From positions 1,612,001 to 1,676,000 of the forward strand of contig NZ_CP049989.1 of NCBI RefSeq assembly GCF_011388215.1: DNA of 64,000 bases. Direction: 5' to 3'. Source of the DNA: Hydrogenophaga crocea. Its GTDB lineage: Bacteria > Pseudomonadota > Gammaproteobacteria > Burkholderiales > Burkholderiaceae_C. Position numbers and translations under genes: made by a program. Shown here piece after piece: positions 1 through 64,000 of the stretch. Below the pieces are notes generated by a model, which saw nothing but the letters and a program-made list of their open reading frames with translations, was not told the origin of the DNA and ran no database searches. The number at the start of each line of letters is the position of its first letter. Positions within the stretch are counted from its first letter, which is position 1.

Positions 1-1
1 G

Positions 2-1204
2 GTCGATGGCGACTTCGGCTTCCGTGGGGAGCAGACCGCATTTGAGCTGGTGCTGTTCAACCTGTTGCGCAACGCGCTGTACTACCTGCCCCTGCACCCC
101 CGGATGAAGGTGGAGGTGGTGGTGCAGGCCGAGCCCGAGCCGCTCGTGCGGGTTCGCGACACGGGCCCCGGCATAGACCCCCGCTTGTTGCCGACGTTGT
201 TCCAGGAATTCCAGACCCTCGGCAAGGCTGAAGGCACAGGTCTGGGGTTGTCGTTCTGCCGACGCGTCATGCGGGCGCTGGGTGGCGACATCCAATGCCG
301 CTCTGAGCGCGGGGCCTTCACCGAGTTCGTCCTCGTCTTTCCCCGCGGTTCGGTTGAGGCCATGCCCCTGCCCGGGGCAGCTGTGCCGAGTGCGCTCGCC
401 GGCCGCACCGTCCTCGTCGTCGACGACCAGGCCCTCAACCGCACCATCGCGCGCGCCCTGCTCGGCGAACTGGGCGTGAACGTGATCGAGGCCGAGCATG
501 GCCAGCACGCGCTGGATCTGTTGCAGGCCGGCCCGCTGCCGGATGCCGTGCTCATGGACGTGAACATGCCCGGGCTCAGCGGCATCGAGACCACGCAGCG
601 CCTGCGGGCCCTGCCTGGCGAGGTGGGGCGCGTGCCCGTGCTGGCGCTCACGGCCAACGATTCGGCCAACGTGCAGGCGGCCGCTCGCGAGGCGGGCATG
701 CAGGGTTTGCTGGCCAAACCCATCGACGCCACCGCCCTGCAGCGCGCGCTCGCGGCCGCGTTCGAAGGCCGCGTGGCCGAGCCCGCAGCGCCGGCGCCGG
801 TACCGGCGCCAGCAGCCTCCGGCCCTGCGCGGCAGGCCGAGCTGCTCAACCTGGCCCGCCTGGACAACTTCGAGCGCCTGGGCATGCTGCACGAGTTGCT
901 GCCCCACGCGCTGCTCGACCTGCGCGGCCACCTGCAGGCCATGCAGCAGGCGGCCGAAGCGGGCCAGGCCGATCAGGTGTCGGAGCGCCTGCACGCGCTC
1001 GTGGGCCTGGCCGGTGAGGTGGGCGCACAAGCCCTGCACGCGCGGGCGCGCGAACGTTATGCCGTTTGGCTCGAGGGCAAACGCCCCGCGGGCACCGCCT
1101 GGACGCGAGAGCTCAAGGAACTGCTCGAAGCCAGCGAGCAGGCGCTGTGGCGGCATTGCGGGGTGAAGGCGGCGGATCCCTCCGCGCCGGTGCCGCCGGT
1201 GTGA
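2..1204 (+). CDS. Hybrid sensor histidine kinase, C-terminal part (HATPase-receiver-Hpt), truncated by window edge
   Basis: The reading frame is open from the left edge, so the sensor and dimerisation regions lie outside the window. Visible in order: a HATPase domain (N-box FNLLRNALYYL, G1 box DTGPGID, G2 box GTGLGLSF), a receiver domain with the acidic pair VDD and phospho-acceptor Asp encoded at 557-559 (LMDVNMPG), then a Pro/Ala linker and an Hpt-like domain with its His at 992-994 (LHALVGLAGEVGA). The protein is therefore built for a His-Asp-His phosphorelay. The HATPase C-terminus (FCRRVMRALGGDI) resembles, from memory, the CqsS/LqsS/JqsS alpha-hydroxyketone sensor kinases; that is a family resemblance only, because the membrane sensor part cannot be seen. 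It converges with the next gene, with 22 bases between stops. Confidence 0.85.
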   Translation, partial: VDGDFGFRGEQTAFELVLFNLLRNALYYLPLHPRMKVEVVVQAEPEPLVRVRDTGPGIDPRLLPTLFQEFQTLGKAEGTGLGLSFCRRVMRALGGDIQCRSERGAFTEFVLVFPRGSVEAMPLPGAAVPSALAGRTVLVVDDQALNRTIARALLGELGVNVIEAEHGQHALDLLQAGPLPDAVLMDVNMPGLSGIETTQRLRALPGEVGRVPVLALTANDSANVQAAAREAGMQGLLAKPIDATALQRALAAAFEGRVAEPAAPAPVPAPAASGPARQAELLNLARLDNFERLGMLHELLPHALLDLRGHLQAMQQAAEAGQADQVSERLHALVGLAGEVGAQALHARARERYAVWLEGKRPAGTAWTRELKELLEASEQALWRHCGVKAADPSAPVPPV

Positions 1205-1226
1205 TCGCCCCGCCCGGCGCGCAGGC

Positions 1227-2771
1227 TCAGTCGTGGCTGATCAGCGTCGGTGAGCCGGCGGCCAGGACGGCTTCGAGCAGCCGCTCGATCTTCGCCCGGG
1301 TCTTGTCGTTGGTGCCGCTGAATTTCAGTTTCAGGATGGCCCCTTCCTTGACCAGCGCCTTGAGGTTTGCCCAGTCGCTCTTCCTGAGGCTGTCGGCATT
1401 GAGCGCCAGCAGCTGCAGGTGGGCGCTGGGTTTGATGGCCAGGCGTTGATCGAGCTCGTGCAGCAGCTTCGAGATGGCCGTTGAGTCGCTGGGCAACAGC
1501 TTCCATTTCGATGGCGCAGGCTCGTAGTAGGTGCAGGCCGACAGGTCGAGGCCCAGGAGGCAATCCGCTTGGTCGCACAGCGCGTAGCCCACGCGGCTGG
1601 CATCGGCCCAATCCATGGAAGCGTAGGGCCAGCGCAGCGTGGCATTGCTGGCAGACAGGTGGCGGGCCAAGGCCGCGCTGTCGCGTCGGCGAAGACACTC
1701 GACAAGCGCGTGGTCTTCCAGGATGGCATCGCTCGGCCTCGCATCGGGCACGGGGCTGTGCATGACAGGCGGTTTCGACGAAGACGGGCGTTCAGGCCGG
1801 GCCTCGGCGGGGTGGATGCAGCGATCGCCTTGCCAGATCTTCACGCCCTGCAAGGCGAGACGTCGGGCCAATTCCGGCATCTTTTGAAGGTTGCGCTTCT
1901 GGATTGCCTGACGCTCCGTCAGGGCTTCGGGGTTGATCACGAGCTCACGGATCTTCTGGTGCATGAGCAATTGCACCAGCGCGATCCAGTGGTCATCCGT
2001 GTTGAGCACGAAGGCGTCGATCCACAAGGTGTCCAGGGGCTGGGTGCGCATCTCGAGGCCTTTGAGCAGCAGGTCGAGGCGATCGACCTTGGCGCCGCGC
2101 AGATCGAGGCTGAGCACCGTGTCCGCGCTGGAAGAGAGCAGGATCTCCAATTGAATGCAGCCCGCGAGCGTCACATGCGTGCCCGTCAGCGCAATGTGGC
2201 TTTGATGGGTCTCGATCAGATGAACCAAAACCAACGCTATGCCCCCGGTGTTCAGGTAGGTCTTGGTGAGCACGTTGGGCGGCAGGGGCAGCTGCAGCAT
2301 GTCCGGCGCACGCGGGGCCGCAGGGCCTTCGGGGCGTGGCGGTGGCGTTTCCGTCGGAATCACGGCGGTGCCGCTGTGGGCCAGCCGATCGAGCTGATCG
2401 ACCGTGAAGGCGTTGCCGGGTGCGTACAGCAGCTCCAGCGGCCGCTGCGGGGAACGCTGCTCAAGACACTCCACGAGGTACTGGTAGTCCTGCGGCTCGA
2501 GGGGCTTGAAGGTGGCGCTTGTGTCGTCGAGCTTGCGGGTGTGCTCGATGTTCAAGGACACCAGGCTCGTGTTGAACGGCAGGCATTCGAAGATGTGCAG
2601 CGGCGAGCCTGAATCCTGCAGTTCGAGGTCGCGGATCTCGCAGTCGCGCTTTCGCAAGACATCACCCAGTGCCTGACACGCCGCGTGCTGCCTGGCCTGT
2701 TCGGAGGGAGGGAGCGCCGCGCTTTGGCGGCTGGGCGGGCTTGAGTAGACGGGCCGGCTGGCTTTGATCAT
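1227..2771 (-). CDS. Hypothetical LRR-like (RNI-like) repeat protein, 514 aa
   Basis: I do not recognise a characterised family. Three blocks with leucine-rich, LxxLxL-type spacing are visible at about residues 47-135 (IRDLELQ, LVSLNIEH), 165-315 (VLSLDLRGAKVDRLDLL) and 350-500 (LLGLDLSA, LQLLALNAD). They are separated by Pro-rich linkers near 140-157 and 320-347. There is no signal peptide or membrane segment, and the first 28 residues are rich in Ser, Pro and Gln. The start is supported by GAAGGA six bases before the ATG. The codon use looks less GC-biased than in the neighbours and the gene stands alone between unrelated genes, which suggests later acquisition. The layout resembles LRR-type host-targeted effectors, but secretion is only a guess. 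Confidence 0.75.
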   Translation of the reverse strand: MIKASRPVYSSPPSRQSAALPPSEQARQHAACQALGDVLRKRDCEIRDLELQDSGSPLHIFECLPFNTSLVSLNIEHTRKLDDTSATFKPLEPQDYQYLVECLEQRSPQRPLELLYAPGNAFTVDQLDRLAHSGTAVIPTETPPPRPEGPAAPRAPDMLQLPLPPNVLTKTYLNTGGIALVLVHLIETHQSHIALTGTHVTLAGCIQLEILLSSSADTVLSLDLRGAKVDRLDLLLKGLEMRTQPLDTLWIDAFVLNTDDHWIALVQLLMHQKIRELVINPEALTERQAIQKRNLQKMPELARRLALQGVKIWQGDRCIHPAEARPERPSSSKPPVMHSPVPDARPSDAILEDHALVECLRRRDSAALARHLSASNATLRWPYASMDWADASRVGYALCDQADCLLGLDLSACTYYEPAPSKWKLLPSDSTAISKLLHELDQRLAIKPSAHLQLLALNADSLRKSDWANLKALVKEGAILKLKFSGTNDKTRAKIERLLEAVLAAGSPTLISHD

Positions 2772-2866
2772 GGGGGTTCCTTCCTGGTGACAACAAAGAG
2801 CCCCTTGTGTCTCCCCCTCCCCAGGCGGGTTCCGCGCCGCCCGTCAATCCGTGCGCCGCCTGCGCG

Positions 2867-3562
2867 TCACACCTCCAGCCACTCCTTGCGCACCGCAGGA
2901 TCGGCCTTGAGCTGCTCGGGTGTGCCTTCGAACACGATGCTGCCGTGCCCCATCACGAGCACACGGTCGGAGATGCTCATGGCGATGGTGAGCTTCTGCT
3001 CGATCAGCAGCACCGAAATGCCGCGCGCCTTGAGCTTTTGCAGGTACTCGGCCACAAGCTCCACGATCTTGGGCGCCAGGCCCTCGGTGGGCTCGTCGAT
3101 GATGATGAGATCGGGGTCGCCCATGAGCGTGCGGCACAGCGTGAGCATCTGCTGCTCGCCGCCCGAGAGCACGCCCGCTTCGGTGTGCTGGCGTTCCTTC
3201 AGGCGCGGGAACATGGCGTACATGTCGTCGAAGCCCCAGCGCGAGCCCTTGCCTTTGCCCTTCTGACCCAGCATGAGGTTCTGGTGCACGGTGAGCGTGG
3301 GAAAGATGTCGCGGTTCTCGGGCACGTAGCCCAGGCCCAGGTGGGCCACTTCGTAGGCCTTGCGGCCCACGATCTGCTGCCCCTTCCATTCCACGCTGCC
3401 CTCGCATTCCACCAGGCCCATCACGGCCTTGGCGGTGGTGGATCGGCCCGAGCCGTTGCGCCCCAGCAGGGCCACGATCTCGCCGGCCCCGACCTCGAGG
3501 TTCACGCCATGCAGCACATGGCTTTTGCCGTAGTAGGCGTGCAGGTTCCGGATGTTCAGCAT
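2867..3562 (-). CDS. livF: Branched-chain-type ABC transporter ATPase LivF, with altered Walker A
   Basis: This is the second ATPase of a HAAT-family (branched-chain amino acid type) importer, 231 aa, the usual length. The signature LSGGEQQM and Walker B LIIIDEPTEG are normal and the family-typical LLIEQKL region is present. The Walker A motif reads GRNGSGRST: the catalytic Lys is replaced by Arg (residue 40, codon CGA, complement of 3443-3445). ATP hydrolysis by this subunit may therefore be weak or depend on LivG. The ATG overlaps the livG stop by one base (TGATG), so the two are translationally coupled. It is the last gene of the operon binding protein-livH-livM-livG-livF. The substrate is not determined by the sequence. 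Confidence 0.9.
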   Translation of the reverse strand: MLNIRNLHAYYGKSHVLHGVNLEVGAGEIVALLGRNGSGRSTTAKAVMGLVECEGSVEWKGQQIVGRKAYEVAHLGLGYVPENRDIFPTLTVHQNLMLGQKGKGKGSRWGFDDMYAMFPRLKERQHTEAGVLSGGEQQMLTLCRTLMGDPDLIIIDEPTEGLAPKIVELVAEYLQKLKARGISVLLIEQKLTIAMSISDRVLVMGHGSIVFEGTPEQLKADPAVRKEWLEV

Positions 3563-4350
3563 CAGTGCCCCGCTCCCTGGGCGTCGGCCACGTGCGAGCC
3601 GAGGTAGGCCTCTTGAACGCGCGCGTTCGCGCGCACGGCGTCGGGCGTGTCGAAGGCCAGCACCTCGCCATACACCACCACGGCGATGCGATCGGCCAGG
3701 CCGAAGACCACGCCCATGTCGTGCTCCACGGTGAGCAGGGTCTTGCCCACGGTCACCTCCTTGATGAGGTCGATGAAGCGCGCGGTCTCGCTCTTGCTCA
3801 TGCCCGCGGTGGGTTCGTCGAGCAGCACCACGTCGGCCCCGCCCGCGATGGTGATGCCGATCTCGAGCGCGCGCTGCTCGGCGTAGGTGAGGTTCATGGC
3901 CAGCACGTCGCGCTTGCGCTCCAGGTGGATCATGCGCAGCAGCTGCTCGGCGCGCTCGTTGGCGTCGTGCAGGCGCGACAGGAACTTGAGGAAGCTGTAG
4001 CGGTAGCCCAGGCTCCACAACACCCCGCAGCGCAGGTTCTCGAATACGCTGAGTTTGGGGAAGATGTTGGTGATCTGGAAGCTGCGCGACAGCCCCGCGC
4101 GGTTGATCTCGAACGGGCGTTTGCCGTCGATGCGCTGGCCGTTGAGCAGCACCTCGCCGCTCGTGGGCGCGAAGCGCCCGCTGATGAGGTTGAACAGCGT
4201 GGACTTGCCGGCGCCGTTGGGGCCGATGATGGCCACGCGCTCGCCCGCGTTCACGGCCAGGTTCACGCCGCGGATGATCTCGGTCTTGCCGAAGCGCTTG
4301 CGCAGGTCGCGCAGCTCCAGCGCCGGGGTGGTCGGGGTGCCGGCGCTCAT
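3562..4350 (-). CDS. livG: Branched-chain-type ABC transporter ATPase LivG
   Basis: A 262-aa ATPase of the LivG type. Walker A is intact (GPNGAGKST), Walker B is VVLLDEPTAGMS and the H-loop is LLTVEHDM. The signature region reads LTYAEQRALEIG instead of the classical LSGGQ, a form I know from LivG/UrtD-like proteins. The longer reading frame upstream is the antiparallel shadow of livM; the ATG at 4350 was chosen because it gives the standard start of the ATPase fold and a 4-base ATGA overlap with the livM stop. It pairs with the LivF downstream, whose Walker A lysine is missing, so this subunit may supply most of the ATPase activity. Confidence 0.93.
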   Translation of the reverse strand: MSAGTPTTPALELRDLRKRFGKTEIIRGVNLAVNAGERVAIIGPNGAGKSTLFNLISGRFAPTSGEVLLNGQRIDGKRPFEINRAGLSRSFQITNIFPKLSVFENLRCGVLWSLGYRYSFLKFLSRLHDANERAEQLLRMIHLERKRDVLAMNLTYAEQRALEIGITIAGGADVVLLDEPTAGMSKSETARFIDLIKEVTVGKTLLTVEHDMGVVFGLADRIAVVVYGEVLAFDTPDAVRANARVQEAYLGSHVADAQGAGH

Positions 4351-5624
4351 GCCGCGCTCCTTTGCTGCAGGCGGTTCTCGATGTCTTCCTGGATGGCGCC
4401 CCAGTGGCGCACGAAACCGCGGCGCACGAACTCGAACAGACCGAAGCCCACGGCGGTGGCCGCCAGCGCGCCGGCCCAGCTGGCCATGCCGCGCGCGTGC
4501 AGCGTGAGGCCCAGGAAGCGCAGCTCGTCGCCCAGCGTGGTGCTGAGCTGCAGGTGGTAGACCATTTCGATCACCGCGGCCGCGCCGAGCAGCATGAGGC
4601 TGCCGGTGGCGAACAGCGCCAGGTAGCGCCACAGCAGCTCGCGCAGCCGGCCGAAGGCGGCCACGCGCAGGTTCATCATGATCAGGCTCGCGATGCCGCC
4701 GGGCGCGTAGATCACCATGAACAGGAAGATCAGGCCCAGGTAGAGCAGCCAGGCCTTGGTGAGCTCGGACAGCAGCACGAAGGCCAGCACCATGAGCACG
4801 CCGCCGATGATGGGGCCGAAGAAGAAGGTGGCGCCGCCCAGGAAGGTGAACAGCAGGTAGGCGCCTGAGCGCGCCGCGCCCACCACCTCGGCGGTCACGA
4901 TCTCGAAGTTCAGCGCGGCCAGCCCGCCCGAGATGCCCGCGAAGAAGCCCGCGATGATGAAGGCGAAGTAGCGCACCTTCTGCGTGTCGTAGCCCACGAA
5001 CTCCACCCGCTCGGGGTTGTCGCGCACGGCGTTGAGCATGCGGCCCAGCGGCGTGTGCGTGAAGGCGTACATGGCGGCCACGCACACGAAGGTGTAGACC
5101 GCGATCAGGTAATACACCTGGATCTGCGGGCCGAAGGTGATGCCCATGAAGGGCTGGCCCGCCATGCGGTTGCCCGACACCCCGCCCTCGCCGCCGAAGA
5201 ACTCGGGGATCATGAGCGCCAGCGCGAACACCAGCTCGCCCAGGCCGAGCGTGATCATGGCGAAGGTGGTGCCGGCCTTGCGCGTGGTGACGTAGCCGAA
5301 CAGCACCGCAAAGCCCAGGCCGGCCACGCCGCCCACCAGCGGGATCAGCGACACCGGCATCTGCAGCGCGCCTTCGGTGACGCGGTTGAGCGCGTGGATG
5401 GCCATGAACGAGCCCAGGCCGGTGTACACCGCGTGGCCGAAGCTGAGCATGCCGCCCTGGCCGAACAGCATGTTGTAGGACAGGCAGGCGATGATCGCGA
5501 TGCCCATCTGCGACAGCACAGTGAGCGCGAGGCCGCTGCTGAAGAGCATGGGCGCAATGACCAGCAGCAGCGCGAAGCCGCCCCAGATCGCGGTGCGCGC
5601 GAAGCGCGAGGACCGTGCTTTCAT
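4347..5624 (-). CDS. livM: Branched-chain-type ABC transporter permease LivM
   Basis: A 425-aa integral membrane permease of the LivM family. It has many hydrophobic segments, the conserved FGQGGMLSFGHAVY stretch after the first helices, and the cytoplasmic EAA-like loop GRMLNAVRDNPERVEFVGYD that contacts the ATPases. A C-terminal extension of about 100 residues with extra hydrophobic segments makes it longer than the roughly 300-350 residues usual for LivM. The start follows livH by one base (livH stop 5626-5628), and the stop overlaps livG by ATGA. It works with LivH as the inner-membrane channel of the importer. Confidence 0.92.
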   Translation of the reverse strand: MKARSSRFARTAIWGGFALLLVIAPMLFSSGLALTVLSQMGIAIIACLSYNMLFGQGGMLSFGHAVYTGLGSFMAIHALNRVTEGALQMPVSLIPLVGGVAGLGFAVLFGYVTTRKAGTTFAMITLGLGELVFALALMIPEFFGGEGGVSGNRMAGQPFMGITFGPQIQVYYLIAVYTFVCVAAMYAFTHTPLGRMLNAVRDNPERVEFVGYDTQKVRYFAFIIAGFFAGISGGLAALNFEIVTAEVVGAARSGAYLLFTFLGGATFFFGPIIGGVLMVLAFVLLSELTKAWLLYLGLIFLFMVIYAPGGIASLIMMNLRVAAFGRLRELLWRYLALFATGSLMLLGAAAVIEMVYHLQLSTTLGDELRFLGLTLHARGMASWAGALAATAVGFGLFEFVRRGFVRHWGAIQEDIENRLQQRSAA

Positions 5625-5625
5625 G

Positions 5626-6660
5626 TCAGCCCTCCCGCTTTCCGAGCAGACCGCGCGGGCGGAAGATCAGGATCAGCACCAGGAACAGGTACGGCAGGAT
5701 GGGCGCCACTTGCGACAGGGTGAGCTTGATGTAGGAGTTGTTGCGCAGCGCGTCCGACAGTGGCATGCCGAGCTGTTCGAGCAGCGTGAGCAGCGAGTAC
5801 TCGAAGGCCACGGCGAAGGTCTGGATCACGCCGATCAGCAGCGAGGCCACGAAGGCGCCCGAGAGCGAGCCCATGCCGCCCACCACCACCACCACGAAGA
5901 TCACCGAACCCACGGTGGCCGCCATGGCCGGCTCGGTGAGGAAGGTGCTGCCGCCGATCACGCCGGCCAGGCCCGCAAGCGCCGAGCCCGCGCCGAACAC
6001 CAGCATGAACACGCGTGGCACGTTGTGGCCCAGCGATTCCACCGCCTCGGGGTGGGTGAGCGCGGCCTGGATCACCAGGCCGATGCGCGTGCGCGTGAGC
6101 AGCAGCCACACCGACAGCAGCATGACCACGGCCACCAGCATCATGAAGCCGCGCGTGGCCGGAAACGGCGAGCACACCACGCGCACCGCGGCGTCGGCCG
6201 CGCTGCACAGCTCGGCCGGCGCGCTGCCCCACACCAGGCGCATGCCGTCGATGGAGTGGTTGATGAGGGTGAACACCGGGCCGCGCAGCACCTCGGGCGG
6301 GCGGAATTCCACCGCGATGCGGCCCCACACGAGCTGCACGATCTCGACGATCACGTAGGACAGGCCGAAGGTGACGAGCAGCTCGGGCACGTGGCCGAAC
6401 TTGTGCACCTTGCGCAGGCACTGGCGCTCGAAGGCCGCGCCCAGCAGCCCCACCACGACGGGTGCGATGAGCAGCGCCGGCCAGAAGCCCACGAACTGCG
6501 CCACCGAGTAGCCCACGTAGGCGCCCAGCATGTAGAAGCTCGCGTGCGCGAAGTTGAGCACGCCCATCATGCTGAAGATCAGCGTGAGCCCCGAGCTGAG
6601 CATGAACAGCAGCAGCCCGTAGCTGAGCCCGTTCAGCATCGAGATGATGAAAAACTCCAT
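5626..6660 (-). CDS. livH: Branched-chain-type ABC transporter permease LivH
   Basis: A 344-aa permease of the LivH family. It begins with the typical LNGLSYGLLLFMLSSGLTLIFSMMGVLNFAH region (given here only as landmarks: LNGLSYG at the start, GVLNFAH after it) and carries the family loop TRIGLVIQAALTHPEAVESLG. About eight hydrophobic segments are visible. It is the first membrane gene after the binding-protein gene, and the two are separated by a strong hairpin (6686-6724). An insertion around residues 120-165 (rich in Ala, with APAELCSAADAAVR) is longer than in ordinary LivH proteins and may form a periplasmic loop. Confidence 0.92.
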   Translation of the reverse strand: MEFFIISMLNGLSYGLLLFMLSSGLTLIFSMMGVLNFAHASFYMLGAYVGYSVAQFVGFWPALLIAPVVVGLLGAAFERQCLRKVHKFGHVPELLVTFGLSYVIVEIVQLVWGRIAVEFRPPEVLRGPVFTLINHSIDGMRLVWGSAPAELCSAADAAVRVVCSPFPATRGFMMLVAVVMLLSVWLLLTRTRIGLVIQAALTHPEAVESLGHNVPRVFMLVFGAGSALAGLAGVIGGSTFLTEPAMAATVGSVIFVVVVVGGMGSLSGAFVASLLIGVIQTFAVAFEYSLLTLLEQLGMPLSDALRNNSYIKLTLSQVAPILPYLFLVLILIFRPRGLLGKREG

Positions 6661-6685
6661 TCCCTCGGACCTCTCCTGGTCGGTG

Positions 6686-6724
6686 AAATCAAAGAGCCCG
6701 AAACGGCACCCCGTGTCGGGCTCT
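6686..6724 (-). terminator. Intercistronic hairpin with T-tract between binding-protein gene and livH
   Basis: On the minus strand a perfect 9-bp stem (AGAGCCCGA with TCGGGCTCT, extended inside by CACGG/CCGTG) is followed directly by TTTGATTT. It lies after the binding-protein stop and before livH. It looks like a partial intrinsic terminator or 3'-stabilising hairpin, which would make the binding protein more abundant than the membrane subunits. Confidence 0.7.
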
Positions 6725-6744
6725 GTGGGTCTGACGCCGGCGCG

Positions 6745-7977
6745 TCAGGGGCGCTTCATCTGGCAGCTCGTGGGCGTGCTCGACACGTAGTTCGGGTACT
6801 CGGCCACCGGCGCCAGCGTCATGCCGGTCTTCTCGGGACTGTACGGGTACTTGGCGTCGGCCTTCTGCCACACCGACATGTACAGCGGCTGCTGCAGCTG
6901 GTGGTCGGTCTTGCGCATCTGCACTTCGCCGTTGAAGCTCTTGACCTCCAGGCCTTCGAGCGCCGCCGCCACCTTCACCGGGTCGGTCGACTTGGCCTTG
7001 GCCATGGCCGCGCCCAGCATCTCGAAGATGCGGATGGTGGAGCCGGTGTAGAAGTCGTCGTTGTACTTCTGGTTGAACTCCTTCATCCACTTGTCCATCT
7101 GCCCACCCATGTTGTAGTGGTTGTAGGCGATCTGGTACACGCGGCCGGCGCCGTTGGTGCCGAGCGCGGTGGGCGTGCCGGTGACGCCCGCGTAGTAGGT
7201 GAAGAAGTTGCCGTTGAAACCGTTCTCGTTGGCGGCCTTGATGAGCAGCGAGAGGTCCGAGCCCCAGTTGCCGGTGATCACGGTGTCGGCGCCCGAGGCC
7301 TTGATCTTGGCGATGTAGGGCGCGAAGTCGCGCGTCTGCGCGAGCGGGTGCAGGTCTTCGCCCACGATCTGGATGTCCGGGCGCTTGCGGCCCAGCGTCT
7401 CTTTGGCGAACTTCACGACCTGGTGGCCGTGCGAGTAGTTCTGGTTGAGCAGGTAGACCTTCTTGATGTCGGGCCGCTTGGCGATGAAGCTGGACATGGC
7501 CTCCATCTTCATGGAGGTGTCGGCGTCGAAGCGGAAGTGCCAGTAGCTGCACTTGCTGTTGGTCAGGTCGGGGTCGACCGCCGAGTCGTTGAGATACAGC
7601 ACCTCTTTGCCGGGGTTGCGCGCGTTGTGCTTTTCCACCGCGTCGGCCAGCGCCAGCGCCACCGACGAGCCGTTGCCCTGGATGATGTAGCGCGCGCCCT
7701 GGTCGATCGCGGCCTTGAGCGCGTTCAGGCTTTCGGCCGGGCTCAGCTTGTTGTCGATCGAGGTGATCTCGAACTTCACGCCCGCGGGGTTGCCCTTGCC
7801 GCTGAACTTCTCGGCGAAGAACTGGTAGCCCTTGAACTGGCTCACCCCCACAGGCCCGAGCAGGCCGGTCAGCGGGTCGATGCGAACCATCTTCACCGTT
7901 TCTCCGGCCTGGGCGAACACGGCGCCGGCGGCCACCAGCATGGCGGCACCCGCCACGGACTTCATGCACCACTTCAT
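6745..7977 (-). CDS. Branched-chain-type ABC transporter periplasmic binding protein
   Basis: A 410-aa solute-binding protein of the leucine/amide-binding (periplasmic binding type I) family. It starts with a Sec signal peptide (MKWCMKSVAGAAMLVAAG, cleavage after VFA-Q) and the mature part opens KMVRIDPLTGLLGPVG, the family's first strand and ligand loop. The ATG at 7977 is chosen over the one at 8016 because AGGAG stands seven bases before it and it starts the signal peptide. It is the first gene of the livH-M-G-F operon. The neighbouring acyl-CoA ligase hints that the ligand could be a carboxylic acid rather than an amino acid; this is inference. Confidence 0.9.
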   Translation of the reverse strand: MKWCMKSVAGAAMLVAAGAVFAQAGETVKMVRIDPLTGLLGPVGVSQFKGYQFFAEKFSGKGNPAGVKFEITSIDNKLSPAESLNALKAAIDQGARYIIQGNGSSVALALADAVEKHNARNPGKEVLYLNDSAVDPDLTNSKCSYWHFRFDADTSMKMEAMSSFIAKRPDIKKVYLLNQNYSHGHQVVKFAKETLGRKRPDIQIVGEDLHPLAQTRDFAPYIAKIKASGADTVITGNWGSDLSLLIKAANENGFNGNFFTYYAGVTGTPTALGTNGAGRVYQIAYNHYNMGGQMDKWMKEFNQKYNDDFYTGSTIRIFEMLGAAMAKAKSTDPVKVAAALEGLEVKSFNGEVQMRKTDHQLQQPLYMSVWQKADAKYPYSPEKTGMTLAPVAEYPNYVSSTPTSCQMKRP

Positions 7978-8118
7978 CGCTTGTCTCCTTGAAAGAACCT
8001 GTTGATCCGGGAACACCGCCGCAGCGTAAGTCGTTACCGCGGTGGCCCGTTTCAGGGATTGCCCGCGCTCCTATCCCGCAGGCGACACCCGGACGGTTAC
8101 AGGTCTTTCAAGGCGGGC

Positions 8119-9762
8119 TCACAGGCCCGGCAGCACGTAGTCCTTGAGCTGCTGGCGCAGCGTCATCTTCTGCATCTTGCCGGTGGCGCCGAGCGGGATC
8201 GCCTCGACGAAGACCACGTCGTCGGGGATCTGCCACTTGGCGGTCTTGCCCTCGTAGAACTGCAGCAGTTCGGCGCGCGTGACCTCGGCCCCGGGTTTCT
8301 TCACCACCACCACGATGGGACGTTCGTCCCACTTGGGGTGCTTCATGCCGATGCACGCCGCCATGGCCACGGCCGGGTGCGCCATGGCGATGTTCTCGAC
8401 GTCGATCGAGCTGATCCATTCGCCGCCCGACTTGATCACGTCCTTGCTGCGGTCGGTGATCTGCATGAAGCCGTCGGCGTCGATCACGGCCACGTCGCCC
8501 GTGGGGAACCAGCCGCGGCCCTGCTCGTCGTAGCGCAGCGGGTCACCGCCCTCGCCCTTGAAGTAGCTCGCAATGATCCAGGGCCCGCGCACCAGCAGGT
8601 CGCCGTAGGTCTTGCCGTCCCAGGGCAGCTCCTGGCCCGCCTCGTCGACGATCTTCATGTCGACGCCGAACACCGCGCGGCCCTGCTTGAGGCGCACCGC
8701 CATCTGCTCGGCGGGCGAGAGGTCGAGCTGCGCGTTCTTGAGGTGGCACACCGTGCCCAGCGGCGACATCTCGGTCATGCCCCAGGCGTGCAGCACTTCG
8801 ACGCCGTACTGGTCGTTGAAGGCCTTGATCATGGCGGGCGGGCAGGCCGAGCCGCCGATGACGGTGCGCTTCAAGGTGCTGAACTTCAGGCCGTTCTGCT
8901 GCAGGTGGCCCAGCAGCATCTGCCACACCGTGGGCACGCCCGCGGCCATGGTCACCTTCTCGGCCTCGATCAGTTCGTAGACGGACTTGCCGTCGAGCGC
9001 GGGGCCCGGGAACACCAGCTTGCAGCCCACGGCCGCGCCGGAGTACGGCAGGCCCCACGCGTTCACATGGAACATGGGCACCACGGGCAGGATGGCGTCG
9101 CGCGCCGAGCAGCCCAGGGCGTCGGGCAGCGCCGCGCCGTAGGCGTGCAGCAGCGTGGAGCGGTGCGAGTACAGCGCGGCCTTGGGGTTGCCCGTGGTGC
9201 CGCTCGTGTAGCACATGCTGGAGGCGCTGTTCTCGTCGAACTCGGGCCACACGTAGCTGTCCTTCTGGCCCGCGATCCAGGCCTCGTAACTCACCAGGCC
9301 GGGGATGCCGTGGTCGGCGGGCAGCGCGTCGGCCTCGCACAGCGCGATCCAGTGTTTCACCGTGGAGCACTTGCTCCAGACCGCCTTCACCAGCGGCAGG
9401 AAGCTCATGTCGAAGCACAGCGCCTTGTCCTCGGCGTGGTTGGCGATCCACACCAGCTGCTCGGGGTGAAGGCGCGGGTTCAGGGTGTGCAGCACGCGGC
9501 CGGTGCCGCTCACGCCGAAGTAGAGCTCGAGGTGGCGGTAGCCGTTCCAGGCCAGCGTGGCCACGCGGTCGCCGAAGGCCAGGCCCAGGGCGTCGAGCGC
9601 GTTCGCCACCTGGCGCGAGCGGCGCGCCACCGTGGCCCAGTTGGAGCGGTGGATGTCGCCCTCGACCCGGCGCGAGACGATCTCGGTGCTGCCGTGGTGC
9701 CGCTCGGCATGCACGATGAGGTTGGAAATCAGCAGCGGTTGGCTCTGCATCTGGCCCAGCAT
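8119..9762 (-). CDS. AlkK-like medium/long-chain acyl-CoA ligase
   Basis: A 547-aa AMP-forming acyl-CoA synthetase that activates a carboxylic acid with ATP and CoA. The P-loop-like motif [10 protein letters not shown], the [12 protein letters not shown] motif and the C-terminal catalytic lysine in GATGKMQK are present. The start MLGQM was chosen because Pseudomonas AlkK (546 aa) begins the same way, the lengths match, and GGAG lies eight bases upstream. The chain runs parallel to AlkK through [21 protein letters not shown] and HAWGMTE. The position just upstream of the liv-type importer, on the same strand and 141 bases away, suggests joint use of an imported acid. Chain-length preference cannot be read from sequence. 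Confidence 0.9.
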
Positions 9763-9855
9763 GTGAAGGTCTCCGGAGTTTTGAAGGGGTGCGGCCATGC
9801 TAGCCCGCCCTTCGGCCTTTTCGCGCCGGGGTTGTCCCGAAGGCAACAGAAATGC

Positions 9856-11022
9856 TCAGGCAGAACCGGGCGCGGCGGGCATCACGTTGCGTTCGAACCC
9901 CAGCTCCACCCGCGTGCCCTGCCCTTCGGTCGACGCCACGCGCACCGTGCCGCCGGCGGCCTGCATCACGCGCTGGCAGAACATCAGTCCCATGCCGTTG
10001 CCGCCCGAGGCCGCGCGTGTGGTCACGGGCTCGCGCGTGAGCCGCGACAGCACCTCGGGCGCGATGCCCGGGCCGTTGTCGGTGAAGCGGATCCAGGCAT
10101 GCGGGCCCAGGGGGCCGTCCTCGCAACCGGCCTCGATGCACAGCTCGGGCGCGAGCCGGCCGCGCAAGGCCTGCAGCGCGTTCTTGGCGAGCGTGCACAG
10201 CACCAGGTACAGCAGGTCGCGCCGGCCCGGCAGGCGGAAGTCGCGCTGCACCCGCGTGTGCACCCACTGGCGCTCGGTGTCGTCGAACGGGTATTCGTCG
10301 AGCAAGGCGCCGATCAGGCCGCTGGCGCTCACGGTCTGCGGCTGCGCGCCCGGGTGGGCGTCGCGCGCCGACTGCACGAAGGTCGACACCAGCGACTGGC
10401 AGTACAGCGCCCGGCGCTCGGCGCGTTGCAGCGCCGACAGCACCTCGCCGGGCTGCCCCTCTTCGAAGCGCACCGTGCCGGGCAGGTCGCCGGGCTGCGC
10501 GGGGCGCAGCCGCTCGATCACCGCGCCCACGCTGCCGCGCACCGTGGTGAGCGGGGTGTTGAGTTCGTGCGCGAGAAATCCCAGGGTTTCGCGCAGGCCC
10601 GCGGCCCGGCTTTCGTTGAGCGCGCGCTCCACCGCGGTGCTGCGAAACAGCGCCAGCGCCTCGCGCAGCGCTTCGCGCGTGAGCGCGTCTTCGAGCGGCT
10701 TTTCCAGGATGCGCAGCACGTGGCCCTGGTTGATCGCGGCCATGGCCACGTCTTTTTCGGCATAGGCCGTGACCAGCATGCGCACCAGGTGGCGGTAATC
10801 GCGCCGCGCGCGCGCCAGCAGCTTCATGCCGTCCTGGCCGGGCATGCGGTAGTCGGTGATCAGCACCGCGAAGTCGTCGCCGCGCGCGGCCAGCAGGGCC
10901 AGCGCCTCGTCCACGCTGGCGGCGCTGGCGATCTCGAATTCGTCGCTGAAGCAGCGCTCGAACCATTTGCGCGACAAGGCTTCGTCGTCGACGAAAAGAA
11001 TTGCGCGGGCGTCAGTGCGCAT
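9856..11022 (-). CDS. Response regulator with histidine-kinase output (REC-HisKA-HATPase)
   Basis: A 388-aa protein with reversed order: an N-terminal receiver (VDDE at 11-14, phospho-acceptor Asp57 in LITDYRMPG, Lys108 in LEKP), then a HisKA-like helix with His152 (LGFLAHELNTPLT), then a HATPase domain (N-box LCTLAKNALQAL, TDNGPGI, GNGMGLMFCQRV). No DNA-binding or membrane part exists. This arrangement is that of PhcR/PhcQ-type regulators of Ralstonia, which act as phosphorelay hubs in quorum sensing; assignment to that pathway is not proven. The ATPase end (FCQRVMQAAGG) resembles that of the hybrid kinase at the left edge, so the two may belong to one relay. The longer overlapping frames are shadows. 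Confidence 0.87.
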   Translation of the reverse strand: MRTDARAILFVDDEALSRKWFERCFSDEFEIASAASVDEALALLAARGDDFAVLITDYRMPGQDGMKLLARARRDYRHLVRMLVTAYAEKDVAMAAINQGHVLRILEKPLEDALTREALREALALFRSTAVERALNESRAAGLRETLGFLAHELNTPLTTVRGSVGAVIERLRPAQPGDLPGTVRFEEGQPGEVLSALQRAERRALYCQSLVSTFVQSARDAHPGAQPQTVSASGLIGALLDEYPFDDTERQWVHTRVQRDFRLPGRRDLLYLVLCTLAKNALQALRGRLAPELCIEAGCEDGPLGPHAWIRFTDNGPGIAPEVLSRLTREPVTTRAASGGNGMGLMFCQRVMQAAGGTVRVASTEGQGTRVELGFERNVMPAAPGSA

Positions 11023-11157
11023 GGTCGGTGTTCATCTCGTTGTGGGTCCCCCGGCGCGGGCCTGGAACACGCCCCCACCAAACCGCGCATTGTCAACATT
11101 GCGGCGGGGTGGACCGCACACAAGGCCCTGAGACCATGCCGGATTACACGCCCGGCC

Positions 11158-11163
11158 GACAAT
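11158..11163 (+). promoter_or_regulatory. -10 element of selO, predicted leaderless
   Basis: GACAAT ends seven bases before the ATG at 11171, so transcription would begin one base before the start codon or on it. No Shine-Dalgarno is present. No convincing -35 hexamer was found. Confidence 0.5.
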
Positions 11164-11170
11164 ATCGCCC

Positions 11171-12670
11171 ATGAACACCGCGCTCGCCGCCCCCGCCCAC
11201 GCCGCCGACGCGCTGGACCTCGGCCCCGCCTGGCACGCCGGCTTTGCCGATCTGGGGCCCGCCTTCCACACCGACACCCCGCCCACCGCCCTGCCCGAGA
11301 CGCAGCTGGTGGCGCTGAATGCGCCGCTGGCGCGCGAGCTCGGCTTCGATCCCGCCCGCCTGACCGGGCCCGAGGCCGTGGCCGCGCTGAGCGGCTCGCG
11401 GCCCATCGCGGGCACCCGGCCCGTGGCCACCGTGTACAGCGGCCACCAGTTCGGCGTCTGGGCCGGCCAGCTCGGCGACGGCCGCGCCATCCTGCTCGGC
11501 GAACTGCGCACGCCCCAGGGGCCGATCGAGGTGCAGCTCAAGGGCGCCGGCCTTACGCGCTACTCGCGCATGGGCGATGGCCGTGCCGTGCTGCGCAGCT
11601 CGATCCGCGAGTACCTGTGCAGCGAGGCCATGCACGGCCTGGGCATTCCCACCACGCGCGCGCTCAGCCTCACGGGCTCGCCGCAGCCCGTGATCCGCGA
11701 GACCGTGGAGACCGCCGCCGTGGTCGCGCGCGTGGCGCCCAGCTTCGTGCGCTTCGGCCACTTCGAACACTTCTCGGCCAACGGCCTCACACCCGAGCTG
11801 CGCCGGCTCGCCGACTTCGTGATCGACCGCCACTACCCCGACTGCCGCAGCGCCGCAGGCAACGCCTACGCGAACCTGCTCGAGGCCGTGAGCGCGCGCA
11901 CGGCGGCGCTGCTGGCGCAGTGGCAGGCCGTGGGCTTCTGCCACGGGGTGATGAACACCGACAACATGAGCATCCTCGGGCTCACCATCGACTACGGCCC
12001 GTTCCAGTTCATGGACGCCTTCAACCCCGCCCACGTCTGCAACCACAGCGACCACGGCGGGCGCTACGCCTACCACCGCCAGCCCAACATCGCCTACTGG
12101 AACCTGTTCTGTCTGGGCCAGGCCCTGCTGCCGCTGATGGACGAGCAGCAGCAGGCGCTGGACGCGCTCGAGCCCTACAAGGCCCTGTTCCCGGCCGCGC
12201 TCACGCGCCGCATGGGCGCCAAGCTCGGCCTGCAGGCCACGGCCGAGGGCGACGCCGAACTGGTCGAGGCCCTGATGCAGCTCATGGCCCGGGACGCGGT
12301 CGACTTCACCATCTGCTTCCGCCGCCTGTGTGACGCGGTGGCCGGCGACAGCGCGCCGGTGCGCGACCTGTTCCTGCAGCGCGAGGCCTTCGACGCCTGG
12401 GCCGAACGCTGGCGCGAGCGGCTGCAGTCCCAGCCCGGCTTCGACGCCGCCGCCACGGCCGCGGCCATGCGCCGCGTGAACCCGCGCATCGTGCTGCGCA
12501 ACCACCTGGGCCAGATCGCCATCGAGCGCGCCCAGCAAGGCGATTTCACCGAGGTGCGGCGGCTGCAGCAGGCGCTGGCCGCGCCCTTCGACGATCGTGA
12601 GGGCGAAGACGACCTCGCCGCTTTCCCGCCCGATTGGGCGCAACAGATCGAGATCAGCTGTTCTTCCTGA
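11171..12670 (+). CDS. selO: Protein adenylyltransferase SelO (YdiU)
   Basis: A 499-aa pseudokinase-fold enzyme that transfers AMP from ATP to Ser, Thr or Tyr of target proteins; in E. coli it links AMPylation to oxidative stress. Family landmarks seen: [25 protein letters not shown] with the ATP-binding Lys, the helix [11 protein letters not shown] with the acidic partner, MNTDNMS and the metal-binding DYGPF. It ends ISCSS, the short C-terminal tail in which other family members carry Cys or selenocysteine for redox control. The start has no ribosome binding site and sits on a predicted leaderless promoter. It is followed 19 bases later by msrB, a methionine sulfoxide reductase, which fits an oxidative-stress role. 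Confidence 0.95.
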
Positions 12671-12689
12671 CCCGAAAGGAGCCCGCGAC

Positions 12690-13097
12690 ATGGACTTCCC
12701 CATCAAAAAGACCGACGCCGAGTGGCGCGAGATCCTGGCCGCCAAGGGCGCCGAGCCGCGCGCCTTCGAGGTCACACGCCAGGCCCACACCGAGCGCCCC
12801 TTCACCGGCAAGTACGAAGAGATCTGGGCCGACGGCAGTTACCACTGCATCTGTTGCGGCAACCACCTGTTCGACGCCGGCACCAAGTTCGACGCCGGCT
12901 GCGGCTGGCCCAGCTTCTGGAAGGCCGTGCCGGGCGCGATCACCGAGATCGTCGACCGCAGCCACGGCATGGTGCGCACCGAAACCGTGTGCAGCCAGTG
13001 CGGCGCCCACCTGGGCCACGTGTTCGAAGACGGCCCTGCGCCCACCGGCCTGCGCTACTGCATGAACTCGGCCGCCATCGACCTGCAGGAGAAGTGA
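12690..13097 (+). CDS. msrB: Peptide-methionine (R)-S-oxide reductase MsrB
   Basis: A 135-aa cytoplasmic enzyme that reduces the R form of methionine sulfoxide in proteins. Two CxxC pairs (CICCG and CSQCG) form the structural zinc site, GCGWPSFW is the substrate pocket, and RYCMNSAAI carries the catalytic Cys near the C-terminus. The ATG at 12690 has AAAGGAG nine bases upstream; a longer frame that begins inside selO was rejected for that reason. It is probably co-transcribed with selO and with the flavoprotein gene four bases downstream. Confidence 0.97.
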
Positions 13098-13101
13098 ACC
13101 C

Positions 13102-14124
13102 ATGGCCCGCCTTGCCGACATCCGCCTCTCCATGCTCGATCTTGTGGCCGTGCGCGAAGGCGGCACCGTGGCCGACGCCATCGCCATCGCCACGCGCACC
13201 GCGCAGCACGCCGAGCAACTGGGCTTCACGCGCTACTGGCTCGCCGAGCACCACAACATGAGCGGCATCGCGAGCTCGGCCACGGCCGTGCTCGTGGGCC
13301 ACATCGCCGGGGCCACGAAACGCATCCGCGTGGGCTCGGGCGGCGTGATGCTGCCCAACCACGCGCCGCTGGTGGTGGCCGAGGCCTTCGGCACCCTGGC
13401 CTCGATCTACCCGGGCCGCATCGACCTGGGCCTGGGCCGCGCGCCCGGCACCGACGGCCTGACCATGCGCGCGCTGCGCCGCGACCGCGTGGAAACCGAG
13501 GACGACTTTCCGCGCGACGTGGCCGAGCTGCAGGCCTTCCTGGGCCCGGTGCAGCCGGGCCAGCGCGTGGTGGCCATGCCGGGCCAGGGCACGAACGTGC
13601 CGATCTGGCTGCTGGGCTCCAGCCTGTTCTCGGCCCGCCTCGCGGCCCAGCGCGGCCTGCCCTTCGCGTTCGCCTCGCACTTCGCGCCGCGCATGCTGTT
13701 GCAGGCGCTCGAGATCTACCGCGCCGAGTTCCAGCCCTCGGCCACGCTGGCCAAGCCCTACGCGGCGATCGGCGTGCCACTGATCGCCGCGCCCACCGAC
13801 GATGAAGCGGAGTACCTGGCGAGCAGCACCTACCAGCGCGTGCTGGGCATCCTCACGGGCCGGCGCGGGCAACTGCCGCCGCCGCGCGAGAACTACGTGG
13901 CCTCGCTCGCGCCGCACGAGCGCCAGGGCATCGGCGACTTCCTCGCCGCGGCGGTGATCGGCGGGCCCGACGCGGTGCGCAGCGGCCTGCAGCGCCTGGC
14001 CGACCTCACCGAAGCCGACGAGTTCATCCTGGTGAGCGACGTGTTCGACCCGGCGCTGCGCTTGCGCTCGCTCGACATCGCCGCGGTGGCGATGCGCGAA
14101 GGGGCCGCCGCGGTGCCGGCCTGA
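13102..14124 (+). CDS. LLM-class flavin-dependent monooxygenase
   Basis: A 340-aa bacterial-luciferase-like (TIM barrel) oxidoreductase of the YhbW-like group. Landmarks: the N-terminal [13 protein letters not shown], the early HHNM loop ([13 protein letters not shown]), [20 protein letters not shown] and the [10 protein letters not shown] loop. Such enzymes use FMN supplied by a partner reductase, or FAD/F420, to oxidise a small substrate; the substrate here is unknown. It starts four bases after msrB, so it is most likely read through from selO-msrB. Its stop lies within a 22-bp perfect palindrome shared with the convergent gene. Confidence 0.88.
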
Positions 14125-14138
14125 GCCGGCTCAGGCCG
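14117..14138. repeat. 22-bp perfect palindrome between convergent genes
   Basis: The arms CGGCCTGAGCC and GGCTCAGGCCG are exact reverse complements with no spacer. It contains the stop codon of the flavoprotein gene and lies just before the convergent stop at 14141. There is no T-tract, so it is not a standard intrinsic terminator, although folded RNA from either strand could protect a 3' end. Confidence 0.6.
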
Positions 14139-14140
14139 CC

Positions 14141-15115
14141 TCAGCGCCCCCGCACCATCGCCATCACCGACGCCGCGTCCAAGGTCGACGCCTTCTGCTG
14201 GATCTGCGGCAGGTACTGCTGCTGCATCTGCTTCGCCGGGCCCAGCAGGTCCTGGAACGTCTGCTTGAGCAAGGCCGTGTTCATCTGCCGGCCACCGGCG
14301 TAGTAGCGCTTGGCCACCTGCCCCAGCGCATAGGTGGTGGCGAACGAGAACGCCATGCCCGTGGCCGCGCGCCCCACCCCGCCGAGGGTGCGCCCCGCCG
14401 CCTTGCCCAGCAGCCCGCCGATCAGCTTGCGGCCGAACTGCTCCAGGTACTGCGAGGTCAGCCCCACCCCCACCGCCGCGATGAATTCGCGGATGTGGCC
14501 CTGGTCGAGCTCCACGCCGTGCGCCTTGCCGATCTCGTAGACCATCTTCACCTGCAGCGGGATGATCGCCATCGACGCCCACGACTGCGGCAGCAGTTCC
14601 AGCGCGCCATTGAGCAGCGCGTAGTTCAGGATGGATTTGTCGAGCGCCGTGCTGTCGGGGCCGCGGCGTTCGCCAGCCGTGGCGGTGTCGGCCGTGGCGG
14701 CCGAGGTGGCCACCCCCGCCGGCGCGGCCACCGCCGCCGCCTGCACCAGCTCGGCCTCGGTCTTCTCGAAAGCCGCGGACGCGGCGGCGTCGGGCTGGAG
14801 CCGGGCCTTCAGGTCGCTCAGAAAGGCCGCTTCGGCCGCGCTGCGCGCGCCGTCGGCCTCGCACACGCAAACCGCCATCTCGTAGGCGAGTTCACGCTGG
14901 TCCGCGTCGGCTAGGCTGGCAACCGCAGCGGACACATCCACGCGGCGCAGCAGCACGTCCTGGTACACGCGGGCCAGGCCGGCGGCGCCGCCCGCGCCGC
15001 CCAGCGATTCCGCGATGCCGCGGATGCTCTCGCGCTCGGCGTCGGCCTTGTCGCCGTCGGCCAGGGCGGCCATGAGGGCAATGGTGAGGATGGCTTGTTG
15101 TTCCTGGGGGGTCAT
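14141..15115 (-). CDS. TerB-like / DUF697-like protein of unknown function
   Basis: A 324-aa protein with two parts. Residues 1-110 look like a TerB-type all-helical domain ([19 protein letters not shown], then a second repeat with [16 protein letters not shown]), in which the acidic residues often bind metal. After an Ala-rich linker (about 125-150), residues 155-280 contain hydrophobic helices ([31 protein letters not shown]) of the kind found in DUF697/YcjF-like membrane-associated proteins, with two Gly-rich helices that could enter a membrane. I cannot assign a function. It stands alone, convergent with the flavoprotein gene and divergent from yciB. Confidence 0.8.
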
Positions 15116-15182
15116 GGGTTCTCCTGTGGCAGCCGGTCGGAGCCCGCAAACCCCGCGCCGGTTCCCGGCCGCGGCCGCCGCG

Positions 15183-15188
15183 GATAAT
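15183..15188 (+). promoter_or_regulatory. -10 element of yciB, predicted leaderless
   Basis: GATAAT is followed by CGCGCCC and then the ATG at 15196, which gives a predicted leader of one base. No Shine-Dalgarno is visible. Confidence 0.5.
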
Positions 15189-15195
15189 CGCGCCC

Positions 15196-15738
15196 ATGCG
15201 CTTCCTGATCGATTTTTTCCCCATCCTGCTGTTCTTCGGCGCCTACAAGTTCGAGGGCATCTACCTCGCCACCGGGGTGCTCATGGCGGCCACGGTGGTG
15301 CAGACGGGCATCGTCTATGCGCTCGACCGCAAACTGCAGAACATCCACAAGATCACGCTGGTGCTGGTGCTGGTGTTCGGCACGCTCACGTTGATCCTGC
15401 AGGACGAGCGCTTCATCAAATGGAAACCCACGGTGCTCTACGCGGGCATGGCCGTGGTGCTGGCGGCGGCCCTGTGGGGCTGGAAGAAGAACTTCCTGCA
15501 GATGCTGCTGGGCAGCCAGCTCAAGCTGCCCGAGCCGGTGTGGGCGCGGCTCACCGTGGCCTGGGTGGCCTACTTCCTGTTCATGGCCGGCATCAACGCC
15601 TGGTTCGCGGCCTACCAGACAACCGAGCAGTGGGTGAACTTCAAGCTCTGGGGCTATGTGTTCCCGCTGGCCTTCATCATCGGCCAGGGGCTCTACATCG
15701 CGCGCTTCCTCAAGGACGAGCCGGAGAGCAAGCCATGA
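15196..15738 (+). CDS. yciB: Septation protein A / inner membrane protein YciB
   Basis: A 180-aa inner-membrane protein of the YciB/IspZ family, which influences cell-envelope elongation and septation. The whole length is hydrophobic helices (about five), and the family stretches [29 protein letters not shown] and [15 protein letters not shown] are recognisable. The length matches the family. The start is preceded by a predicted leaderless promoter. The stop overlaps the bolA-like start by four bases (ATGA), so the two are coupled and probably co-transcribed. Confidence 0.95.
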
Positions 15739-16010
15739 CCGCGGCGGCGATCCCCACCGCGGCCGCCATCGAGGCCCGCCTGCGCGAACAACTGGCCCCG
15801 AGCGCGCTCGAGGTGATCGATGAAAGCGCCGCCCACGCGGGCCATGCGGGCGCCAACGGCATGGGTTATGGCACCCATTTCCGGGTGCGAATCGCCGCGC
15901 CGGCGTTTGTCGGCCTGGGCCGGGTGGCGCAGCATCGCCTTGTGTATGATGCCCTGCGCCCGTTCACCGACGCCGGCCTGCATGCGCTGGCCATCGAAAT
16001 CCAGCGCTGA
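15735..16010 (+). CDS. BolA-family protein
   Basis: A 91-aa BolA-like protein. The [20 protein letters not shown] start and the GTHFRVRI...LVYDAL end match the family's helix-strand pattern, with the conserved [12 protein letters not shown] helix. BolA proteins act with monothiol glutaredoxins in iron-sulfur handling or as transcription factors. The start at 15735 overlaps the yciB stop, and the long upstream frame is a shadow. The position between yciB and a periplasmic prolyl isomerase fits a role in envelope and cell-shape control, by association only. Confidence 0.9.
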
Positions 16011-16094
16011 CTGACAACCTTCTGTCACATACCGAACGCGAACCCTGCCCGAGGCAGCGGCTCCAACCGTTTTTCATCCCCCTGTAGGAAGTCC

Positions 16095-16874
16095 ATGAAA
16101 CACACCCTGTCGGCCCTGACCGCGGCCGTGCTGATCGCATCCGCTCCCTGGGCCGCTGCCCAGAACGTGGCCGTCGTCAACGGCAAGCCCGTGCCCACGA
16201 GCCGGGTGGAAGCGCTGGTCAAGCAGATCGAGGCCGCAGGCCGCCCGGTGGACGACGCCACGCGCGCCCAGATCAAGGAAGAGGTGGTGCTGCGCGAGAT
16301 CTTCATGCAGGAAGCGCAGAAGCGGAACGTGGCCAGCACGCCCGAGTTCAAGAGCCAGATGGAGCTCGCGCGCCAGACCATCATGATCCGCGCGCTGTTC
16401 GCCGACTACCAGGCCAAGAACCCCGTGACCGACGCCGACATGAAGGCCGAGTACGACAAGTTCGTGGCCGCCAACGCCGGCAAGGAATACAAGGCCCGCC
16501 ACATCCTGGTCGAGAAGGAAGACGAGGCCAAGGCGATCATCGCGAACATCAAGAAGGGCGCGAAGTTCGAAGACGTGGCCAAGAAGGAGTCGAAAGACCC
16601 GGGCTCGGGCGCCAACGGCGGCGACCTCGACTGGGCCCCGGCCGCCAACTACGTGCCCGAGTTCTCCGAGGCCATGATGAAGCTGCAGAAGGGCCAGATG
16701 ACCGACGCCCCGGTGAAGAGCCAGTTCGGCTGGCACGTGATCCGCGTCGACGACGTGCGCGACGCGCAGCTGCCGAGCTTCGAGGAAGTGAAGCCCCAGC
16801 TCAAGCAGCAGATGACGCAGCAGAAGCTGCAGCAGTACCAGCAGGACCTGCGCGCCAAGGCCAAGATCCAGTAA
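16095..16874 (+). CDS. Periplasmic parvulin-type peptidyl-prolyl isomerase
   Basis: A 259-aa PpiC/SurA-type foldase. It has an N-terminal Sec signal (MKHTLSALTAAVLIASAPWAAA-Q), a helical chaperone region at about 30-125, and a parvulin domain at about 130-235 (KARHILVEKEDEAKA, GGDLDWAP, SQFGWHVIRVDD). It is soluble in the periplasm after cleavage and helps fold exported proteins. AGGAA stands six bases before the ATG. A strong terminator follows at 16892-16920, which ends the yciB-bolA-ppiC stretch. The 84 bases before it contain no clear promoter. Confidence 0.93.
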   Translation: MKHTLSALTAAVLIASAPWAAAQNVAVVNGKPVPTSRVEALVKQIEAAGRPVDDATRAQIKEEVVLREIFMQEAQKRNVASTPEFKSQMELARQTIMIRALFADYQAKNPVTDADMKAEYDKFVAANAGKEYKARHILVEKEDEAKAIIANIKKGAKFEDVAKKESKDPGSGANGGDLDWAPAANYVPEFSEAMMKLQKGQMTDAPVKSQFGWHVIRVDDVRDAQLPSFEEVKPQLKQQMTQQKLQQYQQDLRAKAKIQ

Positions 16875-16891
16875 GGCCGCGGCGGCACCCG

Positions 16892-16920
16892 AAAAGGCGA
16901 GGCAAACCCTCGCCTTTTTT
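16892..16920 (+). terminator. Intrinsic terminator after the prolyl isomerase gene
   Basis: GGCGAGG and CCTCGCC pair around a five-base loop, extended by AAAA/TTTT and followed by TTTTTT. The symmetric A and T runs mean it can also end transcription from the opposite strand. Confidence 0.9.
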
Positions 16921-16927
16921 CATGGGC

Positions 16928-17668
16928 TCAGCGCCACAGCCACACGGCGCCGCCGATCAGGCCCATGAGCACCGGCTGGTGCAGCAGGTAGTAGCTCAGG
17001 CTCCAGCGGCCCCAGGTGGCCATGCCCCGGCCCACCGCGCCGCCCTGCCCGCTGCCGCCGAGCCAGCCGGGGCGGTGCGCGAGCACCCAGCGGCCGCTCG
17101 CCAGCCCCCACCACACCACGCCCAGCCAGGGCAGCAGCGGCACGTAGTCTTCGGTGAAGGGCTTCTGGCTGATGAAACCCAGCACGTTGGGGCCGCGTTC
17201 GTTGAACACGGCCAGTGCGGGCCATTGCGCCATCGCCCAGGGCGCGAACCACGGCAACGCGAGGGCGAGCGCCCCCAGCGGCCACAGCCAGCGGCCACAG
17301 CCGGCCGTGAGCCGCGCGATCACCAGCATCACCGCGATGCCGTGCAGCACGCCGAAGTAGATGAAACTCTTGGGGAACACCAGCCAGGAACCCAGGCTCA
17401 CCAGCAGCGCTGCGCCGGCCACCTGCGCCCAGCGGCGCCAGAAACGCGGCCAGCCCTGGCCCTGGTGCAGCGCCACGGCCTGCGACAGACCGGCGGTGAA
17501 CAGGAACAGGCTCACGATGGCGGTGCGCTGGGTGGTCCAGAACGGGTCGACCAGCATGTCCTGCCGGATCAGGCCGAAGTGGTTCAGGTCGAAGCAGAGG
17601 TGGTAGACCGTCATCCACAGCAGCGCGACGGCGCGCAGACGGTCGATGCGGTCGAAACGCTGCGCCAT
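16928..17668 (-). CDS. DUF1624 (heparan-alpha-glucosaminide N-acetyltransferase-like) membrane protein
   Basis: A 246-aa integral membrane protein with about seven helices. The start RIDRLRAVALLWMTVYHLCFDL has the Arg-x-x-Asp and His pattern of DUF1624 and acyltransferase-3-like membrane proteins, and TAGLSQAVAL and YYLLHQPVLM are further landmarks. It may transfer an acyl group across the membrane, but no substrate is indicated. It starts two bases after the alpha/beta hydrolase stop (17671), so the two genes form an operon. A longer frame in another phase is a shadow. Confidence 0.85.
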   Translation of the reverse strand: MAQRFDRIDRLRAVALLWMTVYHLCFDLNHFGLIRQDMLVDPFWTTQRTAIVSLFLFTAGLSQAVALHQGQGWPRFWRRWAQVAGAALLVSLGSWLVFPKSFIYFGVLHGIAVMLVIARLTAGCGRWLWPLGALALALPWFAPWAMAQWPALAVFNERGPNVLGFISQKPFTEDYVPLLPWLGVVWWGLASGRWVLAHRPGWLGGSGQGGAVGRGMATWGRWSLSYYLLHQPVLMGLIGGAVWLWR

Positions 17669-17670
17669 GC

Positions 17671-18405
17671 TCAGGCCGCGCGGGCGATGGCGAGCAGGTG
17701 TGCGGCCAGGGTCGCGGGCTCGCTCACCATGGGGTCGTGGCCCGTGGCCATCTCGATCAGGTGCCAGCCCGGCTCGCGGCGTACCCGCGCGCGCGAGGCC
17801 GCGATGGTGGCGAGCGCGGGCGCGGTGCAGTCGATGAAGGTGCGCGGCACGCGGGCCACGGCGTCGGCGTCGAAATCGAGCGGCTGGTCGTAGAGCCGGA
17901 AGGGCTGCGGCGTCTGGCGGCGGTTCACCCAGGCGCGGTCCTCGCCGTGCAGGCCGAACACCTCGGCGTCGGGCGGCGGAAAGTGCAGGCCGCCGCTGGA
18001 CTGTGCCGAGGCGGCGCGTTGGGCGCGCGTCTCGGGCGTGTGCGGGCTGCTCCAGCTGTCACCCGGGTAGGGCAGCACCGCGTCGAGGTAGACCAGGTGG
18101 CGCAGCACGCCGGGGGCCGCGGCCTGCAGCCGGTCGGCCGCGCCCGTGACCACCATGCCGCCGTAGCTGTGGCCCACCAGCACCACGCGCTGCAGTTCCT
18201 CGGCCTCGATCAGGCCCACCACGTCCTGCACGTGGGTGTGCAGGTCGATGGCAGGCGACATCAGGTGGGCGCGATCGCCCAGGCCGGTGAGCGTGACGGC
18301 GTGCGCCTCGACACCGCCCTCGCGCAGCAGCGGCAGCACGCGGCGCCAGCACCAGGCGCCGTGCCAGGCACCATGGACCAGAACGATGGACGTGGCGGCG
18401 TTCAT
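17671..18405 (-). CDS. Alpha/beta hydrolase (EstC / hydroxynitrile-lyase-like)
   Basis: A 244-aa serine hydrolase. The oxyanion loop HGAWHGAWCW, the nucleophile elbow VGHSYGG with Ser80, and the catalytic His in MATGHDPMV are visible, with an acid residue expected near FIDCTAPA. The closest relatives I recognise are plant-type hydroxynitrile lyases, methyl-ester esterases and bacterial EstC-like esterases. No signal peptide is present. The start at 18405 has GGGGAG upstream; the much longer frame is the shadow of rlhA. It is divergent from rlhA with 48 bases between starts. Confidence 0.87.
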   Translation of the reverse strand: MNAATSIVLVHGAWHGAWCWRRVLPLLREGGVEAHAVTLTGLGDRAHLMSPAIDLHTHVQDVVGLIEAEELQRVVLVGHSYGGMVVTGAADRLQAAAPGVLRHLVYLDAVLPYPGDSWSSPHTPETRAQRAASAQSSGGLHFPPPDAEVFGLHGEDRAWVNRRQTPQPFRLYDQPLDFDADAVARVPRTFIDCTAPALATIAASRARVRREPGWHLIEMATGHDPMVSEPATLAAHLLAIARAA

Positions 18406-18453
18406 GCGGCTTCTCCCCGAAAATACGGTACCCCGCATTCTGCCCGCCTCCCC

Positions 18454-20421
18454 ATGCTGCCCCACCAGATCGAGCTGCTCTCCCCCGCCCGCACCGCCGA
18501 CATCGGCATCGAAGCCGTCAACCACGGCGCCGACGCGGTCTACATCGGCGGCCCCTCGTTCGGCGCGCGCACTTCGGCCGACAACAGCGTGCAGGACATC
18601 GCGCGGCTGGCGAAGCACGCGCACCGCTTCGGCGCGCGCATCTACGTCACGGTCAACACCATCCTGCGCGACGACGAACTCGAGCCGGCGCGCAAGCTGA
18701 TCCGCCAGCTCTACGACGCCGGCGCCGACGCGCTCATCATCCAGGACATGGGCTTGCTCGAGCTCGACCTGCCGCCGATCCAGCTGCACGCGAGCACGCA
18801 GACCGACATCCGCACCGTGGAGAAGGCCGTGTTCCTGCAGAACGCGGGCCTGTCCAAGCTGGTGCTGGCGCGCGAACTCACGCTGCCGCAGATCCGGGCC
18901 ATCTACGACGCGCTCGACGCCGATCGCTGCATCGTCGAGTTCTTCATCCACGGCGCGCTGTGCGTGGCCTACAGCGGCCAGTGCTACGTGAGCCATGCCC
19001 AGACCGGCCGCAGCGCCAACCGCGGCGACTGCTCGCAGGCCTGCCGCCTGCCCTACGAAGTCAAGGACAGCCAGGGCCGCATCGTGGCGCACGACAAGCA
19101 CGTGCTCTCGATGAAGGACAACAACCAGAGCGACAACCTGCGCGCGCTGATCGAGGCGGGCGCGCGCAGCTTCAAGATCGAGGGCCGCTACAAGGACATG
19201 GGCTACGTCAAGAACATCACCGCGCACTACCGCCGGCTGTTCGACGAGATCCTGGAAGAGCGCCCCGAGCTCGGCCGCGCCTCGTCGGGCCGCTGCACCT
19301 TCAGCTTCACGCCCGACCCCGACCAGAACTTCAACCGCGAGTTCACCGACTACTTCGTCAACGGCCGCAAAGACGACATCGGCGCCTTCGACACGCCCAA
19401 GAACCCGGGCCGCCCGATCGGCTGGGTGACGCAGGTGGGGCCGAACTGGGTCGAGCTGCAGTGCGACGACACGGCCACCGTGATCCACAATGGCGACGGC
19501 CTGTGTTACCTCGACCTGCACCGCGAGCTCGTGGGCCTGCAGATCAACCGCGCCGAGCCCCAGGCCGAAGCGGGGCGCTTTCGCGTCTACCCCAAGGACG
19601 CGCTGGAAGGCCTGCGCCACCTCAAGCGCGGCACCGTCGTCAACCGCAACCGCGACATGGACTGGGTGCGCACGCTCGACAAGAAGTCGGCCGAGCGCCG
19701 CATCGGCGTGTGGATGCAGCTCGCGCGCACCGCCGACGGCCTGCGCCTGGAGCTGACCGACGAAGATGGCCACACGGGCCACGCCGAACTGGCCTGCGCG
19801 CTGGAGCCCGCGCGCGACGCCGCGCAGGCGCACCAGAAGCTGCGCGAAGCGCTGGGCCGCCTGGGCGAGACCCTGTTCACGCCGATCGACATCGCGCTGG
19901 CCTTCGACGAGCCGCTGTTCGTGCCGGCCTCGCTGCTCAACCCGCTGCGCCGCGACGCCGTGGCCGCGCTCGAAGCGGCACGCGCCAAGGCCTTCACCCG
20001 GCTGCCACGCGGCGTGCCGGTGGAGCCGCCCGCGCCCTACCCCGAAGACACGCTGACCTACCTGGCCAACGTCTACAACCACAAGGCGCGCGACTTCTAT
20101 GCGAAGCACGGCGTGAAGGTGATCGCGAGTGCCTACGAGTCGCACGAAGAGGCCGGCGAGGTCAGCCTCATGATCACCAAGCACTGCGTGCGCTTCTCGC
20201 TGAGCCTGTGCCCCAAGCAGGCCAAGGGCGTCACGGGCGTTCAGGGCACGGTGCGCGCCGAGCCGCTCACCATCACGCACAACAACGAGAAGCTCACGCT
20301 GCGCTTCGATTGCAAGCCCTGCGAGATGCACGTGGTGGGCCGCATCAAGCCCGCGGTGATGCAGGCCGTGCCGGCCAGCCCCATCACCTTCTACCGCCAG
20401 CGCCCGGCCGCCACGGCCTGA
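18454..20421 (+). CDS. rlhA: U32-family 23S rRNA C2501 hydroxylase RlhA
   Basis: A 655-aa member of peptidase family U32. Its length and a C-terminal extended region match RlhA (YdcP) of E. coli (about 653 aa) rather than the shorter TrhP/YegQ. RlhA hydroxylates C2501 of 23S rRNA. Seen: the N-terminal barrel start IELLSPARTADIGIEAVNHGADAVYIGG, a four-Cys cluster (ALCVAYSGQCY, then GDCSQACRLPYE) for an iron-sulfur centre, and the tail FDCKPCEMHVVGR. The ATG at 18454 is chosen because the family fold begins there; the open frame upstream is antisense to the hydrolase. The gene is convergent with the hemerythrins. Confidence 0.92.
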   Translation: MLPHQIELLSPARTADIGIEAVNHGADAVYIGGPSFGARTSADNSVQDIARLAKHAHRFGARIYVTVNTILRDDELEPARKLIRQLYDAGADALIIQDMGLLELDLPPIQLHASTQTDIRTVEKAVFLQNAGLSKLVLARELTLPQIRAIYDALDADRCIVEFFIHGALCVAYSGQCYVSHAQTGRSANRGDCSQACRLPYEVKDSQGRIVAHDKHVLSMKDNNQSDNLRALIEAGARSFKIEGRYKDMGYVKNITAHYRRLFDEILEERPELGRASSGRCTFSFTPDPDQNFNREFTDYFVNGRKDDIGAFDTPKNPGRPIGWVTQVGPNWVELQCDDTATVIHNGDGLCYLDLHRELVGLQINRAEPQAEAGRFRVYPKDALEGLRHLKRGTVVNRNRDMDWVRTLDKKSAERRIGVWMQLARTADGLRLELTDEDGHTGHAELACALEPARDAAQAHQKLREALGRLGETLFTPIDIALAFDEPLFVPASLLNPLRRDAVAALEAARAKAFTRLPRGVPVEPPAPYPEDTLTYLANVYNHKARDFYAKHGVKVIASAYESHEEAGEVSLMITKHCVRFSLSLCPKQAKGVTGVQGTVRAEPLTITHNNEKLTLRFDCKPCEMHVVGRIKPAVMQAVPASPITFYRQRPAATA

Positions 20422-20430
20422 GCGCGCGGC

Positions 20431-20958
20431 TCAGACGTAGGGCGCGGGCTGCGGCGCGTGCCGCAGGTGCAGCGACAGGCCGAGCGCGGCCAGGTGGTTG
20501 CCGTTGCGGCCCAGGATGGCCTGGGCCAGCGGCAGGAAGTCCAGTTCTTCGAACAGCGCGTGCGCCTGGTACTCGTTGACCAGCCGGCGCACGTCGGCCG
20601 TGTCGAGATCGCTGTCCTGGCCCTTGGCCACGCGGCGCAGGTCTTTCTCCATCGACTTCCACAGCGCTTCGAGTTCGCGGTGCTGCTGCGTGAGCCGCTG
20701 GACGATGGCCTGCACGCGGTTGTGTTCGTCACCCGGCTCGGCGCTGGCCAGCACCGCGGGAAAGAGCTCGCGCTCCTCGTCCATGTGGTGCTCGAAGACC
20801 GCCTCGCGGAAGAAGGCGAGCGAGCGCTCGGCCAGCGAGCGCGCGCGCGCCGCGGGCTCGATCAGCTCGGGCAGTTCGTTGAGCTCGTGCAGCCGGCGCA
20901 CGATGCCGGTGTGGCAGTGCCGGAAGCCGGTCAGCGGATCGTCGGTGGTGGCGTTCAT
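20431..20958 (-). CDS. Hemerythrin-domain protein (second of a tandem pair)
   Basis: A 175-aa four-helix hemerythrin-type protein. Likely di-iron ligands are visible as His in FRHCHTGI, EHHMDEE (His-His and Glu), QQHRELEALW and EYQAHALFEELDFLP. It probably binds O2 or NO or buffers iron in the cytoplasm. It is about half identical by eye to the gene just upstream, so the pair arose by duplication. The ATG at 20958 is preceded by GAGGAG at normal spacing, and only 10 bases separate it from the upstream stop. Co-transcription from the FNR-type promoter at 21536-21577 is expected. Confidence 0.88.
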   Translation of the reverse strand: MNATTDDPLTGFRHCHTGIVRRLHELNELPELIEPAARARSLAERSLAFFREAVFEHHMDEERELFPAVLASAEPGDEHNRVQAIVQRLTQQHRELEALWKSMEKDLRRVAKGQDSDLDTADVRRLVNEYQAHALFEELDFLPLAQAILGRNGNHLAALGLSLHLRHAPQPAPYV

Positions 20959-20968
20959 CAGGGGCTCC

Positions 20969-21514
20969 TCAGGCCGCGTACTGCAAGGGCCATTCAGGCG
21001 CGTGGCGCTGGTGCACGGCCAGGGCCAGGGCGGCGGCGTCCACGCCGTTGCGCTCCAGGATGCTCTCGGCCATGGGCAGGAACACGGCTTCTTCGAAACG
21101 CGCGTGGGCCTCGTACTCCGTCGCCAAGCGCTTGAGGTCGTCGAGTTCGATGCGGCTGGCGCAACCGGTGACGCCACGCACCAGTTCACGCTCGACCGAG
21201 GTCCACAGGGCCTCGATGGCGCGGTGCTGGGCGGTGAGGCGTTCGATCACGGCCTGCACGTGCATGCGCTCGGCCCCGGGCGCGGCGCTGGCCAGCACGG
21301 CGGCAAACAGGTCGCGCTCCTCTTCCACGTGGTGCTCGAAGATCGCGTCGCGCGCGGCGTTGAGCGAGCGCTGGGCCACGCTGCGGGCGCGCGCGATGGC
21401 GGCCACGAGCTCGGGCATTTCGTCGAGTTTCTGCAGGCGCTGGGCAATGCCCGCGTGGCAGCTGGCGTACTTGGCCGACGGCGAGTCGGTGAGGGGCGTG
21501 TCGTGGTGGTTCAT
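20969..21514 (-). CDS. Hemerythrin-domain protein (first of a tandem pair)
   Basis: A 181-aa hemerythrin-type protein with the same ligand pattern as its neighbour: YASCHAGI, EHHVEEE, AQHRAIEALW and EYEAHARFEEAVFLP. It is the first gene of a two-gene operon. The promoter region shows a TAGACT -10 and an FNR/ANR-type box in class II position, which predicts expression under low oxygen. The predicted leader is 15 bases, with only a weak ribosome binding site (AGAGAA). The likely role is oxygen or NO sensing, storage or detoxification; which of these is open. Confidence 0.88.
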   Translation of the reverse strand: MNHHDTPLTDSPSAKYASCHAGIAQRLQKLDEMPELVAAIARARSVAQRSLNAARDAIFEHHVEEERDLFAAVLASAAPGAERMHVQAVIERLTAQHRAIEALWTSVERELVRGVTGCASRIELDDLKRLATEYEAHARFEEAVFLPMAESILERNGVDAAALALAVHQRHAPEWPLQYAA

Positions 21515-21535
21515 GGGTTCTCTGACGGTTGCACC

Positions 21536-21577
21536 AGTCTAGGCGGGCGCGCGATGCGTGGGCTTGATTCAGGTCAA
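21536..21577 (-). promoter_or_regulatory. FNR/ANR-type class II promoter of the hemerythrin operon
   Basis: On the minus strand TTGACCTGAATCAA (21564-21577; consensus TTGATnnnnATCAA, one mismatch) is followed 22 bases later by the -10 element TAGACT (21536-21541). A start site seven bases after the -10 falls at 21529, which puts the box centre at -41.5, the exact class II position. Confidence 0.72.
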
Positions 21578-21606
21578 GCGCAGGCCAGGGCATGCCCGCA
21601 TCTCGA

Positions 21607-22848
21607 TCAGGGCAGCGGCGCGGCCGACAGGAAGCGGCCCGCGGCCGTGCCCGACTGCGGATACACCACGGGCCCGTCGACCACGATGTCGGGCTTGCCA
21701 TCGCCCGTCACATCGCCCGCGGCGATGAAGCTCGCGTTGTACGGTCCTTCCCAGACCTGCGAGACGCCGAATGCACCGGGCGTGACGCTCGACTGCAGCA
21801 TCACGGTGATGCGTGTGCTGTTGGCCTGAGTCTGGTAAACGGTGGAGATCGCGGCCAGGTCCGGCCGGCCGTCCTGATCGAGGTCGCGCACCAGCACGCG
21901 GCGCGCGCCGTCGGCCACGGCCTGCGACTGGGTGGTGAAGACACCGGGCGCGGTCTGGCGCCACCAGCGCACCGCGGCGCCCCCTGGGGCCCCTGCCGGT
22001 GCGTTGCCGGCGTCCGCGGCCACGATGTCGACGCGGCCGTCGGCGTCGACATCGGCCAGGACCACGCCGACCAGCGCAGTCCCGGTGCCGAGCACGGCCG
22101 CGCCGGCCCAGGCGCCGCCGGCCTGGCCCGCGCACCACCAAAGCTGCGTGCCGCCAACGCCCACCAGATCGGCGCGGCCGTCGCCATCGAGATCGCCCAC
22201 GGCCAGCGCACTCCAGCCTTGCGACATCCCGGGACACACGGCCTCGGGCGCGGCGAAGCCGCCCGGCGCCTGTTGCGCCAGCCGCAGCGCCCGGTGGTTG
22301 GCGATGGCGGCATCGGCCACCAGCAGATCGGTGCGGCCATCGCCGTCCGTGTCGGCCATCGCCGCATCGCTGGCCACGCCGCCCGTGGGCAGCACCTGCG
22401 CCGGCTCGAACACCCCGGGTGTGACAGCGCTCTGGCGCAGCAGCGCGAGCGCTCCGCTGTCACCCACCGTGTTCGCCGGCGCCGGCACCGTCATGGGCGA
22501 GACCGCCAGCAGATCGGGCCTGGCATCGCCGTTCACATCGCCCGCCACCAGCACCCAGGGATCGGCCGCCACCGCGTAGCGCTGCAGCGGCCCGAAGCGC
22601 CCGCTGGCCGTCTGCCGCCAGACATCCACATAGCCCGGGTGCGGCGGCGCAGCCGCAACGTAGGTGCTGGTCATGGCCACATCGTCGCGGCCGTCACCGT
22701 CCAGATCGGTCACCACCACGCCGCCACCCACCCAGTACGGCGCGATGAACGCCGTGCCGCCATCGCCGCCGCAAGCGGCCAGCAAGGCCAGCGCGACGAC
22801 AGCGGGTCCGCGGACGACCGAGCGGACCAGCGAACCACTTGTTGTCAC
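21607..22848 (-). CDS. FG-GAP/VCBS-type seven-repeat lipoprotein
   Basis: A 413-aa secreted lipoprotein. The GTG at 22848 is chosen: AGGAG lies six bases upstream and it gives a compact signal peptide with a lipobox (ALLAAC). Seven repeats of an Asp-rich calcium-binding loop follow, such as [54 protein letters not shown] and DVTGDGKPD. This number predicts a complete seven-bladed beta-propeller like the integrin alpha head. It probably sits on the outer membrane and binds a polymer or protein; the ligand is unknown. A second FNR-like box lies 69 bases upstream of the start. Confidence 0.85.
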
Positions 22849-22916
22849 AGCACGCTCCTGCGCCGGGCGACGGCCCGGCCCGTGCAGCCAATCTACGCCC
22901 GTGGCTGCGCCCCGGC

Positions 22917-22930
22917 TTGACACGCATCAA
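22917..22930. promoter_or_regulatory. FNR/ANR-like box between the FG-GAP gene and moaA
   Basis: TTGACACGCATCAA fits TTGAT-N4-ATCAA with one mismatch. It lies 69 bases upstream of the FG-GAP start. Its centre is 91.5 bases upstream of the predicted moaA start site (23015), a spacing used by class I FNR sites. Which gene it serves is not decided. Confidence 0.5.
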
Positions 22931-23002
22931 GGATCGCGGCCACCGTCCAAGCCCGCACCCGCATCGGGGATGTGCCGGAGGTGGCTGGTACGGGCGTTCG
23001 AC

Positions 23003-23008
23003 CATAAT
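23003..23008 (+). promoter_or_regulatory. -10 element of moaA, predicted leaderless
   Basis: CATAAT is placed so that the start site falls on the A of the ATG at 23015. There is no Shine-Dalgarno. Confidence 0.5.
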
Positions 23009-23014
23009 CGAACC

Positions 23015-24133
23015 ATGTCCGAACGCGTGATTCCCCTGATCGACCAGCGCCTGCGCTCGCGCGCGGTGCCGGTGCCCGAGCGGGCCATCCCCGCCACCGG
23101 CCTGCTCGGTGACGCCCTGGGCCGTCCGCTGCGCGACCTGCGCATCAGCGTGACCGACCGCTGCAACTTCCGCTGCAGCTACTGCATGCCCAAGGAAGTC
23201 TTCGACAAGGACTACCAGTACCTGCCGCACAGCGCGCTGCTGAGCTTCGAGGAGATCACGCGCGTGGCGCGGCTGTTCGCGGCCCACGGGGTGCAGAAGA
23301 TCCGCCTCACCGGCGGCGAGCCGCTGCTGCGCAAGAACCTCGAGATCCTGGTGGAACAACTGGCCGCGCTGCGCACCCCCGACGGCCGGCCGCTGGACAT
23401 CACGCTCACCACCAACGGCTCGCTGCTCAAGAAGAAGGCCGCGCAGCTCAAGGCCGCGGGCCTGCAGCGCGTCACGGTCAGCCTCGACGGCCTCGACGAC
23501 GCCGTGTTCCGCGCCATGAACGACGTCGACTTTCCCGTGGCCGACGTGCTCGAAGGCATCGCGGCCGCGCGCGCCGTGGGCCTGGGCCCGATCAAGGTCA
23601 ACATGGTGGTCAAGCGCGGCACCAACGACGACCAGATCCTGCCCATGGCGCGCCACTTCAAGGGCACGGGCGTGGTGCTGCGTTTCATCGAATACATGGA
23701 CGTGGGCGCCACCAACGGCTGGCGCATGGACGAGGTGCTGCCCAGCGCCGACGTGGTGCAGCGCATCGCGCGCGAATTGCCGCTGGTGCCGCTCGAACCC
23801 TCGGCGCCCGGCGAGACCGCCGAGCGCTGGGGCTATGCCGACGGCAGCGGCGAGATCGGCGTGATCAGCAGCGTGACCCAGGCCTTCTGCGGCGACTGCA
23901 ACCGCGCGCGCCTGTCCACCGAAGGCCAGCTCTACCTCTGCCTGTTCGCCACCGAAGGCCACGACCTGCGCCACCTCATTCGCGGCGGCGCCAGCGACGA
24001 CGCGCTCTCGAGTGCGATCGCTGCGGTGTGGCAGCAGCGCAGCGACCGCTATTCCGAACTGCGTGCCACGCTGCCCCCCGACGCCGCGGGCAGCGGGCAG
24101 CGCCGCGTCGAAATGTCATACATCGGAGGCTGA
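23015..24133 (+). CDS. moaA: GTP 3',8-cyclase MoaA
   Basis: A 372-aa radical-SAM enzyme that starts molybdenum-cofactor synthesis by converting GTP to the cyclic precursor of pyranopterin. It carries the N-terminal CNFRCSYC cluster motif, [14 protein letters not shown], and the second C-terminal cluster ([18 protein letters not shown]). It ends in the conserved Gly-Gly (YIGG). The start at 23015 has no ribosome binding site but sits on a predicted leaderless promoter, with an FNR-like box upstream. mobA follows with one base between stop and start, and then moeA. Confidence 0.97.
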
Positions 24134-24134
24134 G

Positions 24135-24757
24135 TTGATCGGCGCACAAGAGATCACCGCGATGGTGCTCGCGGGGGGGCGCGGTTCGCGCATGGGCGGG
24201 GCCGACAAGGGCCTGCAGAAGTTCAATGGCACGCCGCTCGCGCTCAATGCGCTCATGCGCCTGCAGGTGCAGCAAGGCGGCCTGCTCGGCGAGCTCATGC
24301 TCAACGCCAACCGCAACCTGGGCGCCTACGAGGCCTTCGGCGTGCCCGTGTGGCCCGACACCCTGAGCGACTACGCGGGCCCGCTCGCGGGCTTTCTCAC
24401 CGGGCTGGAGCGCGCCGAGTTGCCCTACCTGCTCACCGTGCCCTGCGACGTGCCGCGCTTCCCGCTCGACCTGGTGCAGCGCCTGGCCCAGGCCTTCGAC
24501 GATCCCGCGACCGAGATCGCCATGGTGAGCGCGCCCGAAGACGGCCAGTTGCGTCCGCAACCGGTGTTCTGCCTCATGAACGTGGGCCTGCTCGAGAGCC
24601 TGGTGGCCTTCACCCAGGCCGGCGGCCGCAAGATCGACCGCTGGACCGAGCAGCACCGCTGCGTGCTCGTGCCCTTCGACCGGCCAGGCGACGATCCGAA
24701 CGCCTTCGTCAACACCAACACGCTCGACGAGCTGCACACGCTGGAACAATCGGGTTC

Positions 24758-24761
<4 letters not shown>
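24135..24761 (+). CDS. mobA: Molybdenum cofactor guanylyltransferase MobA
   Basis: A 208-aa nucleotidyltransferase that adds GMP to molybdenum cofactor. The nucleotide loop [17 protein letters not shown] is intact, and VPCDVPRFP is the metal-binding Asp motif. I chose a TTG start at 24135: it gives a family-typical N-terminus ([15 protein letters not shown]) and has GGAGG five bases upstream; the longer frame runs inside moaA. It overlaps the moeA start by four bases (ATGA). MobA makes the guanine dinucleotide form used by nitrate and DMSO reductases, none of which is encoded in the window. Confidence 0.94.
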
Positions 24762-26044
<1,283 letters not shown>

Positions 26045-26056
26045 GGCCTCGGCCAG

Positions 26057-27625
26057 TCAGGCGCGCTCGGCGTCCGGCTTGGGCTTTGCGTCATCGAAGG
26101 CCTGGCGTACGGCCTTCACCAGTTCTTCCCACACCGCTTCGCTGGCCAGTTCGGGCAACTCCCTGGCCAGCTTGCTTGTCAGCTCGCCCCGGTTCTGTTC
26201 GATGGACCGCACCACCCGATCGGCCTGGACATCGGGCATCTCGATGATGTTTTTGATGGCCTCGCGGGCCCTCAGGTGGCTGCGCAGGGTCCGCGATTCC
26301 TGCCGCATGTCTTGCGTGATCGTTCGCGCGATCACATCGGCCAGGTAGCGCACGTGTGGCGTCAGATCGGGCAGGCGCCACACCGGGCGCAGGCGCTCGG
26401 GCGCATCCACATGCAGGTTGGACGAGATGCCATCGGGGTACGGCACCGGCGCGCCGAACGTGTAGTGCCCGGCCGCCGCCGCCATCAAGGGGACTGACAC
26501 CGCTTCCAGGATGCGGTCGTAGGCACGGCGCTCTGCGGGGTCGGCGGTGATGAGGGAGGAAATGGGCAGGATCAAGGGCTCGGGAACCGCGCCGTCGCGC
26601 CGGAGCATGTCGTTGATCAGGAAGCGGTGCAGGCGCCCATTGCCATCGGCAAGCGGATGCAGGTAGACGAAGCCGAATGCCGCGACCGCCGCGCGCATCA
26701 CCGGCGATTGGCCCGTTGTGCGATGGAGGAAGGTCGCCAGCCCTTCGAGCATGGCCGGCAGGTCCTCGGGCGGCGGTGCGATGTAGTGAACCACATCCTG
26801 GAAGTGCACGGACTCTCCGACGAACACGGGCGACTGGCGCAGGCCGAACGCCCGCACCGTCGTCCGGGGACCCAGGATGTCGCGTTGCAGGACGGCCAGG
26901 CTGTCCGACGTCAACGGCACATCGCCCCGGCCGGTGCGCCGGCCGAGCACGCTCGCGAAGCGCTGGATGCGATCGGCCTGGTGACCTTCGCCCTCGATCG
27001 CGAACGACGAGCGGCTTTCGCGCAGAGTCATCCAGACCGCGGATCGCATGAGCACCTCTTCGCCGAACTCGTCGCTGAGCTGGCCCAGCAAGGCGGGGAT
27101 GTCCAGGGCCATGGACGCGCCCAGGTCCGTGCCCTGCCGCACGAAGGGACAGAAAGCGGGCGTGCCGGGCATGTTGTCGTTCACCCGCCAACGTCGGCTC
27201 GGCACCGATCGACCTGCAGAGGCCGTGACCACCCGCTCGGGGTTGAGGGCATCGACATAAGCGCCCTTCGTTGCGCCTTCGACCGCCAGCCGCCGCCCGG
27301 TGAACCACTCGTAGAGAAAGCAGGCGCGGCGCGCGTACTGCCCCGTGGGCTCATTGAGGAACCAGGCCTGCAGTTCCAGGGGGTCGCACACCTCGAACAG
27401 CCGCGACAAGAGCTCGAAATGGGGCACCTCATGCTTGAGCAGAAAGCCCAGGTGCCCGCGCAACGTGGGTTCGGGCCGCATGGCCTCGGTGTAGCGCTCG
27501 CGCTGCGCGCCGTCGACCCGACGGCTCTCGCGCCGCCCGCCGATTTCGCTCAGGACCGGCAGAGGCTGCGCAACCTGCAAGGCGTACCGATGCACCAGCC
27601 AGGCGGTGCCGATGGGGTTGTTCAT
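26057..27625 (-). CDS. Fic-family protein, probable AMP transferase (class II)
   Basis: A 522-aa Fic protein. The core motif HPLADGNGRLHR (about residues 323-334) has the catalytic His, phosphate-binding Gly-Asn-Gly and Arg. An inhibitory motif SFAIEG (about 207-212) lies before the Fic core, as in class II enzymes whose own helix blocks ATP. Such proteins modify hydroxyl side chains with AMP. The N-terminal 200 residues are an unassigned domain, and the C-terminal part may be helical. The start is uncertain: ATG at 27625 or GTG at 27631, and neither has a good ribosome binding site. It stands alone between the Moco operon and an efflux operon. No antitoxin-like partner is beside it. Confidence 0.88.
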   Translation of the reverse strand: MNNPIGTAWLVHRYALQVAQPLPVLSEIGGRRESRRVDGAQRERYTEAMRPEPTLRGHLGFLLKHEVPHFELLSRLFEVCDPLELQAWFLNEPTGQYARRACFLYEWFTGRRLAVEGATKGAYVDALNPERVVTASAGRSVPSRRWRVNDNMPGTPAFCPFVRQGTDLGASMALDIPALLGQLSDEFGEEVLMRSAVWMTLRESRSSFAIEGEGHQADRIQRFASVLGRRTGRGDVPLTSDSLAVLQRDILGPRTTVRAFGLRQSPVFVGESVHFQDVVHYIAPPPEDLPAMLEGLATFLHRTTGQSPVMRAAVAAFGFVYLHPLADGNGRLHRFLINDMLRRDGAVPEPLILPISSLITADPAERRAYDRILEAVSVPLMAAAAGHYTFGAPVPYPDGISSNLHVDAPERLRPVWRLPDLTPHVRYLADVIARTITQDMRQESRTLRSHLRAREAIKNIIEMPDVQADRVVRSIEQNRGELTSKLARELPELASEAVWEELVKAVRQAFDDAKPKPDAERA

Positions 27626-27723
27626 CGGCACATTCTGATCAAAAACGCGAATGCCGGCTCAAAAATGTTGCAGAAGCGCCGCCGTTGCTCAAAAACAATT
27701 TCGACACACGCCGCAACGGACCC

Positions 27724-30700
27724 TCATTTCGCCGGAATGGCCCCGTGGTCCTCGTGCATCACCGGGTGCGCCGGCTGGTGCGACACCCGGCGCGACAGCA
27801 GCGTGTACATGGTGGGCACCACGAACACCGTGAGCAACGTGCCCACCGACATGCCGCCCACGATCACCCAGCCGATCTGCTGACGGCTCTCGGCGCCCGC
27901 GCCCGTGGCGATCGCCAGCGGGATCGCGCCCAGCACCATGGCGCCCGTGGTCATCAGGATGGGCCGCAGACGCAGGCCCGCCGAACGCTTCACCGCTTCG
28001 AGCTTGTCCAGCCCCTGCTCGCGCAGCTGGTTGGCGAACTCCACGATCAGGATGCCGTGCTTGGTGATCAGGCCCACGAGCGTGATGAGCCCGATCTGGC
28101 TGAACACGTTGAGCGTGCCCCCCGCGAGCTGCAAGGCCATGAGCGCACCGAACATGGACAGCGGCACCGACAGCATGATGATGAAGGGGTCGACGAAGCT
28201 TTCGAACTGCGCCGACAGCACCAGGTAGATGAACAGCAGCGAGAGCGCGAACACCAGCGCGAGCGAGCCCGAGGCGCTGCGGTACTCGCGGCTCTGGCCG
28301 TTGAGGTCGGTGGTGTAGCCCGGTGGCAGCAGCTCGCGCGCGGCCTGGTCGAGGTATTGCAGCGCTTCGCCCAGCGCGTAGTCGGGCGCGAGGTTGGCGG
28401 TGATGGAGGCGCTGCGCCGCTGGCCGAAGTGGTTGAGCTCGCGCGGCACCACCACCTCGCGCGTGGTCACGAGCGAGGCCAGCGGGATCATGGCGTCGCC
28501 GCGGCCGCGCACGAACAGGCGGTCGATGTCTTCGGGCGTGCTGCGGTTGGCCGATACGGTCTGCACCACCACGTCGTACTGCTCGCCGTCGCGCTTGTAG
28601 CGCGTCACGGTGCGTCCGCCCAGCATGGTCTCCACGGTGCGCGCGATGGCGTCCACGCTCACGCCCATGTCGGCCGCGCGCTCGCGGTCCACGTCGAGCC
28701 GGATCTCGGGTTTGTTCAGGCGCAGGTCGGTGTCGACCTGCACGAAGCCCGGGTTCTGCGCCAGCCGCTCCTGGAACTTGCGCACCACGCCGGCGAGGTT
28801 CTCGTAGCTGTCGCCGGTGATGATCACGTAGTTGATGGGCCGCTCGCGAAAGCCCTGGCCCAGCGAGGGCGGCGTGATCGCGAAGGCGCTCACGCCCGGC
28901 AGGGCCGCGAGCTTGGGCGCGATCTCGCGCGCGATCTGCAGCGTGGAGCGCGTGCGCTCCTCCCAGGGCGTGGCGCGCAGGAACACACTGCCTTGCGCCA
29001 CCGAGGGGTTGCCGGTGTTGCTGAAGATGCGGTCGAACTCGGGGTACTGCGCGCCGATCTTCTCGATCGCCTCGGCGTAGCGGCGCGTGTAGGCCAGGGT
29101 CGCGCCGTCGGGGCCGTTGATGGACGCGAGGATCACGCCGCGGTCTTCGAGCGGCGCCAGTTCGGAGCGGATGTGCTGCAGCATCCACCAGCTGCCGAAG
29201 GCGCTCGCCGCCATCACGCCCACCACCAGCCAGCGCACCTGGAGCGACAGCGCGAGCACACGCTCGTAGCCGCGGTTGATGCCGCCCAGCACCCGCTCCA
29301 TGAAGCGGTCGAAGCGGCCGGGCTGATCGACGTGCCTGAGCAGCTTGGAGCACATCATGGGCGAGAGCGTGAGCGCCACGAAGCCCGACACCACCACCGC
29401 GCCCGCGAGCGCCAGTGCGAACTCGGCGAACAGGCGGCCGGTGCGGCCCGGCGTGAAGGCCAGCGGCGCGTACACCGCGGCCAGCGTGAGCGTCATGGCC
29501 ACGATGGCGAAGCCGATCTCGCGCGCGCCTTGGATCGCGGCCTCGAAGGGCTTCATGCCCTCTTCGATGTGGCGGTAGATGTTCTCCAGCATCACGATGG
29601 CGTCGTCCACCACCAGGCCGATGGCCAGCACCAGCGCGAGCAGCGTGAGCGTGTTGATCGAGAAGCCGAACAGCGCCATCAGCGCGAAGGTGCCGATCAG
29701 GCTCACCGGGATGGTGACCAGCGGGATCACCGAGGCGCGCAGCGTGCGCAGGAACACGAAGATCACCAGCGCCACCAGCACCACGGCCTCGGCGATGGTC
29801 TGGTACACCGCCTTGATCGAGCGGTCGATGAAGACCGAGTTGTCGTTGGCGATGTCGAAGCGGATGTCCTTGGGCAGGTCGGCCTCGAGCCGCGGGATCA
29901 TGGCGCGCACCGCGGCCGAAAGCTCCAGCGGGTTGGCCGTGGCCTGGCGGATCACGCCGAGCGAGATCGCATCGCGCCCGTTGAGGCGGATCGAGGTGCG
30001 CTCGTCCTGCGGGCCCTGCACCACGTTGGCCACGTCGCCGATGCGGATCGCCTGGCCGTTGATGTTGCGGATGACGATGGCGCGGAACTGCTCGGGGGTC
30101 TGCAGGTCGGTGGCCGCGGTCACGTTGAATTCGCGCTGCGCACTTTCGATGCGGCCGGCCGGCACCTCGAGGTTGGAGCGGCGCAGCGCGTCTTCGGCGT
30201 CCTGCACCGTGAGGCCGTAGGCCGCGAGCCGGTCGGGGTCGAGCCACAGGCGCATGGAGAAGCGCCGCTCGCCGAAGATGCGCACCTCGGCCGCGCCGGG
30301 CGCCGTCTGCAGCAGCGGCTTGGCAATGCGGTTGGCCAGGTCGGACAGCTCCAGCGGCGAGCGCGTGTCCGAGTTCATCGCAATCCAGATCACCGGCGTG
30401 GCGTCGGCCTCGACCTTGGCGATGGTGGGTTCGTCCACGTCCTGCGGCAGGCGCTGGCGCACGCGGCTGACCTTGTCGCGCACGTCGGCGGCGGCCGAGT
30501 CGGGGTCGCGCTCGAGCTTGAAGCGCACCGTGATCTGGCTCTGCTCCTGGCGGCTGATCGAGGTGATGATGTCCACGCCCTCGATGCCCGCGAGCGAGTC
30601 TTCGAGCACCTTGGTCACCTGCGATTCGATGACTTCGCTGGACGCGCCCACGAAGCGCGTGGTGACGGTGACCGTGGGCTCGTCGATGCGCGGGTACTCG

Positions 30701-30804
30701 CGCACGCTCAGGTTCTTGAACGAGACCAGGCCCACCAGCACGATGAGCAGCGAGAGCACGGTGGCGAACACCGGGCGGCGGATGGAGATCTCGGGCAGTT
30801 GCAT
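27724..30804 (-). CDS. RND efflux transporter permease (HAE1 family)
   Basis: A 1026-aa proton-driven multidrug-type pump of the AcrB/MexB family. It begins ISIRRPVFATVLSLLIVLVG and has 12 membrane helices in two halves around two large periplasmic loops. The proton-relay pair Asp-Asp is in helix 4 (GLVVDDAIVMLENIYRH). The length is normal. The adaptor gene lies just upstream with 19 bases between. No outer-membrane channel gene and no local repressor is present, so it must share a TolC-type channel coded elsewhere. The substrate range cannot be read. Confidence 0.96.
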   Translation of the reverse strand: MQLPEISIRRPVFATVLSLLIVLVGLVSFKNLSVREYPRIDEPTVTVTTRFVGASSEVIESQVTKVLEDSLAGIEGVDIITSISRQEQSQITVRFKLERDPDSAAADVRDKVSRVRQRLPQDVDEPTIAKVEADATPVIWIAMNSDTRSPLELSDLANRIAKPLLQTAPGAAEVRIFGERRFSMRLWLDPDRLAAYGLTVQDAEDALRRSNLEVPAGRIESAQREFNVTAATDLQTPEQFRAIVIRNINGQAIRIGDVANVVQGPQDERTSIRLNGRDAISLGVIRQATANPLELSAAVRAMIPRLEADLPKDIRFDIANDNSVFIDRSIKAVYQTIAEAVVLVALVIFVFLRTLRASVIPLVTIPVSLIGTFALMALFGFSINTLTLLALVLAIGLVVDDAIVMLENIYRHIEEGMKPFEAAIQGAREIGFAIVAMTLTLAAVYAPLAFTPGRTGRLFAEFALALAGAVVVSGFVALTLSPMMCSKLLRHVDQPGRFDRFMERVLGGINRGYERVLALSLQVRWLVVGVMAASAFGSWWMLQHIRSELAPLEDRGVILASINGPDGATLAYTRRYAEAIEKIGAQYPEFDRIFSNTGNPSVAQGSVFLRATPWEERTRSTLQIAREIAPKLAALPGVSAFAITPPSLGQGFRERPINYVIITGDSYENLAGVVRKFQERLAQNPGFVQVDTDLRLNKPEIRLDVDRERAADMGVSVDAIARTVETMLGGRTVTRYKRDGEQYDVVVQTVSANRSTPEDIDRLFVRGRGDAMIPLASLVTTREVVVPRELNHFGQRRSASITANLAPDYALGEALQYLDQAARELLPPGYTTDLNGQSREYRSASGSLALVFALSLLFIYLVLSAQFESFVDPFIIMLSVPLSMFGALMALQLAGGTLNVFSQIGLITLVGLITKHGILIVEFANQLREQGLDKLEAVKRSAGLRLRPILMTTGAMVLGAIPLAIATGAGAESRQQIGWVIVGGMSVGTLLTVFVVPTMYTLLSRRVSHQPAHPVMHEDHGAIPAK

Positions 30805-30823
30805 GGCGCGGCTCCGCCCGGCG

Positions 30824-31990
30824 TCAGTTGGCCGGTGCAGGCTGTGCCTGCGCCAGGTTCACGATGCGCACCGGCGTGCCGTCGCGCTGCAGGCGCTGCT
30901 GGCCCGCCATCACCACCGTCATGCCGGGCTCCAGGCCCTTGAGGACCTGCACCTCGGCGCCGCGGCGCGCGCCCAGCTCCACCGGCACGCGGCGCGAGAC
31001 CAGCTTCTTCGCATCGCCCTGGCCCTGCTCTTCCACCACCACCACGAACTGCTTGCCGCCCTGCGGGAAGACGGCCTCTTCGGGCACCACGAGCGCGTTC
31101 TCGTTCACCGAGAACACGATCAGCACGCGCGCGAACATGCCGGGCCGCAGCTCGGCGCCGCCCTCGCGCGGCATGGTCGCGCGCACCGAGATCGAGCGGC
31201 CGTTGGCGTCGAGCAGCGGGTCGACCGCGAGCACCTTGGCCACGAAGCGCTTGCCAGGCAAGGCGTCGAGCTGCACCTGCACCGGCTGGCCCGGCGCCAC
31301 CTGGCTCTGGTAGCGCTCGGGCAGGCGGAAGTCGACCGTGAGCAGCGTGGTGTCTTCCAGATTGACCAGCGCGTCGCCGTCCTTGACGTACTGGCCCAGG
31401 TTGATGCTGCGCAGGCCCAGCGTGCCGTCGAAGGGCGCGGTGATGCGCATGCGCTGCAGCCGCGCATCGGCCAGCGCCACCTGGGCCTCGGCCACCTGCA
31501 GGGCGGCGCGGCTTTCGTCCACCACGCGCGCGGCCACGAAGTTCTGCGCCAGCAGCTCTTCGTTGCGCTTGAGGTTGGCGCGCGCGATCGAGAGCTGGGC
31601 CTGGGCCTGGCTTAGTTCGGCGCGCTGCAGCGTGTCGTCGAGCTGCACCAGCAGCGCGCCGCGCTTGACCTGGGCCCCGTCGGCAAAGGCGATGCGCGAG
31701 ACCCGGCCCGCGGTTTCGGGCTTGAGCGTGACGCTCTGGCGCGAGCGCAGCGTGCCCACGGCCTGGGCGTCGTCCTGCAGCCGCGCGGTCTTCACGCGCG
31801 TGACCTCGACCGAGGTCGGGCCGCCTGCGCCGCCCTGGCCACCGGGGCCGGCTGCGGGCCGCGCGCCGGGCGCGGCCGCCGGCGCGGCCGGCGCCGTGGC
31901 CCTGGGGTGCTGCTGCCACCACCAGGCGCCCGCGGCGGCCAGCGCCAGACCGATGACCGCCAGCCAGGCGGTCGCTTTGGGTTTCGCCAT
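30824..31990 (-). CDS. RND efflux periplasmic adaptor (MFP/HlyD family)
   Basis: A 388-aa membrane fusion protein that bridges the pump and outer channel. Residues 5-25 form a membrane anchor (TAWLAVIGLALAAAGAWWW) without a lipobox, followed by a Pro/Ala/Gly-rich linker and a lipoyl-like and coiled-coil part (GRVSRIAFADGAQVKRGALL, then ITAPFDGTLGLRSI). The ATG at 31990 is chosen because GGAG stands five bases upstream and the anchor begins there. The minus-strand promoter is probably TTGTCA (32075-32080) with CACAAT (32050-32055), spaced 19. It is the first gene of the efflux pair. Confidence 0.93.
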   Translation of the reverse strand: MAKPKATAWLAVIGLALAAAGAWWWQQHPRATAPAAPAAAPGARPAAGPGGQGGAGGPTSVEVTRVKTARLQDDAQAVGTLRSRQSVTLKPETAGRVSRIAFADGAQVKRGALLVQLDDTLQRAELSQAQAQLSIARANLKRNEELLAQNFVAARVVDESRAALQVAEAQVALADARLQRMRITAPFDGTLGLRSINLGQYVKDGDALVNLEDTTLLTVDFRLPERYQSQVAPGQPVQVQLDALPGKRFVAKVLAVDPLLDANGRSISVRATMPREGGAELRPGMFARVLIVFSVNENALVVPEEAVFPQGGKQFVVVVEEQGQGDAKKLVSRRVPVELGARRGAEVQVLKGLEPGMTVVMAGQQRLQRDGTPVRIVNLAQAQPAPAN

Positions 31991-32119
31991 GAAAACTCCG
32001 CTCGAAGTCAGATCGGCACGTAACAGTTTCCATGCCAACGATGGCCGGGATTGTGCAGTGTCCGCGGCCGCGGCTGACAATCGGTAACACCTACCCCAGC
32101 GCCGGGCCGGGAAAACGCC

Positions 32120-32554
32120 TCAGCCCGGCACGCCGCGGTTGGCCAGGGCGTCGGCGCGCTCGTTGCCCGGGTCGCCCGAATGGCCCTTGACCCAGTGCCA
32201 TTCGATCTGGTGGTGGCCGCCGTGCACCAGCGCGTCCAGCCGCTGCCAGAGCTCGGCGTTCTTCACCGGCTGCTTGGCCGCCGTGACCCAGCCCTTCTTC
32301 TTCCAGCCGTGGATCCACTCGGTGATGCCCTTGCGCACGTACTCGCTGTCCAGGTGCAGCGAGACGCGGCAGGGCCGCTTGAGCGCCGACAGCGCCTCGA
32401 TCACGGCCATCAGCTCCATGCGGTTGTTGGTGGTGTTGCGCTCGCCGCCCCACAACTCCTTCTCGCGGCCGGCGCTGCTCAGGAATGCGCCCCAGCCGCC
32501 CGGGCCAGGGTTGCCCTTGCAGGCGCCATCGGTGTAGATCACCACGTGGTCCAA
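32120..32554 (-). CDS. rnhA: Ribonuclease HI
   Basis: A 144-aa enzyme that cuts the RNA of RNA-DNA hybrids. The catalytic carboxylates are visible: Asp in [12 protein letters not shown], Glu in NRMELMA, Asp in LHLDSEYV and the last Asp in NERADALAN. The start is a TTG with GGAGA about eight bases upstream; no ATG gives the full fold. It follows a methyltransferase gene by 33 bases, a pairing I recall from other betaproteobacteria. No promoter of its own is seen. Confidence 0.95.
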
Positions 32555-32587
32555 GAATGTCTCTCCAGGAAAAAGGCGAAAGAAAGG

Positions 32588-33355
32588 TCAGCGGCGGTTG
32601 GCCACCGACACCGGCGCCGTGGCCGGCGTGCGGCGCGGCTTCCAGGCCGGCCCGAGCAGGCGCATGCCACGCACGCGCTTGACGGCCACCACGAAGTGCA
32701 CCGCGCCGAAGATGGGCCACCAGCGCGCGCCCACGCGGTCCATCCACGCGGTGCGCTGCAGCCATTTGTCGCTGCGCACCGCGGGGCGGTAGCAGCCATA
32801 GTGTTCGGTCTCGATCTCCAGGCCCAGCAGGCGCAGCCAGTCGCGCAGCCGGCCGGTGCCGATGAAGGCGCCCGAGTCGGGCAGGTACAGGCGCGAGGCG
32901 CCGAAGGCGTGGATGCCCAGGCGCGCCATGGCGTGGCCGCGGCCCTGGCGCCAGCCCCACAGGCTGGTGGGGTTGAAGCCGCTGATGACCAGGCGGCCCT
33001 CGGGCACCAGCACGCGCTCGACCTCGCGCAGCACGTGGTGCGGGTCGGCGCTGAATTCGAGCGTGTGCGGCAGCACCACGAGATCGAGGCTGGCGGCGGG
33101 AAACGGCAGCGCGGCGGCGTCGGTCACGAGCGCGGCCTGCGGGTCGGGCGCGGCGGGCACCTCGTGCAGGGCCAGCCAGCGGTGCGGCATGCGGTTGGCG
33201 CGCAGCGTCTGCAACTGCGGCAGCCCCAGCTGCAGCGCGTTGAAGCCGAACATGTCGGCCACGGCCAGGTCGAAGCCGTCCTGCTCCCAGGCCAGCAGGT
33301 AGCGCCCGGGCGGGGTCTCGAACCAGTCGGTGAGGCTCTGCTGGGAATCGGTCAT
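32588..33355 (-). CDS. Class I SAM-dependent methyltransferase
   Basis: A 255-aa methyltransferase-like protein (type 11). The post-motif region LPFPAASLDLVVLPHTLEF and the EVERVLVPEGRLVISGFNP motif are clear. The first glycine-rich SAM motif is degenerate (VADMFGFNALQLG), as in some proteins found beside rnhA and gloB. No substrate can be named. The ATG at 33355 begins the domain, and the upstream extension is a shadow. It is divergent from gloB with 116 bases between starts, in which no firm promoter was found. Confidence 0.85.
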   Translation of the reverse strand: MTDSQQSLTDWFETPPGRYLLAWEQDGFDLAVADMFGFNALQLGLPQLQTLRANRMPHRWLALHEVPAAPDPQAALVTDAAALPFPAASLDLVVLPHTLEFSADPHHVLREVERVLVPEGRLVISGFNPTSLWGWRQGRGHAMARLGIHAFGASRLYLPDSGAFIGTGRLRDWLRLLGLEIETEHYGCYRPAVRSDKWLQRTAWMDRVGARWWPIFGAVHFVVAVKRVRGMRLLGPAWKPRRTPATAPVSVANRR

Positions 33356-33471
33356 GCGGCGAAGGGCGGGCGGCGGCGCAATGTCTGCGACACTCGGGTG
33401 TTTCGAGCGAGCCCGACACTCTACACGGCCCCGCACATCCCCGCCCTCCCGCCCCCTGCCCCGACGCCCCC

Positions 33472-34245
33472 ATGCAACTGCTCGCCATCCCGGCCTTCAG
33501 CGACAACTACGTCTGGATGCTGCGCGACGGCCAGCGCGCGCTGGTCGTGGACCCCGGCGAAGCCGGCGGCGTGCGCGACACCCTGGCCCGGCTGGGCCTG
33601 CGGCTGGACACCATCCTCATCACCCACCACCACGCCGACCACACGGGCGGCGTGGCCGAGCTGCGCGAGGCCACCGGCGCGCGCGTGCTCGGCCCGGCCT
33701 TCGAGACCCTGCCCGAGCCGCTGGCGCGCGTGAGCGGCGGCGAGCGCGTGCAGGCCCTGGGCCTGGACTTCGAGGTGATCGACGTGCCCGGCCACACCGC
33801 GGGCCACATCGCCTACCACTGCGCCCAGGTCGACGGGCGGCCGCTGCTGTTCTGCGGCGACACCCTGTTCTCGGGCGGCTGCGGTCGCCTGTTCGAGGGC
33901 ACGCCGGCCCAGATGCACGACTCGCTCGCGCGCCTGGCCGCGCTGCCCGGCGACACGCGCGTGTGCTGCACCCACGAATACACGCTGTCGAACCTGCGGT
34001 TCGCGCTGGCGGTCGAGCCCGGCAACGCCGCGCTGCAGGCCTACCAGCAGCAGTGCGAGGCCTTGCGCGCGCGCGGTGAACCCACGCTGCCGAGCTCGAT
34101 CGAAACCGAGCGCCGCATCAACCCCTTCCTGCGCTCGAACGAGCCGGCGGTGGTGCAAGCGGCCCTGTCCCATGCCCCTGGCAGCGGCGCCGACCCGGTT
34201 TCGGTGTTCGCGACGCTGCGCGAATGGAAGAACGTTTTTCGATGA
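33472..34245 (+). CDS. gloB: Hydroxyacylglutathione hydrolase (glyoxalase II)
   Basis: A 257-aa metallo-beta-lactamase-fold enzyme that hydrolyses S-lactoylglutathione to lactate and glutathione, the second step of methylglyoxal removal. The metal motif THHHADHTGG is intact, with GHTAGHIAYH, FCGDTLFSGGCGR and the C-terminal CTHEYTLSN. It starts MQLLAIPAFSDNYVWML, typical of the family. It overlaps the downstream lytic transglycosylase start by four bases (ATGA). Confidence 0.97.
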   Translation: MQLLAIPAFSDNYVWMLRDGQRALVVDPGEAGGVRDTLARLGLRLDTILITHHHADHTGGVAELREATGARVLGPAFETLPEPLARVSGGERVQALGLDFEVIDVPGHTAGHIAYHCAQVDGRPLLFCGDTLFSGGCGRLFEGTPAQMHDSLARLAALPGDTRVCCTHEYTLSNLRFALAVEPGNAALQAYQQQCEALRARGEPTLPSSIETERRINPFLRSNEPAVVQAALSHAPGSGADPVSVFATLREWKNVFR

Positions 34246-35909
34246 CCCAAGACCTGTCGACGGCGCAGCGCCCGCGCCGCCCCGGGGCCCGCTGCCTGGG
34301 CGCCCTCCTGCTGTGCCTGAGCCTGCTCGCCGGCTGCGCCAGCACCCTCCCCACCCCGTCCTCCGCGCCGCGCACCGACGCCGCCGACAGCGGCCCCGCC
34401 GCCGTCTCCACCGTGCGCGGCCCGTCCCAGCGCCTGCCCGCCAACGTGCCGCTGAGCGAGATCGCGGTCGCGCCCGTGAGCGCGCCCGCCGTGACCACGC
34501 TGGCCGCGCCGGCCGACCTGTGGGAGCGCATCCGCCGCGGCCTGTCCATGAACGACCTCGACGGCGACCTGGTGCGCCAGCACGAGCAGTGGTACCTCGC
34601 GCGGCCCGACTACATCCAGCGCATGACCGAGCGCTCGAGCCGCTACCTGTTCCACATCGTCGAAGAGATCGAACGCCGCGGCCTGCCCATGGAGCTCGCG
34701 CTGCTGCCCTTCATCGAAAGCGCCTTCAACCCGGCCGCCGTGTCGAGCGCGCGCGCCGCGGGCATGTGGCAGTTCATGCCCGCCACCGGCGCCTCGTTCG
34801 ACCTCAAGCAGAACGTGTTCCGCGACGACCGCCGCGACGTGCTCGCGTCCACGCGCGCCGCGCTCGACTACCTCGAACAGCTCTACGGCCGCTTCGGCGA
34901 CTGGCACCTCGCGCTGGCGGCGTACAACTGGGGCCAGGGCAATGTGAACCGCGCCATCACGCGCAACCAGCGCGCGGGCGAACCCACGGGTTACCTCGAC
35001 CTCAACATGCCCGCCGAGACGCGCCACTACGTGCCCAAGCTGCAGGCGGTCAAGAACATCGTGGCCAATCCGCAGCGCTACGGTGCCACCCTGCCGGTGA
35101 TCGGCAACCACCCGTTCTTCGACACCATCACCGTGCTGCGCGACATGGACGTGGCGCTGATCGCCCGGCTGGCCGAGGTGAGCGAGGCCGACTTCCGCAT
35201 GCTCAACCCCTCGCTCAAGCAGCCCGTGGTGATGGCCGCGGGCACGCCCACGGTGCTGCTGCCCTGGGACAACGCCACCACCTTCCAGCGCAACCTGCAA
35301 AGCTACAACGGCCCGCTCGCGAGCTGGACCGCCTGGGTGGTGCCGCACAACATGAGCCCGGCCGAGGCCGCCGAGCGCATGGGCATGAGCGAGGCCGAGC
35401 TGCGCAGCGTCAACAACATCCCGCCGCGCATGCGGCTGGCCGCGGGCTCGAGCCTGCTGGTGCCGCGCAACGGCCGGCTCGACCGCGACGTGCCCGCGCA
35501 CGTGGCCGACAACGCGGCGCTCAACCTGCAACCCGAGGTGACCACCCGGCGCGTGGTGGTCAAGGCGCGCAAGGGCGACAACGTGGCCCGGCTGGCCAGC
35601 CGCCACGGCGTGAGCGCGGTGCGCGTGGCCGAGTGGAACCGGCTTTCGGTGAACAGCGCGCTCAAGGCCGGCCAGAGCATCACGCTCCAGCTGCCGCAGC
35701 GTGCGGCCGCGCCCGCGGTGGCCAAGGGCAAGGCCAAGGCCCCGGCGGTGCAGGCGCGCAGCGGCGCGGGCAAGACCACCGCCAAGGCCGGCAAGGCCAG
35801 CGCCACCCGCACGGCCAAGGCGGCCAAAACCACACCCACCACCAAAGCCGCCAAGGCCGCCAAATCCACGCCGGCCAAGACCCGCGTGGCCACGGGCAAC
35901 AAGCCCTGA
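34242..35909 (+). CDS. mltD: MltD-like membrane-bound lytic transglycosylase with LysM repeats
   Basis: A 555-aa lipoprotein (lipobox LLAGC near residue 28) that cleaves peptidoglycan. The SLT domain has the catalytic Glu in LLPFIESAFNP and the motif AAGMWQFMPATGA. Two LysM-type carbohydrate-binding modules follow (NMSPAEAAERMGMS and GDNVARLASRHGVS). The last 60 residues are a strongly basic Ala/Lys/Thr tail (AKAGKASATRTAKAAK), unusual for MltD and similar to histone H1 tails; it may bind teichoic-like or lipopolysaccharide charges or cell-wall polymers. The ATG at 34242 overlaps the gloB stop; an upstream ATG at 34224 is less likely. Confidence 0.9.
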   Translation: MTQDLSTAQRPRRPGARCLGALLLCLSLLAGCASTLPTPSSAPRTDAADSGPAAVSTVRGPSQRLPANVPLSEIAVAPVSAPAVTTLAAPADLWERIRRGLSMNDLDGDLVRQHEQWYLARPDYIQRMTERSSRYLFHIVEEIERRGLPMELALLPFIESAFNPAAVSSARAAGMWQFMPATGASFDLKQNVFRDDRRDVLASTRAALDYLEQLYGRFGDWHLALAAYNWGQGNVNRAITRNQRAGEPTGYLDLNMPAETRHYVPKLQAVKNIVANPQRYGATLPVIGNHPFFDTITVLRDMDVALIARLAEVSEADFRMLNPSLKQPVVMAAGTPTVLLPWDNATTFQRNLQSYNGPLASWTAWVVPHNMSPAEAAERMGMSEAELRSVNNIPPRMRLAAGSSLLVPRNGRLDRDVPAHVADNAALNLQPEVTTRRVVVKARKGDNVARLASRHGVSAVRVAEWNRLSVNSALKAGQSITLQLPQRAAAPAVAKGKAKAPAVQARSGAGKTTAKAGKASATRTAKAAKTTPTTKAAKAAKSTPAKTRVATGNKP

Positions 35910-35935
35910 AACCGGCCTGAGCCCGGCCAGCGCGC

Positions 35936-37036
35936 TCAGGCGCGGAACCGCTCCTTGGCCTTGCTCGCGAAGCCGTTGGTGAAGCAGCGCGCGAGTTCGG
36001 CCGGCGCCATCGGCTTGAGCGCGGCCGCGCGCAGCGCGGTTTCGGGGCCGCCGCGCGGCATCAGGCCGTCGGCCGTCCAGGCCTCGCGCGAACGCTCCAC
36101 CGTGGACAGGTAGAGCGCGCGGTCGCCCTGGAAGTGGCTCTCGGGCACGGTCTTGATGAGGTCCGATGGCCCGGCGGTCTGCAGCCATTTGAGCGCGTGC
36201 ACCAGCGCGTCGGTGAGCGCCTGCGCGATGCGTGGGAACTGCGCGATGAACTCGCCCGGCGCGCTCAGGCAGCCCACGGGCAGCGGACCGCCGAAGACCT
36301 CGGTGGTGCCGCGCAGGTTGCGTGTGTCGGCCACCACGCGCAGCTCGCCCTGCTGCTCCATCTGCGTGATCAGCGGGTCGGTGTGGCAGAGCGCGTCGAG
36401 CGGGCCGAAGCGCATGGCCTGCAGTGCGGCGCCCGCGTCGGGGAATGGCTGCAACTGCAGCTCGTCGAGCCGCACGCCGTCGCGCTGCAACAAGGCCTGC
36501 AGCAACTGCAGGCCCAGCGGGTCGTTGGCGCGCAGGCCCACGCGGCGCCCGCGCAGGTCGGCCGTGCTCTTGAAGCCCGCGAGCGACCGCGCCGACACGC
36601 CCAGCGCGAGCTGCGGCGCGCGCCCCTGCACCACGAAGCTCTGCCAGCCCTGGCTGCGCGCGGCCGGCTGCAGCAGTGGCGCCAAAGAGCTGCACAGCAC
36701 GTGCGCCGCGCGCGCCTGCACCGCGGCCATGGCCTGGGCTTCGTCGGGGAACTCGCGCAGCTCCACGTCCAGGCCCTCTTCGCGGAAGAAGTGCAGCTGC
36801 TCGGCCACCGTGAGCGGCAGGTGGCTCAGCGCGAAGCGGTGGTCGACCGCGATCACGATGCGCGTGTCCACGAGCTTGGGCGGCAGCACCGGCGGGCGCG
36901 TGACGCCCGCGCCCTGGGCGCGCGCCGCCCCGCCCGGCAGGGCCAGCAGCAGGCCTGCGCCGGCCAGGGCCCATTGGCGGCGGTTGAGGCCGCGGCGCGG
37001 CGCTGTGCTCTCGTCTGGCTCCCGGGTCTCCGTCAT
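35936..37036 (-). CDS. NitT/TauT-type ABC substrate-binding protein
   Basis: A 366-aa periplasmic binding protein of the SsuA/ThiY-like class. The N-terminus has a twin-arginine-like signal (NRRQWALAGAG) with cleavage after ARA-Q. The mature start IVIAVDHRFALSHLPLTVAEQLHFF and ADLRGRRVGLRANDPLG are family-typical. Such proteins bring nitrate, sulfonates, taurine, or thiamine precursors to an importer. No permease or ATPase gene is next to it, so it is an orphan component here. The ATG at 37036 places the signal correctly. Confidence 0.85.
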   Translation of the reverse strand: MTETREPDESTAPRRGLNRRQWALAGAGLLLALPGGAARAQGAGVTRPPVLPPKLVDTRIVIAVDHRFALSHLPLTVAEQLHFFREEGLDVELREFPDEAQAMAAVQARAAHVLCSSLAPLLQPAARSQGWQSFVVQGRAPQLALGVSARSLAGFKSTADLRGRRVGLRANDPLGLQLLQALLQRDGVRLDELQLQPFPDAGAALQAMRFGPLDALCHTDPLITQMEQQGELRVVADTRNLRGTTEVFGGPLPVGCLSAPGEFIAQFPRIAQALTDALVHALKWLQTAGPSDLIKTVPESHFQGDRALYLSTVERSREAWTADGLMPRGGPETALRAAALKPMAPAELARCFTNGFASKAKERFRA

Positions 37037-37139
37037 CCGCCCAAGGTTAGGGCGCGTGGGCCGGATCGCCATCCGGTGGAGTCCCGAGCGGGTTTACACC
37101 GATCGGGCGTGGGTACCTCGCGGTACCGCAGGTCGCGGC

Positions 37140-37742
37140 TCAGCGGCGGTCGACCAGCGCGTGCGCGATGGTGCCGAGGTCGACGTACTCGAGCTCGCTG
37201 CCCACGGGCACGCCGCGCGCCAGCCGCGTGACCTGCAGGCCATGGTCCTTGAGGGCCTGGGCGATCACGTGGGCCGTGGTCTCGCCCTCGGCGGTGAAGT
37301 TGGTGGCGAGGATGACCTCGCGCAGCGGCACCTCGGGGTCTTCCTCGGCGATGCGCTCGAAGAGCTTGTCGAGCCCGATCTCGCGCGGGCCCACGCCGTC
37401 GAGCGCGCTGAGCTTGCCCATGAGCACGAAGTACAGGCCCTTGTAGGCGCCGGTGCGCTCCATGGCGGCCTGGTCGGCCGGCGTTTCGACCACGCACAGC
37501 AGGCCGCGGTCGCGCCGCGGGTCGCGGCAGGTGCTGCAGACCTCGTCTTCGGTGAAGGTGTGGCAGCGGCTGCAGTGGCGCACCTTGCCCACCGCTTCGC
37601 TGAGCGCGCCGGCCAGGCGCTGGGCGCCGTGCGGGTCGTGCTGCAGCAGGTGAAAGGCCATGCGCTGGGCCGACTTGAGGCCCACGCCCGGCAGGCAGCG
37701 CAGGGCCTCGATCAGGCGTTCGAGCGAACGGGTGTCGGCCAC
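37140..37742 (-). CDS. recR: Recombination mediator RecR
   Basis: A 200-aa protein that with RecO loads RecA at gaps. Seen: the helix-hairpin-helix [17 protein letters not shown], a four-Cys zinc finger ([16 protein letters not shown]) and a Toprim-type domain ([30 protein letters not shown]). The start is a GTG at 37742, without a clear ribosome binding site. It follows ybaB by 34 bases and belongs to the dnaX-ybaB-recR group, a widespread arrangement. Confidence 0.96.
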
Positions 37743-37776
37743 TGCGTTGCGGTTCTGCGGGAACGGGCGGCGCGGC

Positions 37777-38109
37777 TCAGAACGGGAACTTCATGCCACC
37801 GGGCAGGCCCGGCATGCCCGCGGTGAGCTTGCCCATTTTTTCGTTCGAGGTCTCTTCGGCCTTGCGCACCGCGGCGTTGAAGGCGGCGGCCACGAGGTCT
37901 TCGAGCATGTCCTTGTCGTCGGCGAGCAGGCTGGGGTCGATGGTGACGCGCTTGACGTCGTGCTTGCAGGTCATGACGACCTTCACGAGGCCCGCGCCGG
38001 ACTCGCCGGTGACCTCGATGTGCGCGAGCTCTTCCTGCGCCTTCTTGAGGTTGTCCTGCATGGCCTGGGCCTGCTTCATGAGGCCGGCGAGTTGTCCTTT
38101 GTTGAACAT
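37777..38109 (-). CDS. YbaB/EbfC nucleoid-associated protein
   Basis: A 110-aa DNA-binding protein of the YbaB/EbfC family. It starts [20 protein letters not shown] and ends [16 protein letters not shown], both typical, with the central [18 protein letters not shown]. It forms dimers that clamp DNA. It lies between dnaX (22 bases) and recR in the conserved order, and is probably co-transcribed with dnaX. Confidence 0.97.
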
Positions 38110-38131
38110 GGGGTGCTTTCTGGGAGGGGGA

Positions 38132-40072
38132 TCAGGAAACCGGCTTGAGCGTGCCGGGCACGATTGTGCCGCCGAAGTCGCGCATCATCGTCTGCACGAA
38201 GGGGTCGGCGAGGATCTGCTGCTCGGCCTCGCGCTGGCGGCGCTCGGCCTCGGCGGCGTTGCGGCGCGCGGGCGAGTCGACCACCACGCCCGGCTCCACC
38301 ACGAGCTCGACCGCATGCCCGATCGACTGCAGCGCCGCCGCCAGGCGTTCGCGGTTGTTGCCCTGGTTGAGCGATTCGCGCTCGATGCGCAGCACCCAGC
38401 GCGGGCCGTCGTGCGAGAGCAGTTGCGACTGCAGCGCGAGTTCGCGCACCAGCGCGGCGATGGCGCCGGCGTCGATGAGCTGACGGACGACGCCAGCCCA
38501 GAACTCGCCCTCGGGCGTGGGCTGCAGCGGGGCGCTGGGGCGCGGCTGGTCGAGCCGGCCCGGCGCGCCGGGGTCGCGCACGGGCACGCGCACCACCGGG
38601 GCCGCGGCCGCCACCGGCCGGGCGGCGGGCGCGGCGGGCGGCAGCGCGTCCCAGGGCGGGGTGTCGTCGTCGGGCTCGGGCCAGGGGGCGTCGTCGAGCG
38701 GGGGTTCGTCGGCGGCGGGCGCGGGGCGCGCCACCGGGGCGGGCGCGGGCGTGGGCGACGGCGCCGTGGGGCGCTGGGGCGCGGTGGGCACCGCGGCCGG
38801 GGTCGGCGCAACAGGCGCGGCGAGAACGGGCGCTGCCACCGGCGGTGTGGTCGGTGCGGTCGGTGCCGCAACGGGCGTGGCGGTGGGGCGGGCCGCGGGC
38901 GCCGCGGGGCTTGCCGCCGCCGCCGGCCGCGGCTCAGCGGGACTCAGCGAAGTTTTTTTTTCTGCCGCGCCAGAGGGCTTGAAGGCCAGCAGGCGCAGCA
39001 AGACCATGGTGAGGCCGGCGTATTCGTCGGGTGCAAGGCCGAGTTCGGCGCGGCCGTGCAGGCACAGGCTGTAGAGCAGCTGGGTCTCGTCGGCCGGCAG
39101 GGCCTGGGCGAGTTGGGCGATCTCGGCCTCGTCGGGGTCGGTGCTCGCGGCCAGGGCCTGGGGCGCCATCTGGTGCACCGCCATGCGTTGCAGCACGCCG
39201 GTCATTTCTTCGAGCGTGGACGCGGCGTTCAGGCCGTTGGCGCGCAGCGCCTCGACGGTCTGCACCACGGCCGCGCCGTCGCCGCCGGCCAGCGCGGCGA
39301 TCAGGCGCAACGCATGCCCGCGGTCGACCGCGCCCAGCATCTGGCGCACCGGGGCTTCGAGCAACTGCCCGCCGCCGAAGGCGATCGCCTGATCGGTGAG
39401 CGAGAGCGCGTCGCGCATGGATCCGCGCGCGGCGCGCGCCAGCAGCCGCAGCGCGCCCGGCTCGCTGGCCACCTGTTCGGCCTGCAGCACCTGCTGCAGG
39501 TGCTCGGCCACGGTCTCGGGCGCCATGGGCCGCAGGTTGAACTGCAGGCAGCGCGACAGCACGGTCACCGGCACCTTCTGCGGGTCGGTCGTGGCGAGCA
39601 CGAACTTGAGGTATTCGGGCGGCTCCTCCAGCGTCTTCAACATCGCGTTGAACGCGGTGTTGGTGAGCATGTGGACCTCGTCGATCATGAAGACCTTGAA
39701 GCGCCCCTGCACCGGCTTGTAGACCGCCTGCTCGAGCAGCGACTGCACCTCGTCCACGCCGCGGTTGGACGCGGCGTCGAGCTCGGTGTAGTCGACGAAG
39801 CGGCCGCTGTCGATGTCGGTGCAGGCCTGGCAGACGCCGCAGGGCTCGGCCGTGATGCCGCCCTGCCCGTCGACACCCACGCAGTTGAGCGACTTGGCCA
39901 GGATGCGCGAGACCGTGGTCTTGCCCACGCCGCGCGTGCCGGTGAACAGGTAGGCGTGGTGCAGGCGCTGGCTTTGCAGCGCGTTGGACAGGGCCTGAAC
40001 CACGTGCCCCTGGCCGACCATTTCGCGGAAGTTGCGCGGTCGGTATTTGCGGGCCAGGACGACGTAGGACAT
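38132..40072 (-). CDS. dnaX: DNA polymerase III subunit tau (and predicted gamma)
   Basis: A 646-aa clamp-loader subunit. The AAA+ part has Walker A (GTRGVGKTT), a four-Cys zinc module (CGVCQAC), Walker B with DEVHML and the sensor LSRCLQFNL. Domain III ends near residue 370 and is followed at once by a run of nine A's (38953-38961), where frame slippage would stop translation after 375 or 379 residues and so make gamma. The tau-specific part has a long Pro/Ala/Val linker (about 385-525) and a C-terminal domain. The promoter puts the start site on the A of the ATG, so the mRNA may be leaderless. Confidence 0.96.
38953..38961 (-). other. A9 slippery run in dnaX (predicted gamma/tau slippage site)
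   Basis: On the coding (minus) strand G is followed by nine A's and then CTTCGCTGAGTCCCGCTGA. In frame this is GAA AAA AAA ACT TCG. One base back reads AAC TTC GCT GAG TCC CGC TGA; one base forward reads CTT CGC TGA. Both alternative frames end almost at once, after residue 373. Confidence 0.75.
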
Positions 40073-40078
40073 CGGGCG

Positions 40079-40084
40079 ATTCTA
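40079..40084 (-). promoter_or_regulatory. -10 element of dnaX, predicted leaderless
   Basis: TAGAAT on the minus strand is spaced so that the start site is the A of the ATG at 40072. No Shine-Dalgarno exists. It is divergent from the SRP RNA promoter. Confidence 0.5.
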
Positions 40085-40128
40085 TGCGTGGGGGTACCCG
40101 CGTCCCTGGGGTGGCCTTGCCCGTCGCC

Positions 40129-40134
40129 TACAAT
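40129..40134 (+). promoter_or_regulatory. -10 element of the SRP RNA gene
   Basis: TACAAT lies three bases before the first base of the paired RNA end, so the true RNA may begin a few bases into the predicted stem. The -35 region is weak. It shares about 60 bases with the dnaX promoter. Confidence 0.55.
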
Positions 40135-40137
40135 CGC

Positions 40138-40230
40138 GCCTGACGGGCCTTCCCGCATGGGGAAGCGGCCAACCGGGTCAGGTGGGGAACCAAGCAGCCC
40201 TAACCGTGGAGCCAGTGCCGGGGTCAAGGC
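40138..40230 (+). ncRNA. ffs: 4.5S signal recognition particle RNA (small bacterial type)
   Basis: The conserved Ffh-binding part is clear: GGGTCAGGTGGGGAACCA, then AGCAGCC, which form the symmetric and asymmetric loops and a GGAA-type tetraloop region of domain IV. The ends GCCTGAC (40138-40144) and GTCAAGGC (40223-40230) pair to close the hairpin. The length, about 93 bases, is a little shorter than the E. coli RNA (114). A terminator follows at 40249-40277. The RNA targets membrane proteins to the Sec system with Ffh. Ends are estimated from pairing. The gap between dnaX and the next gene (40073-40372) holds this gene and its terminator, and nothing else I can see. Confidence 0.9.
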
Positions 40231-40248
40231 TCGTCACCCCCACACCCC

Positions 40249-40277
40249 AAGCCGCAGGCAGGCCCTGCGGCTTTTTT
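40249..40277 (+). terminator. Intrinsic terminator of the SRP RNA
   Basis: GCCGCAGG (40251-40258) pairs with CCTGCGGC (40264-40271) around a five-base loop, and TTTTTT follows. AA upstream extends the stem. Confidence 0.92.
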
Positions 40278-40372
40278 GTTGGGCGCACACGCCCCACCCT
40301 CGGGTAAACGTCAGCCAATCGCCCCTGGGGCGCCGATAGCATCGCGGGCCGGAACCACCACCGAGCCCGCCC

Positions 40373-42409
40373 ATGCGCAACCCCGCGATCCAGTGGCTTT
40401 TTGCCGGCGCCATTTTTGCCAGCGCGTTTTCGCTCTTCCTGGTCCAGCCCCTGATCGCCAAGCAGATCCTGCCCTGGTTCGGCGGCACCGCGGCGGTGTG
40501 GGCGATCTGCATGGTGTTCTTCCAGACCACGCTGCTCGCGGGCTATGCCTATGCCGATCTGGTGGCGAGCCGGCTCGCGCCGCGCCGCCAGCTCGCGCTG
40601 CACGCCACGCTGCTGCTGGCCAGCCTGTGGTTCCTGCCCATCGTGGCGAGTTCGGCCTGGAAGCCGCAGGACGCGCAAGACCCTTCGCTGCTGATCATCG
40701 GCCTGCTGCTGGCCACGGTGGGCCTGCCCTACTTCATGCTGTCCACCACCGGGCCGCTGGTGCAGTCGTGGGTGGCGCGGGCCCGCGTGGGCCAGCAGGT
40801 GTACAGGCTGTTCTCGCTGTCCAACATGGCCTCGCTGGTGGCGCTGATCAGCTACCCCTTCCTGATCGAGCCGGTGGCCACGCTGCGCGCCCAGGCCCTG
40901 GGATGGTCGGCGCTGTACCTGGGCTTCGCGGGGCTGTGCCTGGCCTCGGGCGTGTACTTCGTGCGGCACGCGCACGGGCCTTCGGCGCAGACCGAGGCCG
41001 CCGCCGACGGGTCCGACGCCGGCCCGCGCCCGGGCTGGCGCGACGCCCTGCTCTGGCTCTCGCTCGCGGCCATGGCCTCGTGGCTGCTCGTGGCCATCAC
41101 CAACCACATCACGCAGAACGTGGCGGCGATCCCGTTCCTGTGGGTGCTGCCGCTCACGCTGTACCTGCTGACCTTCGTGCTGTGCTTCGAGAGCGACCGC
41201 TGGTACCGGCGCGGCCTGTTCGTGCCCGCGGGCGGCGCGCTGCTCGCGCTGTGCGCCTACGGCCTGCACGAGGGCAGCATCGGCTTCGAGGTGAAGGTGG
41301 CGGTGCCGCTGTACGCGCTGGGCCTGTTCGTGCTGTGCATGTTCCTGCACGGCGAGATGGCGAGGCTGCGGCCGCACACGCGCCACCTCACGCGCTTCTA
41401 CCTGATGCTCTCGGTGGGCGGGGCGCTGGGCGGCTCGCTCGTGGGCCTGATGGCGCCGCGCGTGTTCCCGGCCTACTACGAGCTGGGCCTGGGCTTCGCG
41501 CTCACCGCCCTGCTCGCGGCCGTGGTGCTGCGCCGCCAGCGCGCGCTGAGCGCCACCGCGCTCGCGCTGGTGGTGTTCTGCGGCGTGTTCCTGGCGCAGC
41601 AGGTGCGCGACGATCTCTCGTCCACGCGGCGGCTGCAGCGCAACTTCTACGGCACGCTCTACACCGTCGACGTGCCCGACGAGACGCTCAAGGACACGGT
41701 GCGCCTGCTCTACCACGGCTCGATCCAGCACGGCGAGCAGTACCTCTCGCCCGAGCGCCGGCGCGAGCCCACGGCCTACTACGGCCGCAGCGCGGGCGTC
41801 GGGCTGGCGATCGAGGCCACGCGCCGGCCCGGGCAACGCGTGGGCGTGATCGGCTTGGGCGCGGGCACGCTGGCCGCCTATGGCCGGCCCGGCGACGTGC
41901 ACCGCATGTACGAGATCAACCCCGAGGTGATCGACATCGCCCGCAGCGAGTTCAGCTTCGTGGCTGACAGCGCCGCGCAGGTGGAGATGGTGCTGGGCGA
42001 TGCGCGCCTGTCCATGGAGCGCGAGGGGCCGCAGGGCTACGACGTGCTCGCGGTGGACGCCTTCTCGGGCGACTCGGTGCCGGTGCACCTGATCACCATG
42101 GAGGCGATGCAGGTGTACCTGAGCCACCTGCGGCCCGGCGGCATCGTGGCCTTCCACGTGACCAACCGCTTCCTCAACCTGCCGCCGGTGGTGGCCGCGA
42201 TCGCGCAGGCGCAGGGCCTGCAGGTGGCGCACATCCGCGACGAGAACGACAACCCCTTGCTGCGCAACACCGACTGGGTGCTGGTGGCGCGCGAGCCCGA
42301 GGCGCTGGCGCACGCGGGCATCGCGCAGCGCGCGCGGCCGGTGGTGCCGATCCCGGGCCTGGCGCCCTGGACCGACGACTTCAACAACCTGTTCGCGATC
42401 CTCAAGTAG
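40373..42409 (+). CDS. Membrane protein with C-terminal spermidine-synthase-like domain
   Basis: A 678-aa fused protein. The N-terminal 400 residues are 10 or more hydrophobic helices (LFAGAIFASAFSLFLVQP, FFQTTLLAGYAYADL, LSVGGALGGSLVGLMAPRVF). The C-terminal 220 residues carry a spermidine-synthase-like SAM-binding fold (VGVIGLGAGTLAAYG, YEINPEVIDIA, DARLSMER, VLAVDAFSGDSVP). Proteins of this fused type are common, but their reaction is not known; polyamine synthesis should not be assumed. It overlaps the convergent flavoprotein gene by 8 bases at the 3' ends. Confidence 0.85.
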   Translation: MRNPAIQWLFAGAIFASAFSLFLVQPLIAKQILPWFGGTAAVWAICMVFFQTTLLAGYAYADLVASRLAPRRQLALHATLLLASLWFLPIVASSAWKPQDAQDPSLLIIGLLLATVGLPYFMLSTTGPLVQSWVARARVGQQVYRLFSLSNMASLVALISYPFLIEPVATLRAQALGWSALYLGFAGLCLASGVYFVRHAHGPSAQTEAAADGSDAGPRPGWRDALLWLSLAAMASWLLVAITNHITQNVAAIPFLWVLPLTLYLLTFVLCFESDRWYRRGLFVPAGGALLALCAYGLHEGSIGFEVKVAVPLYALGLFVLCMFLHGEMARLRPHTRHLTRFYLMLSVGGALGGSLVGLMAPRVFPAYYELGLGFALTALLAAVVLRRQRALSATALALVVFCGVFLAQQVRDDLSSTRRLQRNFYGTLYTVDVPDETLKDTVRLLYHGSIQHGEQYLSPERRREPTAYYGRSAGVGLAIEATRRPGQRVGVIGLGAGTLAAYGRPGDVHRMYEINPEVIDIARSEFSFVADSAAQVEMVLGDARLSMEREGPQGYDVLAVDAFSGDSVPVHLITMEAMQVYLSHLRPGGIVAFHVTNRFLNLPPVVAAIAQAQGLQVAHIRDENDNPLLRNTDWVLVAREPEALAHAGIAQRARPVVPIPGLAPWTDDFNNLFAILK

Positions 42410-43688
42410 CGCGCCCGGACGCCTGCAGCCAGCGCTGCACGCCCTGCCCGGCCCAGGCGCCGCTGGCCATGGTCGCGGTGAGCAGGTAGCCGCCGGTGGG
42501 GGCTTCCCAGTCGAGCATCTCGCCGGCCACGAACAGGCCCGGGCGCGCACGCACCATCAGGCCCTCGTCGAGCGACTCGAAGCGCACGCCGCCCGCGCTG
42601 CTGATGGCCTCGGCCACCGGCCGCGGCCGCAGCAGCGTGAGGGGCAGCGCCTTGATGGCCTGGGCCAGGCGCGGCGGGCTGTGCATGGCCTCGCGGTCCA
42701 GGCATTCGTGCAGCAGCGCGAGCTTGATGCCGTCGAGCCCGAGCCGGCCCTTGAGGTGGCTCGAGAGGCTGCGCGAGCCGCGCGGGTGGGCGACGTCGGC
42801 GAGCACGCGCGCGGCGTCGCGGTCGGGCAGCAGGTCGAGCGTGAGCGTGGCGCTGCCGTCGCGCGCGATGCGATCGCGCAGCACCGACGACAGCGCATAC
42901 ACCAGGCTGCCCTCGATGCCCGTGGCCGTGGCCACGAACTCGCCGCGCAGCGTGTGGTGCCGGCCCGCGAGGTCTTCGGTGCTGAGCGCCACGGTCTTGA
43001 AGGGCTGGCCGGCCCAGCGCTCGCGAAACAGCGCGCTCCAGCCTTCGCCGCCGCCGTGCACGCCGGCCGCGGCCACGTCGAAGCCGCAGTTGGCGGGCGC
43101 CAGCGCGGCCACGTCCACCCCGAGGGCGCGCAGCCAGGGTTGCCACGCGCCGTCGGAGCCCAGGCGCGGCCAGCTCGCGCCGCCGAGCGCGAGCAGCACG
43201 GCGCGGGCCTGCACGACACGCTCGCCCTCGGGCGTGGCGAAGCGCAGGGCGCCGTCGGGCGAGAGGCCCAGCCAGCGGTGGCGCATGTGAAAACGCACCG
43301 GCACGCCGCCCGGCGCGGGATGGCGCAGCCGCTGCAGCCAGGCGCGCAGCAGCGGCGCGGCCTTCATGTCGGTGGGAAAGACGCGGCGCGAGCTGCCCAC
43401 GAAGGTGGCGATGCCCAGGCCCTCGCACCAGTCGCGCAGCTGCGCCGGGCCGAAGGCTTCGAGCAGCGGGCGCAAGGTCGCGGCGCGCGCGCCGAAGCGC
43501 GTCACGAAGGCCTCGAAGGGCTCGGCGTGCGTGAGGTTGAGTCCGCCCTTGCCGGCGAGCAGGAACTTGCGGCCCACCGAGGGCATGGCGTCGTACAGGT
43601 CGACGGCGGTGCCGGCGCGCGACAGCACCTCGGCGGCCATGAGGCCCGCGGGCCCGCCGCCGACGATGGCGACCGTGTTGTCATTCAT
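42402..43688 (-). CDS. BaiN/HI0933-like NAD(P)/FAD-dependent oxidoreductase
   Basis: A 428-aa flavoprotein. The FAD dinucleotide motif VAIVGGGPAGLMAAEVL is at the N-terminus, followed by GRKFLLAGKGGLNLTHA, typical of the HI0933/YhiN/BaiN family. The C-terminus has SAGGVRFESLD and LFVAGEMLDWEAPTGGYLL for flavin binding. The physiological reaction of the family is mostly unknown; in gut bacteria BaiN takes part in bile-acid reduction, which is not implied here. The start overlaps the addA stop by four bases (ATGA), so it may be translated from the addBA transcript. The upstream extension is a shadow. Confidence 0.9.
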   Translation of the reverse strand: MNDNTVAIVGGGPAGLMAAEVLSRAGTAVDLYDAMPSVGRKFLLAGKGGLNLTHAEPFEAFVTRFGARAATLRPLLEAFGPAQLRDWCEGLGIATFVGSSRRVFPTDMKAAPLLRAWLQRLRHPAPGGVPVRFHMRHRWLGLSPDGALRFATPEGERVVQARAVLLALGGASWPRLGSDGAWQPWLRALGVDVAALAPANCGFDVAAAGVHGGGEGWSALFRERWAGQPFKTVALSTEDLAGRHHTLRGEFVATATGIEGSLVYALSSVLRDRIARDGSATLTLDLLPDRDAARVLADVAHPRGSRSLSSHLKGRLGLDGIKLALLHECLDREAMHSPPRLAQAIKALPLTLLRPRPVAEAISSAGGVRFESLDEGLMVRARPGLFVAGEMLDWEAPTGGYLLTATMASGAWAGQGVQRWLQASGRAT

Positions 43689-46600
43689 GCGGGAGCGTCC
43701 AGTTCGATGAAGCGGCCCTGGGCCGTGATGAAGGCCAGCCGCACCGGCTCGCCCGGGCGGGCGGCCTGCAGGGCGGCGCGGTAGTCGCGCAGCTGCTGCT
43801 GGTACTCGGGCACCCGGTGCGGGTTGTCGGCGCTCTTGAAGTCGATCACCCACCAGGCGCCGCTGGCACGTTCGCGCACCAGGCGGTCCAGGCGCAGCGC
43901 GCGGCCCTCGTGCACGAGGTCGACCTCGTTGCTCCAGTGGTCGATGGCCTGCGGGTCCCAGACCCAGGCGGCCGCGCCCTGCACGATGCGGCGCGCCGCG
44001 GCCAGCGCTTCGGCAGCGCGGCGGGCGTCGAGCTCGAAGTCGCGTTCGACCGCGCGCTGGTGCGCGGCGGTCCAGTCGAAGCCCGCCGCGGGCGTGGGGT
44101 GCCACTGCAGCAGGCGGTGCACGGCTTCGCCCCAGCGCGCGTTCGGGTCGTCGGCGGCGCTGCCGTCGGCCAGCGGTTCGGGCGTGGCCGAGAGCGCGGG
44201 CAGGCTGTCCAGGCGCCAGGGCTCAGCGGGCCCGTCCTGGCGCGCGGCCGCGGGCGCGGGGGGGTCGAGCGCCTGCGCGAGCGGCGCCAGGCGCTGCCAC
44301 CAGCTGGGCTGGGTGGCGCTCTGGTGCGGCTCGAAGGCCGAGATCACCAGGCGCGTGGCGGCGCGCGTCATGGCCACGTACAGGGTGTTGAGTTCTTCGA
44401 GCGAGCGCGCGCGGCGTTCGGTGTCGAGCAGGTCTTGCGCGCACCGCGGCGCGAGCTTCTCGCTCAGCAGGAACACGAAGCGCCGCGGCTGCGCGGCCTC
44501 GCCGGGCCAGTCGATCAGCACGCCCTGGCTCTCGGGCCGCGAGGGCGGGGCCTGGGTGTCGAGCAGCAGCACGGTGTGGGCTTCGAGCCCCTTGGCGCCG
44601 TGGATGGTGAGCAGGCGCACGGCGCCCGGCACCGCCACCGGCGCGAGCGTGAGGCCGCCCGCCTTCACCGCGCGCACCAGGCGGTAGGCGGTGAGGAACC
44701 GGCCGCCCTCGTGCTGCAGCGACAGCGCCAGCAGCGCCTGCAGCTGCGCCAGCACCGCGGCGCGCTGCGGCGCGGGCGCGGCCTGCACGTAGCGCGCCAT
44801 CAGGTCGCCTTCGCGCACGATGCGCGTGAGCGCGTCGTGCGGCGGCAGCGCCCGCAGCACCTGCTGCCAGCCGGCCCAGCGTTGTGCGGTCTCGCGCCAG
44901 TGCGCGGGCGCGTCGGCGCGCGTGGCCTGGGCTTGCAGCACGGGCCACCAGCCGGCGCCGCTGCCGTCGGCCTGCACCTGCTCGGCCAGGCGCACCAGGT
45001 CGTCGTCGGTCCAGCCGCCGATGGGCGAGCGCAGCGCGCGCGCCAGGCTCAGGTCGTGGCCGGGCGAGACCAGCGCGTCGACCAGCGCGATCAGGTCCTG
45101 CACGGCCGCGGCATCGGCGAGGTCGGTTTTCTCGGGCTCGTCGCTCGCGATGCCGCGCTCGCGCAGGGCCTCGTGCATCCAGCCCAGGCGCTCGCGCTTG
45201 CGGGCCAGCACCATCACCTGCTCGGCGCGCAGTTCGCCGGCGGCGATCTGCGCCGCGATCCAGTCGGCGGCCTGGCGCGCTTCGAGCGCGCTCATGGCGT
45301 CCTCGGGCGGGTGGCGCGGCACGAGCAGGCTGTCGCGCCAGGCGCCGGTGTCGGCCTCGGCGCGCACGCGCGCGCTGCGCGGCACGGCGGGCAGCGCGAG
45401 CACGCTGCCCGCGGTGCCGCTGCCGGTGGTGTGGGGCCGGAAGGCCGCGCCCGCGGCCTCGCCGTATTCGCCGTCGGCCACGGCGCGCTGCATCACCTCG
45501 TTGACCGCGTCGACCACGGCCACGGCGCAGCGGCGCGTGTGGTCGCAGGCCAGCAGCGCGCCGCCCAGGCCCTGCACCACGAAGGCCTGGGCCGCGCGGA
45601 ACACCTGCGGCTCGGCGCGGCGGAAGCGGTAGATGGATTGTTTGGGGTCGCCCACCAGGAACACGCTGGGCGCCTCGCCCACGCCCGCGCCGGCATAGGC
45701 CGAGAGCCAGCCGTAGAGCGCCTGCCACTGCAAGGGGTTGGTGTCCTGGAACTCGTCGATCAGCAGGTGGCGCACGCGGGCGTCGAGCCGCTGCTGCAGC
45801 CAGCCCGAGAGCTCGGCGTCGCCGAGCAGGCGGCGTGCCGCGCCCTCGACGTCGTTCATGTCGACCCAGCCGCGCTCGCGCTTGAGCGCAGCTAGGCTGT
45901 GCAGCAGCACGCGCGTGAGCCTGGCCATGCGCTGGTGATGCAGCCAGGCCGCGTGCTGGCGTTCGGCGGCGCACAGCGCCTGCAGCTCGGCCTCGGCCGC
46001 TTCGGCGGCGGCGAACTTCTGCAGGTGGCGCGTGAGGCGGTCTTCGTCCTTCACGAGGAAGGCCTTGCGCAGGCGCGCGAGCCGGGCCGCGGCCTGCGCG
46101 GGCTCGTCGGGCAGCAGGAAGGCGTCGACCACGGCGTCGGCGGCCTTGCGCGGGGTGGCGGCGCTCTCGGCCCCGAGCGCGCGCGCCCAGCCGTGCCAGC
46201 GCTCGCGCGCGGCCGGCGTGAGCAGCGACAGCGCTGGCCGCTCGAGGCCGGCCCACTGCGGGTGGCGCGCGGCGAAGGGCTCGACGCTGCCGTCGACCAC
46301 GCCCGCGGCATCGGCCAGCGCAAATTCCACCCGCTTGTGGGCCGCGGTCTTGAGGGCCTGCAGCGTCGCATGGCGGCCGATGTCGGCCACGCTGGCGAAG
46401 AAGTCGGCCTGCAGCGCGGCGTCCTGCGCGACAGCGGCGAAAAAGCCGGGCCAGCTGCGCTGGATCAGCGGCGCGTCGTCCTCCTGCAGTTCGTAGGACG
46501 GCGGCAGGCCCAGCGACTGCAGCAGCGACAGCGGCGCGGCGCGCAGCAGCGCAGCGAACCAGCCGTGAAAGGTGCGCAGCTGCACCGGGCGGCCGTGCGC

Positions 46601-46975
46601 GCGCACGCGGGCCTGCAGACCGCGCGCGGCGGGCAGCAGCGAGCGCGCCTCGGCCTCACCCAGGCCGCGCTGGCACAGGGCCGCGTGCAGCGCGGCGTCG
46701 TCGAGCCTGGCCCAGGCGGCGAGTTCCTGCTGCAGGCGTTCGCGCATTTCGCCCGCGGCCTTCTTGGTGAAGGTGATCGCGAGGATGTCCTGCGGCTCGG
46801 CGCCCGCGAGCAACGCGCGCAGGATGCGCGAGACCAGCATCCAGGTCTTGCCCGCACCCGCGCAGGCCTCGACGGCCACGCTGCGCGCGGGGTCGCAGGC
46901 GCGTGCATAGAAAGCCTCGGGCGGCACCTCGCGGCCGTCGATGCGGTAGGCGAGCGCACGGGGGCTTGAGCTCAT
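43685..46975 (-). CDS. addA: AddA-type helicase-nuclease (UvrD/RecB family)
   Basis: A 1096-aa SF1A helicase with a C-terminal nuclease. Seen: Walker A (ACAGAGKTWML), ITFTKKAAGEM, Walker B LLIDEFQDTNPLQW, VGDPKQSIYRFRRAE, TIHGAKGLEAHTVLLLD, LNTLYVAMTRA and a PD-(D/E)xK nuclease at the end (WVIDFKSADNPH). With AddB it processes double-strand breaks for RecA, in place of RecBCD. The ATG at 46975 overlaps the addB stop by ATGA. A longer frame that runs through addB antiphase was rejected. The Chi sequence used cannot be inferred. Confidence 0.92.
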   Translation of the reverse strand: MSSSPRALAYRIDGREVPPEAFYARACDPARSVAVEACAGAGKTWMLVSRILRALLAGAEPQDILAITFTKKAAGEMRERLQQELAAWARLDDAALHAALCQRGLGEAEARSLLPAARGLQARVRAHGRPVQLRTFHGWFAALLRAAPLSLLQSLGLPPSYELQEDDAPLIQRSWPGFFAAVAQDAALQADFFASVADIGRHATLQALKTAAHKRVEFALADAAGVVDGSVEPFAARHPQWAGLERPALSLLTPAARERWHGWARALGAESAATPRKAADAVVDAFLLPDEPAQAAARLARLRKAFLVKDEDRLTRHLQKFAAAEAAEAELQALCAAERQHAAWLHHQRMARLTRVLLHSLAALKRERGWVDMNDVEGAARRLLGDAELSGWLQQRLDARVRHLLIDEFQDTNPLQWQALYGWLSAYAGAGVGEAPSVFLVGDPKQSIYRFRRAEPQVFRAAQAFVVQGLGGALLACDHTRRCAVAVVDAVNEVMQRAVADGEYGEAAGAAFRPHTTGSGTAGSVLALPAVPRSARVRAEADTGAWRDSLLVPRHPPEDAMSALEARQAADWIAAQIAAGELRAEQVMVLARKRERLGWMHEALRERGIASDEPEKTDLADAAAVQDLIALVDALVSPGHDLSLARALRSPIGGWTDDDLVRLAEQVQADGSGAGWWPVLQAQATRADAPAHWRETAQRWAGWQQVLRALPPHDALTRIVREGDLMARYVQAAPAPQRAAVLAQLQALLALSLQHEGGRFLTAYRLVRAVKAGGLTLAPVAVPGAVRLLTIHGAKGLEAHTVLLLDTQAPPSRPESQGVLIDWPGEAAQPRRFVFLLSEKLAPRCAQDLLDTERRARSLEELNTLYVAMTRAATRLVISAFEPHQSATQPSWWQRLAPLAQALDPPAPAAARQDGPAEPWRLDSLPALSATPEPLADGSAADDPNARWGEAVHRLLQWHPTPAAGFDWTAAHQRAVERDFELDARRAAEALAAARRIVQGAAAWVWDPQAIDHWSNEVDLVHEGRALRLDRLVRERASGAWWVIDFKSADNPHRVPEYQQQLRDYRAALQAARPGEPVRLAFITAQGRFIELDAPA

Positions 46976-49551
46976 GCCAGGAAATCCTTGCGGCACAGGC
47001 CGCGCGCACCGCAGTGCTCGCAGGCCGCGCCCTCGCCGAGCGCGGGCAGCGGCGCACCGGCGGCGATGCGGTCGAGGTCGCTGGCCAGGCCTTGCAAGAG
47101 CGCGTCGCGCGCGGCGGCGAGGTCGTCGGGTTCGAGCAGCAGCGCCGGCTCGCCGTTGCGCGCATCGGTGAGGCTGAGGTAGCCGGCGCGCAGCACGGGG
47201 GCGTCGATCAGCGCGGCGTAGAACGCGAGCTGGGTGTCTTCGAAGGGCACGCGGATGCGCGCCTCGGTGCGCTGGCGGCTCTCGGTCTTGTAGTCGATCA
47301 GCACCGGCGTGCCGTCGGCGGCGTGGTCGATGCGGTCGAGCCGGCCGTACAGCCGCCAGCGGCCGACGCGGGCCTCGTGCGCGGCCTCGGCCTCGACGAA
47401 GCGGTGGCCCTGGGCCTCGTGTGCGTACAGCCAGCGCAGGTAGCCCTCGCGCAACGCGGGCCACTGGGCGCGGTACGGCAGAAAGCCGCTTGCGCCGTGC
47501 TCGAGCGTGAGGCCCTGGCTGTGGGCCACCGATTCGGCCAGGCGGTCGAGCGCCTCGCGGTCGGCGGCCTCGCCGGGGCGCGCCTCGCGCCGCTCGGCGT
47601 GGAAGGCGTGCAGCACGTCGTGCAGCCAGTTGCCCAGGTCGCGCGCGTCGGCTTCGGTGTCGAGCTCGTCGGCCTCGGCCAGGCGCAACTGGCGCAGGGC
47701 AAAAAAGCGGTAGGGGCAGCGCCGCAGGTCTTCGTAGGCGCTGGCCGACACGCGCTCGGGCACCAGCGTGGGCGCGCGGGGACGGGGTGCCGCGGTGCCG
47801 GCCGGGGCCAGCTCGCGCGGCGGCAGGGCCGCGTCGGCGGGCGCGATCGGCAACTGCTCGGCCCAGGGGCTGGGCAGCAGCGGGTCGCCGTTGTCGTGCT
47901 GGCGCCAGAGCACGTCGAGCGGCGTGCCATCGAGCAGGCTGGCCCAGGCCGAATCGGCGGCGGCGCGCAGGGCTTCGCGATCGGGCAGGCCCAGGGCCTC
48001 GCGCTGCTCGCGGGTCCAGGTGCCCACGGGGTCGGGGCTTGCGGGCAGGTGGCGCTCGTCGCAGCCCGGCGCCACCACGGCCGCGAACGCACGCCCCAGG
48101 CGATGGGCCAGGGGCAGCACCACGACCTGGGCTTCGCCTTGCACCGCCGGCTGGAAACCCGCGCCTTCGAGCACCTCGCGCACCCAGGCGTTGAAGCGCG
48201 CCGGCCGCCAGCGCGGGCGGCGCGGCGTGTCGCCACCGGCCGCAGCCGCTTCGCCCAGGCCCTCGAACTCGTGGGCCGCGTCGCCCAGGCGCAGCACGCG
48301 CAGCAGTTGTGCGCCCGCGGCATCGGCCTGCAAGGCGGCACGCTGGCCACTCAGCGCAAGCGCGGCGTCGGTGTCGCGCAGCCATTGCACCAACGGGCGC
48401 GGGGCCTGCAGGCCTTTGAGCAGCGCGTCCACGCCCTCGGGCCGCAGCGCCTCGGGCACGGCCGACCACAGCGCGATGCCCAGGCGGCGCAGCTCGCGTT
48501 CGAGCGCGCGCACCGCGCCGGCGTCGAAGGCCGGTGCGAGCTTGAGCCAGTCGAGCACGTCGTCGGTGCTGGCGCGTGGCGCGGCGGCGCGCAGCAGCGC
48601 CATCAGACCGGCGCCGGCCTGCGTGGTCGAGAGCTTCCAGCCCGCCTCGTCGCGCAGCCGCACGCCGGCTTCGTGCAGCAAGGCGCTCACGCGGCGCGTG
48701 AGCAGGCGGTCGTTGGCGATCAGCGCCACCGGGGCGCGGCCCGCATTGAGGTGTTCGAGCACGCAGGCCGCGGCGCTCAGGGCCTCGTGCTCGAAGTCGG
48801 CGCAGCGCAGCACGCGTGCGTTCGGGGCCGGGGCCTCGGCCGGACCCCAGTCGAGCACCACGCCCTGCTCGCCGCGTGCGCGGCACAGGGCTTCGGCCAG
48901 GGGATCGCTCTGGTGGCCAGGCAGCAGCACCAGGGCATCGGCGTCGGCCTGGGCCAGGGGCGACCAGAGCACGTCGGTGTCGAAGCCGCAGGCGCCGACC
49001 CAGGCCAGCGCCACGTGCGAGACCAGGCTTTCCCAGCGCGCATGGCCCACGCCCGGCAGGCCCAGGGCCTCGCGCGCGGCGTCGGCCCAGGCCTGGCGCT
49101 CGGCCGGCGGCCGGGCCGCGGCCAGCGGGGCGAGCTGGCCCGCGGTGTCGACCAGGCGTGCCACGAGTTCGCGGCGCAGGCCGGGCTCGGTGCCCGCGCC
49201 GAGCACGCGGTCGAGCCAGCCTTCGGCGACCAGCGCATCGCGCGCGGGATCGCGGCTAAGGTCTTCGGGGCTGCCGCTCCAGGGCATGAGGGTTTCGGCC
49301 CACTGGCGCGGCGTGGCAAAGCGCGGCACGAGGCCATGCGCGTGAGTGGCCGACCAGGCCTGGCGCGCCTGCGCAGCCAGCCGCGGGTGCGGCAGCAACA
49401 CCACGACGCGCGAGGCCGGCCAGCGGCGCGCCGCCAGCAAGGCATCGATCGCGGCCATGGCCGCGGGCCACGAACCGCATCTGGCGCGGCGCTGCAGGCC
49501 GTCTGCGGCAAGGGCCGACTCGCTGTGAGGTCTCGCGGGCGCGGGCGTCAT
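46972..49551 (-). CDS. addB: AddB-type nuclease subunit with iron-sulfur cluster
   Basis: An 859-aa partner of AddA. It has a helicase-like fold without a readable Walker A motif, a PD-(D/E)xK nuclease (PVLIDYKTESRQR, then EDTQLAFYAALI) and four Cys for an iron-sulfur cluster: one in DLRRCPYRFFALRQ and three at the C-terminus (CEHCGARGLC). The latter is the AddB nuclease signature. Loss of Walker A sets it apart from Bacillus AddB and matches the alpha/betaproteobacterial type as I recall it. It is the first gene of addB-addA-BaiN. Its start is 128 bases from trxA, transcribed the other way. Confidence 0.88.
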   Translation of the reverse strand: MTPAPARPHSESALAADGLQRRARCGSWPAAMAAIDALLAARRWPASRVVVLLPHPRLAAQARQAWSATHAHGLVPRFATPRQWAETLMPWSGSPEDLSRDPARDALVAEGWLDRVLGAGTEPGLRRELVARLVDTAGQLAPLAAARPPAERQAWADAAREALGLPGVGHARWESLVSHVALAWVGACGFDTDVLWSPLAQADADALVLLPGHQSDPLAEALCRARGEQGVVLDWGPAEAPAPNARVLRCADFEHEALSAAACVLEHLNAGRAPVALIANDRLLTRRVSALLHEAGVRLRDEAGWKLSTTQAGAGLMALLRAAAPRASTDDVLDWLKLAPAFDAGAVRALERELRRLGIALWSAVPEALRPEGVDALLKGLQAPRPLVQWLRDTDAALALSGQRAALQADAAGAQLLRVLRLGDAAHEFEGLGEAAAAGGDTPRRPRWRPARFNAWVREVLEGAGFQPAVQGEAQVVVLPLAHRLGRAFAAVVAPGCDERHLPASPDPVGTWTREQREALGLPDREALRAAADSAWASLLDGTPLDVLWRQHDNGDPLLPSPWAEQLPIAPADAALPPRELAPAGTAAPRPRAPTLVPERVSASAYEDLRRCPYRFFALRQLRLAEADELDTEADARDLGNWLHDVLHAFHAERREARPGEAADREALDRLAESVAHSQGLTLEHGASGFLPYRAQWPALREGYLRWLYAHEAQGHRFVEAEAAHEARVGRWRLYGRLDRIDHAADGTPVLIDYKTESRQRTEARIRVPFEDTQLAFYAALIDAPVLRAGYLSLTDARNGEPALLLEPDDLAAARDALLQGLASDLDRIAAGAPLPALGEGAACEHCGARGLCRKDFLA

Positions 49552-49679
49552 CGATAGGGGGTTTCTGTCACAATGCGGCCGCTCGCGTGAGGGGCCTGGG
49601 GGCGCAGCGACAACGTCGTGCCGTCCACCCCGAGCGATGAAACTGTAACCTCCCCCGCCTATCGAATCCGAGGACGACC

Positions 49680-50012
49680 ATGGCCAGCGATCTCATCAAA
49701 CACGTTTCCGACGCGACCTTCCAGGCCGACGTGCTGGACAGCAAGGCCCCCGTGCTGGTGGACTTCTGGGCCGAGTGGTGCGGTCCGTGCAAGATGATCG
49801 CGCCCATCCTCGACGAGGTGGCCGGCTCGTACAACGGCAAGCTGCAGATCGCCAAACTCAACGTCGACGACAACCGCGACGTGCCCGCCAAGTTCGGCAT
49901 CCGCGGCATCCCCACGCTGATGCTGTTCAAGGACGGCCAGCTCGCCGCCACCAAGGTCGGCGCGCTGAGCAAGGCGCAGCTCACGGCCTTCATCGATCAG
50001 CAGCTCGCCTGA
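49680..50012 (+). CDS. trxA: Thioredoxin
   Basis: A 110-aa thiol-disulfide reductant. The active site is [14 protein letters not shown], and the fold continues to the cis-Pro loop [16 protein letters not shown] lies before the ATG. The upstream 128 bases include a possible -10 CACAAT. It stands before rho in the usual order for these bacteria. Two GC-rich hairpins without T-tract follow (about 50023-50064), which suggests a rho-dependent or weak end before the rho promoter. Confidence 0.97.
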
Positions 50013-50066
50013 GAAAGATCCAGCGGCCCGGGCACGCCCCGGGCCCGCGGGCCGCGTGCGGGCCCG

Positions 50067-50102
50067 ATGACAGGCGGTGGGCACTGCGTTTCCTGTCATA
50101 AT
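50067..50102 (+). promoter_or_regulatory. Dyad and -10 region in the rho leader
   Basis: ATGACAGG (50067-50074) and CCTGTCAT (50092-50099) are exact inverted copies 17 bases apart, and the right arm overlaps a CATAAT -10 element (50097-50102). It could be an operator of a dimeric regulator or an RNA hairpin. Rho is autoregulated by attenuation in E. coli; here only the symmetry is seen. Confidence 0.45.
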
Positions 50103-50217
50103 CCGCCGCACATCGGCCTCACCGGCGCCGATGCTCTCCTCGCGCAACGTCCGACATCCGGACCTCAGCGCACACCCCCCCGCATATCCCTACCGCCTCC
50201 ACGCTGGAGTGACGTCC

Positions 50218-51483
50218 ATGCACCTCAACGAACTCAAGGCCCTGCACGTATCCGAAGTGGTCAAGCAGGCCGAAGCGCTCGAGATCGAGAACACCGGCCG
50301 CATGCGCAAGCAGGAGCTGATGTTCGCCATCATCAAGAAGCGCGCGAAGACCGGCGAACAGATCTACGCCGATGGCGTGCTCGAAGTGCTGCCCGATGGC
50401 TTCGGGTTCCTGCGCGCGCCCGACACCAGCTACACGGCGAGCACCGACGACATCTACATCTCGCCCAGCCAGATCCGCCGCTTCAACCTGCACACCGGCG
50501 ACATGATCGAGGGCGAGGTGCGCATTCCCAAGGACGGCGAGCGCTACTTCGCACTCAACAAGCTCGACAAGATCAACGGCCTGCCCCCCGAGGACAACAA
50601 GCACAAGATCATGTTCGAGAACCTGACGCCGCTGTTCCCCAAGGAACAGATGCGCCTCGAACGCGACAACCTAAAGGGCGATGAGAACATCACCGGCCGC
50701 ATCATCGACATCATTGCGCCCATCGGCCGCGGCCAGCGCGCGCTGATCGTGGCCCCGCCCAAGAGCGGCAAGACGGTGATGATGCAGCACATCTGCCACG
50801 CCATCACGGCCAACCACCCCGACGTGGAGCTGATGGTGCTGCTGGTGGACGAGCGCCCCGAGGAAGTGACCGAGATGCAGCGCACCGTGCGCGGCGAGGT
50901 CATCGCCTCCACCTTCGACGAGCCCGCCGCGCGCCACGTGCATGTGGCCGAGATGGTGATCGAGCGCGCCAAGCGCCTGGTCGAGCTCAAGAAGGACGTG
51001 GTGATCATGCTCGACTCCATCACCCGCCTGGCCCGCGCCTACAACAACGTGCTGCCCTCATCGGGCAAGGTGCTCACCGGCGGCGTCGACGCCAACGCGC
51101 TGCAGCGCCCCAAGCGCTTCTTCGGCGCCGCGCGCAAGGTTGAAGAAGGCGGTTCGCTCACCATCATCGCCACCGCGCTGGTCGACACGGGCTCGCGCAT
51201 GGACGAGGTGATCTTCGAAGAGTTCAAGGGCACCGGCAACTGCGAGATCCACCTCGACCGCCGCCTCTACGAAAAACGCGTCTTCCCCTCCATCCAGCTC
51301 AACCGCAGCGGCACGCGCCGTGAAGAGCTGCTGCTGCAGCCCGAGATCCTGCAGAAGACCCGGATCCTGCGCCAGTTCATGTACAACATGGACGAGATCG
51401 AGTCCATGGAGATGGTGCTCAAGAGCATGAAGGCCACGAAGAACAACTCGGAGTTCTTCGACATGATGAGGCGCGGCGGTTGA
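50218..51483 (+). CDS. rho: Transcription termination factor Rho
   Basis: A 421-aa hexameric RNA helicase that ends transcripts. The N-terminal RNA-binding part ([12 protein letters not shown]), Walker A ([10 protein letters not shown]), Walker B ([16 protein letters not shown]), Q-loop and R-loop ([15 protein letters not shown]) are all intact. It starts [14 protein letters not shown] as in other betaproteobacteria, so I use the ATG at 50218, not the upstream frame. The leader of about 110-115 bases from the -10 element is long enough for autoregulation. rpmE2 follows after 96 bases with its own -10. Confidence 0.98.
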
Positions 51484-51498
51484 TCTACCTGCCTGGGC

Positions 51499-51504
51499 TA
51501 TAAT
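51499..51504 (+). promoter_or_regulatory. Consensus -10 element of rpmE2
   Basis: TATAAT is followed by CG, and the ATG is 75 bases later. A partly matching TTGATC is only 13 bases upstream of it, too close for a normal -35, so the -35 is unclear. Confidence 0.55.
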
Positions 51505-51579
51505 CGTCGACTTTGCTTGGCGGCAAGTACGTCGGAAGGGTTCCGGCGCGGCTGTCGCACCCGACCACAAGGAATCGCC

Positions 51580-51834
51580 ATGAAAGAAGGCATCCACCCC
51601 AACTACCGCGACGTCTGTTTCCTCGACCTGTCGAACAACTTCAAGTTCGTCACCCGTTCGTGCGCGAACACCAAGGAAACCATCAAGATGGACGACGGCC
51701 GCGAACTGCCGCTGTTCAAGCTCGATACCTCGAGCGAATCGCACCCCTTCTACACCGGCACGCAAAAGAGCGTGGACAACATGGGCGGCCGCGTCGAGAA
51801 ATTCCGCAACCGCTACGCCAAGACCGCCAAATAA
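51580..51834 (+). CDS. rpmE2: Ribosomal protein bL31, type B
   Basis: An 84-aa large-subunit protein. MKEGIHPNYRDVCFLDLSNNFKF and SHPFYTGTQK are the family marks. The zinc-binding CxxC of type A bL31 is missing, so this is the zinc-free paralogue that many bacteria use under zinc shortage, here apparently under a plain promoter. The ATG at 51580 has AAGGAA six bases upstream. A strong terminator follows. Confidence 0.96.
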   Translation: MKEGIHPNYRDVCFLDLSNNFKFVTRSCANTKETIKMDDGRELPLFKLDTSSESHPFYTGTQKSVDNMGGRVEKFRNRYAKTAK

Positions 51835-51852
51835 GCCGGCGCCTGGCCCCAG

Positions 51853-51883
51853 AAAAGCAGCCGAATCCCGGCTGCTTTTTTTT
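51853..51883 (+). terminator. Intrinsic terminator after rpmE2
   Basis: AGCAGCCG and CGGCTGCT pair around AATCC, extended by A and T runs and followed by at least eight T's. This ends the rho-rpmE2 region. Confidence 0.92.
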
Positions 51884-51912
51884 CGCCCCTCTGCTGGCGC
51901 GCAGCCCGCTTG

Positions 51913-51918
51913 TATAGT
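51913..51918 (+). promoter_or_regulatory. -10 element of the GT-C-like gene, predicted near-leaderless
   Basis: TATAGT is placed to start transcription about two bases before the GTG at 51927. No Shine-Dalgarno is present. Confidence 0.5.
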
Positions 51919-51926
51919 CCCCAGCC

Positions 51927-53639
51927 GTGAACCGACCGACGCCCGCCATCGTGAGCCAGTCGGCCGTGCGCCGCCTGCCGCGCCCGGCCCTGATCCTGTT
52001 CTGTGTGGCCTATGTGCTGCCCGGTTTTCTCGGCCGCGAACCCTGGAAGGTGGACGATGTGGGTGCCCTGGGCGCCATGCTGGAGCTGGCCGCGGGGCAG
52101 GCGTCATGGTGGCAGCCCACGGTGCTGGGCCTGCCGGTGGAAGAAGCCGGCCCGCTGCCCTACTGGCTGGGCGCGGTGTTCATCCGCGCATTGCCTTTCC
52201 TGTCTCCCGATTTCGCGGCCCGCATCCCGTTCGGCGTGCTGCTGTCGCTCACGCTCGCGGCCACCTGGTACGCGAGCTACCAGCTGGCGCGCCAGCCCGC
52301 GGCGCTGCCCGTGGCCTTCGCCTTCGGCGGTGAGGCCCAACCCGCCGATTACGCGCGCGCCCTGGCCGACGCCGCGCTGCTCGCGCTCGTGGCCTGCCTG
52401 GGCCTGGCGCAGCTCTCGCACGAGACCTCGCCCGACCTCGCGCGCCTGGCCTGCACGGCCATGAGCCTGCTGGGCGCGGCCCGGCTTTCACACCCTGGCG
52501 CGTCCCAGCCCTGGCGCGCCCTGCCCTGGTGGTTCGCGGGGGTGTTCGGCCTGGCGCTCAGTGGCGCGGCCGGCCTCGCGGCGCTGCTGGGCGCGGGCTG
52601 GCTCGCGGTGCTGGCCTGGCGGCTGCTGCACACCGATGCCGACGCTTCGCGCGACAAAGCCTATTTCCCTGTGCTGGGCCTGGCCGCCGCCGCTTGGCTG
52701 GGCATGGCGATGGCGAGCCAGTGGCTGGACGCCTGGAACTGGCCCGATGTGCAGGCCACCCTGAGGGCGCCCTATTGGGAGAGCTGGGGCCGGCTGCTGG
52801 TCTGGTTCACCTGGCCCGCATGGCCGCTGGCGCTGTGGACGCTGTGGCGCTGGCGCCGCCAATGGGTGCAGGCGCATGTGGCGCTGCCGCTGTGGGCGGT
52901 GCTGGTGGTGGTGGGCTTCTCGGCGGTGTCCGACGACCGCGACCGCACCCTGCTGCTGGCCCTGCCGGCGCTGGCCGCGCTGGCCGCCTTCGCGCTGCCC
53001 ACGCTGCGGCGCAGCGTATCGGCCCTGATCGACTGGTTCACGCTGCTGTTCTTCTCGTTCTGCGCCCTCGTGATCTGGGTGATCTGGTTCGCCATGATGA
53101 CCGGCGTGCCCGCCAAGCCCGCGGCCAACGTGGCCCGCCTGGCCCCGGGCTTCGTGCCCGAGTTCTCGTTCGGCCTGTTCCTGGCCAGTGCGCTGGCCAC
53201 CGGCGCCTGGCTCTGGCTGGTGGGCTGGCGGGTGGGCCGGCACCGCGAAGCGCTCTGGAAAAGCCTGGTGCTGCCCGCCGCGGGCGCCACGCTGTGCTGG
53301 CTGCTGCTCATGACGCTGTGGCTGCCGCTGCTCGATTTCGGCCGCAGCTACGGCCCGATTTCGCGCCGCATCGCCACGCTGGTGCCGCCCGGCAGTTGCG
53401 TGCTGGTCGACGGACTCACGCAGGCGCAGATCTCGGCGCTGCGCTACCACGGCAAGCTCGAGCTCGTGCGTACCACGGGCGGGTCGGACGCGCGCTGCCA
53501 GGGCATGGTGGTGTCGCCCGACACGCAGGCCACGCTGGCCGAGCGCGTCGACCTCACGCAGTGGGCCTTCAAGGCCACCGTGCGCCGCCTCACGGACAAC
53601 AAGGAAAGCCTGCTGTACTACCAGCGCGTAGGCGGCTGA
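51927..53639 (+). CDS. ArnT/PMT-like GT-C membrane glycosyltransferase-like protein
   Basis: A 570-aa inner-membrane protein with about 11 helices. The first periplasmic loop has the GT-C pattern: FLGREPWKVDDVGALGAM and the later pair of charged residues, followed by VEEAGPLPYWLGAVF. This resembles ArnT and other lipid-linked sugar transferases. The C-terminal 110 residues are soluble and periplasmic (RRIATLVPPGSCVLVDG). Substrate unknown. The start is a GTG; it is monocistronic and convergent with phoR (10 bases apart). Confidence 0.82.
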   Translation: MNRPTPAIVSQSAVRRLPRPALILFCVAYVLPGFLGREPWKVDDVGALGAMLELAAGQASWWQPTVLGLPVEEAGPLPYWLGAVFIRALPFLSPDFAARIPFGVLLSLTLAATWYASYQLARQPAALPVAFAFGGEAQPADYARALADAALLALVACLGLAQLSHETSPDLARLACTAMSLLGAARLSHPGASQPWRALPWWFAGVFGLALSGAAGLAALLGAGWLAVLAWRLLHTDADASRDKAYFPVLGLAAAAWLGMAMASQWLDAWNWPDVQATLRAPYWESWGRLLVWFTWPAWPLALWTLWRWRRQWVQAHVALPLWAVLVVVGFSAVSDDRDRTLLLALPALAALAAFALPTLRRSVSALIDWFTLLFFSFCALVIWVIWFAMMTGVPAKPAANVARLAPGFVPEFSFGLFLASALATGAWLWLVGWRVGRHREALWKSLVLPAAGATLCWLLLMTLWLPLLDFGRSYGPISRRIATLVPPGSCVLVDGLTQAQISALRYHGKLELVRTTGGSDARCQGMVVSPDTQATLAERVDLTQWAFKATVRRLTDNKESLLYYQRVGG

Positions 53640-53649
53640 GGCTGAATGT

Positions 53650-54972
53650 TCAGCCGGGTTCGGCTTCGCGCACGCGCGTGGGCGGCAGCACGAGGTTGAA
53701 GCTCGAGCCGCGGCCCAGCTCGCTGCTGACCTCGAGCCGGCCGCCGTGGCGCTGGGCCACGTGTTTCACGATCGCCAGCCCCAGGCCGGTGCCGCCGGTC
53801 TCGCGCGAGCGGCTGCGGTCCACGCGGTAGAAGCGCTCGGTCAGGCGTGGCAGGTGCTCGGCCGCGATGCCCGGGCCTTGGTCGCGCACGAAAAACTCGG
53901 CGCAGCCGTCGTCGCGCAGCCGCCAACCCGGCTCGATGAGACCGCCACCCGGCGTGTAGCGCACGGCATTGCTCATGAGGTTGGACATGGCGCTGATGAG
54001 CTCGGACTTGGCGCCCGAGATCCAGAACGGCGGGCTGTCCAGCGGCTCGATGCGGTGCGGCGCCGCGGCCGAAATGGCCTGGGTGAGCCCGCGGCCCTCC
54101 TGCACCACGTGGTCGAGCAGTTCCTGGGTCGACACCCACTCGCCCTGCCCCGGCGCCGGGCTGCCTTCGAGGCGCGAGAGGGTAAGCAGGTCGTTGACCA
54201 GCGTCTGCATGCGGTGGGCCTGCTGGCTCATGAGGCCCAGGTACTGGTGGCGCTCCTCGGGGCTGAGCTCCAGGCTTTGCATGGTTTCCACGAAGCCGCT
54301 GAGCACGGTGAGCGGCGTGCGGATCTCGTGCGAGACGTTGGCGACGAAATCGCGCCGCATGGTTTCGGCGAGCTGCACCGCGGTCACGTCGCGCGTGAGC
54401 ATGAGCTTGCGCTTCTTGCCGTAGGGGTGCAGCTGCAGCGAGATCTTGGTGGGTTGCGAGGGGCGAGGCCCGACGCCGTCGATGGTGATCTCGTGGCCGA
54501 AGTCGCCCGCGTTGAGGTAGGCGTTGAAGGCCGGATGCCGCACCATGTTGCGCACGTACTGGCCGAGATCGCGCTGCGGGTCGAAGCCGAGCTGGTTGGC
54601 CGCCGTGAGGTTGCACCACTCGATGCGGCCCGACGCGTCGAGCAGCACCACGCCATTGGGCGAAGCCTGAATGGCCGCAAGGAAGTCCTCGAGCCGCGCG
54701 TCGCTGTTCTGCGCCTTCTTCTCGAGCTTCTTGGCGAGCTTGCGCGCGCGGTCGAGCAGTTCGCCCCAGAAGCCGCCATACGCGGGCATGCGCGAGGGAT
54801 CGGCCTTGTTGAACCAGCGCAGCACGCGCACCGACTGGATGGTGTCGCGCAGGGCCCAGAGCCCGGCACCGACGAGCGCACCCCCAAACGTCAGGGCCGC
54901 CTCGTTGGCGGCCCAGCCCACCGATGCCCCCAGTGCGACCAGGAGCATCAATTCGAGAACACGACGGCTCAT
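53650..54972 (-). CDS. phoR: Phosphate regulon sensor kinase PhoR
   Basis: A 440-aa membrane histidine kinase. Two N-terminal hydrophobic segments, a PAS domain (AIQASPNGVVLLDASGRIEW), HisKA with the His in FVANVSHEIRTPLT, and a HATPase (GGTGLGLAIVKH) are seen. It senses phosphate status through PstSCAB-PhoU and phosphorylates PhoB. It overlaps the phoB stop by four bases and is the last gene of the pst-pho operon. Confidence 0.95.
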   Translation of the reverse strand: MSRRVLELMLLVALGASVGWAANEAALTFGGALVGAGLWALRDTIQSVRVLRWFNKADPSRMPAYGGFWGELLDRARKLAKKLEKKAQNSDARLEDFLAAIQASPNGVVLLDASGRIEWCNLTAANQLGFDPQRDLGQYVRNMVRHPAFNAYLNAGDFGHEITIDGVGPRPSQPTKISLQLHPYGKKRKLMLTRDVTAVQLAETMRRDFVANVSHEIRTPLTVLSGFVETMQSLELSPEERHQYLGLMSQQAHRMQTLVNDLLTLSRLEGSPAPGQGEWVSTQELLDHVVQEGRGLTQAISAAAPHRIEPLDSPPFWISGAKSELISAMSNLMSNAVRYTPGGGLIEPGWRLRDDGCAEFFVRDQGPGIAAEHLPRLTERFYRVDRSRSRETGGTGLGLAIVKHVAQRHGGRLEVSSELGRGSSFNLVLPPTRVREAEPG

Positions 54973-55703
54973 GTCGCCGACATCGGCGTGTTGTGCGGAT
55001 TGCGCCCCGAGGTGCTGGCCATGGCGGTGAGGCGGTAACCCGCGCCCCGCACGGTCTCGATCATGCCGGCCGCGTCACCCAGCGACTCCCTCAAGCGTTT
55101 GACATGAACGTCCACGGTGCGCTCCTCGATGAACACATGGTCTCCCCAGACCTTGTCGAGCAGCGTACCACGCGTGTGCACACGTTCGGCGTGCTTCATG
55201 AGGTAGTGCAGCAGCTTGAACTCGGTGGGGCCCACCTTGAGTTCGCGGCCGCGAAAGCTCACGCGGTAGGTGGCGGCGTCGAGCGCGAGCTCGCCCACCT
55301 GCACCGAGTCGTTCACGATCTCGGGCGCGCGGCGGCGCAGCACGGCGCGGATGCGCGCGAGCAGCTCCTGGGTCGAGAACGGTTTGGTGATGTAGTCGTC
55401 AGCGCCGGCGTCCAGGCCCTGCACCTTGTCGCTCTCGTCGCTGCGCGCCGTGAGCATGAGGATGGGGACGGTCTTGGTGCGATCGTTCTTGCGCCACTGC
55501 TTGGCCAGCACCGCCCCGCTCTCGCCGGGCAGCATCCAGTCGAGCAGGATGACGTCGGGCAGCACGGCATCGACCTCGCGCTGCGCGGCCACGCCGTCGA
55601 AGACGACGGTGGGCGCGAAGCCGTTGTGCCGGAGGTTGACGGCAATCAGTTCGGCGATGGAGGGCTCGTCCTCCACCACGAGGACGCGGGGCAGCTTTCT
55701 CAT
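54969..55703 (-). CDS. phoB: Phosphate regulon response regulator PhoB
   Basis: A 244-aa OmpR-family activator. The receiver has the phospho-acceptor Asp in VILLDWMLPGESG and Lys in YITKPF; the winged-helix output domain ends RGAGYRL. The region VGPTEFKLLHYLMKHAERV is typical of PhoB. It activates promoters with Pho boxes such as the one upstream of pstS. It overlaps phoU and phoR by ATGA on both sides, which gives coupled translation. Confidence 0.97.
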   Translation of the reverse strand: MRKLPRVLVVEDEPSIAELIAVNLRHNGFAPTVVFDGVAAQREVDAVLPDVILLDWMLPGESGAVLAKQWRKNDRTKTVPILMLTARSDESDKVQGLDAGADDYITKPFSTQELLARIRAVLRRRAPEIVNDSVQVGELALDAATYRVSFRGRELKVGPTEFKLLHYLMKHAERVHTRGTLLDKVWGDHVFIEERTVDVHVKRLRESLGDAAGMIETVRGAGYRLTAMASTSGRNPHNTPMSAT

Positions 55704-56401
55704 CCTGCGATCGATTCCACTTTGTCCACGGGCGAGTGACGGACGTCTTCGCCCTTGACGATGAAGATGATCTGTTCGGCGATGTTCTTGGCGTGGTCGC
55801 CCACGCGTTCGATGGACTTCGCGAGGAACAGCAGGTCCAGGCTCGGCGAGATGGTGCGCGCGTCTTCCATCATGTAGGTGATGAGCTTGCGCAGGAAACC
55901 GTTGTACTCGCGGTCGATGTCGTCGTCGGCCTTGATGATGGACACGGCCATCTGCGTGTCCAGCCGCGCGAACGAGTCGAGCGAGCGGCGCAGCAGCGCG
56001 GTGGCCAGGTCGGCCGCCAGGCGGAGCTCGGAGATCGGCAGGTTGCGCGGCGTGCCGCTCTCGATGATGGACTTGACCATGCGCGCGATGCGCGCCACCT
56101 CGTCGCCCGCGCGCTCGAGGTTCTGCGTGGTGCGCGAGATCGCCATCAGGAAGCGCAGGTCGCGCGCGGTGGGCTGGCGGCGGCCGATGGTGGAGATGAT
56201 CTCGTGGTCGATCGTCACTTCCATCTGGTTGATGCGGGTCTCGTTCTCGAGCACCTGGTCGGCCGATTCCAAGCTCATGTTGACCAGGGCGTAGATCGCC
56301 TGGTGCAGCTGCGATTCGACCAGGCCGCCCATTTCGAGCACATGGGTGGAGATGGAGTTGAGTTCGGCGTCGAACTGGCTGGAGAGGTGTTTGTCGCTCA
56401 T
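55700..56401 (-). CDS. phoU: Phosphate transport regulator PhoU
   Basis: A 233-aa protein of two repeated three-helix units. Each carries the metal-binding acidic pattern, as in ERAGDEVARIARM and ERVGDHAKNIAEQ. It transmits the state of the Pst importer to PhoR and keeps the Pho regulon off in excess phosphate. The ATG at 56401 has GGGAGA upstream; the larger frame is the shadow of pstB and pstA. It stands between pstB and phoB. Confidence 0.97.
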   Translation of the reverse strand: MSDKHLSSQFDAELNSISTHVLEMGGLVESQLHQAIYALVNMSLESADQVLENETRINQMEVTIDHEIISTIGRRQPTARDLRFLMAISRTTQNLERAGDEVARIARMVKSIIESGTPRNLPISELRLAADLATALLRRSLDSFARLDTQMAVSIIKADDDIDREYNGFLRKLITYMMEDARTISPSLDLLFLAKSIERVGDHAKNIAEQIIFIVKGEDVRHSPVDKVESIAG

Positions 56402-56427
56402 GGGGGTGTCTCCCTTGGGGCCGGGTA

Positions 56428-57249
56428 TCAGCCGAAGCGGCCGGTGATGTAGTCCTCGGTGGCGGTTTTGGTCGGCTTGAAGAAGATCTGCTCGGTGGCG
56501 CCGAACTCGATCAGCTCGCCCAGGTACATGTAGGCGGTGTAGTCGCTGCAGCGCGCGGCCTGCTGCATGTTGTGCGTGACGATGGCGATGGTGTAGTCGC
56601 TCTTGAGCTCGTGCACGAGTTCTTCGACCTTGCCGGTGGAGATCGGGTCGAGCGCCGAGGTGGGCTCGTCGAGCAGCAGCACAGAAGGCTTCACGGCCAC
56701 GCTGCGCGCGATGCACAGGCGCTGCTGCTGGCCGCCGGAGAGCGAAAGCCCGCTCTGGTTGAGCTTGTCTTTCACTTCCTTCCAGAGCGCGGCCTTGGTC
56801 AGCGCCCATTCCACGCGGTCGTCCATGTCGCTGCGCGAGAGGTTCTCGTACAGGCGCACGCCGAAGGCGATGTTGTCGTAGATCGACATCGGGAACGGCG
56901 TGGGCTTCTGGAACACCATGCCGATGCGCGCACGCAGCAGGTTCAGGTCCTGCTTGGGGTCGAGGATGTTCTCGCCGTAGAAGTTGATCTCGCCCTCGGC
57001 GCGCTGGCCCGGGTAGAGGCTGTACATGCGGTTGAGCGTGCGCAGCAGCGTGGACTTGCCGCAGCCCGAGGGGCCGATGAAGGCGGTGACGCGCTTCTCC
57101 TGGATGTCCAGCGTGACGTTCTTGAGGCCCTGGAACTTGCCGTAGAAGAAGTTGAGGTTGCGCACCTCGAGCGCGTTGCGGGACTCGCCCTGCTGCGCCG
57201 GCTTTTCGGCGAAGTTCTCGGGGCGGATGGCGAATGCGGTGTCGGACAT
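56428..57249 (-). CDS. pstB: Phosphate ABC transporter ATPase PstB
   Basis: A 273-aa ATPase. Walker A (GPSGCGKST), signature [14 protein letters not shown], Walker [12 protein letters not shown] and the H-loop [14 protein letters not shown] are intact. The N-terminal 25 residues are an extension before the fold. It powers phosphate uptake through PstA and PstC. Confidence 0.98.
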
Positions 57250-57288
57250 GGTGGTTTTCCTTGGATGCGTGGCGGTGCGGCGTGGGCC

Positions 57289-58143
57289 TCAGGCCTTGAC
57301 CTTGTCGCGGAAGAACACGCGCGCCAGGATGTTCAGGACGAGCACGGTGAGCGTGATGATCAGGGCGCCGGCCCAGGCCAGGCGGATCCAGTTGTCGTAG
57401 GGGCTCATGGCGAACTGGAAGATCACCACGGGCAGGTTGGCCATGGGACGGCCCATGTCGGTGCTGAAGAACTGGTTGTTGAGCGCGGTGAACAGCAGCG
57501 GCGCGGTCTCGCCGCTGATGCGCGCCACGGCCAGCAGCAGGCCGGTGATCACGCCGCTCTTGGCCGCGCGCAGCGTGACCATGAGCGAGACCTTCCAGCG
57601 CGGCGCACCGAGCGCAAAGGCCGCTTCGCGCAGGCTGCCCGGCACCAGGCGCAGCATGTTCTCGGTGGTGCGCACCACCACCGGGATGGCAATCAGCGCG
57701 AGCGCGAGGCTGCCCGCGTAGCCCGAGAAGTGGCCCGTGGTGGCGACCGCGATGGCGTACACGAACAGGCCCAGCACGATGGACGGGGCCGACAGCATGA
57801 TGTCGGTGACGAAGCGGGTGAACTCGGCCACCTTGCTGTTGTCGCCGTATTCGGTGAGGTAGATGCCCGCGAGGATGCCCAACGGCGTGGACACCAGCAC
57901 CGACAGGCCGACGATCATCAGGCTGCCCAGCAGCGCATTGCGCAGGCCGCCACCTTCGGAGCCCGGTGCGGGCGTGTCGGCGGTGAAGACGTTGGCATCC
58001 AGGCCCGCGATGCCATTGGAAAACAGCACCCACAGGATCCACAGCAGCACCACCAGGCCCAGGGCCATGGCCCCCATGGACAGGGTGAGGCCGACGAAGT
58101 TCGTGGTCTGGCGGCGTTTGTAGAGCGCTTGATTGATTTGCAT
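57289..58143 (-). CDS. pstA: Phosphate ABC transporter permease PstA
   Basis: A 284-aa permease with six helices. The EAA-like loop [25 protein letters not shown] (landmarks EAAFALGA and KVSLMV) contacts PstB. It lies 22 bases after the pstC stop and 39 bases before pstB, in the normal order. Confidence 0.97.
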
Positions 58144-58165
58144 GGTGGGTCTCGCTCTTGCGTGC

Positions 58166-59191
58166 TCAGGCGCCCTTGGCCTTTTCGGTGCGCAGGATCA
58201 TCCACTTGGCCAGCGCCAGCACCACGAAGGTGATGCAGAACAGCACGAAGGCCAGGGCGAACAGGGTGTTGAAGTGCAGGCCTTCGGCTTCGCCGAACTC
58301 GTTGGCCAGCACCGAGGCGATCGAGGTGCCCGGGGAGAACAGCGAGCCCGGCATGCGGTTGGCGTTGCCGATCACGAAGGTGACCGCCATGGTCTCGCCG
58401 AGCGCGCGGCCCAGGCCCAGCATGATCCCGCCGATCACGCCCTTCTGCGTGTACGGCAGCACCACCTTGGACACCACCTCCCAGGTCGTGCAGCCCAGGC
58501 CGTAAGCCGATTCGCGCAGGATCGGCGGCGTGATCTCGAACACGTCGCGCATCACCGCCGCAATGAAGGGCAGCACCATGAACGCGAGGATGATGCCCGC
58601 GGCCAGGATGCCCAGGCCGTTGGGCGCGCCGCCGAAGAGCCAGCCGATCAGGGGCATGCCCATCATCAGTTCGCGCACCGGCACCTGCACGTAGTCGGCG
58701 AACACGGGCGCGAACACGAACAGGCCGAACATGCCGTAGATGATGGACGGCACGGCCGCGAGCAGCTCGATGGCCGTGCCCAGCGGGCGGCGCAGCCACA
58801 CCGGGCAGGTTTCGGTGAGGAACAGCGCGATGCCGAAGGCCAGCGGCACGCCGATGAGCATGGCGATGCCCGCGCTGATCAGGGTGCCGACGATGGCGAT
58901 CGCGGCCCCGTATTGTTCATTGACGATGTCCCACTCGACCGTCCAGAGGAATTGGAGTCCGAAGGTCTTGAAGGTGGGCCAGGCGTTGAGGAACAGCGAA
59001 ACGATGATGCCGACCAGCGCCACGAGCACCAGCAGCGAGAAGGCCTGGGTGAGGCGGTGGAAGACGGCGTCCTGCCATTGCTGGCGTCGGGCCACGGCGA
59101 GCATGGACGCCTCGCTGCGTTGTTCGCGTGTGGCGCTGGAACGGGATGGCTTGGGCATGCTGGCGTCTGCGCTGCTGGTTGTGGTGTTCAT
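58166..59191 (-). CDS. pstC: Phosphate ABC transporter permease PstC
   Basis: A 341-aa permease with six helices and a longer N-terminus. The ATG at 59191 is preceded by GGAGG five bases upstream; an upstream in-frame ATG at 59254 was rejected because it lies in the intercistronic region next to the terminator. The EAA loop is [16 protein letters not shown] pair of TGTCA half-sites lies 22-40 bases upstream. Confidence 0.96.
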
Positions 59192-59212
59192 GGGACCCTC
59201 CTCGGGTCTTGA

Positions 59213-59231
59213 TTGACAGACTGTATGACAG
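59213..59231 (-). promoter_or_regulatory. Pho-box-like direct repeat upstream of pstC
   Basis: On the minus strand CTGTCAT and CTGTCAA stand 12 bases apart (the Pho box consensus spacing is 11). This is a candidate second PhoB site that would restart transcription after the pstS terminator. The extra base lowers confidence. Confidence 0.4.
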
Positions 59232-59243
59232 ACACGGATCTGC

Positions 59244-59281
59244 AAAAAACCCACCGGCCGGCCAGCCGCCCACCGGTGGGT
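59244..59281 (-). terminator. Intercistronic terminator between pstS and pstC
   Basis: Minus-strand arms ACCCACCGG and CCGGTGGGT form a 9-bp stem around a 15-base loop, followed by TTTTTT. It should stop most transcripts after pstS and leave a minority for pstCAB, so the binding protein is in excess. Confidence 0.82.
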
Positions 59282-59306
59282 CGTGCTCAGGCGCGAGGCC
59301 CGGGCA

Positions 59307-60338
59307 TCAGCGCTTGACCTGCGACCAGACCTTGCTGCGGATCTGCTCGGTCACGGCGTCGGGCATGGGCACGTAGTCGAGCTCGACCGCGGCGGCCTTG
59401 CCGTTCTTGAACGCCCAGTCGAAGAACTTGAGCACCTCGGCCGACTGCGCCTTGTCGGCCGGCTCCTTGTACATGAGGATGAACGAGGCGGTGCTGATGG
59501 GCCAGCTGTCCTTGCCCTTGGCGTTCACCATGGACACGCCCATGCCGGGCACGCTGAACCAGTCCACACCGGCCGCGGCGGCGGCGAAGGTCTTGTCGTC
59601 GGGCTGCACGAACTGGCCATCGGCGTTCTGCAGGGCCATGTGCGGGATGTTGTTCTTCTTGGCGTAGGCGTATTCCACGTAGCCGATGGCGCCGCGGGTG
59701 CGGCTCACGTTGGCGGCCACGCCTTCGTTGCCACGGCCGCCCACCGAGGTGGATGCGGGCCACTTCACGGCGGCGCCCTTGCCCACCGTGTCGGCCCAGT
59801 CTTTGCTGACCGTGCTCAGGTAGTCGGTGAAGTTGAAGGTCGTGCCCGAACCGTCGGCGCGGTGCACCACGGTGACGGGGGTGTTGGGGAAGGTCTTGCC
59901 GGGGTTGAGCGCGGCGATCTTGGGATCGTTCCAGGCGGTGATCTTGCCCAGGAACATCTCGGCCAGCACCGGGCCGCTGATGCGCACCGAGCCGGGCGCG
60001 AAGCCTTCGAGGTTGAACACGGGCACCGTGCCGCCGATGATGGCGGGGAACTGCACCATGCCGTCCTTGTCGAGGTCGGCGCCGCTCACGGGCGCGTCGG
60101 AAGCGCCGAAGGCCACGGTCTTGGCGCGGATCTGGCGCAGGCCGCCCGACGAACCGATCGACTGGTAGTTCAGACCCGTGCCGGTCTGGGCCTTGTACAT
60201 CTCGGCCCACTTGGCATAGATCGGGAACGGGAAGGTCGCGCCGGCGCCGGTGATGTCGGCAGCGTGGGCCGAGCCCAGGGCGACGGTGGCCATCGCGGCG
60301 GCGGCCAGGGCCTTCAGAAGGGTGCGTTTGCTGTTCAT
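59307..60338 (-). CDS. pstS: Phosphate ABC transporter periplasmic binding protein PstS
   Basis: A 343-aa high-affinity phosphate-binding protein. The Sec signal ends AHA-A, and the mature start [16 protein letters not shown] is typical. The phosphate site includes [16 protein letters not shown] and [11 protein letters not shown]. The ATG at 60338 begins the signal; the upstream extension is rejected. It is the first gene of pstS-C-A-B-phoU-B-R and has a Pho box promoter. Confidence 0.97.
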
Positions 60339-60376
60339 GCGGGTCCTCGGATGTGCATGTGAAGGGGACAGGCGGG

Positions 60377-60410
60377 ACTCTAGGCAGGCTGTGTGACAAC
60401 CAAATGACAC
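60377..60410 (-). promoter_or_regulatory. Pho box and -10 element of pstS
   Basis: On the minus strand GTGTCATTTGGTTGTCAC (60393-60410) matches the 18-base Pho box in 13 positions with the correct 7+4+7 layout. Ten bases later TAGAGT (60377-60382) is a -10 element, the distance expected when PhoB replaces the -35. Confidence 0.72.
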
Positions 60411-60526
60411 CGATCGCTTGTCACAAAAACCGCCGCCCGGGCGCCGCCCTGTACCGGCCGTGTCAGGGGCATGCGTCACAATCGCGGCCCGCGGCCAGCC
60501 CTCCGCACCACGGCCGCCATTTCTCC

Positions 60527-62011
60527 ATGCAAAACGGAACCCTTCTCGCCGCCATCGACCTTGGCTCCAACAGCTTTCGTCTGGAGATCGGCCGCTACCA
60601 CTCGGGCCATATCGAACGCGTCGAATACCTCAAGGAAACCGTGCGCCAGGGCAATGGCCTGGATGCCGAGAAAAACCTCAGCATGGCTGCCATGCAGCGC
60701 GGCTGGGAATGCCTGGCGCGCTTTGCCGAGCGCCTGCATGGCTTCAAGAAGCACCAGGTGCGCGCCGTGGCCACGCAGACGCTGCGCGAGGCGCGCAACC
60801 GCGACGAGTTCCTGCGCCGCGCCCAGGAGGTGCTGGGCTTTCCCATCGAGGTGGTCTCGGGCCACGAAGAGGCCCGCCTGATCTACCAGGGCGTGTCGCG
60901 GCTGCTGCCGCACTCCGACGAACGCCGCCTGGTGGTCGACATCGGCGGGCGCTCGACCGAGATGATCCTGGGCGTGGGCTACACGGCCGAAACGCTGGAG
61001 TCGTACCGGCTGGGCAGCGTGGCCTGGTCGACGCGCTACTTCCCGCGCGGGCAGTTCACGAGCGCGGCGCTCAAGACCGCCGAGGTCGCCGCCAAGGCCG
61101 TGCTCGACGAGGCACTGGACCGCTTCCCGCCCACCCAGTGGCAGGTGGCTTACGGCTCCTCGGGTACCGTGGGCGCCATCGCCGACATGCTGGGCAGCAA
61201 TGGCTGGGCCATGGGCCTGGTGACGCGGCCCGGGCTCGACTGGCTCACCGACCGCCTGCTCAAGGCCGGCCAGGTGGACAACCTGCGCCTGGACGGTCTC
61301 AAGGACGACCGCCGCCCGGTGCTTGCGGGCGGCCTGTCGGTGCTGCGCGCCATCTTCGACCTCTTCGGCATCGATCAGATGATGCCGGCCCAGGGCGCGC
61401 TGCGCCATGGCGCGCTCTACGACCTGATCGACCGCGAGAGCGACGGCGGCGACGTGCGCGAGCGCACGGTGCGCTGGCTCGCCCAGCGCTTCTCCGCCGA
61501 CGAGGGCCAGGCGCGGCGCGTGGGCGAGGTGGCCAACGCGCTCTTCTCGCAGATCGCCGCGCCCGACGAGCGCGACGGCCGCTACTCGCAGAAGCTGGCC
61601 TGGGCGGCGCAGCTGCACGAGATCGGCACCCACATTTCGCACGAGCGCAGCCACCACCACGGCGCCTACATCCTCGACCACGTGGACGCACCGGGCTTTT
61701 CTCTGCGCGAGCTGCACCGCATGAGCCAGCTGGTGCTGGGCCAGCGCGGCAAGCTGCGCAAGCTCGAGGAGCCGCTGCAGGACGAGCTGTTCGCCAAGCA
61801 GCTGCTCTGCCTGCGGCTGGCGGTGCTGCTGTGCCATGCGCGCCAGATGCCCGAGCACCTGGACATGCGCCTGGGCTACAAGGCCGGCGCGTTCCGCCTG
61901 AGCACGCCGCCGGGCTGGGCCAAGCGCTACCCGCAGTCGGCCTGGCTGCTCGGTGAAGAGGTGCTGGCCTGGCAGAAAACCACCTGGAAGTTCAGCGCCG
62001 ACATCCGCTGA
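60527..62011 (+). CDS. ppx: Exopolyphosphatase Ppx (Ppx/GppA family)
   Basis: A 494-aa enzyme that removes phosphate from the ends of polyphosphate (or acts on pppGpp). Phosphate-binding motifs are AAIDLGSNSFRLEIG, GHEEARLIY and SSGTVGAI. The second phosphate loop is DIGGRSTEM instead of GGGSTE or GGASTE, with Arg in the third position. The C-terminus is HD-like (AVLLCHARQ). The ATG at 60527 is chosen because the fold starts there. A -10 CACAAT lies at 60477-60482, and it is divergent from pstS. Confidence 0.94.
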   Translation: MQNGTLLAAIDLGSNSFRLEIGRYHSGHIERVEYLKETVRQGNGLDAEKNLSMAAMQRGWECLARFAERLHGFKKHQVRAVATQTLREARNRDEFLRRAQEVLGFPIEVVSGHEEARLIYQGVSRLLPHSDERRLVVDIGGRSTEMILGVGYTAETLESYRLGSVAWSTRYFPRGQFTSAALKTAEVAAKAVLDEALDRFPPTQWQVAYGSSGTVGAIADMLGSNGWAMGLVTRPGLDWLTDRLLKAGQVDNLRLDGLKDDRRPVLAGGLSVLRAIFDLFGIDQMMPAQGALRHGALYDLIDRESDGGDVRERTVRWLAQRFSADEGQARRVGEVANALFSQIAAPDERDGRYSQKLAWAAQLHEIGTHISHERSHHHGAYILDHVDAPGFSLRELHRMSQLVLGQRGKLRKLEEPLQDELFAKQLLCLRLAVLLCHARQMPEHLDMRLGYKAGAFRLSTPPGWAKRYPQSAWLLGEEVLAWQKTTWKFSADIR

Positions 62012-62040
62012 GCCGTCCGCCGGGTCGGTTTCCGGCCTTC

Positions 62041-62067
62041 GTATAAACCGTTTATACGGTTTATACT
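62041..62067 (+). promoter_or_regulatory. Palindromic operator overlapping the -10 of the small DNA-binding-like gene
   Basis: GTATAAAC (62041-62048) and GTTTATAC (62059-62066) are exact inverted copies 10 bases apart. A third TTTATAC (62051-62057) lies between. TATACT (62062-62067) is a -10 element inside the last copy. The block is AT-rich in a very GC-rich region, which suits a repressor operator. Confidence 0.6.
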
Positions 62068-62097
62068 GCGCGCCCCTGCAACTGCCCGGAGTGCCGC

Positions 62098-62526
62098 ATG
62101 GCCCATGCCGTCGACAAGAACGCCGCCAAGAAGCCCAAGCTGGTGCGCGACAGCTTCACCATTCCCAAGAACGAGTTCGCCGCCATCGATGCGCTCAAGG
62201 CGCGCGCGATCTCGCTCGGCCTGAGCGTGAAGAAAAGCGAGCTGCTGCGCGCCGGCCTGATGGTGCTGCAAGGCCTGAACGACGCGGCTTACAAGGCGGC
62301 CCTGGCGGCCGTGCCCACGCTCAAGACCGGCCGCCCGGCGAGCGAGAAGCCGGCCAAAGCCGAGCCGGCGAAAAAGAAGGCGGCGGTGAAACCCGCGGCC
62401 AAGCCCGCCACCCAGCCTGCGGCCCAGCCCGCCGCGAAACCCGCCGCGAAACCCGCTGCGAAACCCGCTGCAAAGGCGTCCAAGCCCGCGCCCCGGAAAG
62501 CCGCCGCGCCGCGCAAGGCAGCCTGA
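62098..62526 (+). CDS. RHH-like protein with histone-H1-like tail
   Basis: A 142-aa protein without a family name I recognise. Residues 16-62 resemble a ribbon-helix-helix DNA-binding fold: a strand (RDSFTIPKNEF), a helix (AAIDALKARAISLG) and a second helix (KKSELLRAGLMVLQGL). Residues 75-142 are a Lys/Pro/Ala tail with seven KPAA-type tetrapeptides, as in histone H1 or AlgP-like proteins. GGAG stands six bases before the ATG. The palindrome at 62041-62067 overlaps its promoter, so it may control itself. It lies between ppx and the sixA-ppk genes, which are on the other strand. Confidence 0.72.
   Translation: MAHAVDKNAAKKPKLVRDSFTIPKNEFAAIDALKARAISLGLSVKKSELLRAGLMVLQGLNDAAYKAALAAVPTLKTGRPASEKPAKAEPAKKKAAVKPAAKPATQPAAQPAAKPAAKPAAKPAAKASKPAPRKAAAPRKAA
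62389..62472 (+). repeat. Seven 12-bp tandem codon repeats (KPAA/QPAA)
   Basis: Seven units of four codons (Lys or Gln, Pro, Ala, Ala or Thr) run in frame. The last three are nearly identical (AAACCCGCYGCG). Such a tract can gain or lose units by replication slippage without breaking the frame. Confidence 0.8.
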
Positions 62527-62530
62527 GCCT

Positions 62531-63028
62531 TCAGAGCATCTCGGGGGTCTGCACCGTGACGATCACGGTCTGCCCCTGCCCGGCGCGCTCGCGGTGGCGC
62601 AGCCACCAGACCGCACCCTTCTTCACCGAACACTCGGCCTGCGACAGCGACAGCAGCCGCGCGATCACGCGGCCCAGCGTGGGCTGATGGCCCACCACCA
62701 CCACGGGCGAGCGCCCCGCGGGCCATTGCACCAGCGACAGCAGCGCCTCGGCCCCGGCCTCGGGCGCGATCGCCTCGCTGGTCTTGAAGCGCCGTCCCAG
62801 GGCCAGCGCGGTCTGCTCGCAGCGCGTGGCCGGGCTGCACCAGATGCGCGCGCCTTCGGGCAGTTGCCGGTCGAGCCAGGCACCGATGCGCGCCGCCTGT
62901 TTCTCGCCCCGCGCGGTGAGGCGGCGCGCGAGGTCCTGGGCGTCGCCAGGCTGGCCGTTGGCCGGGTCGGGGTGCTCCTGGGCCTCGGCGTGGCGCCACA
63001 GGATCAGGTCGGTCCCGCGCGCCGGCAT
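62531..63028 (-). CDS. SixA-like histidine phosphatase
   Basis: A 165-aa RHG-type phosphatase. The catalytic His is in LILWRHAEAQE and the second His in VVVGHQPTLGRV. SixA removes phosphate from Hpt-type phosphohistidine in E. coli; the target here is unknown, though the hybrid kinase with an Hpt domain at the left edge is one example of a possible substrate type. The ATG at 63028, seven bases after the ppk stop with GAGG upstream, is preferred to 63052 inside ppk. Confidence 0.87.
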   Translation of the reverse strand: MPARGTDLILWRHAEAQEHPDPANGQPGDAQDLARRLTARGEKQAARIGAWLDRQLPEGARIWCSPATRCEQTALALGRRFKTSEAIAPEAGAEALLSLVQWPAGRSPVVVVGHQPTLGRVIARLLSLSQAECSVKKGAVWWLRHRERAGQGQTVIVTVQTPEML

Positions 63029-63035
63029 GTCGGCC

Positions 63036-64000
63036 TCATCCCTTGTGGCCATAGCGGTGCATCAGGCTGCTTTGCGCCGATTGCGCGTGCGTGCGGCCGC
63101 GCCCGCCCGCCGCTCCCGCGGGCACGTAGCGGCCGTCGGGCTGCAGCAGCCAGGCATCGCGCGTGTCCTGCAGGTAGGCGATCAGGCATTCGTCGATCAC
63201 CCGCTGGCGCAGCGCCGGGTCGGTCACGGGCCAGGCGAGCTCCACGCGCCGCAGCATGTTGCGATTCATCCAGTCGGCGCTCGACAGCCAGACCTCTTCG
63301 TTCGCGCCGACCCGGAAATGGAACACGCGCGAGTGTTCGAGCAGGCGGCCGATCACCGAGCGCACGCGCACGTTGTCGGTGAAGCCCGGTACGCCCGCGG
63401 GCAGCACGCAGGCGCCGCGCACGATCAGGTCGATCTTCACGCCCTGCTGCGAGGCCGCGGCCAGGGCGCGCGCGAGCGCTTCGTCGGTGAGCGCGTTCAT
63501 CTTGAGCGTCACGCGCGCCTCCTCGCCGCGCGCGGCCGCCTCGCCCGCGGCGGCGAGCTTGTCGAGCAGGGCCTTGTGCAGCAGGAACGGCGCCATCAGC
63601 GCCTGGTTGAGCCGGCCCAGCCGGTTCTGGCTCGCCAGGTGCAGGAAGATCTGGTCGACGTCGGCGGTGAGCGTTTCGTCGGCCGTGAGCATGCTGAGGT
63701 CGGTGTAGACGCGCGCCGTGCCCGGGTTGTAGTTGCCGGTGGACAGGTGCGCGTAGCGGCGCAGGCCCGTGGCCTCGCGGCGCGTGATGAGCAGCATCTT
63801 GGCGTGGGTCTTCAGGCCCACCACGCCATAGACCACCTGCGCCCCCACGGACTCGAGCCGCTCGGCGTAGTTGATGTTGGCCTCTTCGTCGAAGCGGGCC
63901 TTGAGTTCGACCACCGCGGTCACTTCCTTGCCGCGGCGCACGGCCTCGCGCAGCAGGTCCATGAGCTCGCTCTTGGCGCCGGTGCGGTAGATGGTCTGCT
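63036..64000 (-). CDS. ppk: Polyphosphate kinase 1, C-terminal part, truncated by window edge
   Basis: The reading frame enters from the right edge and ends at 63036. It covers the last 321 residues or so of a protein of about 690. The active-site region is present: GLKTHAKMLLI contains the His next to the phosphorylation site, with YAHLSTGNYNPGTARVYTDL and the C-terminal SADWMNRNMLRRVELAWPV. The enzyme makes polyphosphate from ATP. It lies with ppx and the pst-pho operon in one phosphate cluster and precedes the SixA-like gene by seven bases. Confidence 0.95.
   Translation of the reverse strand, partial: QTIYRTGAKSELMDLLREAVRRGKEVTAVVELKARFDEEANINYAERLESVGAQVVYGVVGLKTHAKMLLITRREATGLRRYAHLSTGNYNPGTARVYTDLSMLTADETLTADVDQIFLHLASQNRLGRLNQALMAPFLLHKALLDKLAAAGEAAARGEEARVTLKMNALTDEALARALAAASQQGVKIDLIVRGACVLPAGVPGFTDNVRVRSVIGRLLEHSRVFHFRVGANEEVWLSSADWMNRNMLRRVELAWPVTDPALRQRVIDECLIAYLQDTRDAWLLQPDGRYVPAGAAGGRGRTHAQSAQSSLMHRYGHKG

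Follow-up and report, generated by a model that had tools for sequence, protein, structure and literature searches.

A nine-adenine run conserved in dnaX of Hydrogenophaga crocea and its relatives as a probable programmed slippage site

Whether gamma, the second product of dnaX, is relevant beyond E. coli is an old question. As put in the accessible portions of a review, most other bacteria have no frameshift signature in dnaX and possibly produce no gamma (PMC3290774). The 64,000-nucleotide stretch of the Hydrogenophaga crocea genome that we analyzed (the whole of which is called the window) contains a dnaX gene with a run of nine adenines (A9) on its coding strand. This raises the question of whether the run is a programmed site at which the output of the gene is divided between tau and gamma and, if so, which enzyme would slip there.

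The dnaX gene and its A9 site

The product of the window gene matched DnaX profiles above their cutoffs in Pfam (PF13177, PF22608, PF12169, and PF12170), together with TIGR02397 and PRK07994, and these matches describe a protein made of the AAA+ core, the lid, domain III, and the alpha-binding domain V (Table 1). The coding strand reads GCA GAA AAA AAA ACT TCG CTG AGT CCC GCT GAG from codon 370, which places the run at the start of a proline/alanine-rich linker between the end of domain III (residue 365) and the start of domain V (residue 524). The original prediction had located G-A9-C at codons 371 to 374, after clamp-loader domain III, and had derived the two shifted frames, their stops, and gamma products of 379 or 375 aa; rereading and retranslating the sequence, together with the end of the PF12169 match, confirmed all of this, coordinates included. 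The gamma predicted from the +1 frame would have 375 aa and 40.3 kDa from an mRNA with eight As (376 aa with 11), and that from the −1 frame 379 aa and 40.8 kDa. At this locus (L123), the wrong frames are closed after three and seven codons, the stop included. The two ORFs that follow dnaX are presumably ybaB and recR, and the gene order in E. coli is likewise dnaX-ybaB-recR.

Table 1. Position of the dnaX features and of neighboring elements in the window
Feature	Position	Strand	Details
dnaX, tau reading frame	38132..40072	-	646 aa, 68.2 kDa; Pfam and NCBIfam DnaX matches
Domain III of the clamp loader (PF12169)	38978..39358	-	Residues 239-365 of the Pfam match, mapped onto the window
Domain V (PF12170, interacts with alpha)	38168..38503	-	Residues 524-635 of the Pfam match, mapped onto the window; tau only
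A9 run, putative slippery site	38953..38961	-	Within codons GAA AAA AAA ACT (371-374); T9 on the + strand
TGA of the +1 frame	38944..38946	-	mRNA with A8 or A11; frame CTT CGC TGA, predicted end ...EKK-LR
TGA of the -1 frame	38934..38936	-	A10 or -1 ribosomal shift; frame AAC TTC GCT GAG TCC CGC TGA, predicted end ...EKK-NFAESR
Small SRP RNA (RF00169)	40142-40238	+	Divergent from dnaX
Two ORFs after dnaX	37140-38109	-	
T8 run	51876-51883		Preceded by an inverted repeat, immediately past a 105-aa ORF

Conservation and rarity of the run

The run was searched for in 30 genomes, comprising that of H. crocea, 17 of the same genus, and 12 from other families of the order. A larger set of 98 close loci was made up of the H. 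crocea locus, the 17 of the same genus, and the best 80 of at least 583 relatives in genome_contigs, among which were Hydrogenophaga, Rhodoferax, Curvibacter, Limnohabitans, Ramlibacter, Acidovorax, Variovorax, Delftia, and Polaromonas. These 80 were chosen by similarity and their agreement partly reflects closeness, the draw of one genome per genus from the family (see below) being the fairer sample. G-A9 was found at the same place of dnaX in 17/17 same-genus genomes, and all 98 close loci, with 93 distinct sequences by gene core and a dnaX GC content from 52 to 74%, had exactly nine As in a single run of eight or more (A8+). Thus, the run that the original prediction would have conserved among related Comamonadaceae was present in 98/98 close loci (including those best 80 of at least 583 relatives) and in 20 of the 29 genomes of the family draw.

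In the same set, again with the best 80 of at least 583 relatives, the Lys codons of the motif were AAA in 196/196 cases, versus 572/1,500 (38%) elsewhere in the same genes. The peptide at the run was EKKT in 80 loci, EKKS in 11, and QKKT in seven, with A9 kept in all of them. The distance to LLAFK, at the end of domain III, ranged from 3 to 18 codons, and the linker around the run varied in both length and sequence while the run itself was constant. Since the lysines are encoded by AAA only, and E/Q and T/S are exchanged with A9 kept, selection acts on the nucleotides and not on the peptide alone; the A9 run is conserved as nucleotides, independently of the amino acid sequence.

Such runs are rare in this genomic background. 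With a GC content of 70%, the window is expected to hold 0.02 eight-A matches by dinucleotide shuffling, against three seen, two of which derive from the dnaX run and one from the T8 run in Table 1. The latter looks like an ordinary terminator, and the 105-aa ORF before it is one that we take to encode ribosomal protein L31. There are six A9/T9 places in the 4.56-Mb genome, and, from a reading of the ORF list, dnaX is the only evident gene with nine As on its coding strand; judged by the surrounding ORFs, four of the places lie outside evident genes and one is a T9 within a membrane-protein-like gene. That T9 run (L006, near 1500) makes up three Phe codons of its ORF. Codon shuffling after domain III predicted 0.28 loci with A9 among the 98 close loci (the best 80 of at least 583 relatives included), against the 98 observed, and with the dinucleotide figure this bears out the view that nine As are very unlikely at such a GC content. 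No A8+ run appeared before domain III in 223 loci, as far as they were fetched (sets of 30, 95, and 98, with a few genomes counted in two sets).

Stop codons in both wrong frames

To describe the frames behind the run we used 111 distinct A9 junctions, obtained from 118 (the 98 close loci with the best 80 of at least 583 relatives, 19 further loci of the family, and L188). The +1 frame met a stop at the second codon in 95/111 junctions and within three codons in 101/111, and the −1 frame was closed within seven codons in 85/111 and within ten in 99/111. Both wrong frames were shut within ten codons in 97 of the 111. At other positions of the linker, ca. 3% of frames were shut within two codons and 11 to 12% within seven, in a background set that includes the order-level locus L030 and omits four genome_contigs loci, all four with A9. 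The second-codon stops in the +1 frame were TGA (74), TAA (14), or TAG (7). The base after Leu CTG was A in 74/75 cases at the site versus 28/222 elsewhere in the linker, and Leu was encoded by CTA in 16/93 cases versus 97/7,801 elsewhere. The +1 stop was also kept across differing residues (L or V, followed by K, N, T, I, A, V, or S). One frame was open for more than 20 codons in only 3/111 junctions; the exception L022 has a +1 frame open up to the 33rd codon. Stops in both wrong frames are under selection.

Search for a ribosomal cassette of the E. coli type

As a control, the dnaX gene of E. coli (one gene) showed A_AAA_AAG at codon 428 and AGGGAG 10 nt before it; its −1 frame closes at codon 2 but its +1 frame not until codon 12, and its record is annotated with a ribosomal-type frameshifting element. 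The site in the window dnaX is not A_AAA_AAG but reads A_AAA_AAA followed by ACT; the in-frame heptamer A_AAA_AAA, derived from GAA/CAA AAA AAA, was present in every A9 junction counted. Eight Shine-Dalgarno (SD)-like words were sought up to 30 nt upstream in the 93 distinct close loci (with the best 80 of at least 583 relatives), and each occurred in 0 to 1 of 93. Their expected number in the linker is 0 to 5 of 93 in any case, so that what this absence shows is the lack of a conserved word. None was found in the 40 nt upstream of A9 in the window either. Folding z-scores in the window and in the set did not reveal a clear or conserved downstream structure at A9. In the window, they were +0.37 (5 to 65 nt) and −0.13 (3 to 43 nt), and the means for the A9 set were −0.56 and −0.34, respectively, versus −0.64 in the upstream control and −0.14 in the control further downstream. 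The set mean for 5 to 65 nt is slightly below the far-downstream control and not below the upstream one.

A single genus placed inside the A9 clade (g42; L117 and L234 to L237) had a site that resembles the E. coli design, with A_AAA_AAG, an SD-like word, and a −1 stop. The heptamer and a −1 stop at codon 2 were present in 5/5 genomes, and the block of 26 bases from the GGAG word to the heptamer was identical in all five, the SD-like word lying 15 nt from the heptamer versus 10 nt in E. coli (manual count). The +1 stop wandered (codons 41, 19, 4, 3, and 10). The fold downstream was inconsistent among the five genomes. L117 had a structure of −17.4 kcal/mol with a stem 6 nt past the site, and the folds of the first 36 nt were −16.2 (L117), −17.0 (L236), −10.0 (L234), −8.2 (L235), and −5.2 kcal/mol (L237). 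The stem of L236 is placed differently from that of L117, the only genome with a clear stem at an E. coli-like spacing. This genus represents an apparent swap of the recoding level within one family. It shows the form that the site takes in this family when the −1 frame alone is closed, and by contrast with it the double stop of the A9 clade is difficult to account for if −1 ribosomal shifting were the sole process.

Distribution in the family and the order

The family draw, one per genus, consisted of 30 genomes, 29 of which had a domain III match, the window included. A9 and no other A8+ run was found in 20, A_AAA_AAG in one, and neither in eight, and all 20 runs had exactly nine As, with no A8 or A10. 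Because eight of the 29 genera, one of them within the A9 clade, have neither site, this route is not universal in the family. Past domain III, the family genera outside the A9 clade (L127, L133, L136, L138, L141, L144, and L145) showed no run of As or of Ts as long as five.

A careful phylogeny of 56 DnaX cores (in which L026 was grouped with those without a run, since its A9 sits at another place) united the A9 loci of the family with the A_AAA_AAG genus and a single genus lacking a run, in a clade with a bootstrap of 100 and SH-aLRT of 98. Seven run-less genera of the same family fell outside, and the window DnaX grouped with Hydrogenophaga (95/98). The A9 run thus marks one well-supported clade. 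The tree counts three changes, their direction not being given and the inner order of the clade being poorly resolved, and the simplest reading would be one gain, one loss, and one replacement of A9.

In the other loci of the order, A8+ runs after domain III were found in 17/95 versus 3.0 expected by codon shuffling, and before domain III in 0/95. Among those with a GC content of ≥50%, the numbers were 10/80 versus 0.67 expected. The other 78/95 lacked an A8+ run. Two loci of the order set (L232 and L233) are short, and a run past their ends would be missed. The other Burkholderiales runs (A8 to A11) are found at varied places of the linker and with differing stop designs. Family f13 (L030, L157, and L183, the first two from the same genome) has A10, the +1 frame closing at codon 2 in two genomes; f50 (L161 and L168) has A9, its −1 frame closing at codon 2 and its +1 frame staying open for 79 and 111 codons; and f48 (L212 and L213), f43 (L226 and L227), f37 (L148 and L199), and f8 (L026) have A9 elsewhere in the tau linker. 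A quick tree required 15 changes of presence, at least eight of them forced by well-supported branches for the run-less state. Some of the order-level runs in AT-rich genes may be due to chance. We lean toward a scenario in which selection strongly favors gamma production across much of the Burkholderiales and the recoding signal was won several times. A Thermus-type A9 double-stop site would have been fixed at the base of a Comamonadaceae clade, within which one genus would have exchanged it for a ribosomal cassette like that of E. coli. In other families, separate A8 to A11 sites would have arisen elsewhere in the linker.

Proposed mechanism and alternatives

From these patterns, programmed production of tau and gamma from dnaX appears very likely, and RNA polymerase is the favored candidate for the slipping enzyme. 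As a whole, we consider it probable that the gene divides its output at the A9 run, a programmed decision point where the polymerase slips. When copying A9, RNA polymerase would slip and release transcripts with 8, 9, 10, 11, or more As. Those with 9 or 9+3n would be translated into tau. In the others, with both wrong frames held shut, translation would end after a few codons and yield a gamma of ca. 375 to 379 residues ending just past domain III. The original prediction of programmed slippage at this site gains support from the conserved run, the selected stops in both frames, and the fact that no stimulators of the E. coli type were detected. What we infer is slippage itself and how often it happens, the role of RNA polymerase in it, and the production and use of a gamma protein. 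A counterpoint to the polymerase is that, in the available part of one reporter study, the E. coli enzyme showed little slippage on A runs and gave no product with a deletion on those poly(A) runs that were assayed (PMC6260861), whereas conservation is greatest for the stop to which A8 (or A11) leads.

Among the alternatives, the one that fares best, although we regard it as unlikely, is that both levels operate, slipped transcripts being accompanied by some ribosomal shifting, which overlaps with the preferred explanation. According to the sections of PMC4320859 at our disposal, the Thermus dnaX bears a signature of translational frameshifting as well, and for E. coli it is uncertain which level is used, but at A9 no ribosomal stimulators were detected. 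Somewhat less likely still is slipping by the ribosome alone, −1 at A_AAA_AAA or in both directions on poly-A, which would make gamma from transcripts that keep their nine As. The heptamer is indeed in frame at every A9 junction counted, and the E. coli gene, whose design g42 shares, is annotated with an element of the ribosomal type. Moreover, as excerpted from PMC3711429, frame transition in E. coli reached 40% on a cassette of nine As taken from a different gene, a result that also counts in favor of slippage by RNA polymerase, although it could be ribosomal. However, neither a conserved SD-like word (0 to 1 of 93) nor a clear downstream fold was found at A9, a −1 shift by itself does not explain why selection so strongly favors a +1 stop at codon 2, and that stop is not kept where A_AAA_AAG is used.

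Two further explanations were rejected as highly improbable. Mononucleotide tracts of such length are typical contingency loci, and slipped-strand mispairing in the DNA could toggle tau as a phase-variable trait; however, dnaX is a core replication gene and the run length is invariant, with exactly nine As in 98/98 close loci (including the best 80 of at least 583 relatives) and in 20/20 family loci with a run, and no A8 or A10. Nor is the run plausibly a matter of chance, against which stand dinucleotide shuffling, the six A9/T9 places of the genome, and codon shuffling (0.28 loci in 98, the best 80 of at least 583 included), or the by-product of a needed E-K-K-T-L peptide, since EKKT does occur in 80/98 loci (with the same best 80 of at least 583 relatives) but AAG is never used (AAA in 196/196), A9 survives the E/Q and T/S swaps, the +1 stop is kept across different residues, and the peptide is missing in other genera of the family.

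Comparison with known dnaX systems

Transcriptional slippage in the dnaX gene of Thermus thermophilus was reportedly described by Larsen et al. in 2000. In the available text of later papers, this gene has nine As, tau in the zero frame, and transcriptional slippage (PMC1088944 and PMC5009743), and two forms of gamma with stops 2 and 16 codons past the slippage site (PMC4320859). Going by these descriptions, the H. crocea site is similar in its nine coding-strand As, its zero-frame tau, and its near stops in both frames, one of them two codons on. It differs in belonging to another phylum and in the position of the run, here at codon 371 of 646 and directly past domain III, and the second stop is mostly 4 to 12 codons on versus 16 in T. 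thermophilus, as far as Thermus is known from those descriptions. With the dnaX of E. coli it shares the gene, the outcome of two products (a pair that is predicted here), an A-rich shift site, and a close −1 stop, but it has A9 instead of A_AAA_AAG, lacks the SD-like word and a clear fold, and has the +1 frame also shut. By its sequence features, then, the A9 site matches the published Thermus slippage and not the ribosomal cassette of E. coli.

Two-ORF dnaX genes with A7 to A10 runs are also alike, their poly-A being assigned to transcriptional realignment in the part of PMC3711429 that we could draw on; there tau needs the slip, whereas here tau is in the zero frame and gamma would need it. 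No report of dnaX slippage in the Comamonadaceae or Hydrogenophaga was found in those portions of the open PMC literature that were available. Thus, the type of mechanism is already known, its occurrence in this family is apparently unreported in that literature, and the comparative setting is unusual. The signature is maintained, under visible selection at the nucleotide level, in a large clade that has members in culture (Hydrogenophaga, Variovorax, Curvibacter, and others), and the A9 relatives and the A_AAA_AAG genus form a natural pair in which to compare transcriptional and ribosomal recoding of the same gene. If the recoding signal was indeed gained several times, a single core gene would be able to exchange slippage by RNA polymerase for frameshifting by the ribosome and vice versa.
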